A stretch of DNA of 43,026 nucleotides from an uncultured Bacteroidota bacterium (GTDB taxonomy: Bacteria; Bacteroidota; Bacteroidia; Flavobacteriales; Flavobacteriaceae): the NCBI GenBank assembly GCA_902577515.1, contig CACGZJ010000010.1, positions 1 to 43,026 on the forward strand, read 5' to 3'. Positions 1-43,026 of the stretch are shown piece by piece. The first letter of the stretch is position 1; the number at the start of each line of letters is the position of its first letter. Under the pieces are notes generated by a model. It was not told where the DNA came from. It searched no databases and saw only the letters and a program-made list of their open reading frames with translations. A program made the translations under genes and the position numbers.

Positions 1-361
1 TCTCTGTTTTAGTCTCAAAAATAATTGCTGCTTCTTTCACAATATAACTCTCAACTCTATGTTTAAAGCAAAAATTATCAAAGTCTTTAGCTACTGCAGG
101 GTGAATTATTGAATTTAGAGACTTAAGTTTATCTTTATCGTTAAAAACTATATTAGAAACTAATTTTGAATTAAGTTCATTTTCATTATAAATATCTTCT
201 CCAAATAGTTGTTTTATTGAGTATATTATTTTTTTATCTGAACCTATTAATTCTTTTGCAGATTCATCAGCATTGTAGGTGCTTATACCAATTTTTTTAA
301 AGATTTCTAAAACACTAGATTTACCAGATCCAATTCCTCCGGTTAATCCGATAACTTTCAT
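1..361 (-). CDS. coaE: Dephospho-CoA kinase, C-terminus cut by window edge
   Basis: Dephospho-CoA kinase phosphorylates the ribose 3'-OH of dephospho-CoA with ATP, the last step of CoA synthesis, in the cytosol. About 120 of the usual roughly 200 residues are visible. Translation of the minus strand from an ATG at 361 starts MKVIGLTGGIGSGKS, an intact P-loop, followed by a YNAD motif and an IIHP motif typical of CoaE. The start overlaps the fabI stop by one base (TAATG), which suggests translational coupling. coaBC, two steps earlier in the same pathway, lies upstream in the same gene run. The 3' part lies outside the window. Confidence 0.93.
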   Translation of the reverse strand, partial: MKVIGLTGGIGSGKSSVLEIFKKIGISTYNADESAKELIGSDKKIIYSIKQLFGEDIYNENELNSKLVSNIVFNDKDKLKSLNSIIHPAVAKDFDNFCFKHRVESYIVKEAAIIFETKTE

Positions 362-1173
362 TATGAATTTAATTTATCAATGATTTCTTGACTTACACCA
401 ACACTTGAAAAACCACCATCATTATAAATATTTTGAAGAGTAACCCTTTTTGTGTAATCAGAGAAAAGCGATACGGTTAGATTAGCACAATCTTCAGCGG
501 TAGCATTACCAAGTGGTGAGGCTAAATCAGCATATTTAAGAAAATCATCTAATCCTTTTACTCCCTTTCCAGCAGTGGTTAAAGTTGGTGATTGAGATAT
601 TGTGTTTACTCTAACATTTTTTTCTTTACCAAAGAAATAGCCAAAACTTCTTGCAATTGATTCTAAATATGCCTTATTATCAGCCATATCGTTATAATTT
701 GGAAAAGTCCTTTGTGCAGCTATATATGTTAAAGCAACAATACTACCCCACTCGTTCATTGCATCTAATTTAAGTAGCGATTGCATGAGTTTATGGAAAG
801 ATACTGCAGAGACATCCCAACCTTTAGCTAGCCAATCATAATTTAAATTAGTGTAGTGTTTACCTTTTCTAACATTAACAGACATTCCAATCGAATGAAG
901 TACAAAATCTAATCTTCCGTTAAACTTTTCAGTAGCATGAGAAATTAACTTTTCTAAATCTTCTAAATTGGTTGCATCAGCAGGAATTATTTCAGAATTA
1001 GTTTTTTCAGCTAGTTCATTTATTGTCCCCATCCTTATAGATACAGGTGCATTAGTAAGGATAAATTCACCTCCTTCTTCATATACCCTTTCAGCAGTTT
1101 TCCATGCAATAGAACTATCATCTAGTGCACCAAAAACTATACCTTTTTTACCTTTTAAAATATTATTTACCAT
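361..1173 (-). CDS. fabI: Enoyl-[acyl-carrier-protein] reductase (NADH) FabI
   Basis: FabI reduces trans-2-enoyl-ACP to acyl-ACP, the last step of each type II fatty-acid elongation cycle. The 270-residue protein is a full-length short-chain dehydrogenase of the FabI subfamily. The N-terminal nucleotide-binding region reads GIVFGALDDSSIAW, and the FabI-type catalytic pair is Tyr160 and Lys167 (Y-x6-K, in PNYNDMADNK) with the second conserved tyrosine at 150. The ATG start lies 14 bases after the recN stop. coaE overlaps its stop by one base. CoA and fatty-acid genes therefore sit side by side at the end of this minus-strand run. Confidence 0.96.
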   Translation of the reverse strand: MVNNILKGKKGIVFGALDDSSIAWKTAERVYEEGGEFILTNAPVSIRMGTINELAEKTNSEIIPADATNLEDLEKLISHATEKFNGRLDFVLHSIGMSVNVRKGKHYTNLNYDWLAKGWDVSAVSFHKLMQSLLKLDAMNEWGSIVALTYIAAQRTFPNYNDMADNKAYLESIARSFGYFFGKEKNVRVNTISQSPTLTTAGKGVKGLDDFLKYADLASPLGNATAEDCANLTVSLFSDYTKRVTLQNIYNDGGFSSVGVSQEIIDKLNS

Positions 1174-1187
1174 ATTGTAAATATAGT

Positions 1188-2840
1188 TTAATTCAATAAC
1201 TCATTAGCGAGTTCATTTGCTGATTTGTTTGATTTATCTCCTGATAACATTTCTGCTATTTCTTTTACTCTTTCTTTATCTTCAAGTAATTTTATATCAG
1301 TTATAATTTTATTTTCAACTTCTTTTTTAAATACCTTGTAGTGAAAATCTCCTTTTGATGCAACTTGAGGTGTATGTGTTATAACTATTACTTGCATGTT
1401 TTTTGACATTTGATCCATTAAATCTGCAACTTTTGAGGATACTGATCCTGATATACCAGTATCAATTTCATCAAAAATTATAGTTGATAATCTAATATAG
1501 TTTGATAAAATTGATTTAATTGAAAGCATTATTCTTGACACCTCACCACCAGAGGCTATGTTTCTTAGATCACTATATTTATCACCTTTGTTTGACTTAA
1601 GTAAAAATTTACCTTCACTAAATCCATTTTTTTGAATTGATTCTGTTTTTGACAAATCAATTTTTATTTCTGAATTATTCATTCCTAATTCAGAAAGATT
1701 TTGATTTAATAATTTCTCAAAATCATTCTTAACAGAATATCTTTTTTCATGAATAATATTAGCCCTAGAAACAAGATCCTTTAATAAAATATCTTTTGAA
1801 GATTTTAAATCTTTAATTTCTTGATCAATGTCTTGATGCCCATCGACAACCAATATTAGGTTCTCCTTTATTTTAATTAATTCATCTATTGATGATACTC
1901 TATGTTTATTTTGTAATGTATAGATTTTATCAAGATTTCCTCGTAATTTATTTATATCTTCTTCTGAGTTAGAGAGATCATTAAGTATTGATTGAGAGTC
2001 ATCAATCATATCATTTAGACTTTGAATTATGGAACTAAGGCTATCTGCCAAAGAGTTAATTCGATTAGAAGATCCTGAGACTTTGTTTAGCTTTCTTACA
2101 ATATTTGAGAGTTTTTCTGAGATTCCTATATGCTCTGAATTAAACTCTTCATTTATTAGAGATAAGGCTTCTTTAATATCATCTACGTTATCTGCCTCCT
2201 TAACTTTGTTCTCTATATCTTCTAGGTCAATATTATCAAGATCAATACTATTAAATTCATTTAATAAGTAATTATTATAATCAAGATCTGAGTCAAGAGT
2301 ATCTCTTTGTATTTCTTTTTCTTGAATTTTTTTCTCTAAGGCCATTAAAGACTTAAAATCATTTGAATAAGTATTGAAATTAATTGTGTTATTTGATAAA
2401 GAATCAAGAATTAAAAAAATAAAGTTTGTATCTAGTATATTGAGATTATTAAACTGAGAATGAATATCCAGTAAAGAATTTGTTAAACCTGATAATTGGT
2501 CTAGCCTTACAGGTGTATCATTAACAAATGCTCTTGATTTACCACTTTGATTAACCTCTCTTCTAATTATTGTCTGATTATCAAAATCTAAATCATTATC
2601 TGAAAAAAATACTTCAAGATTTTGACCTTTAAGGTCAAAAGTTGCTTCAACAAAGCACTTTTTATCTTTATTGATAATTTTTGTATTGTCAACTCTGGAG
2701 CCAAGAACAAGTGATAATCCTCCCAATAGAATTGACTTTCCAGCTCCCGTTTCTCCAGTGATTGAAGTCATACCATTTTCAAATGATATTTCGACATTAT
2801 CAATTAGAGCGTAATTACTTATTCTTAATTTTTTTAACAT
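1188..2840 (-). CDS. recN: DNA repair protein RecN
   Basis: RecN is an SMC-like ATPase that acts early in repair of double-strand breaks. At 550 residues it is close to the usual family length. The two halves of an ABC-type ATPase flank a long coiled coil. Walker A is GETGAGKS at residues 29-36, the ABC signature is ASGGEVSR at 429-436, and Walker B ends in DE at 457-458, followed by IDTGISG, the RecN hallmark. The middle (about 150-380) is rich in Asp, Glu, Lys and Leu as expected for a coiled coil. The ATG lies inside the 3' end of coaBC (26-base overlap), so it is probably translationally coupled. Confidence 0.96.
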   Translation of the reverse strand: MLKKLRISNYALIDNVEISFENGMTSITGETGAGKSILLGGLSLVLGSRVDNTKIINKDKKCFVEATFDLKGQNLEVFFSDNDLDFDNQTIIRREVNQSGKSRAFVNDTPVRLDQLSGLTNSLLDIHSQFNNLNILDTNFIFLILDSLSNNTINFNTYSNDFKSLMALEKKIQEKEIQRDTLDSDLDYNNYLLNEFNSIDLDNIDLEDIENKVKEADNVDDIKEALSLINEEFNSEHIGISEKLSNIVRKLNKVSGSSNRINSLADSLSSIIQSLNDMIDDSQSILNDLSNSEEDINKLRGNLDKIYTLQNKHRVSSIDELIKIKENLILVVDGHQDIDQEIKDLKSSKDILLKDLVSRANIIHEKRYSVKNDFEKLLNQNLSELGMNNSEIKIDLSKTESIQKNGFSEGKFLLKSNKGDKYSDLRNIASGGEVSRIMLSIKSILSNYIRLSTIIFDEIDTGISGSVSSKVADLMDQMSKNMQVIVITHTPQVASKGDFHYKVFKKEVENKIITDIKLLEDKERVKEIAEMLSGDKSNKSANELANELLN

Positions 2841-4035
2841 TCTTGTAAATAGTTTCCATTATATCTATTGAAAGATCTTTTTTATGTTTCCTTTCAAATG
2901 GAGTAATTTCCATATCTGAATTTATAAAATCAATTTGATTAAAGTCGTTTGAAATTGGATTAAAATCTCCAATTTTATTAACTATTATTGCATCAAGATT
3001 TTTAGACTTCAATTTTACCTTTGCATTATCAATGTGATCATCAGTCTCTAGAGCAAATCCAACTAGATATTGATCCTTTTTAATTTTACCTAATTCCTTA
3101 ATTATATCCTTGGTAGGTTTAAGTTTAATAGAATCTATACCCATAACTTTTTTAATTTTAGAGTCTTTAAATTCAGCTGGTTTAAAATCAGAAACAGCTG
3201 CAGAGCAAATTACAACGTCAGATGATTTAAAATGAGTCATAGTTTCTTCAAACATCTGATCAGAATCTAGAACCCTAAATGTATCTATATTTAACAAGTC
3301 CATTGATAAATTTGTTGGACCTAAAATAAGTTTCACATTTGCTCCAAGAGAAATAGCTGCTTTGGCTAAGTGATATCCCATTTTTCCAGATGAACTATTT
3401 CCAATAAATCTGACTGGATCAATTTTTTCATGAGTTGGACCAGCAGTTATTAAAAAATTAAGATTATTAAGTGGAAGAGTTTCTTTAAGCTTAATTTCAA
3501 TGTATTCAATTATCTCTTCTGGCTCCAACATTCTGCCCTCACCTTCTAAACCGCTTGCAAGAGACCCTTCACCAACAGGAAGCACATTAGTCTTATTCTT
3601 AACTAGTTTCTGAATATTTTCTTGATTAAGAGAATTTCTATACATTTCAAGGTCCATTGCTGGAGCAATAAATACGGGACAACTACTTGATAAATAACAT
3701 GCTAAAAGAATATTATCACATTTAGCATTTGCCATTGAAGATATAGAGTTTGATGTTGCGGGAGCAATTATAAAGATATCAGCCCATTCGGAAAGCTCCA
3801 CATGATTATTCCAAGTAGGGTTTCCGTTTTTCTCAGTAGAAAATTCTGAGTAAACATCATTTTTTGAAACAGTTGAAAGAGTTAGAGGAGTGACAAATTC
3901 TTTAGAGGAGGGAGTCATAACAACTTTAACATTACAATTTAGCTTAATAAGTTGCCTTATAAGTAAAGGTGTCTTATAGGCAGCTATTCCACCTGTTACT
4001 CCTACTATTACATTCTTTTGAGCTAAAACACTCAT
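2815..4035 (-). CDS. coaBC: Bifunctional phosphopantothenoylcysteine decarboxylase / phosphopantothenate-cysteine ligase
   Basis: CoaBC joins cysteine to 4'-phosphopantothenate (CoaB, C-terminal half) and decarboxylates the product to 4'-phosphopantetheine (CoaC, FMN flavoprotein, N-terminal half). In the 406-residue protein the CoaC half shows GGIAAYK (15-21), the active-site His78 in NHVELSEWAD, APATSNS (91-97) and PAMDLEMY (125-132). The CoaB half begins near residue 195 with ITAGPTHEKIDPVRF and a glycine/serine-rich nucleotide loop (212-220). One oddity is that the position matching the catalytic Cys of E. coli CoaC (ACG...GRM) is Ser161 here (ASGLEGEGRM). From memory this may be usual in Bacteroidota. 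It lies 11 bases after the rpoZ-like gene. Confidence 0.96.
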   Translation of the reverse strand: MSVLAQKNVIVGVTGGIAAYKTPLLIRQLIKLNCNVKVVMTPSSKEFVTPLTLSTVSKNDVYSEFSTEKNGNPTWNNHVELSEWADIFIIAPATSNSISSMANAKCDNILLACYLSSSCPVFIAPAMDLEMYRNSLNQENIQKLVKNKTNVLPVGEGSLASGLEGEGRMLEPEEIIEYIEIKLKETLPLNNLNFLITAGPTHEKIDPVRFIGNSSSGKMGYHLAKAAISLGANVKLILGPTNLSMDLLNIDTFRVLDSDQMFEETMTHFKSSDVVICSAAVSDFKPAEFKDSKIKKVMGIDSIKLKPTKDIIKELGKIKKDQYLVGFALETDDHIDNAKVKLKSKNLDAIIVNKIGDFNPISNDFNQIDFINSDMEITPFERKHKKDLSIDIMETIYKNVKKIKNK

Positions 4036-4046
4036 TTTATTGAAGT

Positions 4047-4379
4047 TTATTGCTCTTTATCTGACTCAGTATCTCTGTAATATATTTTATCATTTAGCCA
4101 TTCTTCTACTGCAATAGCATATGGCTTAGGGAGTCTCTCATAGAATCTTGAAACTTCAATTTGTTCTTTATTTTCAAAGATTTCTTCTAGACTGTCATTA
4201 TGAGTAGCAAATTCATCTAATTTGTCATGAAGTTCTTTTTTAATCTCTGAATTAATCTGCGATGATCTTTTAGCAATTATTGATATAGCTTCATATATAT
4301 TATTTGTTTGATTCTCAATTTCAATTTTATTGTAAGTTTTTGTTGAACTCGCTGCTTTAGTATTTCTGTATTTATTCAT
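4047..4379 (-). CDS. rpoZ: RNA polymerase omega subunit-like protein (Bacteroidota type)
   Basis: This 110-residue protein matches my memory of the flavobacterial omega-subunit family found between bamD and coaBC. The recognisable core is NIYEAISIIAKRSSQI followed by DSLEEIFENKEQIE and RFYERLPKPYAIA, ending in a short acidic tail. Omega would help assemble and stabilise RNA polymerase. I place the start at the ATG at 4379 (MNKYRNTKAAS). An upstream TTG at 4406 would add nine residues and overlap bamD, with no family support. The gap to the bamD stop is seven bases. Family sequences diverge strongly from proteobacterial RpoZ, so the assignment rests on context and on remembered flavobacterial homologues. 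Confidence 0.82.
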   Translation of the reverse strand: MNKYRNTKAASSTKTYNKIEIENQTNNIYEAISIIAKRSSQINSEIKKELHDKLDEFATHNDSLEEIFENKEQIEVSRFYERLPKPYAIAVEEWLNDKIYYRDTESDKEQ

Positions 4380-4386
4380 TGTGTTT

Positions 4387-5169
4387 TTATAAAAGTTGTT
4401 TTGCAATATTAATTTTTTCTGATAGATCTTCGATAAAGATTGTATTTGGATAATATCTTAGAAAATTATTAAGCGATCTTTCAAGTTCAGTTACTCTCTC
4501 ATTAATCCTAGCCTCAATGCTGTTAACTGCAATTTCATATTGAGATAACCACTTGAAGTATAATGCTTCCTCTCGAAATATCGAACCAGGGTTATCTGCT
4601 ATAAAATTATCAAAAGATTTAATTGCTGAGTTATAATCTCTTATTGTATGGTATTGCTTTGAAATTTCAAAGTCTTTTCTTTCAAGCTTGTTTTGAAGTT
4701 GACTCATAAGTTCAATAGCTTCAGATAAATATTCGCTGTTTGGAAATCGATTAATAAAAACCTGGAATTTATCAATCGCAGTTACTGTATCATCTTGATC
4801 AAGTGTATATAGAGGTGAAAGCATAAAGTAAGATTTAGCCTCCATCAAATAAGCCTCTTGAATTCTCTGACTATTTGGATAGGATTTTATAAAGTTTGAA
4901 AATTGAATGGCTGCTGAGTAATAAATTTTTGTCTCATAATATGAGTTTGCAAAAAAATACTGCAAGCGCTCACCTTGAGGTTTCCCCCTGTAACTTGGTA
5001 GAATTTGTTCGATTAAAGAATTAGCTCTTCTAAATTCTTTATTGTTATAATAAGATTCAGCAGCGGTATATTTATCTACTTCATTCTCAGTACTATTTAA
5101 TAATTTTTGATAATCATTACAGGATAGCAACAAAGATGAAATAAATGTCAATAATAATATTCTAAACAT
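4387..5169 (-). CDS. bamD: Outer-membrane assembly lipoprotein BamD
   Basis: BamD is the essential lipoprotein of the BAM complex that inserts beta-barrel proteins in the outer membrane. The 260-residue protein begins at the ATG at 5169 with MFRILLLTFISSLLLSC, a lipoprotein signal whose lipobox ends at Cys17. A TTG four codons upstream is less likely. The rest is a string of TPR-like helices: GERLQYFFANSYYETK, YYSAAIQFSNFIKSYPNS, TVTAIDKFQVFINRFPNS and DYNSAIKSFDNFIADNPGS each show the helix-turn-helix pattern of BamD/YfiO. It sits between ligA and the omega-like gene, the usual place in flavobacteria. Confidence 0.92.
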   Translation of the reverse strand: MFRILLLTFISSLLLSCNDYQKLLNSTENEVDKYTAAESYYNNKEFRRANSLIEQILPSYRGKPQGERLQYFFANSYYETKIYYSAAIQFSNFIKSYPNSQRIQEAYLMEAKSYFMLSPLYTLDQDDTVTAIDKFQVFINRFPNSEYLSEAIELMSQLQNKLERKDFEISKQYHTIRDYNSAIKSFDNFIADNPGSIFREEALYFKWLSQYEIAVNSIEARINERVTELERSLNNFLRYYPNTIFIEDLSEKINIAKQLL

Positions 5170-5194
5170 AATATTTGGCAAATTTAATATAAGT

Positions 5195-7192
5195 TTATGA
5201 AATAAGATCTATTAAATTAACTTCATTAATAATAGATACGCCATGTTCATTAGCAGTATTTAATTTTGATGGTCCAATATTTTTACCTGCAACTAGATAA
5301 TTGGTTTTCTTACTAACAGATGAACTAACTTTTCCACCATTTAATTCTATTATATTCTTAATCTCATCTCTACTATGAAACTCAAAGACACCAGAGATAA
5401 CAAATATTTTACCATTCAATTTAGTTGATTGAATTTCATTATCTTTTTGATAGAAATTTAAACCATAAGATTTAAGCTTATTTATTATTTGGATATTATT
5501 AATATCACTAAAAAAATCAACTATACTTTTAGCTGTTTTATCTCCAATTTCATCAATAGATGATAAAGATTCAATATCCATATGAGCTAATTTATCTATT
5601 GAATCAACATGTTTAATTATTTTTTTTGATGCAGACTCACCCACATATCTAATACCTATACCGAATAAAACTTTTTGGAATGAATTTAATTTTGATTCTT
5701 CAATCCCTTTATTAAGATTCTCTGCTGATTTTTCTCCATAACCTTCAATTTTAGAAATTTCATCATAATTTAGATTATATATATCGGCTATATCTCTTAA
5801 AAATCCTAAATCATAAAAAAGTCTTATTGTTTCATCTCCCAGTCCATCAATATTCATTGCTTTTCTTGATACAAAATGTTGAATTCTACCAATAGCTTGA
5901 GGTCTACAATCTATATAATTTGTACAAAAATAATTAGCTTCAGATTCTAGTTTTTTTAGCTTGCTATTACACTCAGGACAAATTTCTGGAAAGATTATTT
6001 CATCCTCTGAACTACCCCTTCTTTCCTCATCAATACCAGTAATTTTAGGAATTATCTCTCCACCTTTTTCAACAAACACAAAGTCGTTAACCCTTAATTT
6101 TAATTTAAGCATTTGATCATAACTATGAAGAGAGGCTCTCTTAACAGTTGAACCAGAGATTAAAACTGGCTCGAGATTAGCAACTGGCGTAACAGCACCA
6201 GTCCTCCCAACATTAAATGAAATTGATTTTAATCTAGTAGCAAGATTTTCAGCCTTATACTTATAAGATATTGCCCATCTTGGGAATTTTGAAGTGAACC
6301 CCAGTTGGTTTTGATAATCTATCTTATTTATTTTAATAACTACTCCATCAATCTCAAATGGTAAATTGTTTCTATTTATTTCCCAATATTTAATATATTC
6401 AATTACTCCTTGAATACTATTAACTACTCTTTCATAATTCGGCACATTAAATCCCATTTCTCTTGCAACATTTAACAATTCAGAGTGATTTTCAATAGCT
6501 ATATCATCAGAAACAATAGAGTATAAAAAACATTCCAAAGGTCTTCTTGCAACTTCATTGGAATCGAGCATTTTAATACTTCCAGATGCAGTATTTCTTG
6601 GATTCATGAATGGTTGTTCACCATTATCTTTTCTTTTTTTATTAAGCTGAGCAAAAGAGTCTAATGGAATAATTATTTCACCTCTAATCTCAAATTTATT
6701 TTTCTTAAAACTTTCTTTTAATTTGATAGGTATTGACGAAATTGTCTTTAAATTTTTTGTAATATTATCTCCATTTGATCCATCACCTCTTGTCAATCCT
6801 CTTACAAGTTTACCTTCATCATACAATAAGTTAACAGATGCACCATCGTATTTAAGCTCACAACAAAATTCAAAGTCTGTTATACCAATGTTTTTAACCA
6901 CCCTATTATACCATGCTTCAAGTTCGTCTGAAGAATAAGTATTATCTAGTGAATACATTGGATAAATATGAGATTCTGAATCAAATTTTTCAGTTAGGCC
7001 ACCACCAACTCTATTTGTTGGAGAATTTTCATCCTTAAATTGTGGATAATCATTTTCAAGTCTTGCTAATTCAACTAAAAGTTCATCATATTCAATATCT
7101 GATATAATATTTTTATCGAGATCATAATAATAATAATTATGTTGGTTAATTAGATCTCTTAATTCCTTTATTTTATGTTTAATCTTATCCAT
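5195..7192 (-). CDS. ligA: NAD-dependent DNA ligase LigA
   Basis: LigA seals nicks in replication and repair using NAD. All expected domains are present in 665 residues. The NAD-binding Ia domain contains DIEYDELLVEL. The adenylation domain has Lys114 in ELKYDG and a downstream VIKIN. An OB fold follows. A four-cysteine zinc finger (CPEC about 410, then CTNYIDC) comes next, then helix-hairpin-helix repeats (MNIDGLGDETI, IEGYGEKSAENL, IDEIGDKTAKSI) and a C-terminal BRCT domain (LNGKIFVISGVFEFHSRDEI). The ATG at 7192 directly abuts the prmC stop with no gap, so the two are probably coupled. Confidence 0.98.
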   Translation of the reverse strand: MDKIKHKIKELRDLINQHNYYYYDLDKNIISDIEYDELLVELARLENDYPQFKDENSPTNRVGGGLTEKFDSESHIYPMYSLDNTYSSDELEAWYNRVVKNIGITDFEFCCELKYDGASVNLLYDEGKLVRGLTRGDGSNGDNITKNLKTISSIPIKLKESFKKNKFEIRGEIIIPLDSFAQLNKKRKDNGEQPFMNPRNTASGSIKMLDSNEVARRPLECFLYSIVSDDIAIENHSELLNVAREMGFNVPNYERVVNSIQGVIEYIKYWEINRNNLPFEIDGVVIKINKIDYQNQLGFTSKFPRWAISYKYKAENLATRLKSISFNVGRTGAVTPVANLEPVLISGSTVKRASLHSYDQMLKLKLRVNDFVFVEKGGEIIPKITGIDEERRGSSEDEIIFPEICPECNSKLKKLESEANYFCTNYIDCRPQAIGRIQHFVSRKAMNIDGLGDETIRLFYDLGFLRDIADIYNLNYDEISKIEGYGEKSAENLNKGIEESKLNSFQKVLFGIGIRYVGESASKKIIKHVDSIDKLAHMDIESLSSIDEIGDKTAKSIVDFFSDINNIQIINKLKSYGLNFYQKDNEIQSTKLNGKIFVISGVFEFHSRDEIKNIIELNGGKVSSSVSKKTNYLVAGKNIGPSKLNTANEHGVSIINEVNLIDLIS

Positions 7193-8026
7193 TTAAAATG
7201 ATAGCTTAACAAGTCTTTTTTTTCCTCTAAAATCCTCTCTAAAGTTAACATCATTTGGATTAAATTCGGTTAATAAACCATTAAATTCTTCAATAAAATC
7301 GGGATTTATTTCAAGGTATATCTGACCTCCTCTATTTAAGTTTTTATTTGCAAAAAGAAGTATTTGTTTATAGAAATAAAGTGGATTGTCTATTGGGGCA
7401 AAAAGAGCAATATGAGGTTCAAAATTTACATTTTCATCTATTTCATCTTTTTTTAAATAATCAAGATAAGGAGGGTTTGATATAATAATATCAAAGAATT
7501 CATTGTTAGTAAATTTAGTTTTTAGATCATACTCTATTATTTTTACATTTGACTCAAGGATATCTTTATTTATATTACATACACGGAGAGCTTCTTTTGA
7601 TATATCTGCTAATGTTACATCAAGATTTATTGTTTTAGAAATTGATATCCCGATACATCCTGACCCCGCTCCTAAATCAATTAATTTTTTTTTATCACCA
7701 GTATTATTATCATCAATTACCCATTGGACTAACTCTTCTGTCTCTGGTCTTGGTATTAGCACATTTTCATCTACATAAAAATGATAACCAAAAAAAAATT
7801 TCTTATTTATAATATAATCTAAAGGATAATTTCTAAGAATATTTTTAAGACTTGCTTTTAAAAGCATCTCATTTTTTGGTTGTATAATAAAATTTGGGTC
7901 TAGGGCTATTTTTAAAGGGTCAATGTTACATTGCTCTTTAAGTAGTATTTTAAAAATATAATCAGATTCTTTATTTGTTTTTTTTAATTCAGATCTATAA
8001 AAATCTCGAAATTCAATTATATTCAT
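7193..8026 (-). CDS. prmC: Release factor glutamine methyltransferase PrmC/HemK
   Basis: PrmC methylates the glutamine of the GGQ motif in peptide-chain release factors RF1 and RF2 using S-adenosylmethionine. The 277-residue protein has the helical N-terminal domain that recognises the factor, VLIPRPETEELV before the catalytic domain, the SAM loop DLGAGSGCIGI from residue 117, and NPPY at 184-187, which binds the glutamine amide. The start ATG overlaps the end of the upstream GNAT gene by four bases (ATGA). Confidence 0.96.
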   Translation of the reverse strand: MNIIEFRDFYRSELKKTNKESDYIFKILLKEQCNIDPLKIALDPNFIIQPKNEMLLKASLKNILRNYPLDYIINKKFFFGYHFYVDENVLIPRPETEELVQWVIDDNNTGDKKKLIDLGAGSGCIGISISKTINLDVTLADISKEALRVCNINKDILESNVKIIEYDLKTKFTNNEFFDIIISNPPYLDYLKKDEIDENVNFEPHIALFAPIDNPLYFYKQILLFANKNLNRGGQIYLEINPDFIEEFNGLLTEFNPNDVNFREDFRGKKRLVKLSF

Positions 8027-8502
8027 TTTAAATCTTTAAGCATCCAAATAGGACAAGCAGTGTGACCAGTATTACCCATAGGTTTATCAATATATTCAAA
8101 TCCTTTTTTTAAATATAATTTTTGGGCACTAATCATGTTAGGCATTGTTTCGATATAACATTTTCTAAAATTTGATTTTACAGCAAAAGTTAAACATTTA
8201 TCTATCATTATATCGCCAAGACCTTTTCGTCGAATAGACTTATGAAAATACATTTTTTGAAGTTCACATATATCACTATTACTTTTTCTAAGTTCGCTTA
8301 TCCCAGCTCCACCTAGGATTTGATTTTCGTGCTCAATTATATAATATATAGATCTTGGATTTTGATAGGCTTCAAACATTTTATCAAGTTCAGGATCTTC
8401 ATATGCAGAACCTTTTTTTGGTATTTTCATTTCAATAAGAACTTCCCTTAAAATTCTCGAAATACTTTCATTATCACTTTCATTGATAGATCTTATAAGC
8501 AT
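8023..8502 (-). CDS. GNAT family N-acetyltransferase
   Basis: This is a 159-residue Gcn5-related acetyltransferase; the substrate cannot be read from sequence. The core shows strand beta4 LQKMYFHKSIRRKGLG with an acetyl-CoA-binding R-R-K-G-L-G loop (the usual R/Q-x-x-G-x-G/A), followed by the conserved helix and IETMPNMISAQKLYLKKGFE, the end of the fold. It is the first gene of the long minus-strand run and overlaps prmC by four bases. The position next to prmC and opposite ribD is one I remember from flavobacteria, but a role in translation is only a guess. Confidence 0.85.
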   Translation of the reverse strand: MLIRSINESDNESISRILREVLIEMKIPKKGSAYEDPELDKMFEAYQNPRSIYYIIEHENQILGGAGISELRKSNSDICELQKMYFHKSIRRKGLGDIMIDKCLTFAVKSNFRKCYIETMPNMISAQKLYLKKGFEYIDKPMGNTGHTACPIWMLKDLK

Positions 8503-8511
8503 AATGACCTT

Positions 8512-8540
8512 TTTGACTTAAATTTACAATTCTAATTTTT
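8512..8540 (+). promoter_or_regulatory. Possible ribD promoter, Bacteroidota type
   Basis: TTTG at 8512-8515, a 17-base spacer, and TAATTTTT at 8533-8540 (consensus TAnnTTTG with the last G replaced). It lies in the 47-base divergent gap between the GNAT gene and ribD. Transcription would start only a few bases before the ATG at 8550, so the mRNA would be nearly leaderless. The same TTTG-N17-TAATTTTT arrangement is seen before fumC. Confidence 0.35.
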
Positions 8541-8549
8541 AAATAAATC

Positions 8550-9584
8550 ATGGATACGCACATTAAATACATGAAAAGATGTATTGAACTAGCATCTAAA
8601 GGAATTGGAAAGACATATCCAAATCCTATGGTTGGCTGCGTAATTGTTTATAATAATAAGATAATCGGTGAAGGATCGCATGAAGGGTATGGATGTAATC
8701 ATGCTGAAGTTAATGCAATTAATAGCGTAGGTGATATGGGCTTACTAAAAAAATCAACTTTATATGTTAACCTTGAACCATGTAATCATTATGGAAAAAC
8801 ACCACCTTGTACAAAACTAATTCTAGAAAAAGGAATTAAGAACGTTATAATTGGATCAAGAGATCCAAATAATCTTGTTAAAGGTGGTGGAATTGATACT
8901 CTTATTTCAAATGGTTGTAATGTAAAGTATGGAATTATGAAAGATGAATGTGATTCCCTTAATAAAAGATTTTTTACATTTCATAATCATAAAAGACCAT
9001 ACATTATATTAAAATGGGCAGAATCTAAAGACGGATATATTAGCCCAAAGAAATCTGATCGAAATAAAGGAGAAATATTTTGGATTTCAAATGAAGAATC
9101 CAAGAAAATGTCTCACTATTTTAGAAGTCAAGAGCACTCAATATTAATTGGAGTTCAAACTGTAATTGATGATGATCCAGAATTAACCACTAGGTTGGTT
9201 GATGGTAATAATCCTACAAGAATAGTTCTTGACCCTAATAATAGAATTCCATCAAATTCAAAAGTATTATCCAATGAGTCAGAAACAATTATTTTTTCAT
9301 CAACAAAAAATCTAGAATTAAATGTAGATAATGATATCATAATTGAGTTTGAGCTTGACTCAATTCTAGAATTTTTATATAAGCGTGGAATTCAGTCAGT
9401 AATTGTGGAAGGTGGAGCATACACTATTCAAAAGTTTATAAATACTAACAAATGGGACTGTATTAGAATATTTAAGTCTAATAAAAATCTTAACGAAGGA
9501 CTGGTTGCTCCAAAATATGAAATTGATAAATTAGAATTTAGAATGATTGGAGACAATAAGTTTTATGAAATTTTCAAAAATTAA
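8550..9584 (+). CDS. ribD: Bifunctional riboflavin biosynthesis deaminase/reductase RibD
   Basis: RibD performs two successive steps of riboflavin synthesis: deamination of the diaminopyrimidinone ribose phosphate and NADPH reduction of its ribose side chain. In 344 residues the N-terminal zinc deaminase shows His51 and Glu53 (HAE) and Cys78 and Cys87 in PCNHYGKTPPC. The reductase domain starts near residue 145 with RPYIILKWAESKDGYI and contains ILIGVQTVIDDDPELTTR and VIVEGGAYTIQKFI. The gene stands alone on the plus strand, and its stop shares a TTAA tetramer with the convergent thioesterase gene. No FMN riboswitch fits in the short upstream gap. Confidence 0.97.
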   Translation: MDTHIKYMKRCIELASKGIGKTYPNPMVGCVIVYNNKIIGEGSHEGYGCNHAEVNAINSVGDMGLLKKSTLYVNLEPCNHYGKTPPCTKLILEKGIKNVIIGSRDPNNLVKGGGIDTLISNGCNVKYGIMKDECDSLNKRFFTFHNHKRPYIILKWAESKDGYISPKKSDRNKGEIFWISNEESKKMSHYFRSQEHSILIGVQTVIDDDPELTTRLVDGNNPTRIVLDPNNRIPSNSKVLSNESETIIFSSTKNLELNVDNDIIIEFELDSILEFLYKRGIQSVIVEGGAYTIQKFINTNKWDCIRIFKSNKNLNEGLVAPKYEIDKLEFRMIGDNKFYEIFKN

Positions 9585-9973
9585 AATAAGTCATTAATTA
9601 TCTTGGGACATCTCTGAGGTTTCATTGATTTTGAATTTAAAAATGCTAAAGTTGTTATACCTTCGGTCGTCAGCTCATCATTTTGATTAAAAATCTGATA
9701 CTTGAATTCAATAGTTGAAGTTGGCTTTTTCTCGCAAATTACATTTACATATAATGAATCACCAAAAAAAAGAGATTTAATAAATTTTATTTCACATCTA
9801 ACAACTGGAAGTATTATATCTCTTTCTTCAATTTTTTGATAAGGTATTTTTAATTTTTCAAGCCATTCAATTCTTGCTAGTTCAAAAAATTTTAAATAAT
9901 TACTATGATGAACTATCCCCATTTGATCAGTTTCACTATATCTAACTTTTATTATACCCGTTTTATAGTTCAT
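9581..9973 (-). CDS. YbgC-like acyl-CoA thioesterase (hotdog fold)
   Basis: This 130-residue protein belongs to the 4-hydroxybenzoyl-CoA thioesterase/YbgC family, which hydrolyses acyl-CoA or acyl-ACP thioesters. The signature VRYSETDQMGIVHHSNYLKFFELARIEW contains the catalytic-type Asp16, paired His22-His23 and Tyr27. The rest follows the single hotdog domain. The in vivo acyl substrate cannot be inferred. It lies between ribD and dnaA, convergent with ribD (four-base overlap) and divergent from dnaA across a 186-base AT-rich gap. Confidence 0.9.
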   Translation of the reverse strand: MNYKTGIIKVRYSETDQMGIVHHSNYLKFFELARIEWLEKLKIPYQKIEERDIILPVVRCEIKFIKSLFFGDSLYVNVICEKKPTSTIEFKYQIFNQNDELTTEGITTLAFLNSKSMKPQRCPKIINDLF

Positions 9974-10159
9974 TTTTTTTATAATATGAAGGAATTGACT
10001 GTTTTTCTTACAAATTTGTGCTGTATGATTTTAATTAAAAAAAAATTAATAATCAATAGGTAAACTAATTTTTTTTTCACTTTTTTTAATTAATATTTGT
10101 CAGAACAATAATCAATTATTTATAAATATATTCAATTAACCTTTAGCCAAGAAAAAAAA

Positions 10160-11587
10160 ATGAGTCAATCACCCTCATCTGTATGGAATAACTGCTTAAC
10201 TTTTATAAAGGATAATATTCAGCCTCAAGCATACAAAACTTGGTTCGAGCCAATAATTCCTGTTAAATTATCTGAAGATGTTTTAAGCATTCAAGTACCT
10301 AGTAAATTTTTTTATGAGTGGCTTGAAGAGCATTATGTCAAAATTTTAAGAACTGCACTTACAAAACAATTAGGTCCGAAGGCTAAACTTGTTTATGTAA
10401 TCAAAATGGAAAATACATTTGGCAACAAGATGCCATTTACTGAAAGTATTCCAAGTTCATCAAGTGGTAACCTTAAGTCTCAAACTATTGAATCTCCTTT
10501 TAGCACATTTGCAAGTGAGTTAAAAAATCCTTTTGTTATTCCAGGAATAAGAAATCTTGAGATTGAGTCTCAACTAAATCCTAACTATACTTTTGAAAAC
10601 TTTCTTGAAGGTGATTCAAATAGACTTGCAAGATCAGCAGGCATTGCCGTATCTAACAAACCTGGTGGCACATCATTTAATCCACTTCTAGTATATGGTG
10701 GTGTAGGATTAGGAAAAACTCATTTAGCTCATGCTATCGGAGTTGATATAAAGCAAAAATATCCTGAGAAGACAATTTTATATATATCAGCTGAAAAATT
10801 TACACAACAGTATGTTGATTCCGTAAAAAAGAATACAAGAAATGACTTTATTCATTTTTATCAACTTATTGATATCTTAATAGTAGATGATGTTCAATTT
10901 CTTTCAGGTAAATCAGGAACTCAAGATGTTTTCTTCCATATTTTTAATCACCTACATCAAAATGGGAAGCAAGTTATCCTTACATCTGACAAGGCACCAA
11001 TTGATATGCAAGATATAGAGCAAAGGCTTTTATCTCGATTTAAATGGGGACTTTCTGCAGAGTTACAAACTCCAAATTTTGAAACTAGGCTATCAATTTT
11101 AAAAAATAAATTATACAGAGATGGTGTTGAAATCGATAACGAAGTAATAGAATTTGTTGCAAAAAACATTAACTCTAATGTAAGAGAGCTAGAAGGTGCT
11201 TTAATATCTCTAATTGCTCAATCATCATTTAATAAAGCAGAGATAACAATTGATCTAGCAAAAGATGTTATAAATAAATTTGTTAAAAATAATAGAAAAG
11301 AAGTTTCGATTGATTATATACAAAAAGTTGTTTCAGATTATTTTCAAATGGATATCCAAACACTTCAATCAAAGACAAGAAAGAGACATATAGTTCAAGC
11401 TAGACAAATTGCGATGTATTTTGCTAAAAAGCTAACTAAAGCTTCACTAGCAAGTATTGGGACGCAAATCGGAAGAAGAGACCATGCAACAGTACTTCAT
11501 GCATGTAAAACAGTTGACAACCTCAGCTTCACTGATAAACAATTTAGAAAATACGTTGAGGATCTTAATCAGAAACTATCCAACTAG
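10160..11587 (+). CDS. dnaA: Chromosomal replication initiator DnaA
   Basis: DnaA binds DnaA boxes at the origin and melts DNA to start replication. The 475-residue protein has domain I (about 1-80, with QAYKTWFEPI), a linker, the AAA+ domain with Walker A GGVGLGKT at 180-187 and Walker B around Asp243-Asp244 (IVDDVQF), and C-terminal domain IV with the DnaA signature GRRDHATVLHACKTV near residue 440. The 186 bases upstream are AT-rich with poly-A and poly-T runs. I see no cluster of TTATCCACA-like boxes there, so I cannot place an origin. The gene ends three bases before the convergent mltG stop. Confidence 0.98.
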   Translation: MSQSPSSVWNNCLTFIKDNIQPQAYKTWFEPIIPVKLSEDVLSIQVPSKFFYEWLEEHYVKILRTALTKQLGPKAKLVYVIKMENTFGNKMPFTESIPSSSSGNLKSQTIESPFSTFASELKNPFVIPGIRNLEIESQLNPNYTFENFLEGDSNRLARSAGIAVSNKPGGTSFNPLLVYGGVGLGKTHLAHAIGVDIKQKYPEKTILYISAEKFTQQYVDSVKKNTRNDFIHFYQLIDILIVDDVQFLSGKSGTQDVFFHIFNHLHQNGKQVILTSDKAPIDMQDIEQRLLSRFKWGLSAELQTPNFETRLSILKNKLYRDGVEIDNEVIEFVAKNINSNVRELEGALISLIAQSSFNKAEITIDLAKDVINKFVKNNRKEVSIDYIQKVVSDYFQMDIQTLQSKTRKRHIVQARQIAMYFAKKLTKASLASIGTQIGRRDHATVLHACKTVDNLSFTDKQFRKYVEDLNQKLSN

Positions 11588-11590
11588 CTT

Positions 11591-12619
11591 TTACCTGTAT
11601 ATACCCCTGCTGTTAATCCAGCGAATATAAGCTCTTCTATTTCTGTTATGTTCAGACAAATTGCTTGCAAAGAGATGGTACCCTCTATTACTAGGGTCTG
11701 CAACCATAAATAAATAATTATTTTTTTCATAGTCTAAAACAGCATCAATAGCAGATATATCAGGCATAGTAATTGGACCTGGAGGAAGACCTGCAACTCT
11801 ATATGTATTATATTCAGACTCTAACTTAAGGTCACGATAAAGAACCCTTCTTATAATTGTGTCAAAATTTTTGTAATACTCTTTAATTGTATATATGACA
11901 GTTGGATCAGCTTGTAGCCTCATATTTTTTTTAAGTCTATTAATGTATAAACCTGCAACTCTTGGCCTCTCATCATTTCTTCTACTTTCAATTTGTACTA
12001 TTGATGCTAGAGAAATTACTTCTAATTTAGTAAGACCTAGTGTTTTAGCTTTTTCAGATCTATCTTTATTCCAAAACTTATTATATTCAGCTAACATTCT
12101 ATCTCTAAAATCTTCAGAGCTAGTGTTCCAGTATATACTATATGAGTTTGGAATAAAAATTGAAAGAACATTTTGTTCATTAAGATTATTGTCATCAAGA
12201 AACTTTTCATCTCTAAATGCTAATAATAAAGATGTACTATCCTCATATATTTGTTTTGATACTCTTCCTGCTAAATCCTCAACTCTTTCTTGGTTGTTAA
12301 ATGTAACATTAACAGGAGTATTATTAAATTTCAAGGAATTAACAATATCTTTGTTTCCAATGCCCTTGGCTATTTTAAATCTTCCTGTTTTTCTATTCTG
12401 GAGGTATTCAAGTCTTTCTGCAACTCTATAAAAAGTTTTTTCAGATTTGATATATTTTGATATTGAATCCTTAAAAGCTAAACTATCATCCTGCATCACA
12501 TATAAAAATATACTTTCATCTTCAAATGATGTGTTAGGCTTATGATAATTATTATAGAAGTCAATAATAAATATTAAAAACAAGATTGAAATCGGTATTA
12601 AAATTTTTAAATACTTCAT
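11591..12619 (-). CDS. mltG: Endolytic murein transglycosylase MltG
   Basis: MltG cleaves nascent peptidoglycan glycan strands at the outer face of the inner membrane and is thought to end their elongation. The 342-residue protein has one N-terminal membrane anchor (about residues 5-21, ILIPISILFLIFII), a LysM-like middle, and the catalytic YceG/MltG domain with Glu211 in ASIVQIESR followed by YINRLKKNMRLQADPTVIY. The C-terminal motif AGLPPGPITMPDISAIDAVL is typical. The ATG overlaps the upstream GNAT gene by four bases. Confidence 0.96.
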   Translation of the reverse strand: MKYLKILIPISILFLIFIIDFYNNYHKPNTSFEDESIFLYVMQDDSLAFKDSISKYIKSEKTFYRVAERLEYLQNRKTGRFKIAKGIGNKDIVNSLKFNNTPVNVTFNNQERVEDLAGRVSKQIYEDSTSLLLAFRDEKFLDDNNLNEQNVLSIFIPNSYSIYWNTSSEDFRDRMLAEYNKFWNKDRSEKAKTLGLTKLEVISLASIVQIESRRNDERPRVAGLYINRLKKNMRLQADPTVIYTIKEYYKNFDTIIRRVLYRDLKLESEYNTYRVAGLPPGPITMPDISAIDAVLDYEKNNYLFMVADPSNRGYHLFASNLSEHNRNRRAYIRWINSRGIYR

Positions 12620-13119
12620 TTATTTAAAATTTTTTGAAACAAAAGCTCATCATTAAATTTATTATTATAAAATACCCAGTCTTTTTTTAAACCAACCTCA
12701 TAGTAGCCATTTTTTTTAAATAATGAAATGCTCTCAACATTATTTGAAGAAATATTAGCATATAATTGATGCATTGGTACATGGTTTAAAACATGTTCTT
12801 CAATTAATTTTAATGACATAGAACCTATACCTTTAGATCTAAACTTCTCAAATATAATAATTCCAACTCCAGCCCGTCTGCTTATGTGGTCATAATCAAA
12901 AAGATCTATGAAACCATAAGAATTAGATTCATCATGTATTACTAGTCTTAATTGGTTATGCTCAATTATATCAAGATGAGAATTTTCAATAAATTTTTTT
13001 AATGTATGTTTAGAAAAGGGTGAGGAAGTTTTTGAATAAACCCACAATGATTTGTCATTTTCTATATCATACATCATTTCAAGATCAGAAGGTTCTAGAG
13101 CTCTAAGTCTTAATTTCAT
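12616..13119 (-). CDS. GNAT family N-acetyltransferase (RimJ/RimL-like)
   Basis: This is a 167-residue acetyltransferase of the RimJ/RimL/SpeG-like type. It begins LRLRALEPSDLEMMYDIEND, a characteristic RimL-like N-terminus, and has an acetyl-CoA-binding segment KFRSKGIGSMSLKLIEEH followed by the usual ANISSNNVESISLFKKNGY. The W(V)FYNN near the end fits the family. The substrate is unknown. It overlaps mltG by four bases and is read divergently from the HtrA-like protease gene across a 73-base gap. Confidence 0.87.
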   Translation of the reverse strand: MKLRLRALEPSDLEMMYDIENDKSLWVYSKTSSPFSKHTLKKFIENSHLDIIEHNQLRLVIHDESNSYGFIDLFDYDHISRRAGVGIIIFEKFRSKGIGSMSLKLIEEHVLNHVPMHQLYANISSNNVESISLFKKNGYYEVGLKKDWVFYNNKFNDELLFQKILNK

Positions 13120-13192
13120 CTTGTTCTAGTTAAACTATAGTTAAAATATAATTATTAAAATTTTAATATGTTATTTTTATCAAAAAAATAAA

Positions 13193-14326
13193 ATGAAATT
13201 ATATTCCAAAATTCTGATAATATCTATTATATCGTCTTTGTTAGTTTTTACTTTAATTAACAGAATTGATAATAAACTCGATTCTAAATTAACTTCAGAA
13301 TTAGTTAATAATGAATATTCTAGCATATCAATTCCTGCTAATTTTAGTCAAAATAATTACACAAATTCTTTACCAGATTTAACTTTTGCTGCAAATAAAT
13401 CAATTGACGCAGTCGTGCATGTCAAAAATACAAGTATTGTAAAGGATAGCGATTCATGGGCTTTACAATTTTTTTATGGTGATGATTCAAGAAAAAAAGT
13501 TGGAACTGGATCTGGTGTAATAATTTCTCCAGACGGATACGTTATTACAAATTACCATGTTATCGAAAACTCTACAGAAGTTATTGTTACAACAAATGAT
13601 AATAAAGAATATGAAGGAGAAATAATTGGATTTGATGAAGTCAATGATATTGCTGTTTTGAAAATAGATTCTGATTCAAATCTAGATTATATTTTCTTTG
13701 GTGACTCAGATTCAACACAAATTGGAGAATGGGTTTTAGCCGTTGGTAATCCTTATAACTTAAATTCTACTGTAACTGCTGGTATTATAAGCTCAAAATC
13801 AAGAGATTTGAATGAATTTGATCAAAAGAATCAGTCATTTATACAAACAGATGCCGCAGTTAACTTTGGAAATAGTGGAGGTGCGCTTGTAAATATTCAA
13901 GGTGAATTAATTGGAATTAATACTCTTATTCAATCAATGACAGGTGGATATGTTGGCTATTCATTTGCAGTTCCAAGTAATACGGTTAGAAAGATATTTG
14001 AAGATATTTTAGAGTACGGAGATGTACAAAAAGGTCTTCTTGGTGTAAGAGGAGTTGCTTTAAGATCTTCTTATTCTAAACAACTTAATTTAGAAGAAAC
14101 TGAAGGATTCTATATTGATGTAATTGAGCCAGGATTTGGAGCTGATAATGCTGGGCTTCAAAAAGGTGATATAATTAAATCAATAGATGATGTCAAGATT
14201 AATAGATTTTCTGATTTATCAGGCTATTTGTCATCTAAAAGACCTGGAGATAAAGTTAAAGTTAGATTCATTAGAGATAAAGAGTTAATTACCGCTTCTG
14301 TAACTCTCAAGAAAAGTTCTAACTAA
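13193..14326 (+). CDS. HtrA/DegQ-like serine protease with a single PDZ domain
   Basis: A periplasmic, probably membrane-anchored trypsin-like protease for protein quality control. In 377 residues there is an N-terminal hydrophobic segment (about 5-22), a protease domain with the full triad His122 (ITNYHVIE), Asp152 (VNDIAVLKI) and Ser228 (NFGNSGGALVN), and one C-terminal PDZ domain (about 275-375, with GFGADNAGLQKGDIIKSID). Many flavobacterial HtrA proteins are longer and carry two PDZ domains, so this is a short DegS-like layout. Its stop overlaps the trmD start (TAATG). Confidence 0.92.
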   Translation: MKLYSKILIISIISSLLVFTLINRIDNKLDSKLTSELVNNEYSSISIPANFSQNNYTNSLPDLTFAANKSIDAVVHVKNTSIVKDSDSWALQFFYGDDSRKKVGTGSGVIISPDGYVITNYHVIENSTEVIVTTNDNKEYEGEIIGFDEVNDIAVLKIDSDSNLDYIFFGDSDSTQIGEWVLAVGNPYNLNSTVTAGIISSKSRDLNEFDQKNQSFIQTDAAVNFGNSGGALVNIQGELIGINTLIQSMTGGYVGYSFAVPSNTVRKIFEDILEYGDVQKGLLGVRGVALRSSYSKQLNLEETEGFYIDVIEPGFGADNAGLQKGDIIKSIDDVKINRFSDLSGYLSSKRPGDKVKVRFIRDKELITASVTLKKSSN

Positions 14327-15003
14327 TGAGAATAGATGTACTTACACTATTCCCTGATGTATTTGATAATTTAAACTCCTTTTCCATCATTAAAAAAGCT
14401 ATTGACTCAAAAAAAGTAGAAGTCAATACTCATAACTTAAGAGATTATGCTGACAACTCAAGAAAAGTTGATGATTATCCATATGGCGGCTTTCCTGGAA
14501 TGGTTATAAAAATTGAGCCAATAGATAATTGCATAGAGTATTTAAAGAAAAAGAATAATTATGATGAAATAATTTATTTAACGCCAGATGGAGAGTTATT
14601 GAACCAAAAGGAATCAAATTATCTATCAACACTAAAAAATATCATAATTATTTGTGGACATTATAAAGGTGTTGATCACAGGGTTAGAGAACATATTGTT
14701 ACCAAAGAGATCTCAATTGGAGATTATGTCTTATCAGGAGGTGAGCTTCCAGCTGCTGTCCTTTGTGACTCTATAATCAGACTTTTACCTGGTATTATTG
14801 GTGATGAATCGTCTGCACTTTCAGATACTTTTCAAGATAATTTAATAGCACCCCCCATTTATACTAGACCTGAAATCTATAAAGGTTTAAAAGTACCAAA
14901 AGTTCTCTTATCTGGTAATCAAAGTGAAATTCAAAAATGGAATGATGATAAATCATTAGAAAGGACAAAATTACTTAGGCCAAATCTTTTTGATAATGAA
15001 TAA
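14326..15003 (+). CDS. trmD: tRNA (guanine37-N1)-methyltransferase TrmD
   Basis: TrmD methylates G37 next to the anticodon and prevents +1 frameshifting. The 225-residue SPOUT enzyme starts MRIDVLTLFPDVF and has the family motifs DYPYGGFPGMV (50-60), ICGHYKGVDHRV (109-120) and GDYVLSGGELPA (132-143), the last forming the trefoil knot that binds S-adenosylmethionine. It overlaps the protease gene by one base. rplS follows 56 bases later from its own promoter, preserving the widespread trmD-rplS order. The upstream bacterial partners rpsP and rimM are absent here. Confidence 0.97.
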   Translation: MRIDVLTLFPDVFDNLNSFSIIKKAIDSKKVEVNTHNLRDYADNSRKVDDYPYGGFPGMVIKIEPIDNCIEYLKKKNNYDEIIYLTPDGELLNQKESNYLSTLKNIIIICGHYKGVDHRVREHIVTKEISIGDYVLSGGELPAAVLCDSIIRLLPGIIGDESSALSDTFQDNLIAPPIYTRPEIYKGLKVPKVLLSGNQSEIQKWNDDKSLERTKLLRPNLFDNE

Positions 15004-15018
15004 AAAGGTTTATTTTTG
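14989..15018 (+). promoter_or_regulatory. rplS promoter, Bacteroidota consensus
   Basis: TTTG at 14989-14992, an 18-base spacer and a perfect TAnnTTTG (TATTTTTG) at 15011-15018. It straddles the end of trmD, so rplS can be transcribed apart from the protease-trmD pair. Transcription should begin near 15024, giving a leader of about 36 bases before the rplS ATG. This is the best plus-strand promoter match I found in the window. Confidence 0.7.
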
Positions 15019-15027
15019 CACCGATTC

Positions 15028-15042
15028 GATTTAAGTCAAATC
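15028..15042 (+). promoter_or_regulatory. Short hairpin in the rplS leader
   Basis: GATTT (15028-15032) pairs with AAATC (15038-15042) around the loop AAGTC, immediately after the predicted transcription start and 17 bases before the rplS ATG. It could be part of an L19 autoregulatory leader; I recall L19 leader candidates described for Flavobacteria but cannot confirm a match. A five-base AT-rich stem could also be chance. Confidence 0.25.
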
Positions 15043-15059
15043 ATTAATAAATTATTTCA

Positions 15060-15404
15060 ATGGATTCTGTAGTAAATTTAGTTCAAGAAAAGCTTATCAA
15101 CAAGAATGATTTCCCATCTTTTTCTTCTGGTGATACAATTACTGTATTTTATGAAATTAGAGAAGGTGATAAAGTTAGAACTCAGTCTTTCAAAGGTGTA
15201 GTAATCCAAATAAAAGGTAGAGGTCAATCAAAGACTTTCACGATTAGAAAGATGTCCGGTACAGTTGGAGTTGAGAGAATTTTTCCAATTAACATGCCTG
15301 CTCTAAAGAAAATTGAGGTTAATAAGAAAGGTAAAGTTAGACAATCAAGAATTTTTTACTTCAGAGAATTAAGAGGAAAGAAAGCTAGGATTAAAGAAGT
15401 ATAA
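15060..15404 (+). CDS. rplS: 50S ribosomal protein L19
   Basis: bL19 lies at the 30S-50S interface of the ribosome. The 114-residue protein is full length and shows the family features [50 protein letters not shown] and the basic C-terminus [13 protein letters not shown]. It has its own promoter overlapping the end of trmD. icd follows five bases later, so the two are probably transcribed together. Confidence 0.98.
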
Positions 15405-15409
15405 ATCTT

Positions 15410-16642
15410 ATGTCAAAAATTAAAGTAGCCAATCCCATAGTTGAGATAGATGGAGATGAAATGGCTAGGATTATCTGGAAATTTATCAAAGAGAAGCTTA
15501 TTCTAGATTATTTAGATCTTGATATAGTTTACTATGATCTTGGAATTGAGTCAAGAGATAAAACTGATGACCAAATAACTATTGATGCTGCAAATGCTAT
15601 TAAAAAGTATAATGTTGGTATTAAGTGTGCAACAATAACACCAGATGAACAAAGGGTTGAAGAGTTTTCGTTGTCAAGAATGTATAAATCTCCAAATGGA
15701 ACAATTAGAAATATTGTTGGAGGTACTGTTTTTAGAGAACCTATTATATGTAGATCTATACCAAGATATGTTCAGGGTTGGTCAAGACCTATATGTATAG
15801 GCAGACATGCATTTGGTGATCAATACAGGGCAACTGATGTAATTACACATGGACCAGGTAAACTTGAAATGAAATTTACCCCAAAAAATGGTAAAGAATC
15901 TAAAACATGGGAAGTATATAATTTTGAAGAGGATGGAATTGCAATGTCAATGTATAATATTGACTCCTCAATTTACGGATTTGCAAGATCATGTATGAAT
16001 ATGGCACTTACCAAGAGATGGCCTCTATACTTATCAACAAAAAATACAATACTTAAGGCATATGATGGTCGATTTAAAGATATTTTTCAGGAAGTATATG
16101 ATAATGAGTTTAAAGACAGATTTGAGAACGAAAATATAACCTATGAACACAGATTAATTGATGATATGGTAGCTGCTGCTATTAAATGGAAAGGGGGATT
16201 TGTATGGGCTTGTAAAAATTATGATGGTGATGTTCAATCAGATGTAGTTGCTCAAGGTTTTGGATCGCTTGGTTTAATGACTTCCACATTAGTAACACCT
16301 GACGGAAAAACACTTGAGGCTGAAGCTGCTCATGGAACCGTAACTAGACATTATAGAAGACATCAAAAAGGAGAACAGACATCGACAAATCCAATAGCTT
16401 CAATATTTGCTTGGACAAGAGGTCTAATGCACAGAGGAAAGCTTGATAATAATGAAAATCTTATTAAGTTTTGTAAAACTTTAGAGGAGGTATGTATTGA
16501 AACTGTTGAAGATGGAAAAATGACAAAAGATCTAGCTTTATTAGTTTTCAGAGATGATTTGGTTGAATCTAATTTTCTTACTACACATGAGTTTTTAGAT
16601 GAATTAAAAAGTAATCTGGATAAAAAATTAGCTATTCAATAA
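15410..16642 (+). CDS. icd: NADP-dependent isocitrate dehydrogenase, IDH1/2 type
   Basis: This enzyme oxidises isocitrate to 2-oxoglutarate in the TCA cycle and makes NADPH. The 410-residue protein belongs to the dimeric eukaryote-like IDH1/2 family rather than the E. coli Icd or monomeric families. It starts [21 protein letters not shown] and includes [33 protein letters not shown] (substrate-binding), the segment around [13 protein letters not shown], and [12 protein letters not shown] near the NADP site. It lies between rplS and murQ, and its stop overlaps the murQ ATG by one base. Confidence 0.96.
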
Positions 16643-17457
16643 TGAAATTCATTAAAGTAACTGAACAAGAATCAAATCATAAAGATTTAGAAAAAAAATC
16701 TGTAATTGAGCTTGTAAATGCAATGCATAAAGAGGATAACAATGCATTAAAAGCAGTTAATAAGGTTTTACCAAAAATTTCTGAACTTATCGAGGCCATA
16801 GCACCAAAGATTGAAAAAGGAGGAAGATTGTTTTACATTGGAGCTGGAACTAGTGGTAGATTAGGTGTTTTGGATGCTTCAGAATGTCCCCCAACATTTG
16901 GGACTCCTCCTGAAAAAGTTGTTGGACTTGTAGCTGGCGGTATACCTGCCTTATATAGCTCAATTGAGATTGCCGAAGATGATATGAGTCAAGCATGGAA
17001 AGATTTATCTGAACATAAAGTTAATTCTAATGATTTTGTCATTGGAATTGCAGCATCAGGAACTACTCCTTATGTTGTTGGTGGTCTTAAGGATTGTCAA
17101 GAAAATAATATTTCTACTGCATGTATTGTGTGTAATGAAAACTCCCCTTTATCTGAATATGCAGATTTTAAAATTGAAGTAATTGTTGGCCCAGAATTTT
17201 TAACTGGAAGCTCTAGATTGAAAGCTGGAACTGCACAAAAATTAATATTGAATATGATATCTACTATCTCAATGATTTTAGATGGTCATGTTAGAGGGAA
17301 TAAAATGATTGACATGCAGATGTCTAATGCTAAGCTTAATAAACGTGCTAGAAGAATTCTTATGGAAGAATTAGGTGTTGATGAAAGTAAAGCTGATGAA
17401 TTAATTCTAAAATACAAAAGTATTCGTTTAGCAATAGATAACTTTAATAATGAATAA
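16642..17457 (+). CDS. murQ: N-acetylmuramic acid 6-phosphate etherase MurQ
   Basis: MurQ cleaves the lactyl ether of MurNAc-6-phosphate to give GlcNAc-6-phosphate during recovery of cell-wall sugars. The 271-residue SIS-domain protein contains the highly characteristic GAGTSGRLGVLDASECPP followed by FGTPPEKVVGLVAGG, then IGIAASGTTPYVVGG and GSSRLKAGTAQKLILNM. It is slightly shorter than the usual 300 residues. The mltG transglycosylase elsewhere in the window is also a peptidoglycan gene, but no MurNAc transporter or kinase is adjacent. It overlaps both neighbours (icd by one base, the small membrane protein by eight). Confidence 0.95.
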   Translation: MKFIKVTEQESNHKDLEKKSVIELVNAMHKEDNNALKAVNKVLPKISELIEAIAPKIEKGGRLFYIGAGTSGRLGVLDASECPPTFGTPPEKVVGLVAGGIPALYSSIEIAEDDMSQAWKDLSEHKVNSNDFVIGIAASGTTPYVVGGLKDCQENNISTACIVCNENSPLSEYADFKIEVIVGPEFLTGSSRLKAGTAQKLILNMISTISMILDGHVRGNKMIDMQMSNAKLNKRARRILMEELGVDESKADELILKYKSIRLAIDNFNNE

Positions 17458-17677
17458 ATTCTTAAAAAAAGGCTTTATTCAGGTTTTTACAGGTATTTCT
17501 CTTTGCTTTATTGGACCTGTTCTAGTTTCTCAAGCATTTAACAATCAAGATCACCCCCTTTTTATTGTTGTTCTAATAATTGGTGTTATTCTTCTTTTTT
17601 TAGCTATCTATTTCGGGTACAGAGGAATAAGTAATATATTAAATGGGACTTTAGGGCCAAAAAATAAATTAAATTAA
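17450..17677 (+). CDS. Small two-helix membrane protein, DUF6095-like
   Basis: A 75-residue protein with two predicted membrane helices (about 10-29 and 38-60) separated by a short polar loop with SQAFNNQDHP. The loop and the FIGPVLVSQ segment match my memory of the DUF6095 family, which is found beside murQ in flavobacteria. The function is unknown. Its ATG lies inside the end of murQ (eight-base overlap), so it is probably translated from the same message. Confidence 0.75.
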   Translation: MNKFLKKGFIQVFTGISLCFIGPVLVSQAFNNQDHPLFIVVLIIGVILLFLAIYFGYRGISNILNGTLGPKNKLN

Positions 17678-17679
17678 AT

Positions 17680-17687
17680 TATTTTTG
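17680..17687 (+). promoter_or_regulatory. Possible -7 element of a thrS promoter
   Basis: A perfect TAnnTTTG (TATTTTTG) at 17680-17687, 18 bases before the thrS ATG. No TTG-type -33 element sits at the right distance, and such an octamer can occur by chance in AT-rich DNA. Confidence 0.3.
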
Positions 17688-17704
17688 AAAATTGATACAA
17701 TAAT

Positions 17705-19654
17705 ATGATTAATGTTAGTTTTCCAGATAAATCAGTAAAAAAGTTTGAAAAAGGAACTAAAGTTATTGATATAGCTAAAAGCATAAGTGAAGGTTTAGCC
17801 AGAAAAGTTATATCAGCATCATATAATGATGAAATAGTTGAAACAGAATCACCAATTAACGAAGATGGATCAATCAAACTTTTTACATGGGATGATGATG
17901 AGGGTAAACAAGCTTTTTGGCATTCATCTGCACATATTCTGGCTCAAACAATTAAATCTTTTTATCCTAAATCTAAACTTACTATAGGTCCTTCAATCGA
18001 AAATGGATTCTATTATGATGTTGATTTTGGTGATGATGTTTTTTCTGAAAAAGATTTTAATAAAATTGAATCAAAGTTTTTAGAGCTAGCTAGAGAAAAT
18101 CATAGTTTTGCCATGAAATCTGTATCAAAAAAAGAAGCAATAGATTTCTATAAGTTAGAGAATAATGAATATAAAGTTGAATTAATTGAGGGTCTTGAAG
18201 ATGGATCAATTACATTTTGTGATCATTCTAATTTCTCAGATTTATGTAAAGGAGGGCACATTCCATCAACTGGAATAGTTAAAGCAGTAAAACTTCTTAA
18301 TGTTGCAGGAGCATATTGGAGAGGAGATGAAAAAAATAACCAGTTAACAAGAGTTTATGGAATATCTTTTCCAAAACAAAAATTACTTACAGAATATCTT
18401 GAATTACTTGAAAAAGCTAAGGAAAGAGATCACAGAAAAATTGGTAAAGAGTTAGAATTATTTACATTTTCTAATAGAGTTGGTCATGGACTTCCACTTT
18501 GGTTACCAAATGGAACTGAATTGAGGGACCGATTACAAGACTTTCTTGAAGATGCCCAAAGAAGGGCTGGCTATAAGAAAGTAATGTCTTCTCATATAGG
18601 TGCAAAAGAATTATATGAAACTTCAGGACATTATGAAAAGTATGGCGCAGATAGTTTTCAGCCAATATCTACCCCTAATGAAACCGAAACATTCATTTTA
18701 AGGCCAATGAATTGCCCTCATCACTGTGAAATTTATAATGCCAAACCCCAAAGTTACAGGGATCTTCCATTGAGACTCGCTGAATTTGGAACTGTATATA
18801 GGTATGAACAAAGTGGAGAATTACATGGTCTAAGTAGAGTTAGAGGTTTTACTGTTGACGATGCACATATTTTTTGCGCACCTGAGCAAGTTGATTCAGA
18901 GTTTAATAATACTATTGATTTAGTCCTTTATGTATTTAATTCTCTAGGATTTCACGACTTTTCTGCTCAAGTATCTTTAAGAGATCCTAATAATCCTGAT
19001 AAATATATTGGTTCAGATAAGAATTGGGAGATTTCTGAACAAGCTATACTAAACTCTGCTAAAGAAAAAGGACTTGATTATAATGTAGAGTATGGTGAAG
19101 CTGCATTTTACGGACCAAAACTTGATTTTATGGTTAAAGATGCACTCGGAAGAAAATGGCAATTAGGAACTATTCAGGTTGATTATAATCTTCCCGAAAG
19201 ATTTGATTTGACTTATAAAGGAAGTAATAACGAAGATTTAAGACCAGTTATGATACATAGAGCTCCATTTGGGAGTATGGAAAGATTTGTAGCAATTTTA
19301 ATTGAGCATACTGGTGGAGTATTTCCTTTATGGCTAACAACCATACAAGTAGAAATTTTAATTGTAAGTGAGAACTTTAAAAATTATGGTCAAAAAGTTT
19401 TAAATATCTTAGAAAATCACGAAATTCGCGCGCACTTAGATGATAGAAATGAGACTGTCGGGAAAAAAATTAGAGAATCTGAAATAAAAAAGGTTCCTTT
19501 TATGATAGTTGTTGGGGAAAATGAAGTAAAAAATGAGACAATATCTATTAGAAGGCATCATGGTGAAGATCTAGGTGAAATGAAGATTGAAAAATTTACA
19601 GATATAATCAAGAAAGAGATTTCTGATTGTATCCCAAAATTTAATATTAACTAA
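17705..19654 (+). CDS. thrS: Threonyl-tRNA synthetase
   Basis: ThrS charges tRNA-Thr and edits mis-charged serine. The 649-residue protein is complete. An N-terminal TGS domain (1-62) is followed by the editing domain with HSSAH and, further on, [12 protein letters not shown]. The class II core has a zinc ligand Cys in [29 protein letters not shown] (motif 2) and [13 protein letters not shown] (motif 3), and the C-terminal anticodon-binding domain starts near 545. infC follows after five bases, the conserved thrS-infC-rpmI-rplT order of many bacteria. No T-box leader is visible. Confidence 0.98.
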
Positions 19655-19659
19655 AAAAA

Positions 19660-20223
19660 ATTGTTATAGCTATAAGAAGAAGAAAATCAAACAGGAGATT
19701 CCAAAGAGTAATTAAAGAAGATCCTCATAAAATTAATACAAAGATCACAGCATATGAAGTTAGATTAGTTGGTGATAACGTAGATGTAGGTATATATTCT
19801 ACAAGTGAGGCCCTAAGAATCGCTAGAGATTTAGAACTAGATTTAGTAGAAATTTCTCCAAAAGCATCTCCACCTGTATGTAAAATTCTTGAATACAAGA
19901 AATTTTTATACGAACAGAAAAAGAGGGATAAAGCACTTAAATCCAAGGCAACTAAAATTGTTGTAAAAGAAATAAGATTTGGACCTCAAACAGATGAACA
20001 TGATTATCAGTTTAAAAAGAAGCATGCAGAGAAATTTTTAAATGAAGGTGCAAAGTTAAAAGCATTTGTTTTTTTTAAAGGACGATCAATTATTTTTAAG
20101 GAACAAGGTCAGATATTGTTATTAAGATTAGCTCAAGACCTTGAAGAGATTGGAAAAGTCGAACAAATGCCAGAGTTAGAAGGAAAGAGAATGATTATGT
20201 ATATAACACCAAAAAAGAATTAA
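19660..20223 (+). CDS. infC: Translation initiation factor IF-3, AUU start codon
   Basis: IF-3 keeps ribosomal subunits apart and checks start-codon choice. Reading this frame gives a 187-residue protein with all IF-3 landmarks: an [12 protein letters not shown]-terminus, [31 protein letters not shown], the helical linker [32 protein letters not shown] and [15 protein letters not shown]. An in-frame TAA at 19648-19650 limits the N-terminus, and no ATG, GTG or TTG occurs in frame until near the C-terminus. The only reasonable start is ATT at 19660, five bases after thrS. The AUU start of infC is known from E. coli, where IF-3 represses its own translation. An ordinary ORF finder misses this gene. 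Confidence 0.95.
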
Positions 20224-20235
20224 AAAAGAGGAACT

Positions 20236-20433
20236 ATGCCTAAAATGAAAACAAAATCCAGCGCTAAGAAAAGGTTTAAAGTAACTGGATCAGGAAAAAT
20301 TAAAAGAAAACATGCTTTTAAAAATCATATTTTGACAAAAAAGTCAAAAAAAAGAAAGCTAAGGCTTACTCATTTTGGCCTAGTTCATGAAAGTGACGAA
20401 AATAATATTAAAAGACAGTTAAGATTAAAATAA
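20236..20433 (+). CDS. rpmI: 50S ribosomal protein L35
   Basis: bL35 is a small basic large-subunit protein. The 65 residues begin [20 protein letters not shown], the family signature, and continue with [16 protein letters not shown] purine-rich AAAGAGGA lies a few bases before the ATG, one of the few Shine-Dalgarno-like sites in the window. It is 12 bases from infC and six from rplT, within the conserved IF-3/L35/L20 group. Confidence 0.98.
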
Positions 20434-20439
20434 TTAGCA

Positions 20440-20784
20440 ATGCCAAGATCAGTAAATTCAGTAGCTTCAAGAGCTAGAAGAAAAAAAATACTTAAACAAG
20501 CCAAAGGATACTTTGGTAGAAGAAAAAATGTTTGGACAGTTGCAAAGAATGCTGTTGAGAAAGCATTATTGTATGCATATAGAGACAGAAAGACAAAGAA
20601 AAGAAACTTCAAATCTTTATGGATTATGAGAATTAATGCTGCTGCTCATCAACACGGACTAACCTACAGTGAATTTATGTTTAAACTCAAGACTAATAAT
20701 ATTTCTATAAATAGAAAAGTTTTAGCTGATTTAGCCATGAATAATCCAAATGCTTTTGAAGCTATAGTTAAATCTCTTAAATAA
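20440..20784 (+). CDS. rplT: 50S ribosomal protein L20
   Basis: bL20 binds 23S rRNA early in assembly and, in several bacteria, represses this operon. The 114-residue protein starts [30 protein letters not shown] and contains [17 protein letters not shown] and [14 protein letters not shown], all family hallmarks. It ends the thrS-infC-rpmI-rplT group. The 121 bases that follow hold no clear terminator hairpin. Confidence 0.98.
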
Positions 20785-20905
20785 TACTTCCAATTCTCGT
20801 ATAAGCTTTTTTATTTTTATTTAATAATGATCAGGCTTTTTAACAAAACGTTGGGTATGGGTTGAAGTATATTAAGATAACTTTACAACACCAAACAAAA
20901 ATTTT

Positions 20906-23410
20906 ATGAAAAAATTCTTTAATTTATTTCTAATACTTTTTTCCGCATCATTATTTTCTCAACAAACTGGAGGAAATAACATCCAGCAGTTTCAGAATAT
21001 GGTTTTTAATGTTTCAGGGCTAGTCTCTGACTCTGATACTGACGAACCTCTAGAATATGCTACAATATCTTTAAAAAATAATCAAATACCAGATAAGACT
21101 TTTGGTGGAATTACTGGGGTAGATGGTAAATTTTCAGTAGAGGTTCCCCCAGGGATGTATGAGATAATTATAGACTATATTTCTTTTGAATCATATTCTA
21201 ATTCTAATCTTATCGTAAGAGGAAATACAGATTTAGGTAAAATTTCATTAGACATAGATGTATCTGTATTAGATGAAGTTGAAGTTAGAGCAGAAAGAAC
21301 TCAAGTTGAAATAAGATTAGATAAAAAAATATATAACGTCGGCCAAGACATTACTGTCAAAGGTGGTAATGTCTCTGATGTACTTGCTAATATACCTTCT
21401 ATTGATGTAGACTTTGATGGTAATATTTCATTACGCGGAAACAGTAATGTAAGAATTTTAATTAATGGAAAGCCATCTGGTCTTATTGGTCTATCTGGAC
21501 CTCAAGGTTTAAGGTCATTACCCTCTGAATCAATAGAAAAAGTTGAGGTAGTAACATCACCATCAGCAAGATACTCAGCTGAAGGAACTGCTGGTATTTT
21601 AAATATAATACTCAAGAAACAAAATCTATTAGGCTTCAATGGGAATTTTAATGTGAATCTCGGTTTACCAAGAAATGAAGGATTAAATGGAACTCTAAAT
21701 GTAAGAAATGAAAAAGTAAACTTATTTGGTACAGTTAACCTTAGTAACTCTGAAAATTCAGGTACTTTTTTTTCAGAAACTAATTATACTAGACAAGACT
21801 TAACAATTGATGAAACAAATGAATCAGATTATAATAATAAAAACATTTTTTTCAATTTAGGAAGTGAATATTACTTTGATGATAATACCTCTCTAACTAT
21901 AAGTGGTTTTTACAAGAAAGGAGATGACTCGAGCTTTCTTACTAATATTGTGAACGATATATCTAGAGGGTCCATATCCTCAACTAACAAAAGATTAAGA
22001 GATGAGACAGAGATGGATGAATCTTTTGAATACGCCCTAGACTTCTATAAAGATTATGATAGAGATGGACATACACTTAGCGCGAGAGTATCTTATGAAG
22101 AGAGTGAGGATGATGGATTAGAAGACATTGAAGACTTTTCAACCTTTCCTTTAATTTCAAAATCAATTTTTGAGAAAGTATCAAATGTTGATTTTCAAAA
22201 AAGATTTCTTACTCAAATAGATTATGTCCAACCTATAGATGATAATACTGAATTTGAATTAGGATATAGAGGTAATTTTGTTGAAAGGGAAACAGACTAT
22301 GATGTCTCTTTTTTAAATAATGGAAATTATGTATCTGACTCTGGACTATCTAATATTTTTAATTATAAAGAGGCTGTTAATTCAATATATACTCAGTTTG
22401 GTAAGAAGTTAGATAAGTTTTCTTTTTTATTAGGATTACGATATGAAAATTCTAGACAAGAAATTAATCAAAAAACTACTAAAGAGTTTGAAATAAAAAA
22501 ATATTCTGATGTTTTTCCAACCTTAAATCTTGCTTATGAGTTTTCAAGTCAGGAAACTTTAACATTTGGATATAGTAAAAGAGTAAGAAGACCTAGAGGT
22601 TGGAATATAAATCCATTTCCACGAAGAAATTCTGTAACTAGTTTTAGAAGAGGTAATCCCTTCTTAGATCCAACTTTTACGACTAGTCTTGAGGTTGATT
22701 ATTTAAAGAGATTCAAAAAATTTACTCTTAATACGTCAATTTTTTATAGACAATCTGATGGTAATATTGAGAATATTACTGAAGAAACAGGCGAGATTGT
22801 TGATCTTATTGTTGGTGATGACTCAAGTGCTCCAATACTTCAAGTTCCTGTTTTAGAGTCTTATCCTATAAACTTATCAAATAATAAACGAATTGGATCT
22901 GAATTAAGTTTAACATACACTCCTTCAAGAAGTGTAAGGTTGAATGCAAGTTTTACAATTAATTCTAGTTCAATAAGAGGTCAATATGAGGATCAAAATT
23001 TTGATTCTGATGATACTAATTGGAGTACTAGATTTAATGGTTTTTTTAGACTCCCAAAGGACTTTAGTCTTCAATTTTTTGGTTTTGTTCGTGGGCCAAG
23101 TGAAAGTGCTTTTTCAAAAAGTAAAGCTTTTGGATTTGTTACTGGGGCAATACAGAAATCTTTACTAGATAAGAAAGGAACACTTTCGCTTAAGTTTAGT
23201 GATTTATTTAATACTAGTAAGTGGAGATACGAGTCATTCCAAGATTCTTTCTACAGAAAAGGTGAAGGTAGATGGAGAGAACCAACTTATGTACTTACCT
23301 TTAGCTATAGGTTTAATGATAACAAGTATAAGCAGAGAAGAAAGAATATTAGAAGAAATCAAGGAGATTCTGACCAAGGAGGTGGTGAAGAACCAATCTT
23401 TAATAATTAA
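20906..23410 (+). CDS. Outer-membrane beta-barrel receptor, TonB-dependent receptor-like, with CarboxypepD_reg-like domain
   Basis: This 834-residue protein starts with a signal peptide (MKKFFNLFLILFSASLFSQQ). A CarboxypepD_reg-like beta-sandwich (about 35-115, with GLVSDSDTDEPLEYATISL) leads to a TonB-receptor plug (about 130-235, with ITVKGGNVSDVLANIPSIDVD and IEKVEVVTSPSARYSAEG). A large barrel of the OMP_b-brl_3 type (TonB-receptor relative) follows. The tail after the last strand is polar and glycine-rich (QGDSDQGGGEEP), which is unusual as barrels normally end in an aromatic residue. The ligand cannot be read from sequence, and no SusD-like partner is adjacent. A weak -7-like TAACTTTA lies about 27 bases before the ATG. 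Confidence 0.88.
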   Translation: MKKFFNLFLILFSASLFSQQTGGNNIQQFQNMVFNVSGLVSDSDTDEPLEYATISLKNNQIPDKTFGGITGVDGKFSVEVPPGMYEIIIDYISFESYSNSNLIVRGNTDLGKISLDIDVSVLDEVEVRAERTQVEIRLDKKIYNVGQDITVKGGNVSDVLANIPSIDVDFDGNISLRGNSNVRILINGKPSGLIGLSGPQGLRSLPSESIEKVEVVTSPSARYSAEGTAGILNIILKKQNLLGFNGNFNVNLGLPRNEGLNGTLNVRNEKVNLFGTVNLSNSENSGTFFSETNYTRQDLTIDETNESDYNNKNIFFNLGSEYYFDDNTSLTISGFYKKGDDSSFLTNIVNDISRGSISSTNKRLRDETEMDESFEYALDFYKDYDRDGHTLSARVSYEESEDDGLEDIEDFSTFPLISKSIFEKVSNVDFQKRFLTQIDYVQPIDDNTEFELGYRGNFVERETDYDVSFLNNGNYVSDSGLSNIFNYKEAVNSIYTQFGKKLDKFSFLLGLRYENSRQEINQKTTKEFEIKKYSDVFPTLNLAYEFSSQETLTFGYSKRVRRPRGWNINPFPRRNSVTSFRRGNPFLDPTFTTSLEVDYLKRFKKFTLNTSIFYRQSDGNIENITEETGEIVDLIVGDDSSAPILQVPVLESYPINLSNNKRIGSELSLTYTPSRSVRLNASFTINSSSIRGQYEDQNFDSDDTNWSTRFNGFFRLPKDFSLQFFGFVRGPSESAFSKSKAFGFVTGAIQKSLLDKKGTLSLKFSDLFNTSKWRYESFQDSFYRKGEGRWREPTYVLTFSYRFNDNKYKQRRKNIRRNQGDSDQGGGEEPIFNN

Positions 23411-23565
23411 GATTTCATTTTTTTTGAGATAAAATCTCTTATCTTTTGAAATACATATGAAGAAGCCCAATATGGTGCTACAATTGCTAAAAAAATCATA
23501 AGCCAAAAGCCCATTGTAAATATTGCTAAAAAAGCTAAAAATCCGAGGTATTGTTGAAACTCCAT
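23407..23565 (-). CDS. Small hydrophobic membrane protein, 52 residues
   Basis: Reading the minus strand from an ATG at 23565 gives 52 residues: an MEFQQYLGFLAFLAIFTMG start, a long hydrophobic stretch (about 6-31) that could span the membrane once or as a hairpin, then SSYVFQKIRDFISKKMKS, a positively charged amphipathic tail that should lie in the cytosol. I do not recognise the family. Support comes from an ATG start, a Bacteroidota promoter at 23584-23614 on the same strand, a TM-plus-basic-tail design, and a stop sharing TTAA with the receptor gene. It fills the otherwise non-coding gap between the receptor and fumC. Confidence 0.62.
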   Translation of the reverse strand: MEFQQYLGFLAFLAIFTMGFWLMIFLAIVAPYWASSYVFQKIRDFISKKMKS

Positions 23566-23568
23566 ATA

Positions 23569-23597
23569 TTTGTAAATGCTAAACAAAAGTAATTTTT
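23569..23597 (+). promoter_or_regulatory. Possible fumC promoter
   Basis: TTTG at 23569-23572, a 17-base spacer, and TAATTTTT at 23590-23597, which departs from TAnnTTTG at the last base. The expected start near 23603 leaves a short leader before the fumC ATG at 23620. The site lies face to face with the minus-strand promoter at 23584-23614, so the two may exclude one another. Confidence 0.35.
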
Positions 23598-23614
23598 TTT
23601 AAGTAAATTACAAA
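23584..23614 (-). promoter_or_regulatory. Promoter for the 52-residue membrane protein
   Basis: On the minus strand, TTTG at 23614-23611, a 19-base spacer, then a perfect TAnnTTTG (TACTTTTG) at 23591-23584. Transcription would begin near 23578, about 12 bases before the ATG at 23565. It overlaps the proposed fumC promoter on the other strand. Confidence 0.6.
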
Positions 23615-23619
23615 GGATC

Positions 23620-25017
23620 ATGGACTACAGAATAGAAAAAGATACACTTGGAGAAGTTAAGGTTCCTAAAGACTCACTTTGGGGAGCTCAAACTGAGAGA
23701 TCCAAAAAAAACTTTAAAATTGGAAATCCGTCCTCAATGCCTATTGAGATAATTCATGCCTATGCTATTTTAAAAAAATCAGCTGCAGTTGCTAATCAAG
23801 AATTGGGAGTATTGCCAAAAGAAAAATCTAAACTTATTCAAACAGTATGTGACGAAATTATTTCCAATAAACATGATGATCAATTCCCTCTAGTTATTTG
23901 GCAGACAGGTTCTGGTACTCAAACTAATATGAATGTAAATGAAGTAATTTCAAACAGAGCTCACATAATTGAAGGCAAAAAACTTGGAGAATCAGACAAA
24001 ACCCTATCTCCTAATGATGATGTTAATCTTTCACAGTCATCAAATGATAGCTTTCCTACTGCAATAAATATAGCTGCTATGAAGATAATCTCTGATAATA
24101 CATTAGTTAATCTAAAGATTTTAAGAGATAGTTTAAATAAAAAGTCTAAAGAGTTTAACAAAATTGTTAAGATCGGAAGAACTCACCTTATGGATGCTAC
24201 TCCTATTACTTTAGGGCAAGAGTTTTCAGGTTATGTAGCTCAAATTGATAATGGGATTAAATCTATTAACAATGCAATGGACCACTTATCTGAGTTACCA
24301 ATTGGGGGAACTGCTGTTGGGACTGAATTAAACACTCCAAAGGGTTATTCAAAAAAAGTTATTGAATATATCTCAAAATATTCAGGTTTTAAATTTAAAG
24401 AATCTCCTAATAAATTTGAAGGTATTGCATCACATGATTGTATTGTGGAGATGCATGGTGCTCTTAAGACTGTCGCTACTTCAATATATAAAATATCAAA
24501 TGATATAAGGCTGATGGGATCTGGACCAAGATCTGGATTAGGTGAACTAATATTACCTGCTAATGAGCCTGGAAGCTCTATTATGCCAGGAAAAGTGAAT
24601 CCTACACAATGTGAAGCAATTTCGATGGTTTGTGCTCAAATAATAGGTAATGATATGGCTGTAAGTTTTGCAGGGGCTAATGGTCACTTTGAGTTAAATG
24701 TTTTTAAACCTCTTTTTGCATACAATATTATAGAGTCATCAAAAATACTAGGTGATGCATGTTTAAGTTTCTCAAAAAACTGTATTGATGGTCTAAAACC
24801 AAATAAAAAGAAAATAGAAAGATTCTTAAAAGATTCTCTAATGCTTGTAACTGCTTTAAATTCAAAAATTGGTTATTACAAAGCAGCAGAAATTGCAAAT
24901 AAAGCTTACAAAGAAAATACCACGCTTAAAGAGGCCTGTATAGAGCTAAATTATTTATCAGCAAAAGAGTTTGATAAATATGTCAATCCTGAAAGAATGA
25001 CAAACAATGAGGGTTGA
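23620..25017 (+). CDS. fumC: Class II fumarate hydratase
   Basis: FumC interconverts fumarate and malate in the TCA cycle without an iron-sulfur cluster. The 465-residue protein has the superfamily motifs in order: [15 protein letters not shown] near residue 98, [11 protein letters not shown] near 138, [12 protein letters not shown] near 185, and the signature [15 protein letters not shown] near 318 that carries the catalytic serine loop. The ATG follows a short promoter region shared with the divergent small membrane gene. A GNAT gene overlaps its last 11 bases. Confidence 0.97.
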
Positions 25018-25480
25018 GATAGTCTCTTATTCAGATAAATACTCCAAGTTCTTTTATGATCTTAATCACAATTGGTTAAGCGAGTATTTTTATGTTGAGC
25101 AATACGATGAAATGATACTCAAAAACTGCAAGGAAGAGATAATTGATAAGGGAGGATACATTTTTTTTGCCTTATATAAAACTGAAGTTGTTGGAACTAT
25201 GGCATTAATTCCAAGAGAAAATAATGTATATGAATTAAATAAAATGGCTGTAAAAAAAGATTTAAGAGGAAATGGAATAGGTCATCAGTTAATAAAATTT
25301 ATAATTGATTATTCTATTAAGAATAATTTTAAATCAGTAATACTTTATTCAAATACTATTTTGAAGAATTCAATTCATCTTTATAATAAGTTTGGATTTA
25401 AAGAAATAGATAATCCAGATGCACCATATAAAAGAAGTGACATAAAAATGGAGTTAAAGTTATCTAATCTTAGAAAATAA
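25007..25480 (+). CDS. GNAT family N-acetyltransferase
   Basis: A 157-residue acetyltransferase. The fold is seen in [21 protein letters not shown] (strands beta3-beta4), [18 protein letters not shown] (the R-x-x-G-x-G acetyl-CoA loop) and [22 protein letters not shown]. The substrate is unknown. The ATG lies inside the end of fumC in another frame (11-base overlap), so it is probably translated by coupling to fumC. The 3' end overlaps the convergent CPBP protease gene by 21 bases. Confidence 0.87.
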
Positions 25481-26362
25481 TTTTTCTTTCCAGTTTGTCC
25501 ATGAATACTTCCTAGCAAAAATAAGTATAACAATTAGGTAAAGTGATAAGGAAACTAGTAAATCCAATGTTTCTAATTCGGGATCAGCTGTATATTTTAA
25601 AATAGATTCAGTTTGAAGAACAGTCCAATCAGCAGTTAAAAGAAGAACACCCATAAGATTTTGAGCAGCATGAAGTCCTAGAGATAGCTCAAGCCCATCA
25701 TCCATTAAAGCGATTATACCTAGTATAAATCCCGCACTTACATATTGAGCTATAAATTTATTACCTAAAGCATCAATTTCAGGATTTGAAAAATGTAATA
25801 ATCCAAATACTGTAGATGATAAGAAAAGAGCCATGAACCTACTATTAAACCAGTTACCGAAACCTTGCATTAAGTATCCTCTAAATACAATCTCTTCAAC
25901 ACTAATCTGAATAGGAATAAGTGAAATAGCAATTATAAATAAAATAATAAACTCCCTTAATTTAAAATTAACTTGATAATCACCTGGATTTAGAGAATAG
26001 TCTATGAAAATTACAGAAGAAATAGCAGTACCCCATATCATAAATGAGTATAAAATTCTTTCAAAATCAATTTTTTTTCTACCAGTTAGAACTGAAATAA
26101 AAGGAAGGTCGTGAAGTTTTGTGATAGTTAACCATATTCCAGGAACAGTAATTGCAAAGGTAATAAGTAGCAAGAAAAGTCTAAGGTTTGATGGAATTCC
26201 CTTCAAAATATCCATTGGGTTAGAATCCGGACTTGGTATTTCTGATGGCAAATAAAACATCAATGGAATTTGACCAAATATATTGAACAAAATAATTACA
26301 AATGATCCTAAAATATAGTACCAAAAATTTTTTAGTTTATAAGATTTATCCCAAAGAAACAT
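25460..26362 (-). CDS. CPBP family intramembrane metalloprotease (CAAX-type/ABI)
   Basis: A 300-residue multi-pass inner-membrane protein with the CPBP (Rce1/ABI, PF02517) motifs: Glu156-Glu157-x3-Arg161 in VEEIVFRGY, His190 in FGLLHFSNP, and His231 with Asn235 in GLHAAQN. Roughly eight hydrophobic segments can be counted. Eukaryotic Rce1 trims prenylated CAAX proteins; bacterial members have varied or unknown jobs. It lies two bases downstream of a PAS-UbiA prenyltransferase fusion and is surely co-transcribed with it. This pairing hints at a shared prenyl-linked or membrane-maturation function, but that is inference. Confidence 0.9.
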   Translation of the reverse strand: MFLWDKSYKLKNFWYYILGSFVIILFNIFGQIPLMFYLPSEIPSPDSNPMDILKGIPSNLRLFLLLITFAITVPGIWLTITKLHDLPFISVLTGRKKIDFERILYSFMIWGTAISSVIFIDYSLNPGDYQVNFKLREFIILFIIAISLIPIQISVEEIVFRGYLMQGFGNWFNSRFMALFLSSTVFGLLHFSNPEIDALGNKFIAQYVSAGFILGIIALMDDGLELSLGLHAAQNLMGVLLLTADWTVLQTESILKYTADPELETLDLLVSLSLYLIVILIFARKYSWTNWKEKLFSKIR

Positions 26363-26364
26363 TA

Positions 26365-27714
26365 TTAAAAATTAGCTAGAATTATCATGTAAATAAAGGA
26401 AAATATCATATGAAAATAAATAGTATGAATATTATACTTGATCAAGGATCTACTATTGTAGTACTTAAATAATCCTGCTATTAAGTAATATGAATAAATC
26501 ATCGTTATTGGAATTAACAAATACAAGAATAATGATCCTTGAGTTTCATTTAGAATATTTTCTGCTATATAATATAGAGATCCTACAGCTAAAGCTAAAT
26601 TAAGTGCATAAATCCATCTTGATATTTTTTTACCCAGAAGAACAACTAAATGATTTTTACCAACTTTTTTGTCTGACTTATAATCAGGATACTGGTTAAT
26701 AAATAGAATATTAGTTGTTAATAGTCCAATTGGAACTCCAATTAAAATTAAATTGTAAAATTCATTTGAAAACAGCTCAATTGTTTCATTAGCAATAGCA
26801 AATCCAGTACCTAATGTTAGTAATGGTCCAAATGAAAGAAAAATCGAGAGTTCTCCTAAACCATATCTGGAAGAAAGTCTTATTGGTTTTGCAGTATAAA
26901 AATATCCAACTAGTACTCCAATTAAGGCAATTATTGCAGCATAATATGCATTAAATGTAGATCCAGTATTTAAATAACTTGTAAATAAAATACCAGCAGC
27001 AGTAATTAAACCTAAAAAAAACATAATATTAGCAAGACTTTTAGTACCCTTTAAAGTTATTAAACCAAGCTCTACTGCCCTACTACCCCCAGATAACTGA
27101 GCACCTTGAAGAATTGTTGAGTCCATACCTGCATTAAAGTATTCCGTATTAGCCTCGTCTGTACCATGCGTTACATCAAAATAGTCATTATATAAGTTTG
27201 AAAATAAGTGAAAGAATAATATTCCAAAAGTAGTAAGAGCAAGAGATAGAGGGTTAAATAGATTATCTCCAATTCCTGCATAATAACATCCTATGGCAAA
27301 AACTGGGAACAAAGAAGCAGAAGCGAAACCAACTCTAGTAATAGCTACACCTTTTATAATTTTAGTAGTAAAGCTTATAGGTATATCAACTTCTTCATCA
27401 ATTACTTCAGTAATACCACAATATCCTGTTTGAGGATTATTCTTTCCATCACCAAAATTTGGGGTTATCTTAATTTTGGCAGCAAATTTTGAACCATCTT
27501 TTCTTATAAAATTGGTTTTGGTAATATGTTCACCTTTTTGATTTGCATCCTTTAACCAACCAAGAACATTTTGAAGGACGATTTCTCCTGGTGAAAAAAT
27601 TGATACTCTTTTTATACCGACTAATTCATCAGAAGGATATCCAAACATTTTGACAGCACCATCATTCATATTCGTAATTAGGCCTTCCATGTCACAGATT
27701 ATTACACTTTTCAT
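26365..27714 (-). CDS. PAS domain fused to UbiA-family prenyltransferase (MenA-like)
   Basis: A 449-residue fusion. Residues 1-105 form a PAS sensor domain (VIICDMEGLITNMNDGAVKMFGYPSDELVG, then RKDGSKFAAKIKI and TGYCGITEV). From about 120 a UbiA prenyltransferase with about nine membrane helices follows. Its first Asp-rich motif is NDYFDVTHGTD at 176-186 and the second is NQYPDYKSDKKVGK at 340-353; YGLGELSIFLSFGP around 284-297 is closest to MenA, which prenylates 1,4-dihydroxy-2-naphthoate. Substrate and PAS ligand are unknown. The PAS domain reads straight into the enzyme with no stop or frameshift, so the fusion is real in this sequence. A -7 box lies upstream, and a CPBP protease follows after two bases. 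Confidence 0.92.
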   Translation of the reverse strand: MKSVIICDMEGLITNMNDGAVKMFGYPSDELVGIKRVSIFSPGEIVLQNVLGWLKDANQKGEHITKTNFIRKDGSKFAAKIKITPNFGDGKNNPQTGYCGITEVIDEEVDIPISFTTKIIKGVAITRVGFASASLFPVFAIGCYYAGIGDNLFNPLSLALTTFGILFFHLFSNLYNDYFDVTHGTDEANTEYFNAGMDSTILQGAQLSGGSRAVELGLITLKGTKSLANIMFFLGLITAAGILFTSYLNTGSTFNAYYAAIIALIGVLVGYFYTAKPIRLSSRYGLGELSIFLSFGPLLTLGTGFAIANETIELFSNEFYNLILIGVPIGLLTTNILFINQYPDYKSDKKVGKNHLVVLLGKKISRWIYALNLALAVGSLYYIAENILNETQGSLFLYLLIPITMIYSYYLIAGLFKYYNSRSLIKYNIHTIYFHMIFSFIYMIILANF

Positions 27715-27733
27715 ATAAAGAATTTTTAGGTGC

Positions 27734-27764
27734 CAAATTTACATTTTGACAAGTTAATATGAAA
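27734..27764 (-). promoter_or_regulatory. Probable promoter of the PAS-UbiA / CPBP pair
   Basis: On the minus strand, a perfect TAnnTTTG (TAAATTTG) at 27741-27734, with TTTC (one mismatch to TTTG) at 27764-27761 and a 19-base spacer. The predicted start near 27727 is about 12 bases before the ATG at 27714. This would uncouple the pair from the dnaK-thioesterase message upstream. Confidence 0.45.
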
Positions 27765-27779
27765 GTTTTTTTTCAAATT

Positions 27780-28205
27780 TTACTTATTTATTGTTAACGT
27801 TGTAAGTTTTGCAAATGAAATATCTTTTCCTTCTTTATTTTTGATTGATATTTTCCAGAGTTGCATTGTTCTTCCCATATGAATTGGTTCAGCTTTTGCA
27901 GTAACAACTCCTTCACTTATACCCCTAACATGATTAATTGATAATTCAATACCTCTTAACATTTGTTTATCTTTTTTTGAAAAAATTGCTGCAGCTGAGC
28001 TTCCAACTGTTTCTGCTAATGCAGCAGTAGCTCCACCATGAAGAACACCTGCAGGCTGATGAAGCTTTGGGGTGACTTGCATTTCAGCTACTAAGAAAGT
28101 TTCACCAACATCTATAAATTCTATATCAAGAGTTGAAACAAGAGTCCCCTTACACCTATCGTTTGCTTCTTTGAGAATAAACTTTTTTAATTTCTTATCA
28201 ATCAA
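27780..28205 (-). CDS. PaaI-like hotdog thioesterase, TTG start
   Basis: A 141-residue acyl-CoA thioesterase of the PaaI/YdiI group. The signature is HQPAGVLHGGATAALAETVGS (from His49), with His56-Gly-Gly and Glu65 in the usual catalytic positions. Such enzymes hydrolyse aryl- or acyl-CoA; related YdiI-type members act on 1,4-dihydroxy-2-naphthoyl-CoA in menaquinone synthesis, but the substrate here is not readable. Its frame has a TAG (the dnaK stop itself, 28209-28211) just two codons before the TTG at 28205, so no ATG start is possible. TTG at 28205 is the best choice. It is three bases behind dnaK. Confidence 0.88.
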   Translation of the reverse strand: MIDKKLKKFILKEANDRCKGTLVSTLDIEFIDVGETFLVAEMQVTPKLHQPAGVLHGGATAALAETVGSSAAAIFSKKDKQMLRGIELSINHVRGISEGVVTAKAEPIHMGRTMQLWKISIKNKEGKDISFAKLTTLTINK

Positions 28206-28208
28206 AAT

Positions 28209-30128
28209 CTATTCTTCTTTTACTTCCTCAAAATCAACATCCTGGACATCGTCTCCTTTAGAATTCGTGTTTGTATTTTGATTATCTGGAGAAGAAGGTT
28301 CGCCAGACTGACCAGCACCACTTTCCGCTTGTGCTTTATACATTTCCTCTGAAGCATTTTTCCAAGCTTCATTTATAGAGTTTAATGTCTCATCGATTTT
28401 TTCTAAATCTTTTGATTCATATGCTTTTTTCAAATCTTCAAGAGCAGATTCAATTGGCTTCTTTTTATCATCAGATAATTTATCACCAAAGTCTTTGAGC
28501 TGTTTTTCAGTTTGAAATATCATTTGATCAGCACTGTTAAGTTTATCAACTTCTTCTTTAGCTTTTGAATCAGCTTCAGCATTTGCTTCAGCATCTTTTT
28601 TCATTTTTTCAATCTCATCTTCTGTTAAACCAGAAGAAGCTTCAATTCTGATATCCTGAGATTTATTAGTGGCTTTATCTAGTGCGCTTACATTAATAAT
28701 TCCATTTGCATCAATATCAAATGTAACCTCTATTTGAGGAACACCCCTTTGTGCAGGTGGTATCCCATCAAGATGAAATCTTCCTATAGTTTTATTGTCT
28801 TTAGCCATTGGACGTTCACCCTGCAGGACATGAATTTCTACAGATGGCTGGTTATCAGCAGCTGTAGAGAATACTTGTGATTTTTTTGTTGGAATTGTTG
28901 TATTCGATTCAATAAGTTTGGTCATTACATTTCCCATTGTCTCTATTCCAAGAGATAATGGAGTAACATCTAGTAATAATACATCCTCGACATCACCAGA
29001 AAGAACACCACCTTGAATTGCAGCACCAACTGCAACAACTTCGTCTGGATTAACTCCTTTTGATGGTTTTTTACCAAACAAAGACTCAACCTCCTTTTGA
29101 ATAATTGGAATTCTTGTTGAACCTCCAACTAAAATTACCTCATCAATATCTTTTTTAGTTAGACTAGCATCTTTTAATGCTTTTTTAACTGGTTCCATAG
29201 ATCTTTTTACTAATTCATCTGATAATTGCTCAAACTTAGCTCTTGTTAGAGAAGTTACTAGGTGTTTAGGACCAGATGAGGTAGCTGTTACATATGGTAA
29301 ATTAATCTCTGTTTGAGTGGATGAAGAAAGTTCTATTTTAGCTTTTTCTGCAGCTTCTTTAAGCCTTTGAAGAGCCATAGAATCATCCCTCAAGTCAATC
29401 TGCTCGTTTTTCTTGAATTCTTCAGCGAGAAAGTCAATAATAACTTGATCAAAATCGTCTCCTCCAAGATGAGTATCACCATTAGTTGCTAATACCTCAA
29501 ATACTCCGTCACCAAGTTCTAGTATTGATATATCAAATGTTCCACCTCCTAAATCATATACAGCAATTTTTTTATCTTTACCTCCTTTATCCATTCCATA
29601 GGCTAAAGCAGCAGCAGTTGGTTCGTTAATAATTCTTTGTACTTTTAAACCAGCAATTTCACCGGCTTCTTTTGTTGCCTGTCTTTGTGAATCGTTAAAA
29701 TATGCAGGTACAGTAACTACAGCTTCTGTAACACTTGATCCTAAATAATCTTCAGCCGTTTTTTTCATTTTCTGAAGAACCATTGCAGATAGTTCTTGTG
29801 GTGAATATAACCTTCCATCTATATCAACTCTCGGAGTATCATTATCACCTTTGACTACTTTGTATGCAACAGTTTTAACATCATTAGAGGATTCAGTAAA
29901 TTTATTTCCCATAAACCTTTTGACTGAGGCAATAGTTTTTTCAGGATTTGTTACTGCTTGTCTTTTCGCAGGATCACCTACTTTAATTTCACCATCCTCA
30001 ACAAATGCAATTACAGATGGGGTAGTTCTTTTTCCTTCAGCATTAGGTATAACGACTGGTTCACTTCCTTCCATAACAGAAACACACGAGTTTGTAGTTC
30101 CTAAATCTATTCCAATAATTTTACTCAT
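28209..30128 (-). CDS. dnaK: Molecular chaperone DnaK (Hsp70)
   Basis: DnaK folds and disaggregates proteins in ATP-driven cycles with DnaJ and GrpE. The 639-residue protein is complete. The ATPase begins [16 protein letters not shown] and includes [14 protein letters not shown] and [13 protein letters not shown]. The linker [13 protein letters not shown] leads to the substrate domain and a lid ending in an acidic [10 protein letters not shown] tail, a typical DnaK C-terminus. Neither dnaJ nor grpE is adjacent, and no CIRCE element (TTAGCACTC-N9-GAGTGCTAA) is present. It is divergent from panB across a gap holding TGACATWA repeats. Confidence 0.98.
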
Positions 30129-30148
30129 AATATTTAATTTTAATTAAC

Positions 30149-30195
30149 TAATGTCAACCATTATGCCAATTTAAATAATATGACATTATGTCATA
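30149..30195. promoter_or_regulatory. Candidate operator: TGACATWA repeats between dnaK and panB
   Basis: A 17-base inverted repeat, TATGACAT-T-ATGTCATA, fills 30179-30195. A further copy of the half-site occurs on the minus strand at 30156-30149 (TGACATTA). All lie in the divergent region between dnaK (start 30128) and panB (start 30240). This arrangement would suit a dimeric regulator binding upstream of both genes. I do not recognise the factor. Confidence 0.4.
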
Positions 30196-30217
30196 ATAGC
30201 AGTAAATATATTTATAC

Positions 30218-30225
30218 TATTTTTG
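30218..30225 (+). promoter_or_regulatory. Possible -7 element of the panB promoter
   Basis: A perfect TAnnTTTG (TATTTTTG) 15 bases before the proposed panB ATG at 30240. No TTG lies at the right distance upstream, but the 17-base inverted repeat at 30179-30195 sits around the expected -33 region, so the promoter may depend on an activator or be blocked by a repressor there. Confidence 0.35.
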
Positions 30226-30239
30226 TGAAAAATCAAATA

Positions 30240-31055
30240 ATGACCAATAATTCAAATCAATCTAGAGTAACAATAAAGATTCTTAATCAGATGAAAAGTA
30301 AATCTGAAAAAATCTCAATGCTTACTGCTTATGATTTCAGTTTTGCCAAAATAATTGATGAAGCTGGTATTGATATTATTTTAGTTGGTGATTCTGCATC
30401 AAATGTTATGGCTGGTCATGAAACAACTCTTCCAATTACTCTTGATCAAATGATATATCATGCTAGTTCAGTAGTAAGAGCTGTTAATAGAGCTCTAGTT
30501 ATTGTTGACTTACCTTTTGGAACCTATCAAGCTGATTCTAAGGAGGCATTAAAATCTGCAATCAAAATAATGAAGGAATCAGGAGCTCATGCTGTTAAAT
30601 TAGAGGGAGGATATCAAGCTAAAGAGTCAATTGAAAGGATTATCCAAGCTGGAATTCCTGTAATGGGTCATTTAGGTCTAACTCCACAATCTATATATAA
30701 GTTTGGAACATATGAAGTAAGAGCAAAAAATAAGCAAGAAGCAGATACATTATTAAATGATGCATTAATGCTTCAAGAGATTGGCTGTTTTTCTGTTCTT
30801 CTAGAAAAAATACCAAATATACTTTCGAAAAAAGTTTCTTCAAAATTAACTGTTCCAATTATTGGAATTGGAGCAGGGAGTAGTGTAGATGGTCAGGTTC
30901 TAGTATTACAAGATATGCTCGGTATGAATAAAGACTTTAGTCCAAGGTTCTTGAGAAGATATCTTGATATGGATAGGTTAATTTGTGAAGCTGTAAAAAA
31001 ATACTCTACTGATATTAAAAGTGGAGATTTTCCAAATAAAGAAGAGCAATACTGA
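30240..31055 (+). CDS. panB: 3-methyl-2-oxobutanoate hydroxymethyltransferase PanB
   Basis: PanB makes ketopantoate from 2-oxoisovalerate and methylene-tetrahydrofolate, the entry to pantothenate and CoA synthesis. The 271-residue protein has [33 protein letters not shown] (metal-binding Asp), [20 protein letters not shown] and [17 protein letters not shown] start it at the ATG at 30240 ([10 protein letters not shown]). A first ATG at 30180 would add 20 unsupported residues and run through the inverted repeat and the -7 box. Its substrate comes from the valine pathway, and ilvC and leu genes lie further along this window. Confidence 0.95.
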
Positions 31056-31056
31056 T

Positions 31057-31743
31057 TTGAAACTAAAAAAATCTGAAATACTCTTTGAAGACAACCATTT
31101 GATAATTATCAATAAAAAGCCTGGAGTACTTGTTCAAGGAGATATTACTGGAGATATTTCATTAATTGAAATAACAAAAGACTATTTAAAAAAAAAGTAT
31201 AATAAAAAGGGAAATGTTTTTTTAGGCCTAGTAAATAGAATTGATAGACCTACATCAGGAATAGTAATTTTGGCAAAAACCAGTAAGGCATTATCAAGAA
31301 TGAATGAGATACTTAGAAATAGAGAGATACAAAAAATCTACTGGCTAATAATATCAAATAAATTTATTTTAAATAATGGAAAAATCAAAGGATGGTTTAG
31401 AAAGAATACAAAACAGAATAAATCTTATTTCTTTGAATCTAAGGTAACAAACTCAAAATTTGGAAGCTTATCATATAAGAAAATAAAAACACTAGATAAT
31501 TATTGTTTGTTAGAAGTAAAACTTTTAACCGGAAGACATCATCAAATTAGATGCAGTTTTTCAGAATTAGGATACCCAATTCAAGGAGATTTAAAGTATG
31601 GTTCAAAAAGATCAAATAAAGACGGTGGTATTTATCTCCATTCGAGAAAAGTAGAGTTTATTCATCCTGTCTCCAAAAATAAAATATTTTTAAAAGCGGA
31701 TACTCCTATGACAGGGCTATGGATTGCTTCTCCTTCCTATTAA
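31057..31743 (+). CDS. RluA-family RNA pseudouridine synthase, TTG start
   Basis: A 228-residue pseudouridine synthase that isomerises uridine in rRNA or tRNA. The catalytic motif is NRIDRPTSG with Asp63 (usually HRLDRPTSG; here Asn replaces His). It also has ILFEDNHLIIINKKPG at the N-terminus and LTGRHHQIRCSFSELGYPI near the C-terminus. I prefer the TTG at 31057, one base after panB, because it yields the MKLKKSEILFEDN start I remember for flavobacterial homologues. A GTG at 31021 would add 12 residues inside panB. The 3' end overlaps the convergent 523-residue gene by 38 bases. Confidence 0.88.
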   Translation: MKLKKSEILFEDNHLIIINKKPGVLVQGDITGDISLIEITKDYLKKKYNKKGNVFLGLVNRIDRPTSGIVILAKTSKALSRMNEILRNREIQKIYWLIISNKFILNNGKIKGWFRKNTKQNKSYFFESKVTNSKFGSLSYKKIKTLDNYCLLEVKLLTGRHHQIRCSFSELGYPIQGDLKYGSKRSNKDGGIYLHSRKVEFIHPVSKNKIFLKADTPMTGLWIASPSY

Positions 31744-33277
31744 TTAAAATTGCTTTTTCTTTTATAATGTTTTGTAGAGGTTTTCTATCTATTTTACTTT
31801 CTAGCCATGAGATAATATCTAGGTAAAGAAAAGCTCTTTTTTCATATGGATCATCTTCATATTTTTTTAATTCATTATAAAGATTCCTTAAGAAACCTTT
31901 TATTTCTCCTGGGTAAATATTCTCCAATCCATTCAAATACTTTAAAATTGTTTTTTGAACCTCATGTAAATCATTAAGCTTATCTAAATAATTATATGTT
32001 TCCTTTATAATTTTATCCAAATTAAAATCAAGTCCTGCCTCCCAATGAGCAATAAGATTTAGAATTCTAGTAAAACATTGAAGATCTTCCCTCATTTTAA
32101 TATTTTTATTTCCCATTATTAAACTTGTATATCTGATGCATTTATCAAAATCATCCACTGTGAAATACATACAAGCGATTTTATAATATAGAAGCATAAT
32201 GTGATGTTGATCAATAAAATTTTTATTTTTTTCAATACCATCAATTACTTCAGGAATAATTTTTATTGACTCTTTAAATGTTCCTTCCAAAACATGAAGA
32301 TTAAAAATATTATTGTATTTATATAAAAAGATTAATGCATTCAAATTCTGATTAACAGGGAATGATTCATCCTCAACAACTTCTATCATATCATTCAAAC
32401 TATTTTTAAATTTAGAGGGATATTTTATTAGAGATAAAGCCTCAAGTAAGAAATTATATCCCTTTAAATAGTATACTGGATGAATTTTTATCATCTCAGG
32501 CTTATTATTAAATGTATCTATCCATTTTGATGCATATTTATAACTCGAGAGAAAATCTTGTGCCAAAAGACTATACCAAACCCATGATTGATAGTAAATT
32601 AGTTTTTCCCTAAATCCAAGATTTTTAGGTTTATAGTATTTAATTTTTTCATCAAATATTGCTTTAATCTCTCTTGACTCAGAATCACTTTTTGCATATC
32701 CTGCTTTAATTAGTTTTTCATAAAGCTGTAGGGAGATATTTGATAATGAGCTTGAAACATCATTAAGCTGTTTTAGATGGTTTGTCTGAGTAACTAATTC
32801 ATCAGTTCTATTAGTTAGACTTCTTGTTACATACAAAGATTCAATTAATTTTTCAAACTCTACAATTTCATATGCAGAAGTATTTTCGTCATATTTTAAA
32901 GCATATGACTTGACTTTATCAAGAATCTTTAGACTCTGCTTATAAAGTCCCTTTTGATATAAAATAGTTGCATAATCAATCTGACTTCTTATATGAAGTT
33001 TAACATTCTTGTGCTGTGGATTCAATCTAAGACTAATCAAGATTTGTTTATACAAATGAGCTTTAAGATTTGAAAGTTGTTGTTTTGTAACTATTTTAGA
33101 TTCAATTATCTTCTTTTCATCGTATTTAATCATCTTATCTAGAAGGTTGAATAAGTTTAGAAACTTTGAGTCTTCATTAGAATCCATTCTCCCAACATAA
33201 AGTTTAAATTGTCTTTTCTCAGACTTTGTTAAGGATTTTATAAGTACGAAAAGGTTATCTTTTATATCACTAGTCAT
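31706..33277 (-). CDS. Uncharacterised helical-repeat protein of Bacteroidota
   Basis: A 523-residue protein of unknown function. The N-terminus, LFVLIKSLTKSEKRQFKLYVG, is a motif I recall from conserved hypothetical proteins in Bacteroidota. The rest reads as an alpha-solenoid of TPR-like hairpins (for example YATILYQKGLYKQSLKILDKV and IACMYFTVDDFDKCIRYTSLI), with no signal peptide or membrane helix, so it is probably cytosolic. No catalytic motif is visible. The ATG at 33277 faces the leuA gene across 125 bases. Its last 38 bases overlap the end of the RluA-family gene on the other strand. Confidence 0.85.
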   Translation of the reverse strand: MTSDIKDNLFVLIKSLTKSEKRQFKLYVGRMDSNEDSKFLNLFNLLDKMIKYDEKKIIESKIVTKQQLSNLKAHLYKQILISLRLNPQHKNVKLHIRSQIDYATILYQKGLYKQSLKILDKVKSYALKYDENTSAYEIVEFEKLIESLYVTRSLTNRTDELVTQTNHLKQLNDVSSSLSNISLQLYEKLIKAGYAKSDSESREIKAIFDEKIKYYKPKNLGFREKLIYYQSWVWYSLLAQDFLSSYKYASKWIDTFNNKPEMIKIHPVYYLKGYNFLLEALSLIKYPSKFKNSLNDMIEVVEDESFPVNQNLNALIFLYKYNNIFNLHVLEGTFKESIKIIPEVIDGIEKNKNFIDQHHIMLLYYKIACMYFTVDDFDKCIRYTSLIMGNKNIKMREDLQCFTRILNLIAHWEAGLDFNLDKIIKETYNYLDKLNDLHEVQKTILKYLNGLENIYPGEIKGFLRNLYNELKKYEDDPYEKRAFLYLDIISWLESKIDRKPLQNIIKEKAILINRKEKQSIALS

Positions 33278-33402
33278 TGTATATATATATTATTTAAATT
33301 ATTGATTATCAATATTTTGAAAATTAATTAATAATTTCGGGTATTGTAAAATTAATATACTTTTTTTTAACTATCACCATTTAAGTAATAATTTAGTATA
33401 TA

Positions 33403-34563
33403 ATGAAAAATCAGGTAGAAATTTTTGATACAACCCTAAGAGATGGCGAACAGGTTCCAGGTTGTAAACTTGATACTAAAAGTAAATTAATTTTAGCTGA
33501 AAAAATTGATCAACTTGGGGTTGATATTATTGAAGCAGGTTTTCCAATTTCTAGTCCTGGAGATTTTAAATCGGTTGTTGAAATTTCCAAAGTTATTAAA
33601 AATGCATCTGTATGTGCACTAAGTAGAGCAAATGAAAAAGACATTGATGTTGCTGCTGAGTCATTAAAAAAGGCAAAAAAACCTAGAATTCATACTGGTA
33701 TTGGCACATCTGAAGTTCATATTAAATATAAATTCAACTCAAATAAAGATTCAATAATTGAAATAGCAAAAAAATCGGTTGCTCATGCAAGAAAGTATGT
33801 TGACGATGTTGAATTTTATGCAGAAGATGCTGGCAGAACGGATAATGAATTTCTTGCAAAAGTATGTGAAGAGGTTATTAAGTCTGGAGCTACTGTTTTA
33901 AATATACCTGACACAACTGGATATTGTTTACCTAGTGAATATGGAGATAAAATCAAGTTTTTAATAAATAATGTTAATGGGATTGAAAATGTTACGGTTT
34001 CATGTCATTGCCATAATGATCTTGGCTTAGCAACTGCTAACTCTATATACGGAGTTATCAATGGAGCAAGACAAATAGAGTGTACCGTTAATGGTGTTGG
34101 AGAGAGAGCAGGAAACACGTCTCTGGAAGAAGTTGTGATGATTTTAAGACAACATAATAATTTAAACTTAGATACTAATATTAATTCTAAACTTCTTAAT
34201 GAAGTAAGCCAAAAAGTATCTGAACTTATGGCAATGCCTGTTCAACCAAATAAGGCTATTGTTGGATCTAATGCATTTGCTCATAGCTCTGGAATTCATC
34301 AAGATGGCGTTATCAAGAAAAGAGAAACATATGAAATCATAGATCCACTTGATGTTGGTGTTGATAAATCATCAATTGTATTAACAGCTAGGAGTGGCAG
34401 AGCTGCACTGGCATTTAGAATGAAAGAGTATGGAGTTAATCTTACCAAAAAAGAGCTAGATGATGTTTATAATGAGTTTTTGATAGTAGCTGATAAAAAG
34501 AAAGAAGTAACAGATACAGATTTTCCTGAAATTCTTCAGAATAAAAATATTAGATATGGCTAA
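33403..34563 (+). CDS. leuA: 2-isopropylmalate synthase without regulatory domain
   Basis: Condenses acetyl-CoA and 2-oxoisovalerate, the first committed step to leucine. The 386-residue protein is a catalytic TIM barrel with [12 protein letters not shown] (Arg13-Asp14), the IPMS-like substrate loop [12 protein letters not shown] (44-55), the metal-binding HCHNDLGLA with His202 and His204, and [14 protein letters not shown]. It stops after the linker subdomain and lacks the C-terminal LeuA_dimer domain (about 120 residues) that senses leucine. From memory, short LeuA forms of this length are normal in flavobacteria. First gene of the leu operon; leuC overlaps its end by eight bases. Confidence 0.92.
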
Positions 34564-35944
34564 AACACTATTCGATAAAGTTTGGGATTCACATGTAATT
34601 GAAAAAATAAAAGATGGCCCAGATGTTCTTTTTATTGACAGACACTTTATTCATGAAGTTACAAGCCCAGTTGCATTTGTCGGATTAAAAAATAGGGGTC
34701 TTAAAGTAATGTTTCCTGATAAAACTTATGCTACTGCTGACCATAATACACCAACTCTAAATCAGCATCTACCAATTAAGGATAAACTATCAGCTATGCA
34801 GGTAAAAGCACTAGAAAAAAACTGTATTGAACATGGTATAGATTTTTGGGGACTTGGTCACGTTAAGAATGGTATTGTTCATGTTATTGGTCCAGAAAAT
34901 GGTATAACTCAGCCAGGACTTACAATTGTTTGTGGTGATTCACATACCTCTACTCATGGGGCATTTGGAGCTATAGCATTTGGTATAGGAACCTCTGAAG
35001 TTGAAATGGTACTTGCTTGTCAATCTATAATGCAGCAGAAGCCCTTAAAAATGAGAATAAATATTGATGGGTATCTAAATTCACATGTTACACCTAAGGA
35101 TGTTGCTATATACATTATATCAAAACTCTCTTCCTCTGGTGCTACTGGATATTTTGTAGAATATTCAGGAGAAGTTTTTAAAAATATGAGTATGGAGGGT
35201 AGAATGACTGTCTGTAATCTTAGTATTGAAATGGGTGCAAGAGGTGGAATGATTGCCCCAGATGATAAAACTTTTGAATATATTAAAGGCAGAGAGTATG
35301 CCCCTAAAGGAGATGATTGGAAAAAAGCCCAATCCTATTGGAGATCTTTAAAGACTGATAATGATGCAATTTTTGATAAAGAATTTAACTTTAAAGCAAG
35401 CGATATTGAACCTATGATTACTTATGGAACTAATCCAGGTATGGCTATTCCAATTTCTAAATCAATTCCAAGTTCCAATTCAGACTCAGAATCATCATAT
35501 CAAAAGGCACTCGATTATATGGAATTTAAGGAAGGTGAAATGATGATTGGTAAAAAAATTGATTATGTCTTTCTTGGAAGCTGTACTAATGGGAGAATTG
35601 AAGATTTTAGAACATTTGCAAGCTTAATAAAAGGTAGAAGAAAATCTGATAATGTTGATGCTTGGCTTGTGCCAGGATCACATAAAGTTCTTAAAAGCAT
35701 TAAAGATGAAGGAATTTTAGATGTCTTAACAAATTCTGGTTTTAAATTAAGAGAACCTGGTTGTTCTGCTTGTCTAGCAATGAATGATGATAAAATACCC
35801 AAGGGTAAATATGCAGTAAGTACCACAAATAGAAATTTTGAAGGAAGGCAAGGACCTGGAGCTAGAACTTTACTTGCAAGCCCTTTGGTCGCTGCTGCTT
35901 CTGCTATTACTGGAAAAATAACTGATCCAAGAGAAATTATTTAA
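34556..35944 (+). CDS. leuC: 3-isopropylmalate dehydratase large subunit
   Basis: With LeuD, isomerises 2-isopropylmalate to 3-isopropylmalate using a 4Fe-4S cluster. The 462-residue protein begins [12 protein letters not shown], has [21 protein letters not shown], and shows three cluster cysteines: one in [14 protein letters not shown] and two in [24 protein letters not shown] is also diagnostic. Citramalate is chemically a close analogue, so the same enzyme could serve the second synthase of this operon. It sits between leuA (eight-base overlap) and leuD (one-base gap). Confidence 0.97.
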
Positions 35945-35945
35945 A

Positions 35946-36542
35946 ATGGCTTACGATAAATTCAATATTCTAAATAGCTCAGCTGTTCCACTTAATATCG
36001 ACAATGTTGACACAGATCAAATAATCCCTGCAAGATTTTTGAAAGCAACTGAAAGAAAAGGGTTTGGTGAAAATCTATTTAAAGATTGGAGATATAACTC
36101 AGATGACACTCCCATAGATTCATTTCCTCTAAACAATAAGATCTACAATGGAAAGATACTTGTTGCAGGCAAAAATTTTGGCTGTGGATCTTCAAGAGAA
36201 CATGCAGTTTGGGCAATATACGATTATGGGTTCAGAGCTGTAGTATCAAGTTTCTTTGCTGATATATTTAAAAATAACTGTTTGAATATTGGTGTTCTTC
36301 CTATTCAAGTTTCTGAAGAATTTTTAATAGATATTTTTTCCCAAATCGATTCAAATCCAAAAAGTAATTTTGAGGTAAACTTAGAAATTCAAGAATTTAA
36401 GATTATTGAAACTGAAAAGTCTGAAAAATTTAATATTAGCTCCTACAAAAAGAGTAATATGTCAAATGGTTTTGATGATATAGATTATCTTATAAATAAA
36501 AAGCAAGAAATATCTAAATTTGCCAATAATTCTCCATACTAA
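35946..36542 (+). CDS. leuD: 3-isopropylmalate dehydratase small subunit
   Basis: Small swivelling subunit of the LeuCD dehydratase. The 198-residue protein has NVDTDQIIPARFLK near the start and the core GKNFGCGSSREHAVWAIYDY, the substrate-recognition loop. It is one base after leuC, and its stop overlaps the start of the second synthase (TAATG), so all these proteins are likely made in step. Confidence 0.97.
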   Translation: MAYDKFNILNSSAVPLNIDNVDTDQIIPARFLKATERKGFGENLFKDWRYNSDDTPIDSFPLNNKIYNGKILVAGKNFGCGSSREHAVWAIYDYGFRAVVSSFFADIFKNNCLNIGVLPIQVSEEFLIDIFSQIDSNPKSNFEVNLEIQEFKIIETEKSEKFNISSYKKSNMSNGFDDIDYLINKKQEISKFANNSPY

Positions 36543-38056
36543 TGTCCAAACATATCGAAATAATGGATACTACTTTGAGGGATGGAGAACAGACCTCAGG
36601 AGTATCATATTCACCTAAAGAGAAACTTACAATAGCTAAACTTTTATTGGATGATCTTAAAATAGATCGAATAGAAGTTGCTTCTGCAAGAGTATCTGAG
36701 GGAGAACTTAATTCAGTAAAGGAAATATCTAGCTGGGCAGAAAAAAATAGTAGAATCGATAGTATTGAAGTTTTAACATTTATAGATGAAGGAAAATCTA
36801 TACAATGGTTATTAGACTCAGGATGTAAAGTACAAAATCTTTTAACTAAGGGCTCCTTAAATCATTTAAAGCATCAATTAAAGAAAACCCCTGATCAACA
36901 TTTTAATGACATATCAAAAACTATTGATATTGCAGAAAAAAATTCAATAACCACTAACATATATCTTGAAGATTGGAGTAATGGAATGAAAAATAGTAAA
37001 GATTATGTTATCGATTATTTGGATTTTTTAAAAACAAAAAATATTAAAAGAGTCTTACTTCCTGACACACTAGGGATACTAACTCACTTTGAAACCTATG
37101 AATTCATTAATGAAGTAAGAAATAAATATCCAAATTTTCATTTAGACTTTCATGGACATAATGACTATGATCTAAGTGTTGGAAACTCATTAGAGGCAAT
37201 TAGAGCTGGTTGTGATGGTCTTCATCTTACAATAAACGGAATGGGGGAAAGGGCTGGTAATACTCCCCTATCAAGCACTGTTGCAGCAATTAAAGACTTC
37301 TTACCAGATTATAAAATAAATGTTGAAGAGAAGAATTTGTTTAAAGCAAGTAAATTAATTTCAACATTTTCTGGACAAAGTGTATCATCCAATAAGCCAA
37401 TTGTTGGTGAAAATGTATTTACGCAAACAGCTGGTGTTCACGCAGATGGTGATAATAAAAAAGATTTATACTTCAACAACTTGAATCCAAGTAGATTTGG
37501 TAGGAAAAGAAAATATGCTCTTGGAAAGACTTCTGGAAAAGCTAATATTAAAAAGAATTTAGATGAATTAGGAATTAAACTAAATGATGATGAGCTAAGC
37601 GTTGTAACATCTAAAGTGATTGAATTAGGAGATAAAAAAGAGAAGGTTACAATTGAAGATCTTCCTTATATTATTAGTGATGTTCTTGAGTATCCAACAA
37701 AGAAGAAAGATATAATTATTGAATCTTATGTTTTAACTCATGCAAAGACTCTTAGGCCATCTGCTTCTCTGTCATTAGTTATTAATGATGAACTTTATCA
37801 AGAAAGCTGCTCAGGTGATGGCCAATTTGATGCATTCATGAATGCATTAAAAAAAATATACTCTAAAAGGAAAAAGGTACTTCCAAAATTAATTGATTAT
37901 GCTGTTCGTATCCCACCAGGCAGTGATTCAGATGCATTTTGTGAAACTACTATTACCTGGGATACTGGATCAAAAAAATTTAAAACAAGAGGGCTTGATA
38001 CTGATCAAACAGTATCTGCTATCAAAGCAACAGAGAAAATGTTAAATACTGAATAA
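36542..38056 (+). CDS. Second alpha-isopropylmalate/citramalate synthase-family enzyme, with regulatory domain
   Basis: A 504-residue DRE-TIM metallolyase. The barrel shows [21 protein letters not shown] with His204 and His206, and NGMGERAGNTP. A complete C-terminal LeuA_dimer allosteric domain (about 385-504, with TLRPSASLSLVINDE) follows. The substrate loop reads EVASARVSEGE, not the [11 protein letters not shown] of the short LeuA at the head of the operon, so the 2-oxoacid is likely different. Citramalate synthase (acetyl-CoA plus pyruvate) is my best guess because leuCD and leuB flank it and could carry citramalate on to 2-oxobutyrate. It could also be a feedback-regulated IPMS. Confidence 0.85.
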   Translation: MSKHIEIMDTTLRDGEQTSGVSYSPKEKLTIAKLLLDDLKIDRIEVASARVSEGELNSVKEISSWAEKNSRIDSIEVLTFIDEGKSIQWLLDSGCKVQNLLTKGSLNHLKHQLKKTPDQHFNDISKTIDIAEKNSITTNIYLEDWSNGMKNSKDYVIDYLDFLKTKNIKRVLLPDTLGILTHFETYEFINEVRNKYPNFHLDFHGHNDYDLSVGNSLEAIRAGCDGLHLTINGMGERAGNTPLSSTVAAIKDFLPDYKINVEEKNLFKASKLISTFSGQSVSSNKPIVGENVFTQTAGVHADGDNKKDLYFNNLNPSRFGRKRKYALGKTSGKANIKKNLDELGIKLNDDELSVVTSKVIELGDKKEKVTIEDLPYIISDVLEYPTKKKDIIIESYVLTHAKTLRPSASLSLVINDELYQESCSGDGQFDAFMNALKKIYSKRKKVLPKLIDYAVRIPPGSDSDAFCETTITWDTGSKKFKTRGLDTDQTVSAIKATEKMLNTE

Positions 38057-38058
38057 TT

Positions 38059-39126
38059 ATGATTTTAAAAATAGCTGTATTATCTGGAGATGGAATTGGA
38101 CCTGAAGTTACTAAACAATCTATTAAAGTACTTAAATCTTTAGGTAAAAAGTTTAATCATAAAATTAAATTAGAAAGTGGATTAGTTGGAGCAGTTGCAA
38201 TTGATAAATACAATGATCCCTATCCAGATGAAACTCATCAAGTTTGTCTAAACTCAGATGCAATTCTTTTTGGTGCGATTGGCGACCCTAAATATGATAA
38301 TGATCCAAAAGCTAAAGTAAGACCTGAACAAGGTTTACTCAAAATGAGAAAAAAGCTCGGACTATATGCAAACCTTCGTCCTACAAAGGTCTTTGAATCC
38401 TTATTAGAGATGTCACCAATAAAAGAAGAAAGAATATCTGGAACTGATATTCTTTTTGTTAGAGAATTAACTGGAGGTATTTACTTTGGAGAAAGAGGCA
38501 GAAAGGATAATGATAATTTTGCATTTGACACATGTGAATATAATAGAGATGAAATTGTTAGAATTGCAAAAATAGGATTTGAATATGCGCAAAAAAGATC
38601 TAATAAATTATGTTGTGTTGATAAAGCGAATGTTCTTGAAACATCAAGACTATGGAGAGAGACAGTTCAAAGTATGGAGAAAAACTATCCAAATATACAG
38701 GTATCATATGAATTTGTAGATGCTGTTGCAATGAGATTAGTTCAATGGCCAAATTCATATGATGTTTTGATTACTTCAAATCTTTTCGGTGATATTTTAA
38801 CAGATGAAGCTTCAGTCATTTCTGGATCAATGGGGCTTATGCCATCTGCTTCAGTTGGTTCTGAAAACGCTTTATATGAGCCGATTCATGGATCTTATCC
38901 AGAAGCAGCAGGAAAAAATATTGCAAATCCTATTGCCTCAATTTTATCTCTTTCAATGATGCTAGATCATTCATTTGGTTTGAAGATAGAATCACAAATA
39001 ATTAATAATGCAGTTGAACAATCTCTTAAAAATAAATACGTAACTCCTGACTTAAGCTCAGATAAAAACTCATATTCAACAGATCAAGTTGGTAACTATA
39101 TAGTAGAATTTATTGAAAAAAGTTAA
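38059..39126 (+). CDS. leuB: 3-isopropylmalate dehydrogenase
   Basis: Oxidises and decarboxylates 3-isopropylmalate to the leucine oxoacid with NAD. The 355-residue beta-decarboxylating dehydrogenase shows [13 protein letters not shown] at the N-terminus, [30 protein letters not shown] (LeuB-type substrate helix) and the metal-site stretch [34 protein letters not shown] supports NAD use. It is the last gene of the leu operon, two bases after the second synthase. Its stop shares TTAA with the convergent gapN gene. Confidence 0.97.
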
Positions 39127-40700
39127 AGTATATAGTCTGTAGAAATAAAGTTAGAATCATTTGAGTCCAAAAGTTTTTTAAGTATCCTGTTGTTATGAAT
39201 ATTATCTTTTGAAGCTACAAAAGTCCTTATTGAAAATGCTCTTAAAGCGTCATGAACACTTAAAGTACTTACAGCAGAATTTTTTCTACCTGTAAAAGGA
39301 TATATATCCGGACCTCTTTGACAAGAGCTATTTAGATTAACTCTACATACTAGGTTTGCAAGAGTATCGATAAGTGGGCCTAGTTGCTTTGTATCACTTC
39401 CAAAAAGACTTACTTGTTGACCATATTCTGAATTTGCCATATCATCAAGAGGTTCATCTATATCCTGAAATGAAATTACTGGGATTACAGGTCCAAACTG
39501 TTCTTCCTGGTATACTCTCATATTTTGTTTTACAGGATATAATATTGCAGGATAGCAATAGTTTTCAGTGACATGTCCACCTTTTTTATTGACTATTGAT
39601 GCACCTTTAGAAACTGCATCATCTATTAAATCTCTTATATATTTTGGTTTAGATGGTTCAGGCAAGGGTGTTAAAAAAGAATCTTTTTCCCATGGCATTC
39701 CAAATTTTAAATCATCAACCGCTTTTGCAAACTTCTTATTAAATTCATCTACTATTGATTCATGAACATATAAAACTTTAAGTGCAGTACATCTTTGACC
39801 ATTATATGAAAGACAACCTGAAATACATTCCTGAATTGTTAAGTCAAGGTCAGCGTCTGGCAAAATAATACCAGGATTTTTTGCTTCTAGTCCTAAAACG
39901 AGTCTAAGCCTATTTTTATTAGGATGCTGATCTTGTAGCGCAACTGCGGATGAGCTATGTCCAATTAGTGCAAGTACATCAATATATCCTGTTTGCATTA
40001 TAGGAGGACATATTTTTCTTCCTCTTCCAAAAAGGATATTAACTACCCCAGGAGGAAAACATTCCTTAAAGGCATTTAATAAAGGAGCAATTAAAAGGAC
40101 TCCATGCTTTGCCGGTTTAAAAATAGTTGTATTCCCCATTAAAATAGCAGGTATTAGTAGACAAAAAGTTTCGTTTAGTGGATAATTATATGGTCCTAAG
40201 CATAAAACAACACCTAAAGGCCCTCTTCTAATATGTGCATGAATACCTGAATCTTTTTCAAATCTGGCAGAAGATCTATCAATCTTTTTATATTCATTAA
40301 TTGTATCATATATATAGTCTACTGTTCTATCAAACTCTTTTTCAGAGTCTTTTTTATTTTTTCCTATCTCCCACATTAAAAGGTTAACTACAACATCTCT
40401 ATGTTCCTGAATTTTATCCGCAAACCTCTTCATACACTTAAGTCTATCTCTAACCTTCATAGTTGGCCATTTACCTTGACCTCTATCAAATGCTTTTTTG
40501 GCAGATTCTAGAGCTTCTAATGCTGATTCTGAGTCCATATCTGGTATTGAACCTAGAAGTGTTTGAGAATAAGGTTTGTTAGGGTCAGAGCTTATTGTTG
40601 AATAAACTTCTGAAGTATCTCCATCCCATTTTTTTAATTTTCCACCCACAAGATATTCCCTGCAGTTTAATTGATCTACTGTAATTGTTTTTGTTGACAT
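39123..40700 (-). CDS. gapN: NADP-dependent non-phosphorylating glyceraldehyde-3-phosphate dehydrogenase (GapN-like)
   Basis: An aldehyde dehydrogenase that should oxidise glyceraldehyde 3-phosphate directly to 3-phosphoglycerate while making NADPH. In 525 residues the aldehyde dehydrogenase residues are Asn172 (GPYNYPLN), the cofactor segment FKPAKHG (from 194), Glu272 (LGLEAKNP) and the catalytic Cys304 (NGQRCTALK). The GQRCTA context and [11 protein letters not shown] near the C-terminus match my memory of the flavobacterial GapN group. The exact aldehyde is inferred. It is the last gene of an apparent ilvC-ilvA-gapN operon (five-base gap after ilvA). Confidence 0.85.
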
Positions 40701-40705
40701 ATATT

Positions 40706-41953
40706 TTAAATTAAAAAACGAAGAGTTTCTGGTTTTTCGTTTAAATACTCTCCAAAGAAACCATTTTCTTTCATCTTTTTTACTAAATCATTTAAATCTT
40801 TAGAAAATTTTAACTCAATACCTACGATTGCTGTTCCATTTTCTCTGTTATTCTTTTTAACATATTCAAAGAAAGTAATATCATCATTTTTACCAAGTAC
40901 ATTGTTTACAAATTCTTTAAGTGCTCCTGCTCTTTGAGGAAACTTAACAATGAAATAATGTTTAAGGTTAGAATAAAACAATGCCCTCTCTCTTATTTCT
41001 GCCATCCTTGTGAAATCATTATTTCCTCCACAAATTAATACACCAACATTTTTATCTTTAAACATTTTGTTGTTTAACTCAAGTGCTGATATTCCAATTG
41101 CACCAGCAGGCTCAACAACTATTCCATCTTTGTTATAAAGATCTAGTATAGTTTGACAGACTTTACCTTCAGGAACTAATAAAATTTCATCTAAATAGTT
41201 TTTACAAATTTCAAAAGGAATTTTACCGATTTTTTTTATTGAAACCCCATCAACAAAGTTATTAATAGAGTCTAGCTCAATAATTTTTTCACTTTTTAAA
41301 GACTTACTCATTGCAGGAGCTCCTTCAGCCTCAACACCAATAATCTTTGTTTTAGGAGACAATTCTTTAAACACAGTAATTATTCCAGAAATTAAACCTC
41401 CTCCTCCAACTGGAACAATCAAATAATCAAAATGCTTATCAACTTGATCTAGAATTTCTAATCCTATAGTTCCTTGACCTTCAATAACATTAACATCATC
41501 AAATGCATGCACAAATAAACTTTTGTCAGTATTTTGCTTTTGAGCTTCATACTGTGCATCATCAAAATTATCTCCGATTAATATAATTTCAACATATTCA
41601 CCTCCAAATATTTTAACCCTTTCTATTTTTTGTTTTGGAGTTGTAACAGGCATATAAATTTTTCCATAAATTTTTAGCTTATTACAAGAATATGCAAAAC
41701 CCTGAGCATGATTACCAGCACTTGCACAAACTAATGTTTTATTCTTAAGATAGTCTGAATCAATAGATCTAATTTTATTAAAAGCACCACGAATTTTAAA
41801 AGATCTAACTTGCTGAAGATCTTCTCGTTTTAAATAAATTTTACAATTTAGATCATTTGAAAGTCTCTCATTAATAACTAAAGGAGTTAAAACTGAAACA
41901 CCTTGAAGATTTTCAGAAGCACTCCTAACTCCTTTTAAATCAGGAATTTGCAT
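40706..41953 (-). CDS. ilvA: Threonine ammonia-lyase (biosynthetic)
   Basis: Converts threonine to 2-oxobutyrate for isoleucine. The 415-residue PLP enzyme has the PLP-binding Lys53 in [11 protein letters not shown], a Asn-bearing [15 protein letters not shown], and the glycine-rich phosphate loop [12 protein letters not shown] single ACT-like C-terminal domain (about 330-415) carries the feedback site; E. coli IlvA is longer with two. Starts three bases after ilvC and precedes gapN by five. If the second synthase in the leu operon makes citramalate, the cell would have two routes to 2-oxobutyrate. Confidence 0.95.
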
Positions 41954-41956
41954 TTA

Positions 41957-43026
41957 TTAAACAGATTTCATTGAAGTCATGTACTGCCTAAGTTCATCAC
42001 CAATTATTTCAATTGAGTGGTATCTAATTGTTTCGTTAATCTCAATTAATTTTTTATTATCAACAGAGTTTGTACTCTTACTTATTGAGTCTGAACCAAT
42101 TATGTCAGTTTCTACTTTATCAAAGAATTTAGAAAGAAGTGGAATTGCATCATTATTAAAAAGATAGCATCCATATTCTGCAGTATCAGAAATAATATTA
42201 TTCATTTCATATAATTTTTTTCTGGAAACTAGATTAGCTATAAGCGGAAGTTCATGAAGAGATTCATAGTATGCAGACTCTTCTTTAATACCTGCTTCAA
42301 CCATTGTCTCATATGCTAACTCTACACCAGCCTTAACAAGTGCTATCATTAAAATTCCATTATCAAAGTATTCTTGCTCAGAAATTTCATCAGATGTTGG
42401 ATCTGTCTTTTCAAAATCAGTCTTACTTGTTTCTTCTCTCCAACTTAAAAGTTCTTTATCATCATTCTCCCAATCCTTCATCATAGTCTCGGAGAATTTA
42501 CCTGATAAGACATTATCCATATGCTTAATAAATAATGGAGATAATATTTCTTTAAGTTCCTCAGATAATTCAAATGCTTTAACTTTTGCGGAATTTGATA
42601 ATCTGTCCATCATATTTGTTATACCTCCATGCTTTAAAGATTCTGTAATAGTCTCCCATCCATATTGAATAAGCTTTGCAGAGTAGCTAGGTTCAATTCC
42701 GAGTTCTTTCATTTTATTAAAACACAGTATTGACCCTGTCTGAAGCATTCCACATAATATAGTCTGCTCACCCATTAAATCAGATTTAACTTCAGCAACA
42801 AAAGATGATTCTAAAACTCCCGCTTTATCAGATCCAAGAGATACCGCATATGCTTTTGCTGCATCAAAGCCAATTCCATTAGTATCATTTTCAGGATGAA
42901 CAGCAATAAGTGTAGGAACTCCAAAACCTCTTAGATACTCTTCTCTTACCTCAGATCCTGGAGATTTTGGTGCGACCATAATGACAGTTATATCTTCTCT
43001 TACTTTAATGCCCTCTTCTACTATGT
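41957..43026 (-). CDS. ilvC: Ketol-acid reductoisomerase, N-terminus cut by window edge
   Basis: IlvC isomerises and reduces acetohydroxy acids with NADPH in valine, leucine and isoleucine synthesis. The frame is open to the right edge: [14 protein letters not shown] leads into [22 protein letters not shown], a motif typical of the class II (E. coli-like, about 490-residue) enzyme. The ATG at 42979 is internal, not the start. About 356 residues are visible, including the duplicated helical C-terminal half with [19 protein letters not shown] and [22 protein letters not shown]. The first roughly 135 residues, with the NADPH-binding loop, lie beyond the window. Confidence 0.96.

Follow-up and report, generated by a model that had tools for sequence, protein, structure and literature searches.

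In many ocean bacteria, the pathway for menaquinone (vitamin K2, an electron carrier) seems to have been reduced to a gene that joins a PAS sensor domain to a prenyltransferase of the UbiA superfamily, and the gene content of the bearers suggests that they either take up part of the menaquinone ready-made or use an undescribed route. The gene lies in a stretch of 43,026 nucleotides from an uncultured member of the Flavobacteriaceae (contig CACGZJ010000010.1; hereinafter, the window). The reading that we prefer, and to which we give about an even chance of being right, takes the locus for a collapsed menaquinone operon, in which a distinct PAS-UbiA protein attaches the tail to a quinone head made by neither of the known menaquinone routes and most likely exogenous, such as 1,4-dihydroxy-2-naphthoate (DHNA). 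The features of the locus are listed in Table 1.

Table 1. Features of the PAS-UbiA locus, with positions in the window
Feature	Position	Strand	Remarks
CPBP (Rce1-like) intramembrane protease gene, 300 aa	25460..26362	-	PF02517 over cut-off
PAS-UbiA fusion gene	26365..27714	-	449 aa, ATG start, single uninterrupted ORF
UbiA prenyltransferase domain, residues 115-449	26368..27372	-	PF01040 over cut-off; folds like UBIAD1, AfUbiA, ApUbiA
Second Asp-rich motif NQYPDxxSDxxxGK, residues 340-353	26656..26697	-
First Asp-rich motif NDYFDxxxGTD, residues 173-189	27148..27198	-
PAS domain, residues 1-104	27403..27714	-	PAS_9 over cut-off; complete PAS secondary structure
Probable -7 promoter box of the Bacteroidota type, TAAATTTG, ahead of the fusion	27734..27741	-	motif match and position in relatives
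Hotdog thioesterase gene (MenI/EntH-like), 141 aa, TTG start	27780..28205	-	PF03061 over cut-off

The original prediction of a PAS domain and a complete UbiA enzyme with both Asp-rich motifs in one frame is borne out. The Pfam matches (PAS_9, residues 3-92, 35.3 bits against a cut-off of 27; UbiA, residues 137-411, 74.7 bits against 34.2), together with the two motifs on the enzyme side and the predicted fold on the sensor side, place the two parts in the UbiA superfamily and among PAS domains, respectively. Residues N173, N176, D177, D180, D186, N340, D344, D348 and K353 are invariant in all 51 aligned fusions. The AlphaFold2 model (mean pLDDT 85.0, pTM 0.81), a check suggested with that prediction, combines a PAS fold with an all-helical UbiA part, with low confidence at residues 192-209 and a joining stretch of about 10 residues between PAS and the first membrane helix.

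The fusion is widespread. A survey confirmed 127 relatives in a collection of genome contigs, 80 of which were kept, all titled Bacteroidota and coming from at least two orders. The window's genus carries the fusion in 20 of 20 genomes, with the frame open in 19, and makes up a set of 22 with two genomes of another family; outside the genus, 50 genomes were compared, and all of them have the frame open. The latter set derives from 57 loci taken as outside the genus at an identity of 66% or less, after seven were left out (L170, L172, L196, L200, L202, L204 and L210), and the two sets, which share one genome, comprise 71 distinct fusion genomes. The open frames rule out an assembly artefact as the origin of the fusion, a danger raised beforehand along with degeneracy of the PAS domain. 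The latter does not apply either, the mean pairwise identity being 68.5% in PAS (residues 3-104) and 60.7% in the UbiA part (residues 125-386). That the sensor is more conserved than its enzyme suggests, at the level of sequence, that the tailing step itself may be controlled.

LOV domains carry an NCRFLQ-type Cys, and haem-binding PAS domains a conserved His ligand. Neither of these two motifs is present in the fusions, where the only conserved Cys are at positions 7 and 99 and no conserved His was found in PAS (H63 occurs in 12 of 37 sequences); other modes of haem or flavin binding are possible. As to a ligand, sequence and fold searches yielded general PAS matches only, and the top profile-search match can be set aside as spurious, the protein being a designed circular tendon repeat.

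The enzyme part is MenA-like, as predicted; it is conserved, set in a quinone context and closest among curated models to those of the MenA type, but it falls below their cut-offs. It scores 55.7 of the required 102.15 bits with TIGR00751 and 37-69 bits with the PRK06080 models (cut-offs 264-522), and the best UbiA-side NCBIfam model, in all 6 fusions scanned, is DHNA polyprenyltransferase or naphthoquinone phytyltransferase, below cut-off. In a tree, 19 fusions, taken from the 80 loci, form one clade (99/95), separate from a clade of 15 MenA rows of relatives and the Enterobacter MenA (99/99); the stem of the fusion clade, at 2.35 changes per column, carries a long-branch warning, and its deep placement is unsure. 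With scores below all MenA cut-offs and a clade to itself, the UbiA part may have a different acceptor. The difference in clade also rules out an origin by simple addition of PAS to a resident menA.

A search of the same genomes for a separate menA recognized no other MenA-like UbiA protein. The other classified members of the superfamily, from which eight weak or partial matches outside the genus were left out, are of the CtaB type by score and length (outside the genus, 44 of 50 genomes have such a frame) or match models for DGGGP-synthase-like proteins or phosphoribosyltransferases. Ten of 15 further UbiA genes fetched were scanned (leaving out L245, L249, L255, L257 and L258) and none matched a MenA model at E 1e-8; nine best match prenyltransferase or GGGP-geranylgeranyltransferase models, all below cut-off, and one decaprenyl-phosphate phosphoribosyltransferase.

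The neighbours of the fusion point to menaquinone operons. The thioesterase gene, absent from the original prediction, lies 65 bases upstream and scores above the cut-off of TIGR00369 and below those of the EntH and MenI models. Of 9 menA regions fetched from relatives, 5 have a homologue as the first gene of the men operon (E 6e-57 to 1e-61), and the other four are devoid of it. Downstream, a gap of 2 bases separates the fusion stop from the ATG of the CPBP gene, whose Pfam score (57.7 bits, cut-off 22.4) and EExxxR and HxxxN patterns confirm the predicted Rce1-like protein; its homologues likewise occur in 5 of the 9 menA regions (E 4e-95 to 3e-123) and not in the remaining four. These homologies make the locus look like a collapsed men operon in which PAS-UbiA replaces menA, and the CPBP pairing seems older than the fusion.

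Neither neighbour is universal. CPBP, the pairing of which was to be checked, is the next gene in 61 of the 80 loci, mostly with a 1-base overlap or within 22 bases, and was not found in 18, chiefly Marinoscillum-type and distant Flavobacteriales. Both patterns are present in 58 of the 63 CPBP frames adjoining fusions, two of the other five being pieces of one broken frame (L184), and a loose, ad hoc lone-His pattern matches 38 of the 63. The thioesterase was found in 48 of 80 loci and not in 32, two of which have no upstream gene on the contig; the genus accounts for 17 of 20, with one locus cut by the contig end and another gene at that place in two. It is often retained although its presumed substrate, DHNA-CoA, should not exist in the bearers.

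Before the fusion lies TAAATTTG, which we take to be a Bacteroidota -7 box from its motif. As a pattern, the predicted box gains nothing from its frequency in the window (67 occurrences, 71.75 expected). In a comparison that covered 25 of the 80 loci, 17 of 18 close relatives have it beginning 25-30 nt ahead of the ATG, and in 4 of 7 distant ones this distance is 24-38 nt; the spacing indicates that the box is probably real.

The menaquinone genes of the bearers differ from those of their relatives. The classical Men pathway was assessed by MenB, which exceeds the cut-off in none of the 71 fusion genomes (0/22 and 0/50, one genome shared), and by MenD, found in none of the 22 examined; the futalosine pathway was assessed by MqnA/MqnD, present in 1 of 71, a genome (G109) that combines the fusion with futalosine genes. 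The absence of head pathways pertains to these three markers, in genomes that are incomplete (72-95% completeness in the window's genus). All 38 non-fusion relatives hold at least one head marker (MenB in 31, MqnA/D in 6, MenD alone in 1). A MenB hidden below the cut-off was considered and rejected: the weaker matches are either some 800 aa long or crotonase-like frames (at most 152 bits), and similar crotonase-like frames, at up to 158 bits, occur alongside true MenB in relatives. MenG, the enzyme of the last step of the menaquinone pathway, exceeds the cut-off in 45 of the 71 genomes (13/22; 33/50) and is encoded directly upstream of the fusion at two loci (L179 and L180); all 7 Marinoscillum/Flammeovirgaceae fusion genomes lack it, as do 9 of the 20 from the window's genus. 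The pattern pertinent to DHNA salvage is thus one of absent head markers with a MenG kept by a majority of bearers but by none of the Marinoscillum type.

Under the preferred reading, an exogenous headgroup, for example, DHNA, would be taken up by the cell, and the fusion would prenylate this DHNA-like head at the membrane, adding the isoprenoid tail. In most lineages, MenG would then methylate the prenylated head, and the resulting menaquinone would serve respiration. The proposed part of the N-terminal PAS domain is to tie enzyme activity to supply or redox state, with a bound headgroup, a bound quinone, a flavin and a thiol pair as candidate cues. This reading is favored by the fusion itself, its intact motifs and conservation, the absence of the tested head markers, the lack of another recognized MenA-like protein, the frequent retention of MenG, the men-operon homology of the neighbours, the type of the best-matching models and the precedent of Porphyromonas pasteri. 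Counted against it are the failure to reach any MenA cut-off, the separate clade, the gaps in MenG, the retained thioesterase, G109, the four menA regions without CPBP and the four without thioesterase, the one strain of the precedent that grew unsupplemented, and the incompleteness of the genomes.

Alternatively, the bearers might make their own headgroup, possibly for a different quinone, by an undescribed route, with the fusion as the dedicated prenyltransferase and the thioesterase freeing the head from a CoA thioester; we consider this possible but on the whole doubtful. Such a route would fit the distinctness of the UbiA clade from MenA and the retention of the thioesterase in genomes without MenB, the loci that lack this gene speaking against it. 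Aerobic respiration needs a quinone, and the window's genome has cytochrome oxidase genes (recognized by eye), which imply that quinol is required. Neither the 30 commonest neighbour families nor 13 loci inspected by eye, in what was a non-systematic look, showed a head-making gene. A 2026 survey, in the part that bears on this point (section 5), describes some lineages as devoid of known pathways and allows that other quinones may be yet undiscovered (PMC13386864).

An exchange of side chains is unlikely. Here, the enzyme would not prenylate DHNA but work on quinones of outside origin, such as K vitamins, supplied by phytoplankton or neighbours, and remodel them in the manner of UBIAD1. Among UbiA relatives with a solved structure, UBIAD1 is the best by sequence (E 6e-5 with the whole sequence, 0.0093 with the stretch), and it is also the first fold match. 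The match is weak, though, and few UbiA enzymes are present in the PDB lists. The lack of MenG in the Marinoscillum-type genomes would be expected if the head arrived already methylated; MenG is, however, kept in most bearers and adjoins the fusion in two.

The prenylation of a non-quinone lipid or protein, with CPBP as the processing partner, is quite improbable. It is favored by the frequent adjacency and overlap of the two genes. The originally proposed link to protein prenylation fares poorly given the homologous CPBPs in men operons, the fusion loci without CPBP and the lack of any other recognized MenA-like enzyme in these genomes; the men-operon context argues that CPBP may have a role other than cleaving prenylated CAAX proteins. 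That the absences merely reflect incomplete single-cell genomes or MAGs with an ordinary men pathway, as the completeness values might suggest, is scarcely credible, given that MenB is lacking throughout the 71 genomes, yet readily detected in non-fusion relatives, and that a CtaB-type frame was recovered in most of the same bearers.

A more general proposition, offered tentatively, is that two or more orders include marine Bacteroidota that have abandoned both known pathways to the menaquinone head and whose respiratory quinone takes its head from an undescribed source, either shared and exogenous or a novel pathway leading to a known or a new quinone. A single PAS-gated prenyltransferase, which has spread widely and perhaps horizontally, would attach the tail. 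Should a wide range of ocean bacteria be unable to make the head, they would depend on a shared vitamin-K-like metabolite, and such dependence on a quinone precursor would help explain why they are uncultured; if the head is made otherwise, a quinone pathway awaits discovery. On either reading, the fused sensor would offer a direct handle on the tailing step. Gating by PAS would mean that a fused sensor controls a prenyltransferase directly, of which the literature searched shows no earlier case. Searches pairing PAS with UbiA prenyltransferases, or streamlined flavobacteria with quinones, returned unrelated work only (fungal in the first case); none was found on a PAS-prenyltransferase fusion with menaquinone, on quinone-binding PAS domains or on a CAAX protease with menaquinone in Flavobacter, and none of the matches listed concerned, by title, marine Bacteroidota without a quinone pathway.

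Among known systems, MenA (TIGR00751, PRK06080 models) shares the UbiA fold and both motifs and provides the best-matching curated models, whereas the fusion scores below all MenA cut-offs, forms a separate clade and carries an N-terminal PAS. UBIAD1 (8djk) and the archaeal UbiA homologues (4tq4, 4od4) have the same fold (TM-score 0.64-0.75 by target length) at 14-20% identity and no PAS. The PAS domains of Colwellia CPS_1291 (3lyx), NifL (FAD-PAS, 2gj3) and Aer (8dik) also share the fold (TM about 0.7-0.8), but that of the window is fused to a membrane enzyme.

Quinone auxotrophy is known in lactic acid bacteria such as group B Streptococcus. Lactiplantibacillus plantarum likewise has an incomplete menaquinone pathway and uses exogenous DHNA, but these are Firmicutes, for which the pertinent part of the source reports no sensor fusion (PMC10746273). 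The closest parallel is with the DHNA-auxotrophic Bacteroidota (Porphyromonas pasteri, some P. gingivalis, Tannerella), which lost the head-making men genes and kept the prenyltransferase and UbiE/MenG (PMC9704088), much as the bearers of the fusion may have done. According to that paper, P. pasteri lacks five men genes, still has the last two and depends on DHNA or MK4, and most such strains tested require DHNA or menadione, one of seven having grown without supplement. Their menA, as described there, is a single scattered gene; here, by comparison, a PAS fusion of another clade often lies beside a thioesterase and CPBP, and its bearers look marine and aerobic, some lineages being without MenG.

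The uninterrupted frame that joins a PAS domain to a UbiA prenyltransferase, with a CPBP (Rce1-like intramembrane protease) gene two bases on, is confirmed in the window, where the gene order is dnaK (identified by eye), hotdog thioesterase, fusion and CPBP (see the table). The thioesterase, absent from the original prediction, matches MenI- and EntH-type models, each below the cut-off. The AlphaFold2 model of the fusion is confident (pLDDT 85.0, pTM 0.81), with a complete PAS fold and an all-helical UbiA domain, for which UBIAD1 and archaeal homologues of UbiA are matches. The TAAATTTG box that precedes the fusion is not enriched in the window (67 occurrences vs 71.75 expected) and lies at about the same position before the fusion in all but one of 18 close relatives (the comparison was given 25 of the 80 loci described below).

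Features of the fusion locus in the window
Feature	Position	Strand	Remarks
Hotdog thioesterase gene	28205..27780	minus	65 bases upstream of fusion start
PAS-UbiA fusion gene	27714..26365	minus	449 aa; both domains above Pfam cut-offs
PAS domain	residues 3-92 of fusion	minus	above Pfam cut-off
UbiA prenyltransferase domain	residues 137-411 of fusion	minus	above Pfam cut-off
CPBP (Rce1-like) gene	26362..25460	minus	begins two bases past fusion stop

In a set of 60 genomes, made up of that of the window and 59 relatives, the fusion is present in full in 20 of 20 members of the window's genus (70-100% identity) and in 2 genomes of another family (57% identity), and was not found in the remaining 38. 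A scan of the genome collection yielded 127 confirmed fusion loci, of which 80 were kept (best segment 52-95% identical); every title among these is Bacteroidota, mostly uncultured, and the isolate names alone read as marine. The bearers include Marinoscillum (Cytophagales) as well as Flavobacteriales. One genus copy (L053, from the two-contig assembly G013) is broken by many stops, another locus (L047) has, ahead of its intact fusion, an additional PAS-like stretch that is broken (G003:C89:18784-19026; four stops, 59% identical to residues 1-80), and one Flammeovirgaceae MAG (G093) has two fusion frames on different contigs (L206, L210), reflecting a duplicate or a mixed bin. The PAS domain is better conserved than the enzyme (mean pairwise identity 68.5% vs 60.7% across 37 fusions, all under 90% alike). 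Within this set, C7 is invariant and C99 is found in 36 of 37; they lie on the first and last PAS strands, respectively (window 27403-27714), and are perhaps a redox pair.

Markers of the two known menaquinone head routes, Men and futalosine, are missing from the bearers, with one exception. MenB exceeds the cut-off in none of the 22 fusion genomes of the relative set and in none of 50 others, whose fusions are at most 66% identical to that of the window; one genome belongs to both sets (G054 and G105, by identical coordinates), giving 0 of 71 distinct genomes. MenD is likewise absent from all 22, and the futalosine genes MqnA/D from all 22 and from all but one of the 50, namely G109, the source of the least similar fusion kept (L223). 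Each of the 38 fusion-free relatives has a head marker: MenB in 31, MqnA/D in 6 and MenD without the other two in 1 (G034). Because 20 of the 22 genomes represent one genus, they do not amount to 22 independent events; the 50 others extend the absence pattern to a second order. Genome incompleteness is an unlikely cause, given that 44 of those 50 genomes contain a CtaB-type UbiA frame, recognized by score and length. Another partial pathway occurs within the order: G051, a genome of 0.3 Mb, retains MenB, a UbiA and MenG, with no MenD match.

Judged by model matches, the fusion is the sole MenA-like enzyme recognized in the bearers. The other classified UbiA proteins are CtaB and, in some genomes, a third type; ten of the latter were scanned (13 further UbiA matches lie outside the classified set), and with every score below cut-off, nine best match prenyltransferase or GGGP-geranylgeranyltransferase models and the tenth a phosphoribosyltransferase. 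In the window's genome, no separate menA was recognized, the MenA model matching only the fusion, below cut-off.

The locus looks like a men operon minus the lost head-making genes, because both fusion neighbors match genes of the men operons of relatives. We compared nine regions of relatives that surround a true MenA (L224-L232), with MenA, MenB and MenD called by profile searches and menF and menC named by eye. Four (L226, L227, L228, L230) have the order thioesterase, menF, menD, menB, menA, menC, CPBP; L229 has menB, menA, menC, CPBP; L225 has men genes and the thioesterase without CPBP; L224 has men genes without either; and in L231 and L232, menA lies outside such an operon. Profiles from the fusion-neighbor CPBP and thioesterase each match their operon counterparts in 5 of the 9 regions (E 4e-95 to 3e-123 and 6e-57 to 1e-61, respectively). 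CPBP directly follows the fusion in 61 of the 80 loci and was not found in 18; the thioesterase is present in 48 (20 of 20 and 17 of 20, respectively, in the window's genus). The original interpretation is partly supported: the MenA-like prenyltransferase is retained, and the proposed link to protein prenylation is not supported, given the homologous CPBPs in men operons.

Some loci differ in their neighbors. Two genomes of the genus have a 302-aa gene (MNRRKFN...) upstream of the fusion in place of the thioesterase (L046 479-1387, L047 481-1389). By eye, five Marinoscillum-type loci (L188, L206, L211, L214, L221) have a histidine-phosphatase-like gene touching or overlapping the fusion end and a type III pantothenate-kinase-like gene upstream, and a small pterin-carbinolamine-dehydratase-like frame lies downstream in L218 (11289-11615) and L223 (11389-11610).

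Nineteen fusions, that of the window and others chosen among the 80 loci, group as a single clade (99/95), and 15 Bacteroidota MenA rows together with Enterobacter MenA form a separate group (99/99), in a tree with long branches and unsure deep placement. Derivation from a resident MenA by addition of PAS was rejected on this separation.

We infer that the quinone head most likely enters the cell from outside, most simply as 1,4-dihydroxy-2-naphthoate (DHNA). The UbiA domain would couple it to polyprenyl diphosphate at the two Asp-rich motifs, and the last-step methyltransferase MenG, where present, would methylate the prenylated head. The PAS domain, which connects directly to the first membrane helix, would turn the prenylation step on or off by supply or redox state. 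MenG/UbiE exceeds the cut-off in 45 of the 71 distinct bearers (11 of 20 in the genus, 2 of 2 in the other family, 33 of 50 others) and in 37 of the 38 relatives without the fusion; in L179 (9225-9947) and L180 (461-1153), its gene precedes the fusion by about 50 bases in the same orientation. MenG is absent from all 7 Marinoscillum/Flammeovirgaceae genomes, each with a CtaB-type frame, so that their quinone would stay unmethylated or the head would arrive methylated. Cytochrome oxidase subunit III genes, recognized by eye in the window's genome, point to aerobic respiration.

Several findings count against this reading: the fusion enzyme falls below every MenA cut-off, the thioesterase is often kept though the cells should lack its presumed substrate, many bearers have no MenG, and G109 has futalosine genes beside the fusion. 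These leave room for a head made by an undescribed route or for UBIAD1-like side-chain exchange by the fusion. With DHNA salvage preferred, the fusion most likely works like a MenA, yet is not classed as one.

The literature passages searched contain no mention of the fusion-bearing group. The bearers would have a variant of a partial menaquinone pathway, a known kind, or perhaps something newer. A precedent within the phylum, according to the passages seen of PMC9704088, is Porphyromonas pasteri, in which five men genes are missing and the two final ones remain, and which requires DHNA or MK4, with one exception among seven auxotroph strains tested. Lactiplantibacillus plantarum, in the portion seen of PMC10746273, likewise uses exogenous DHNA.
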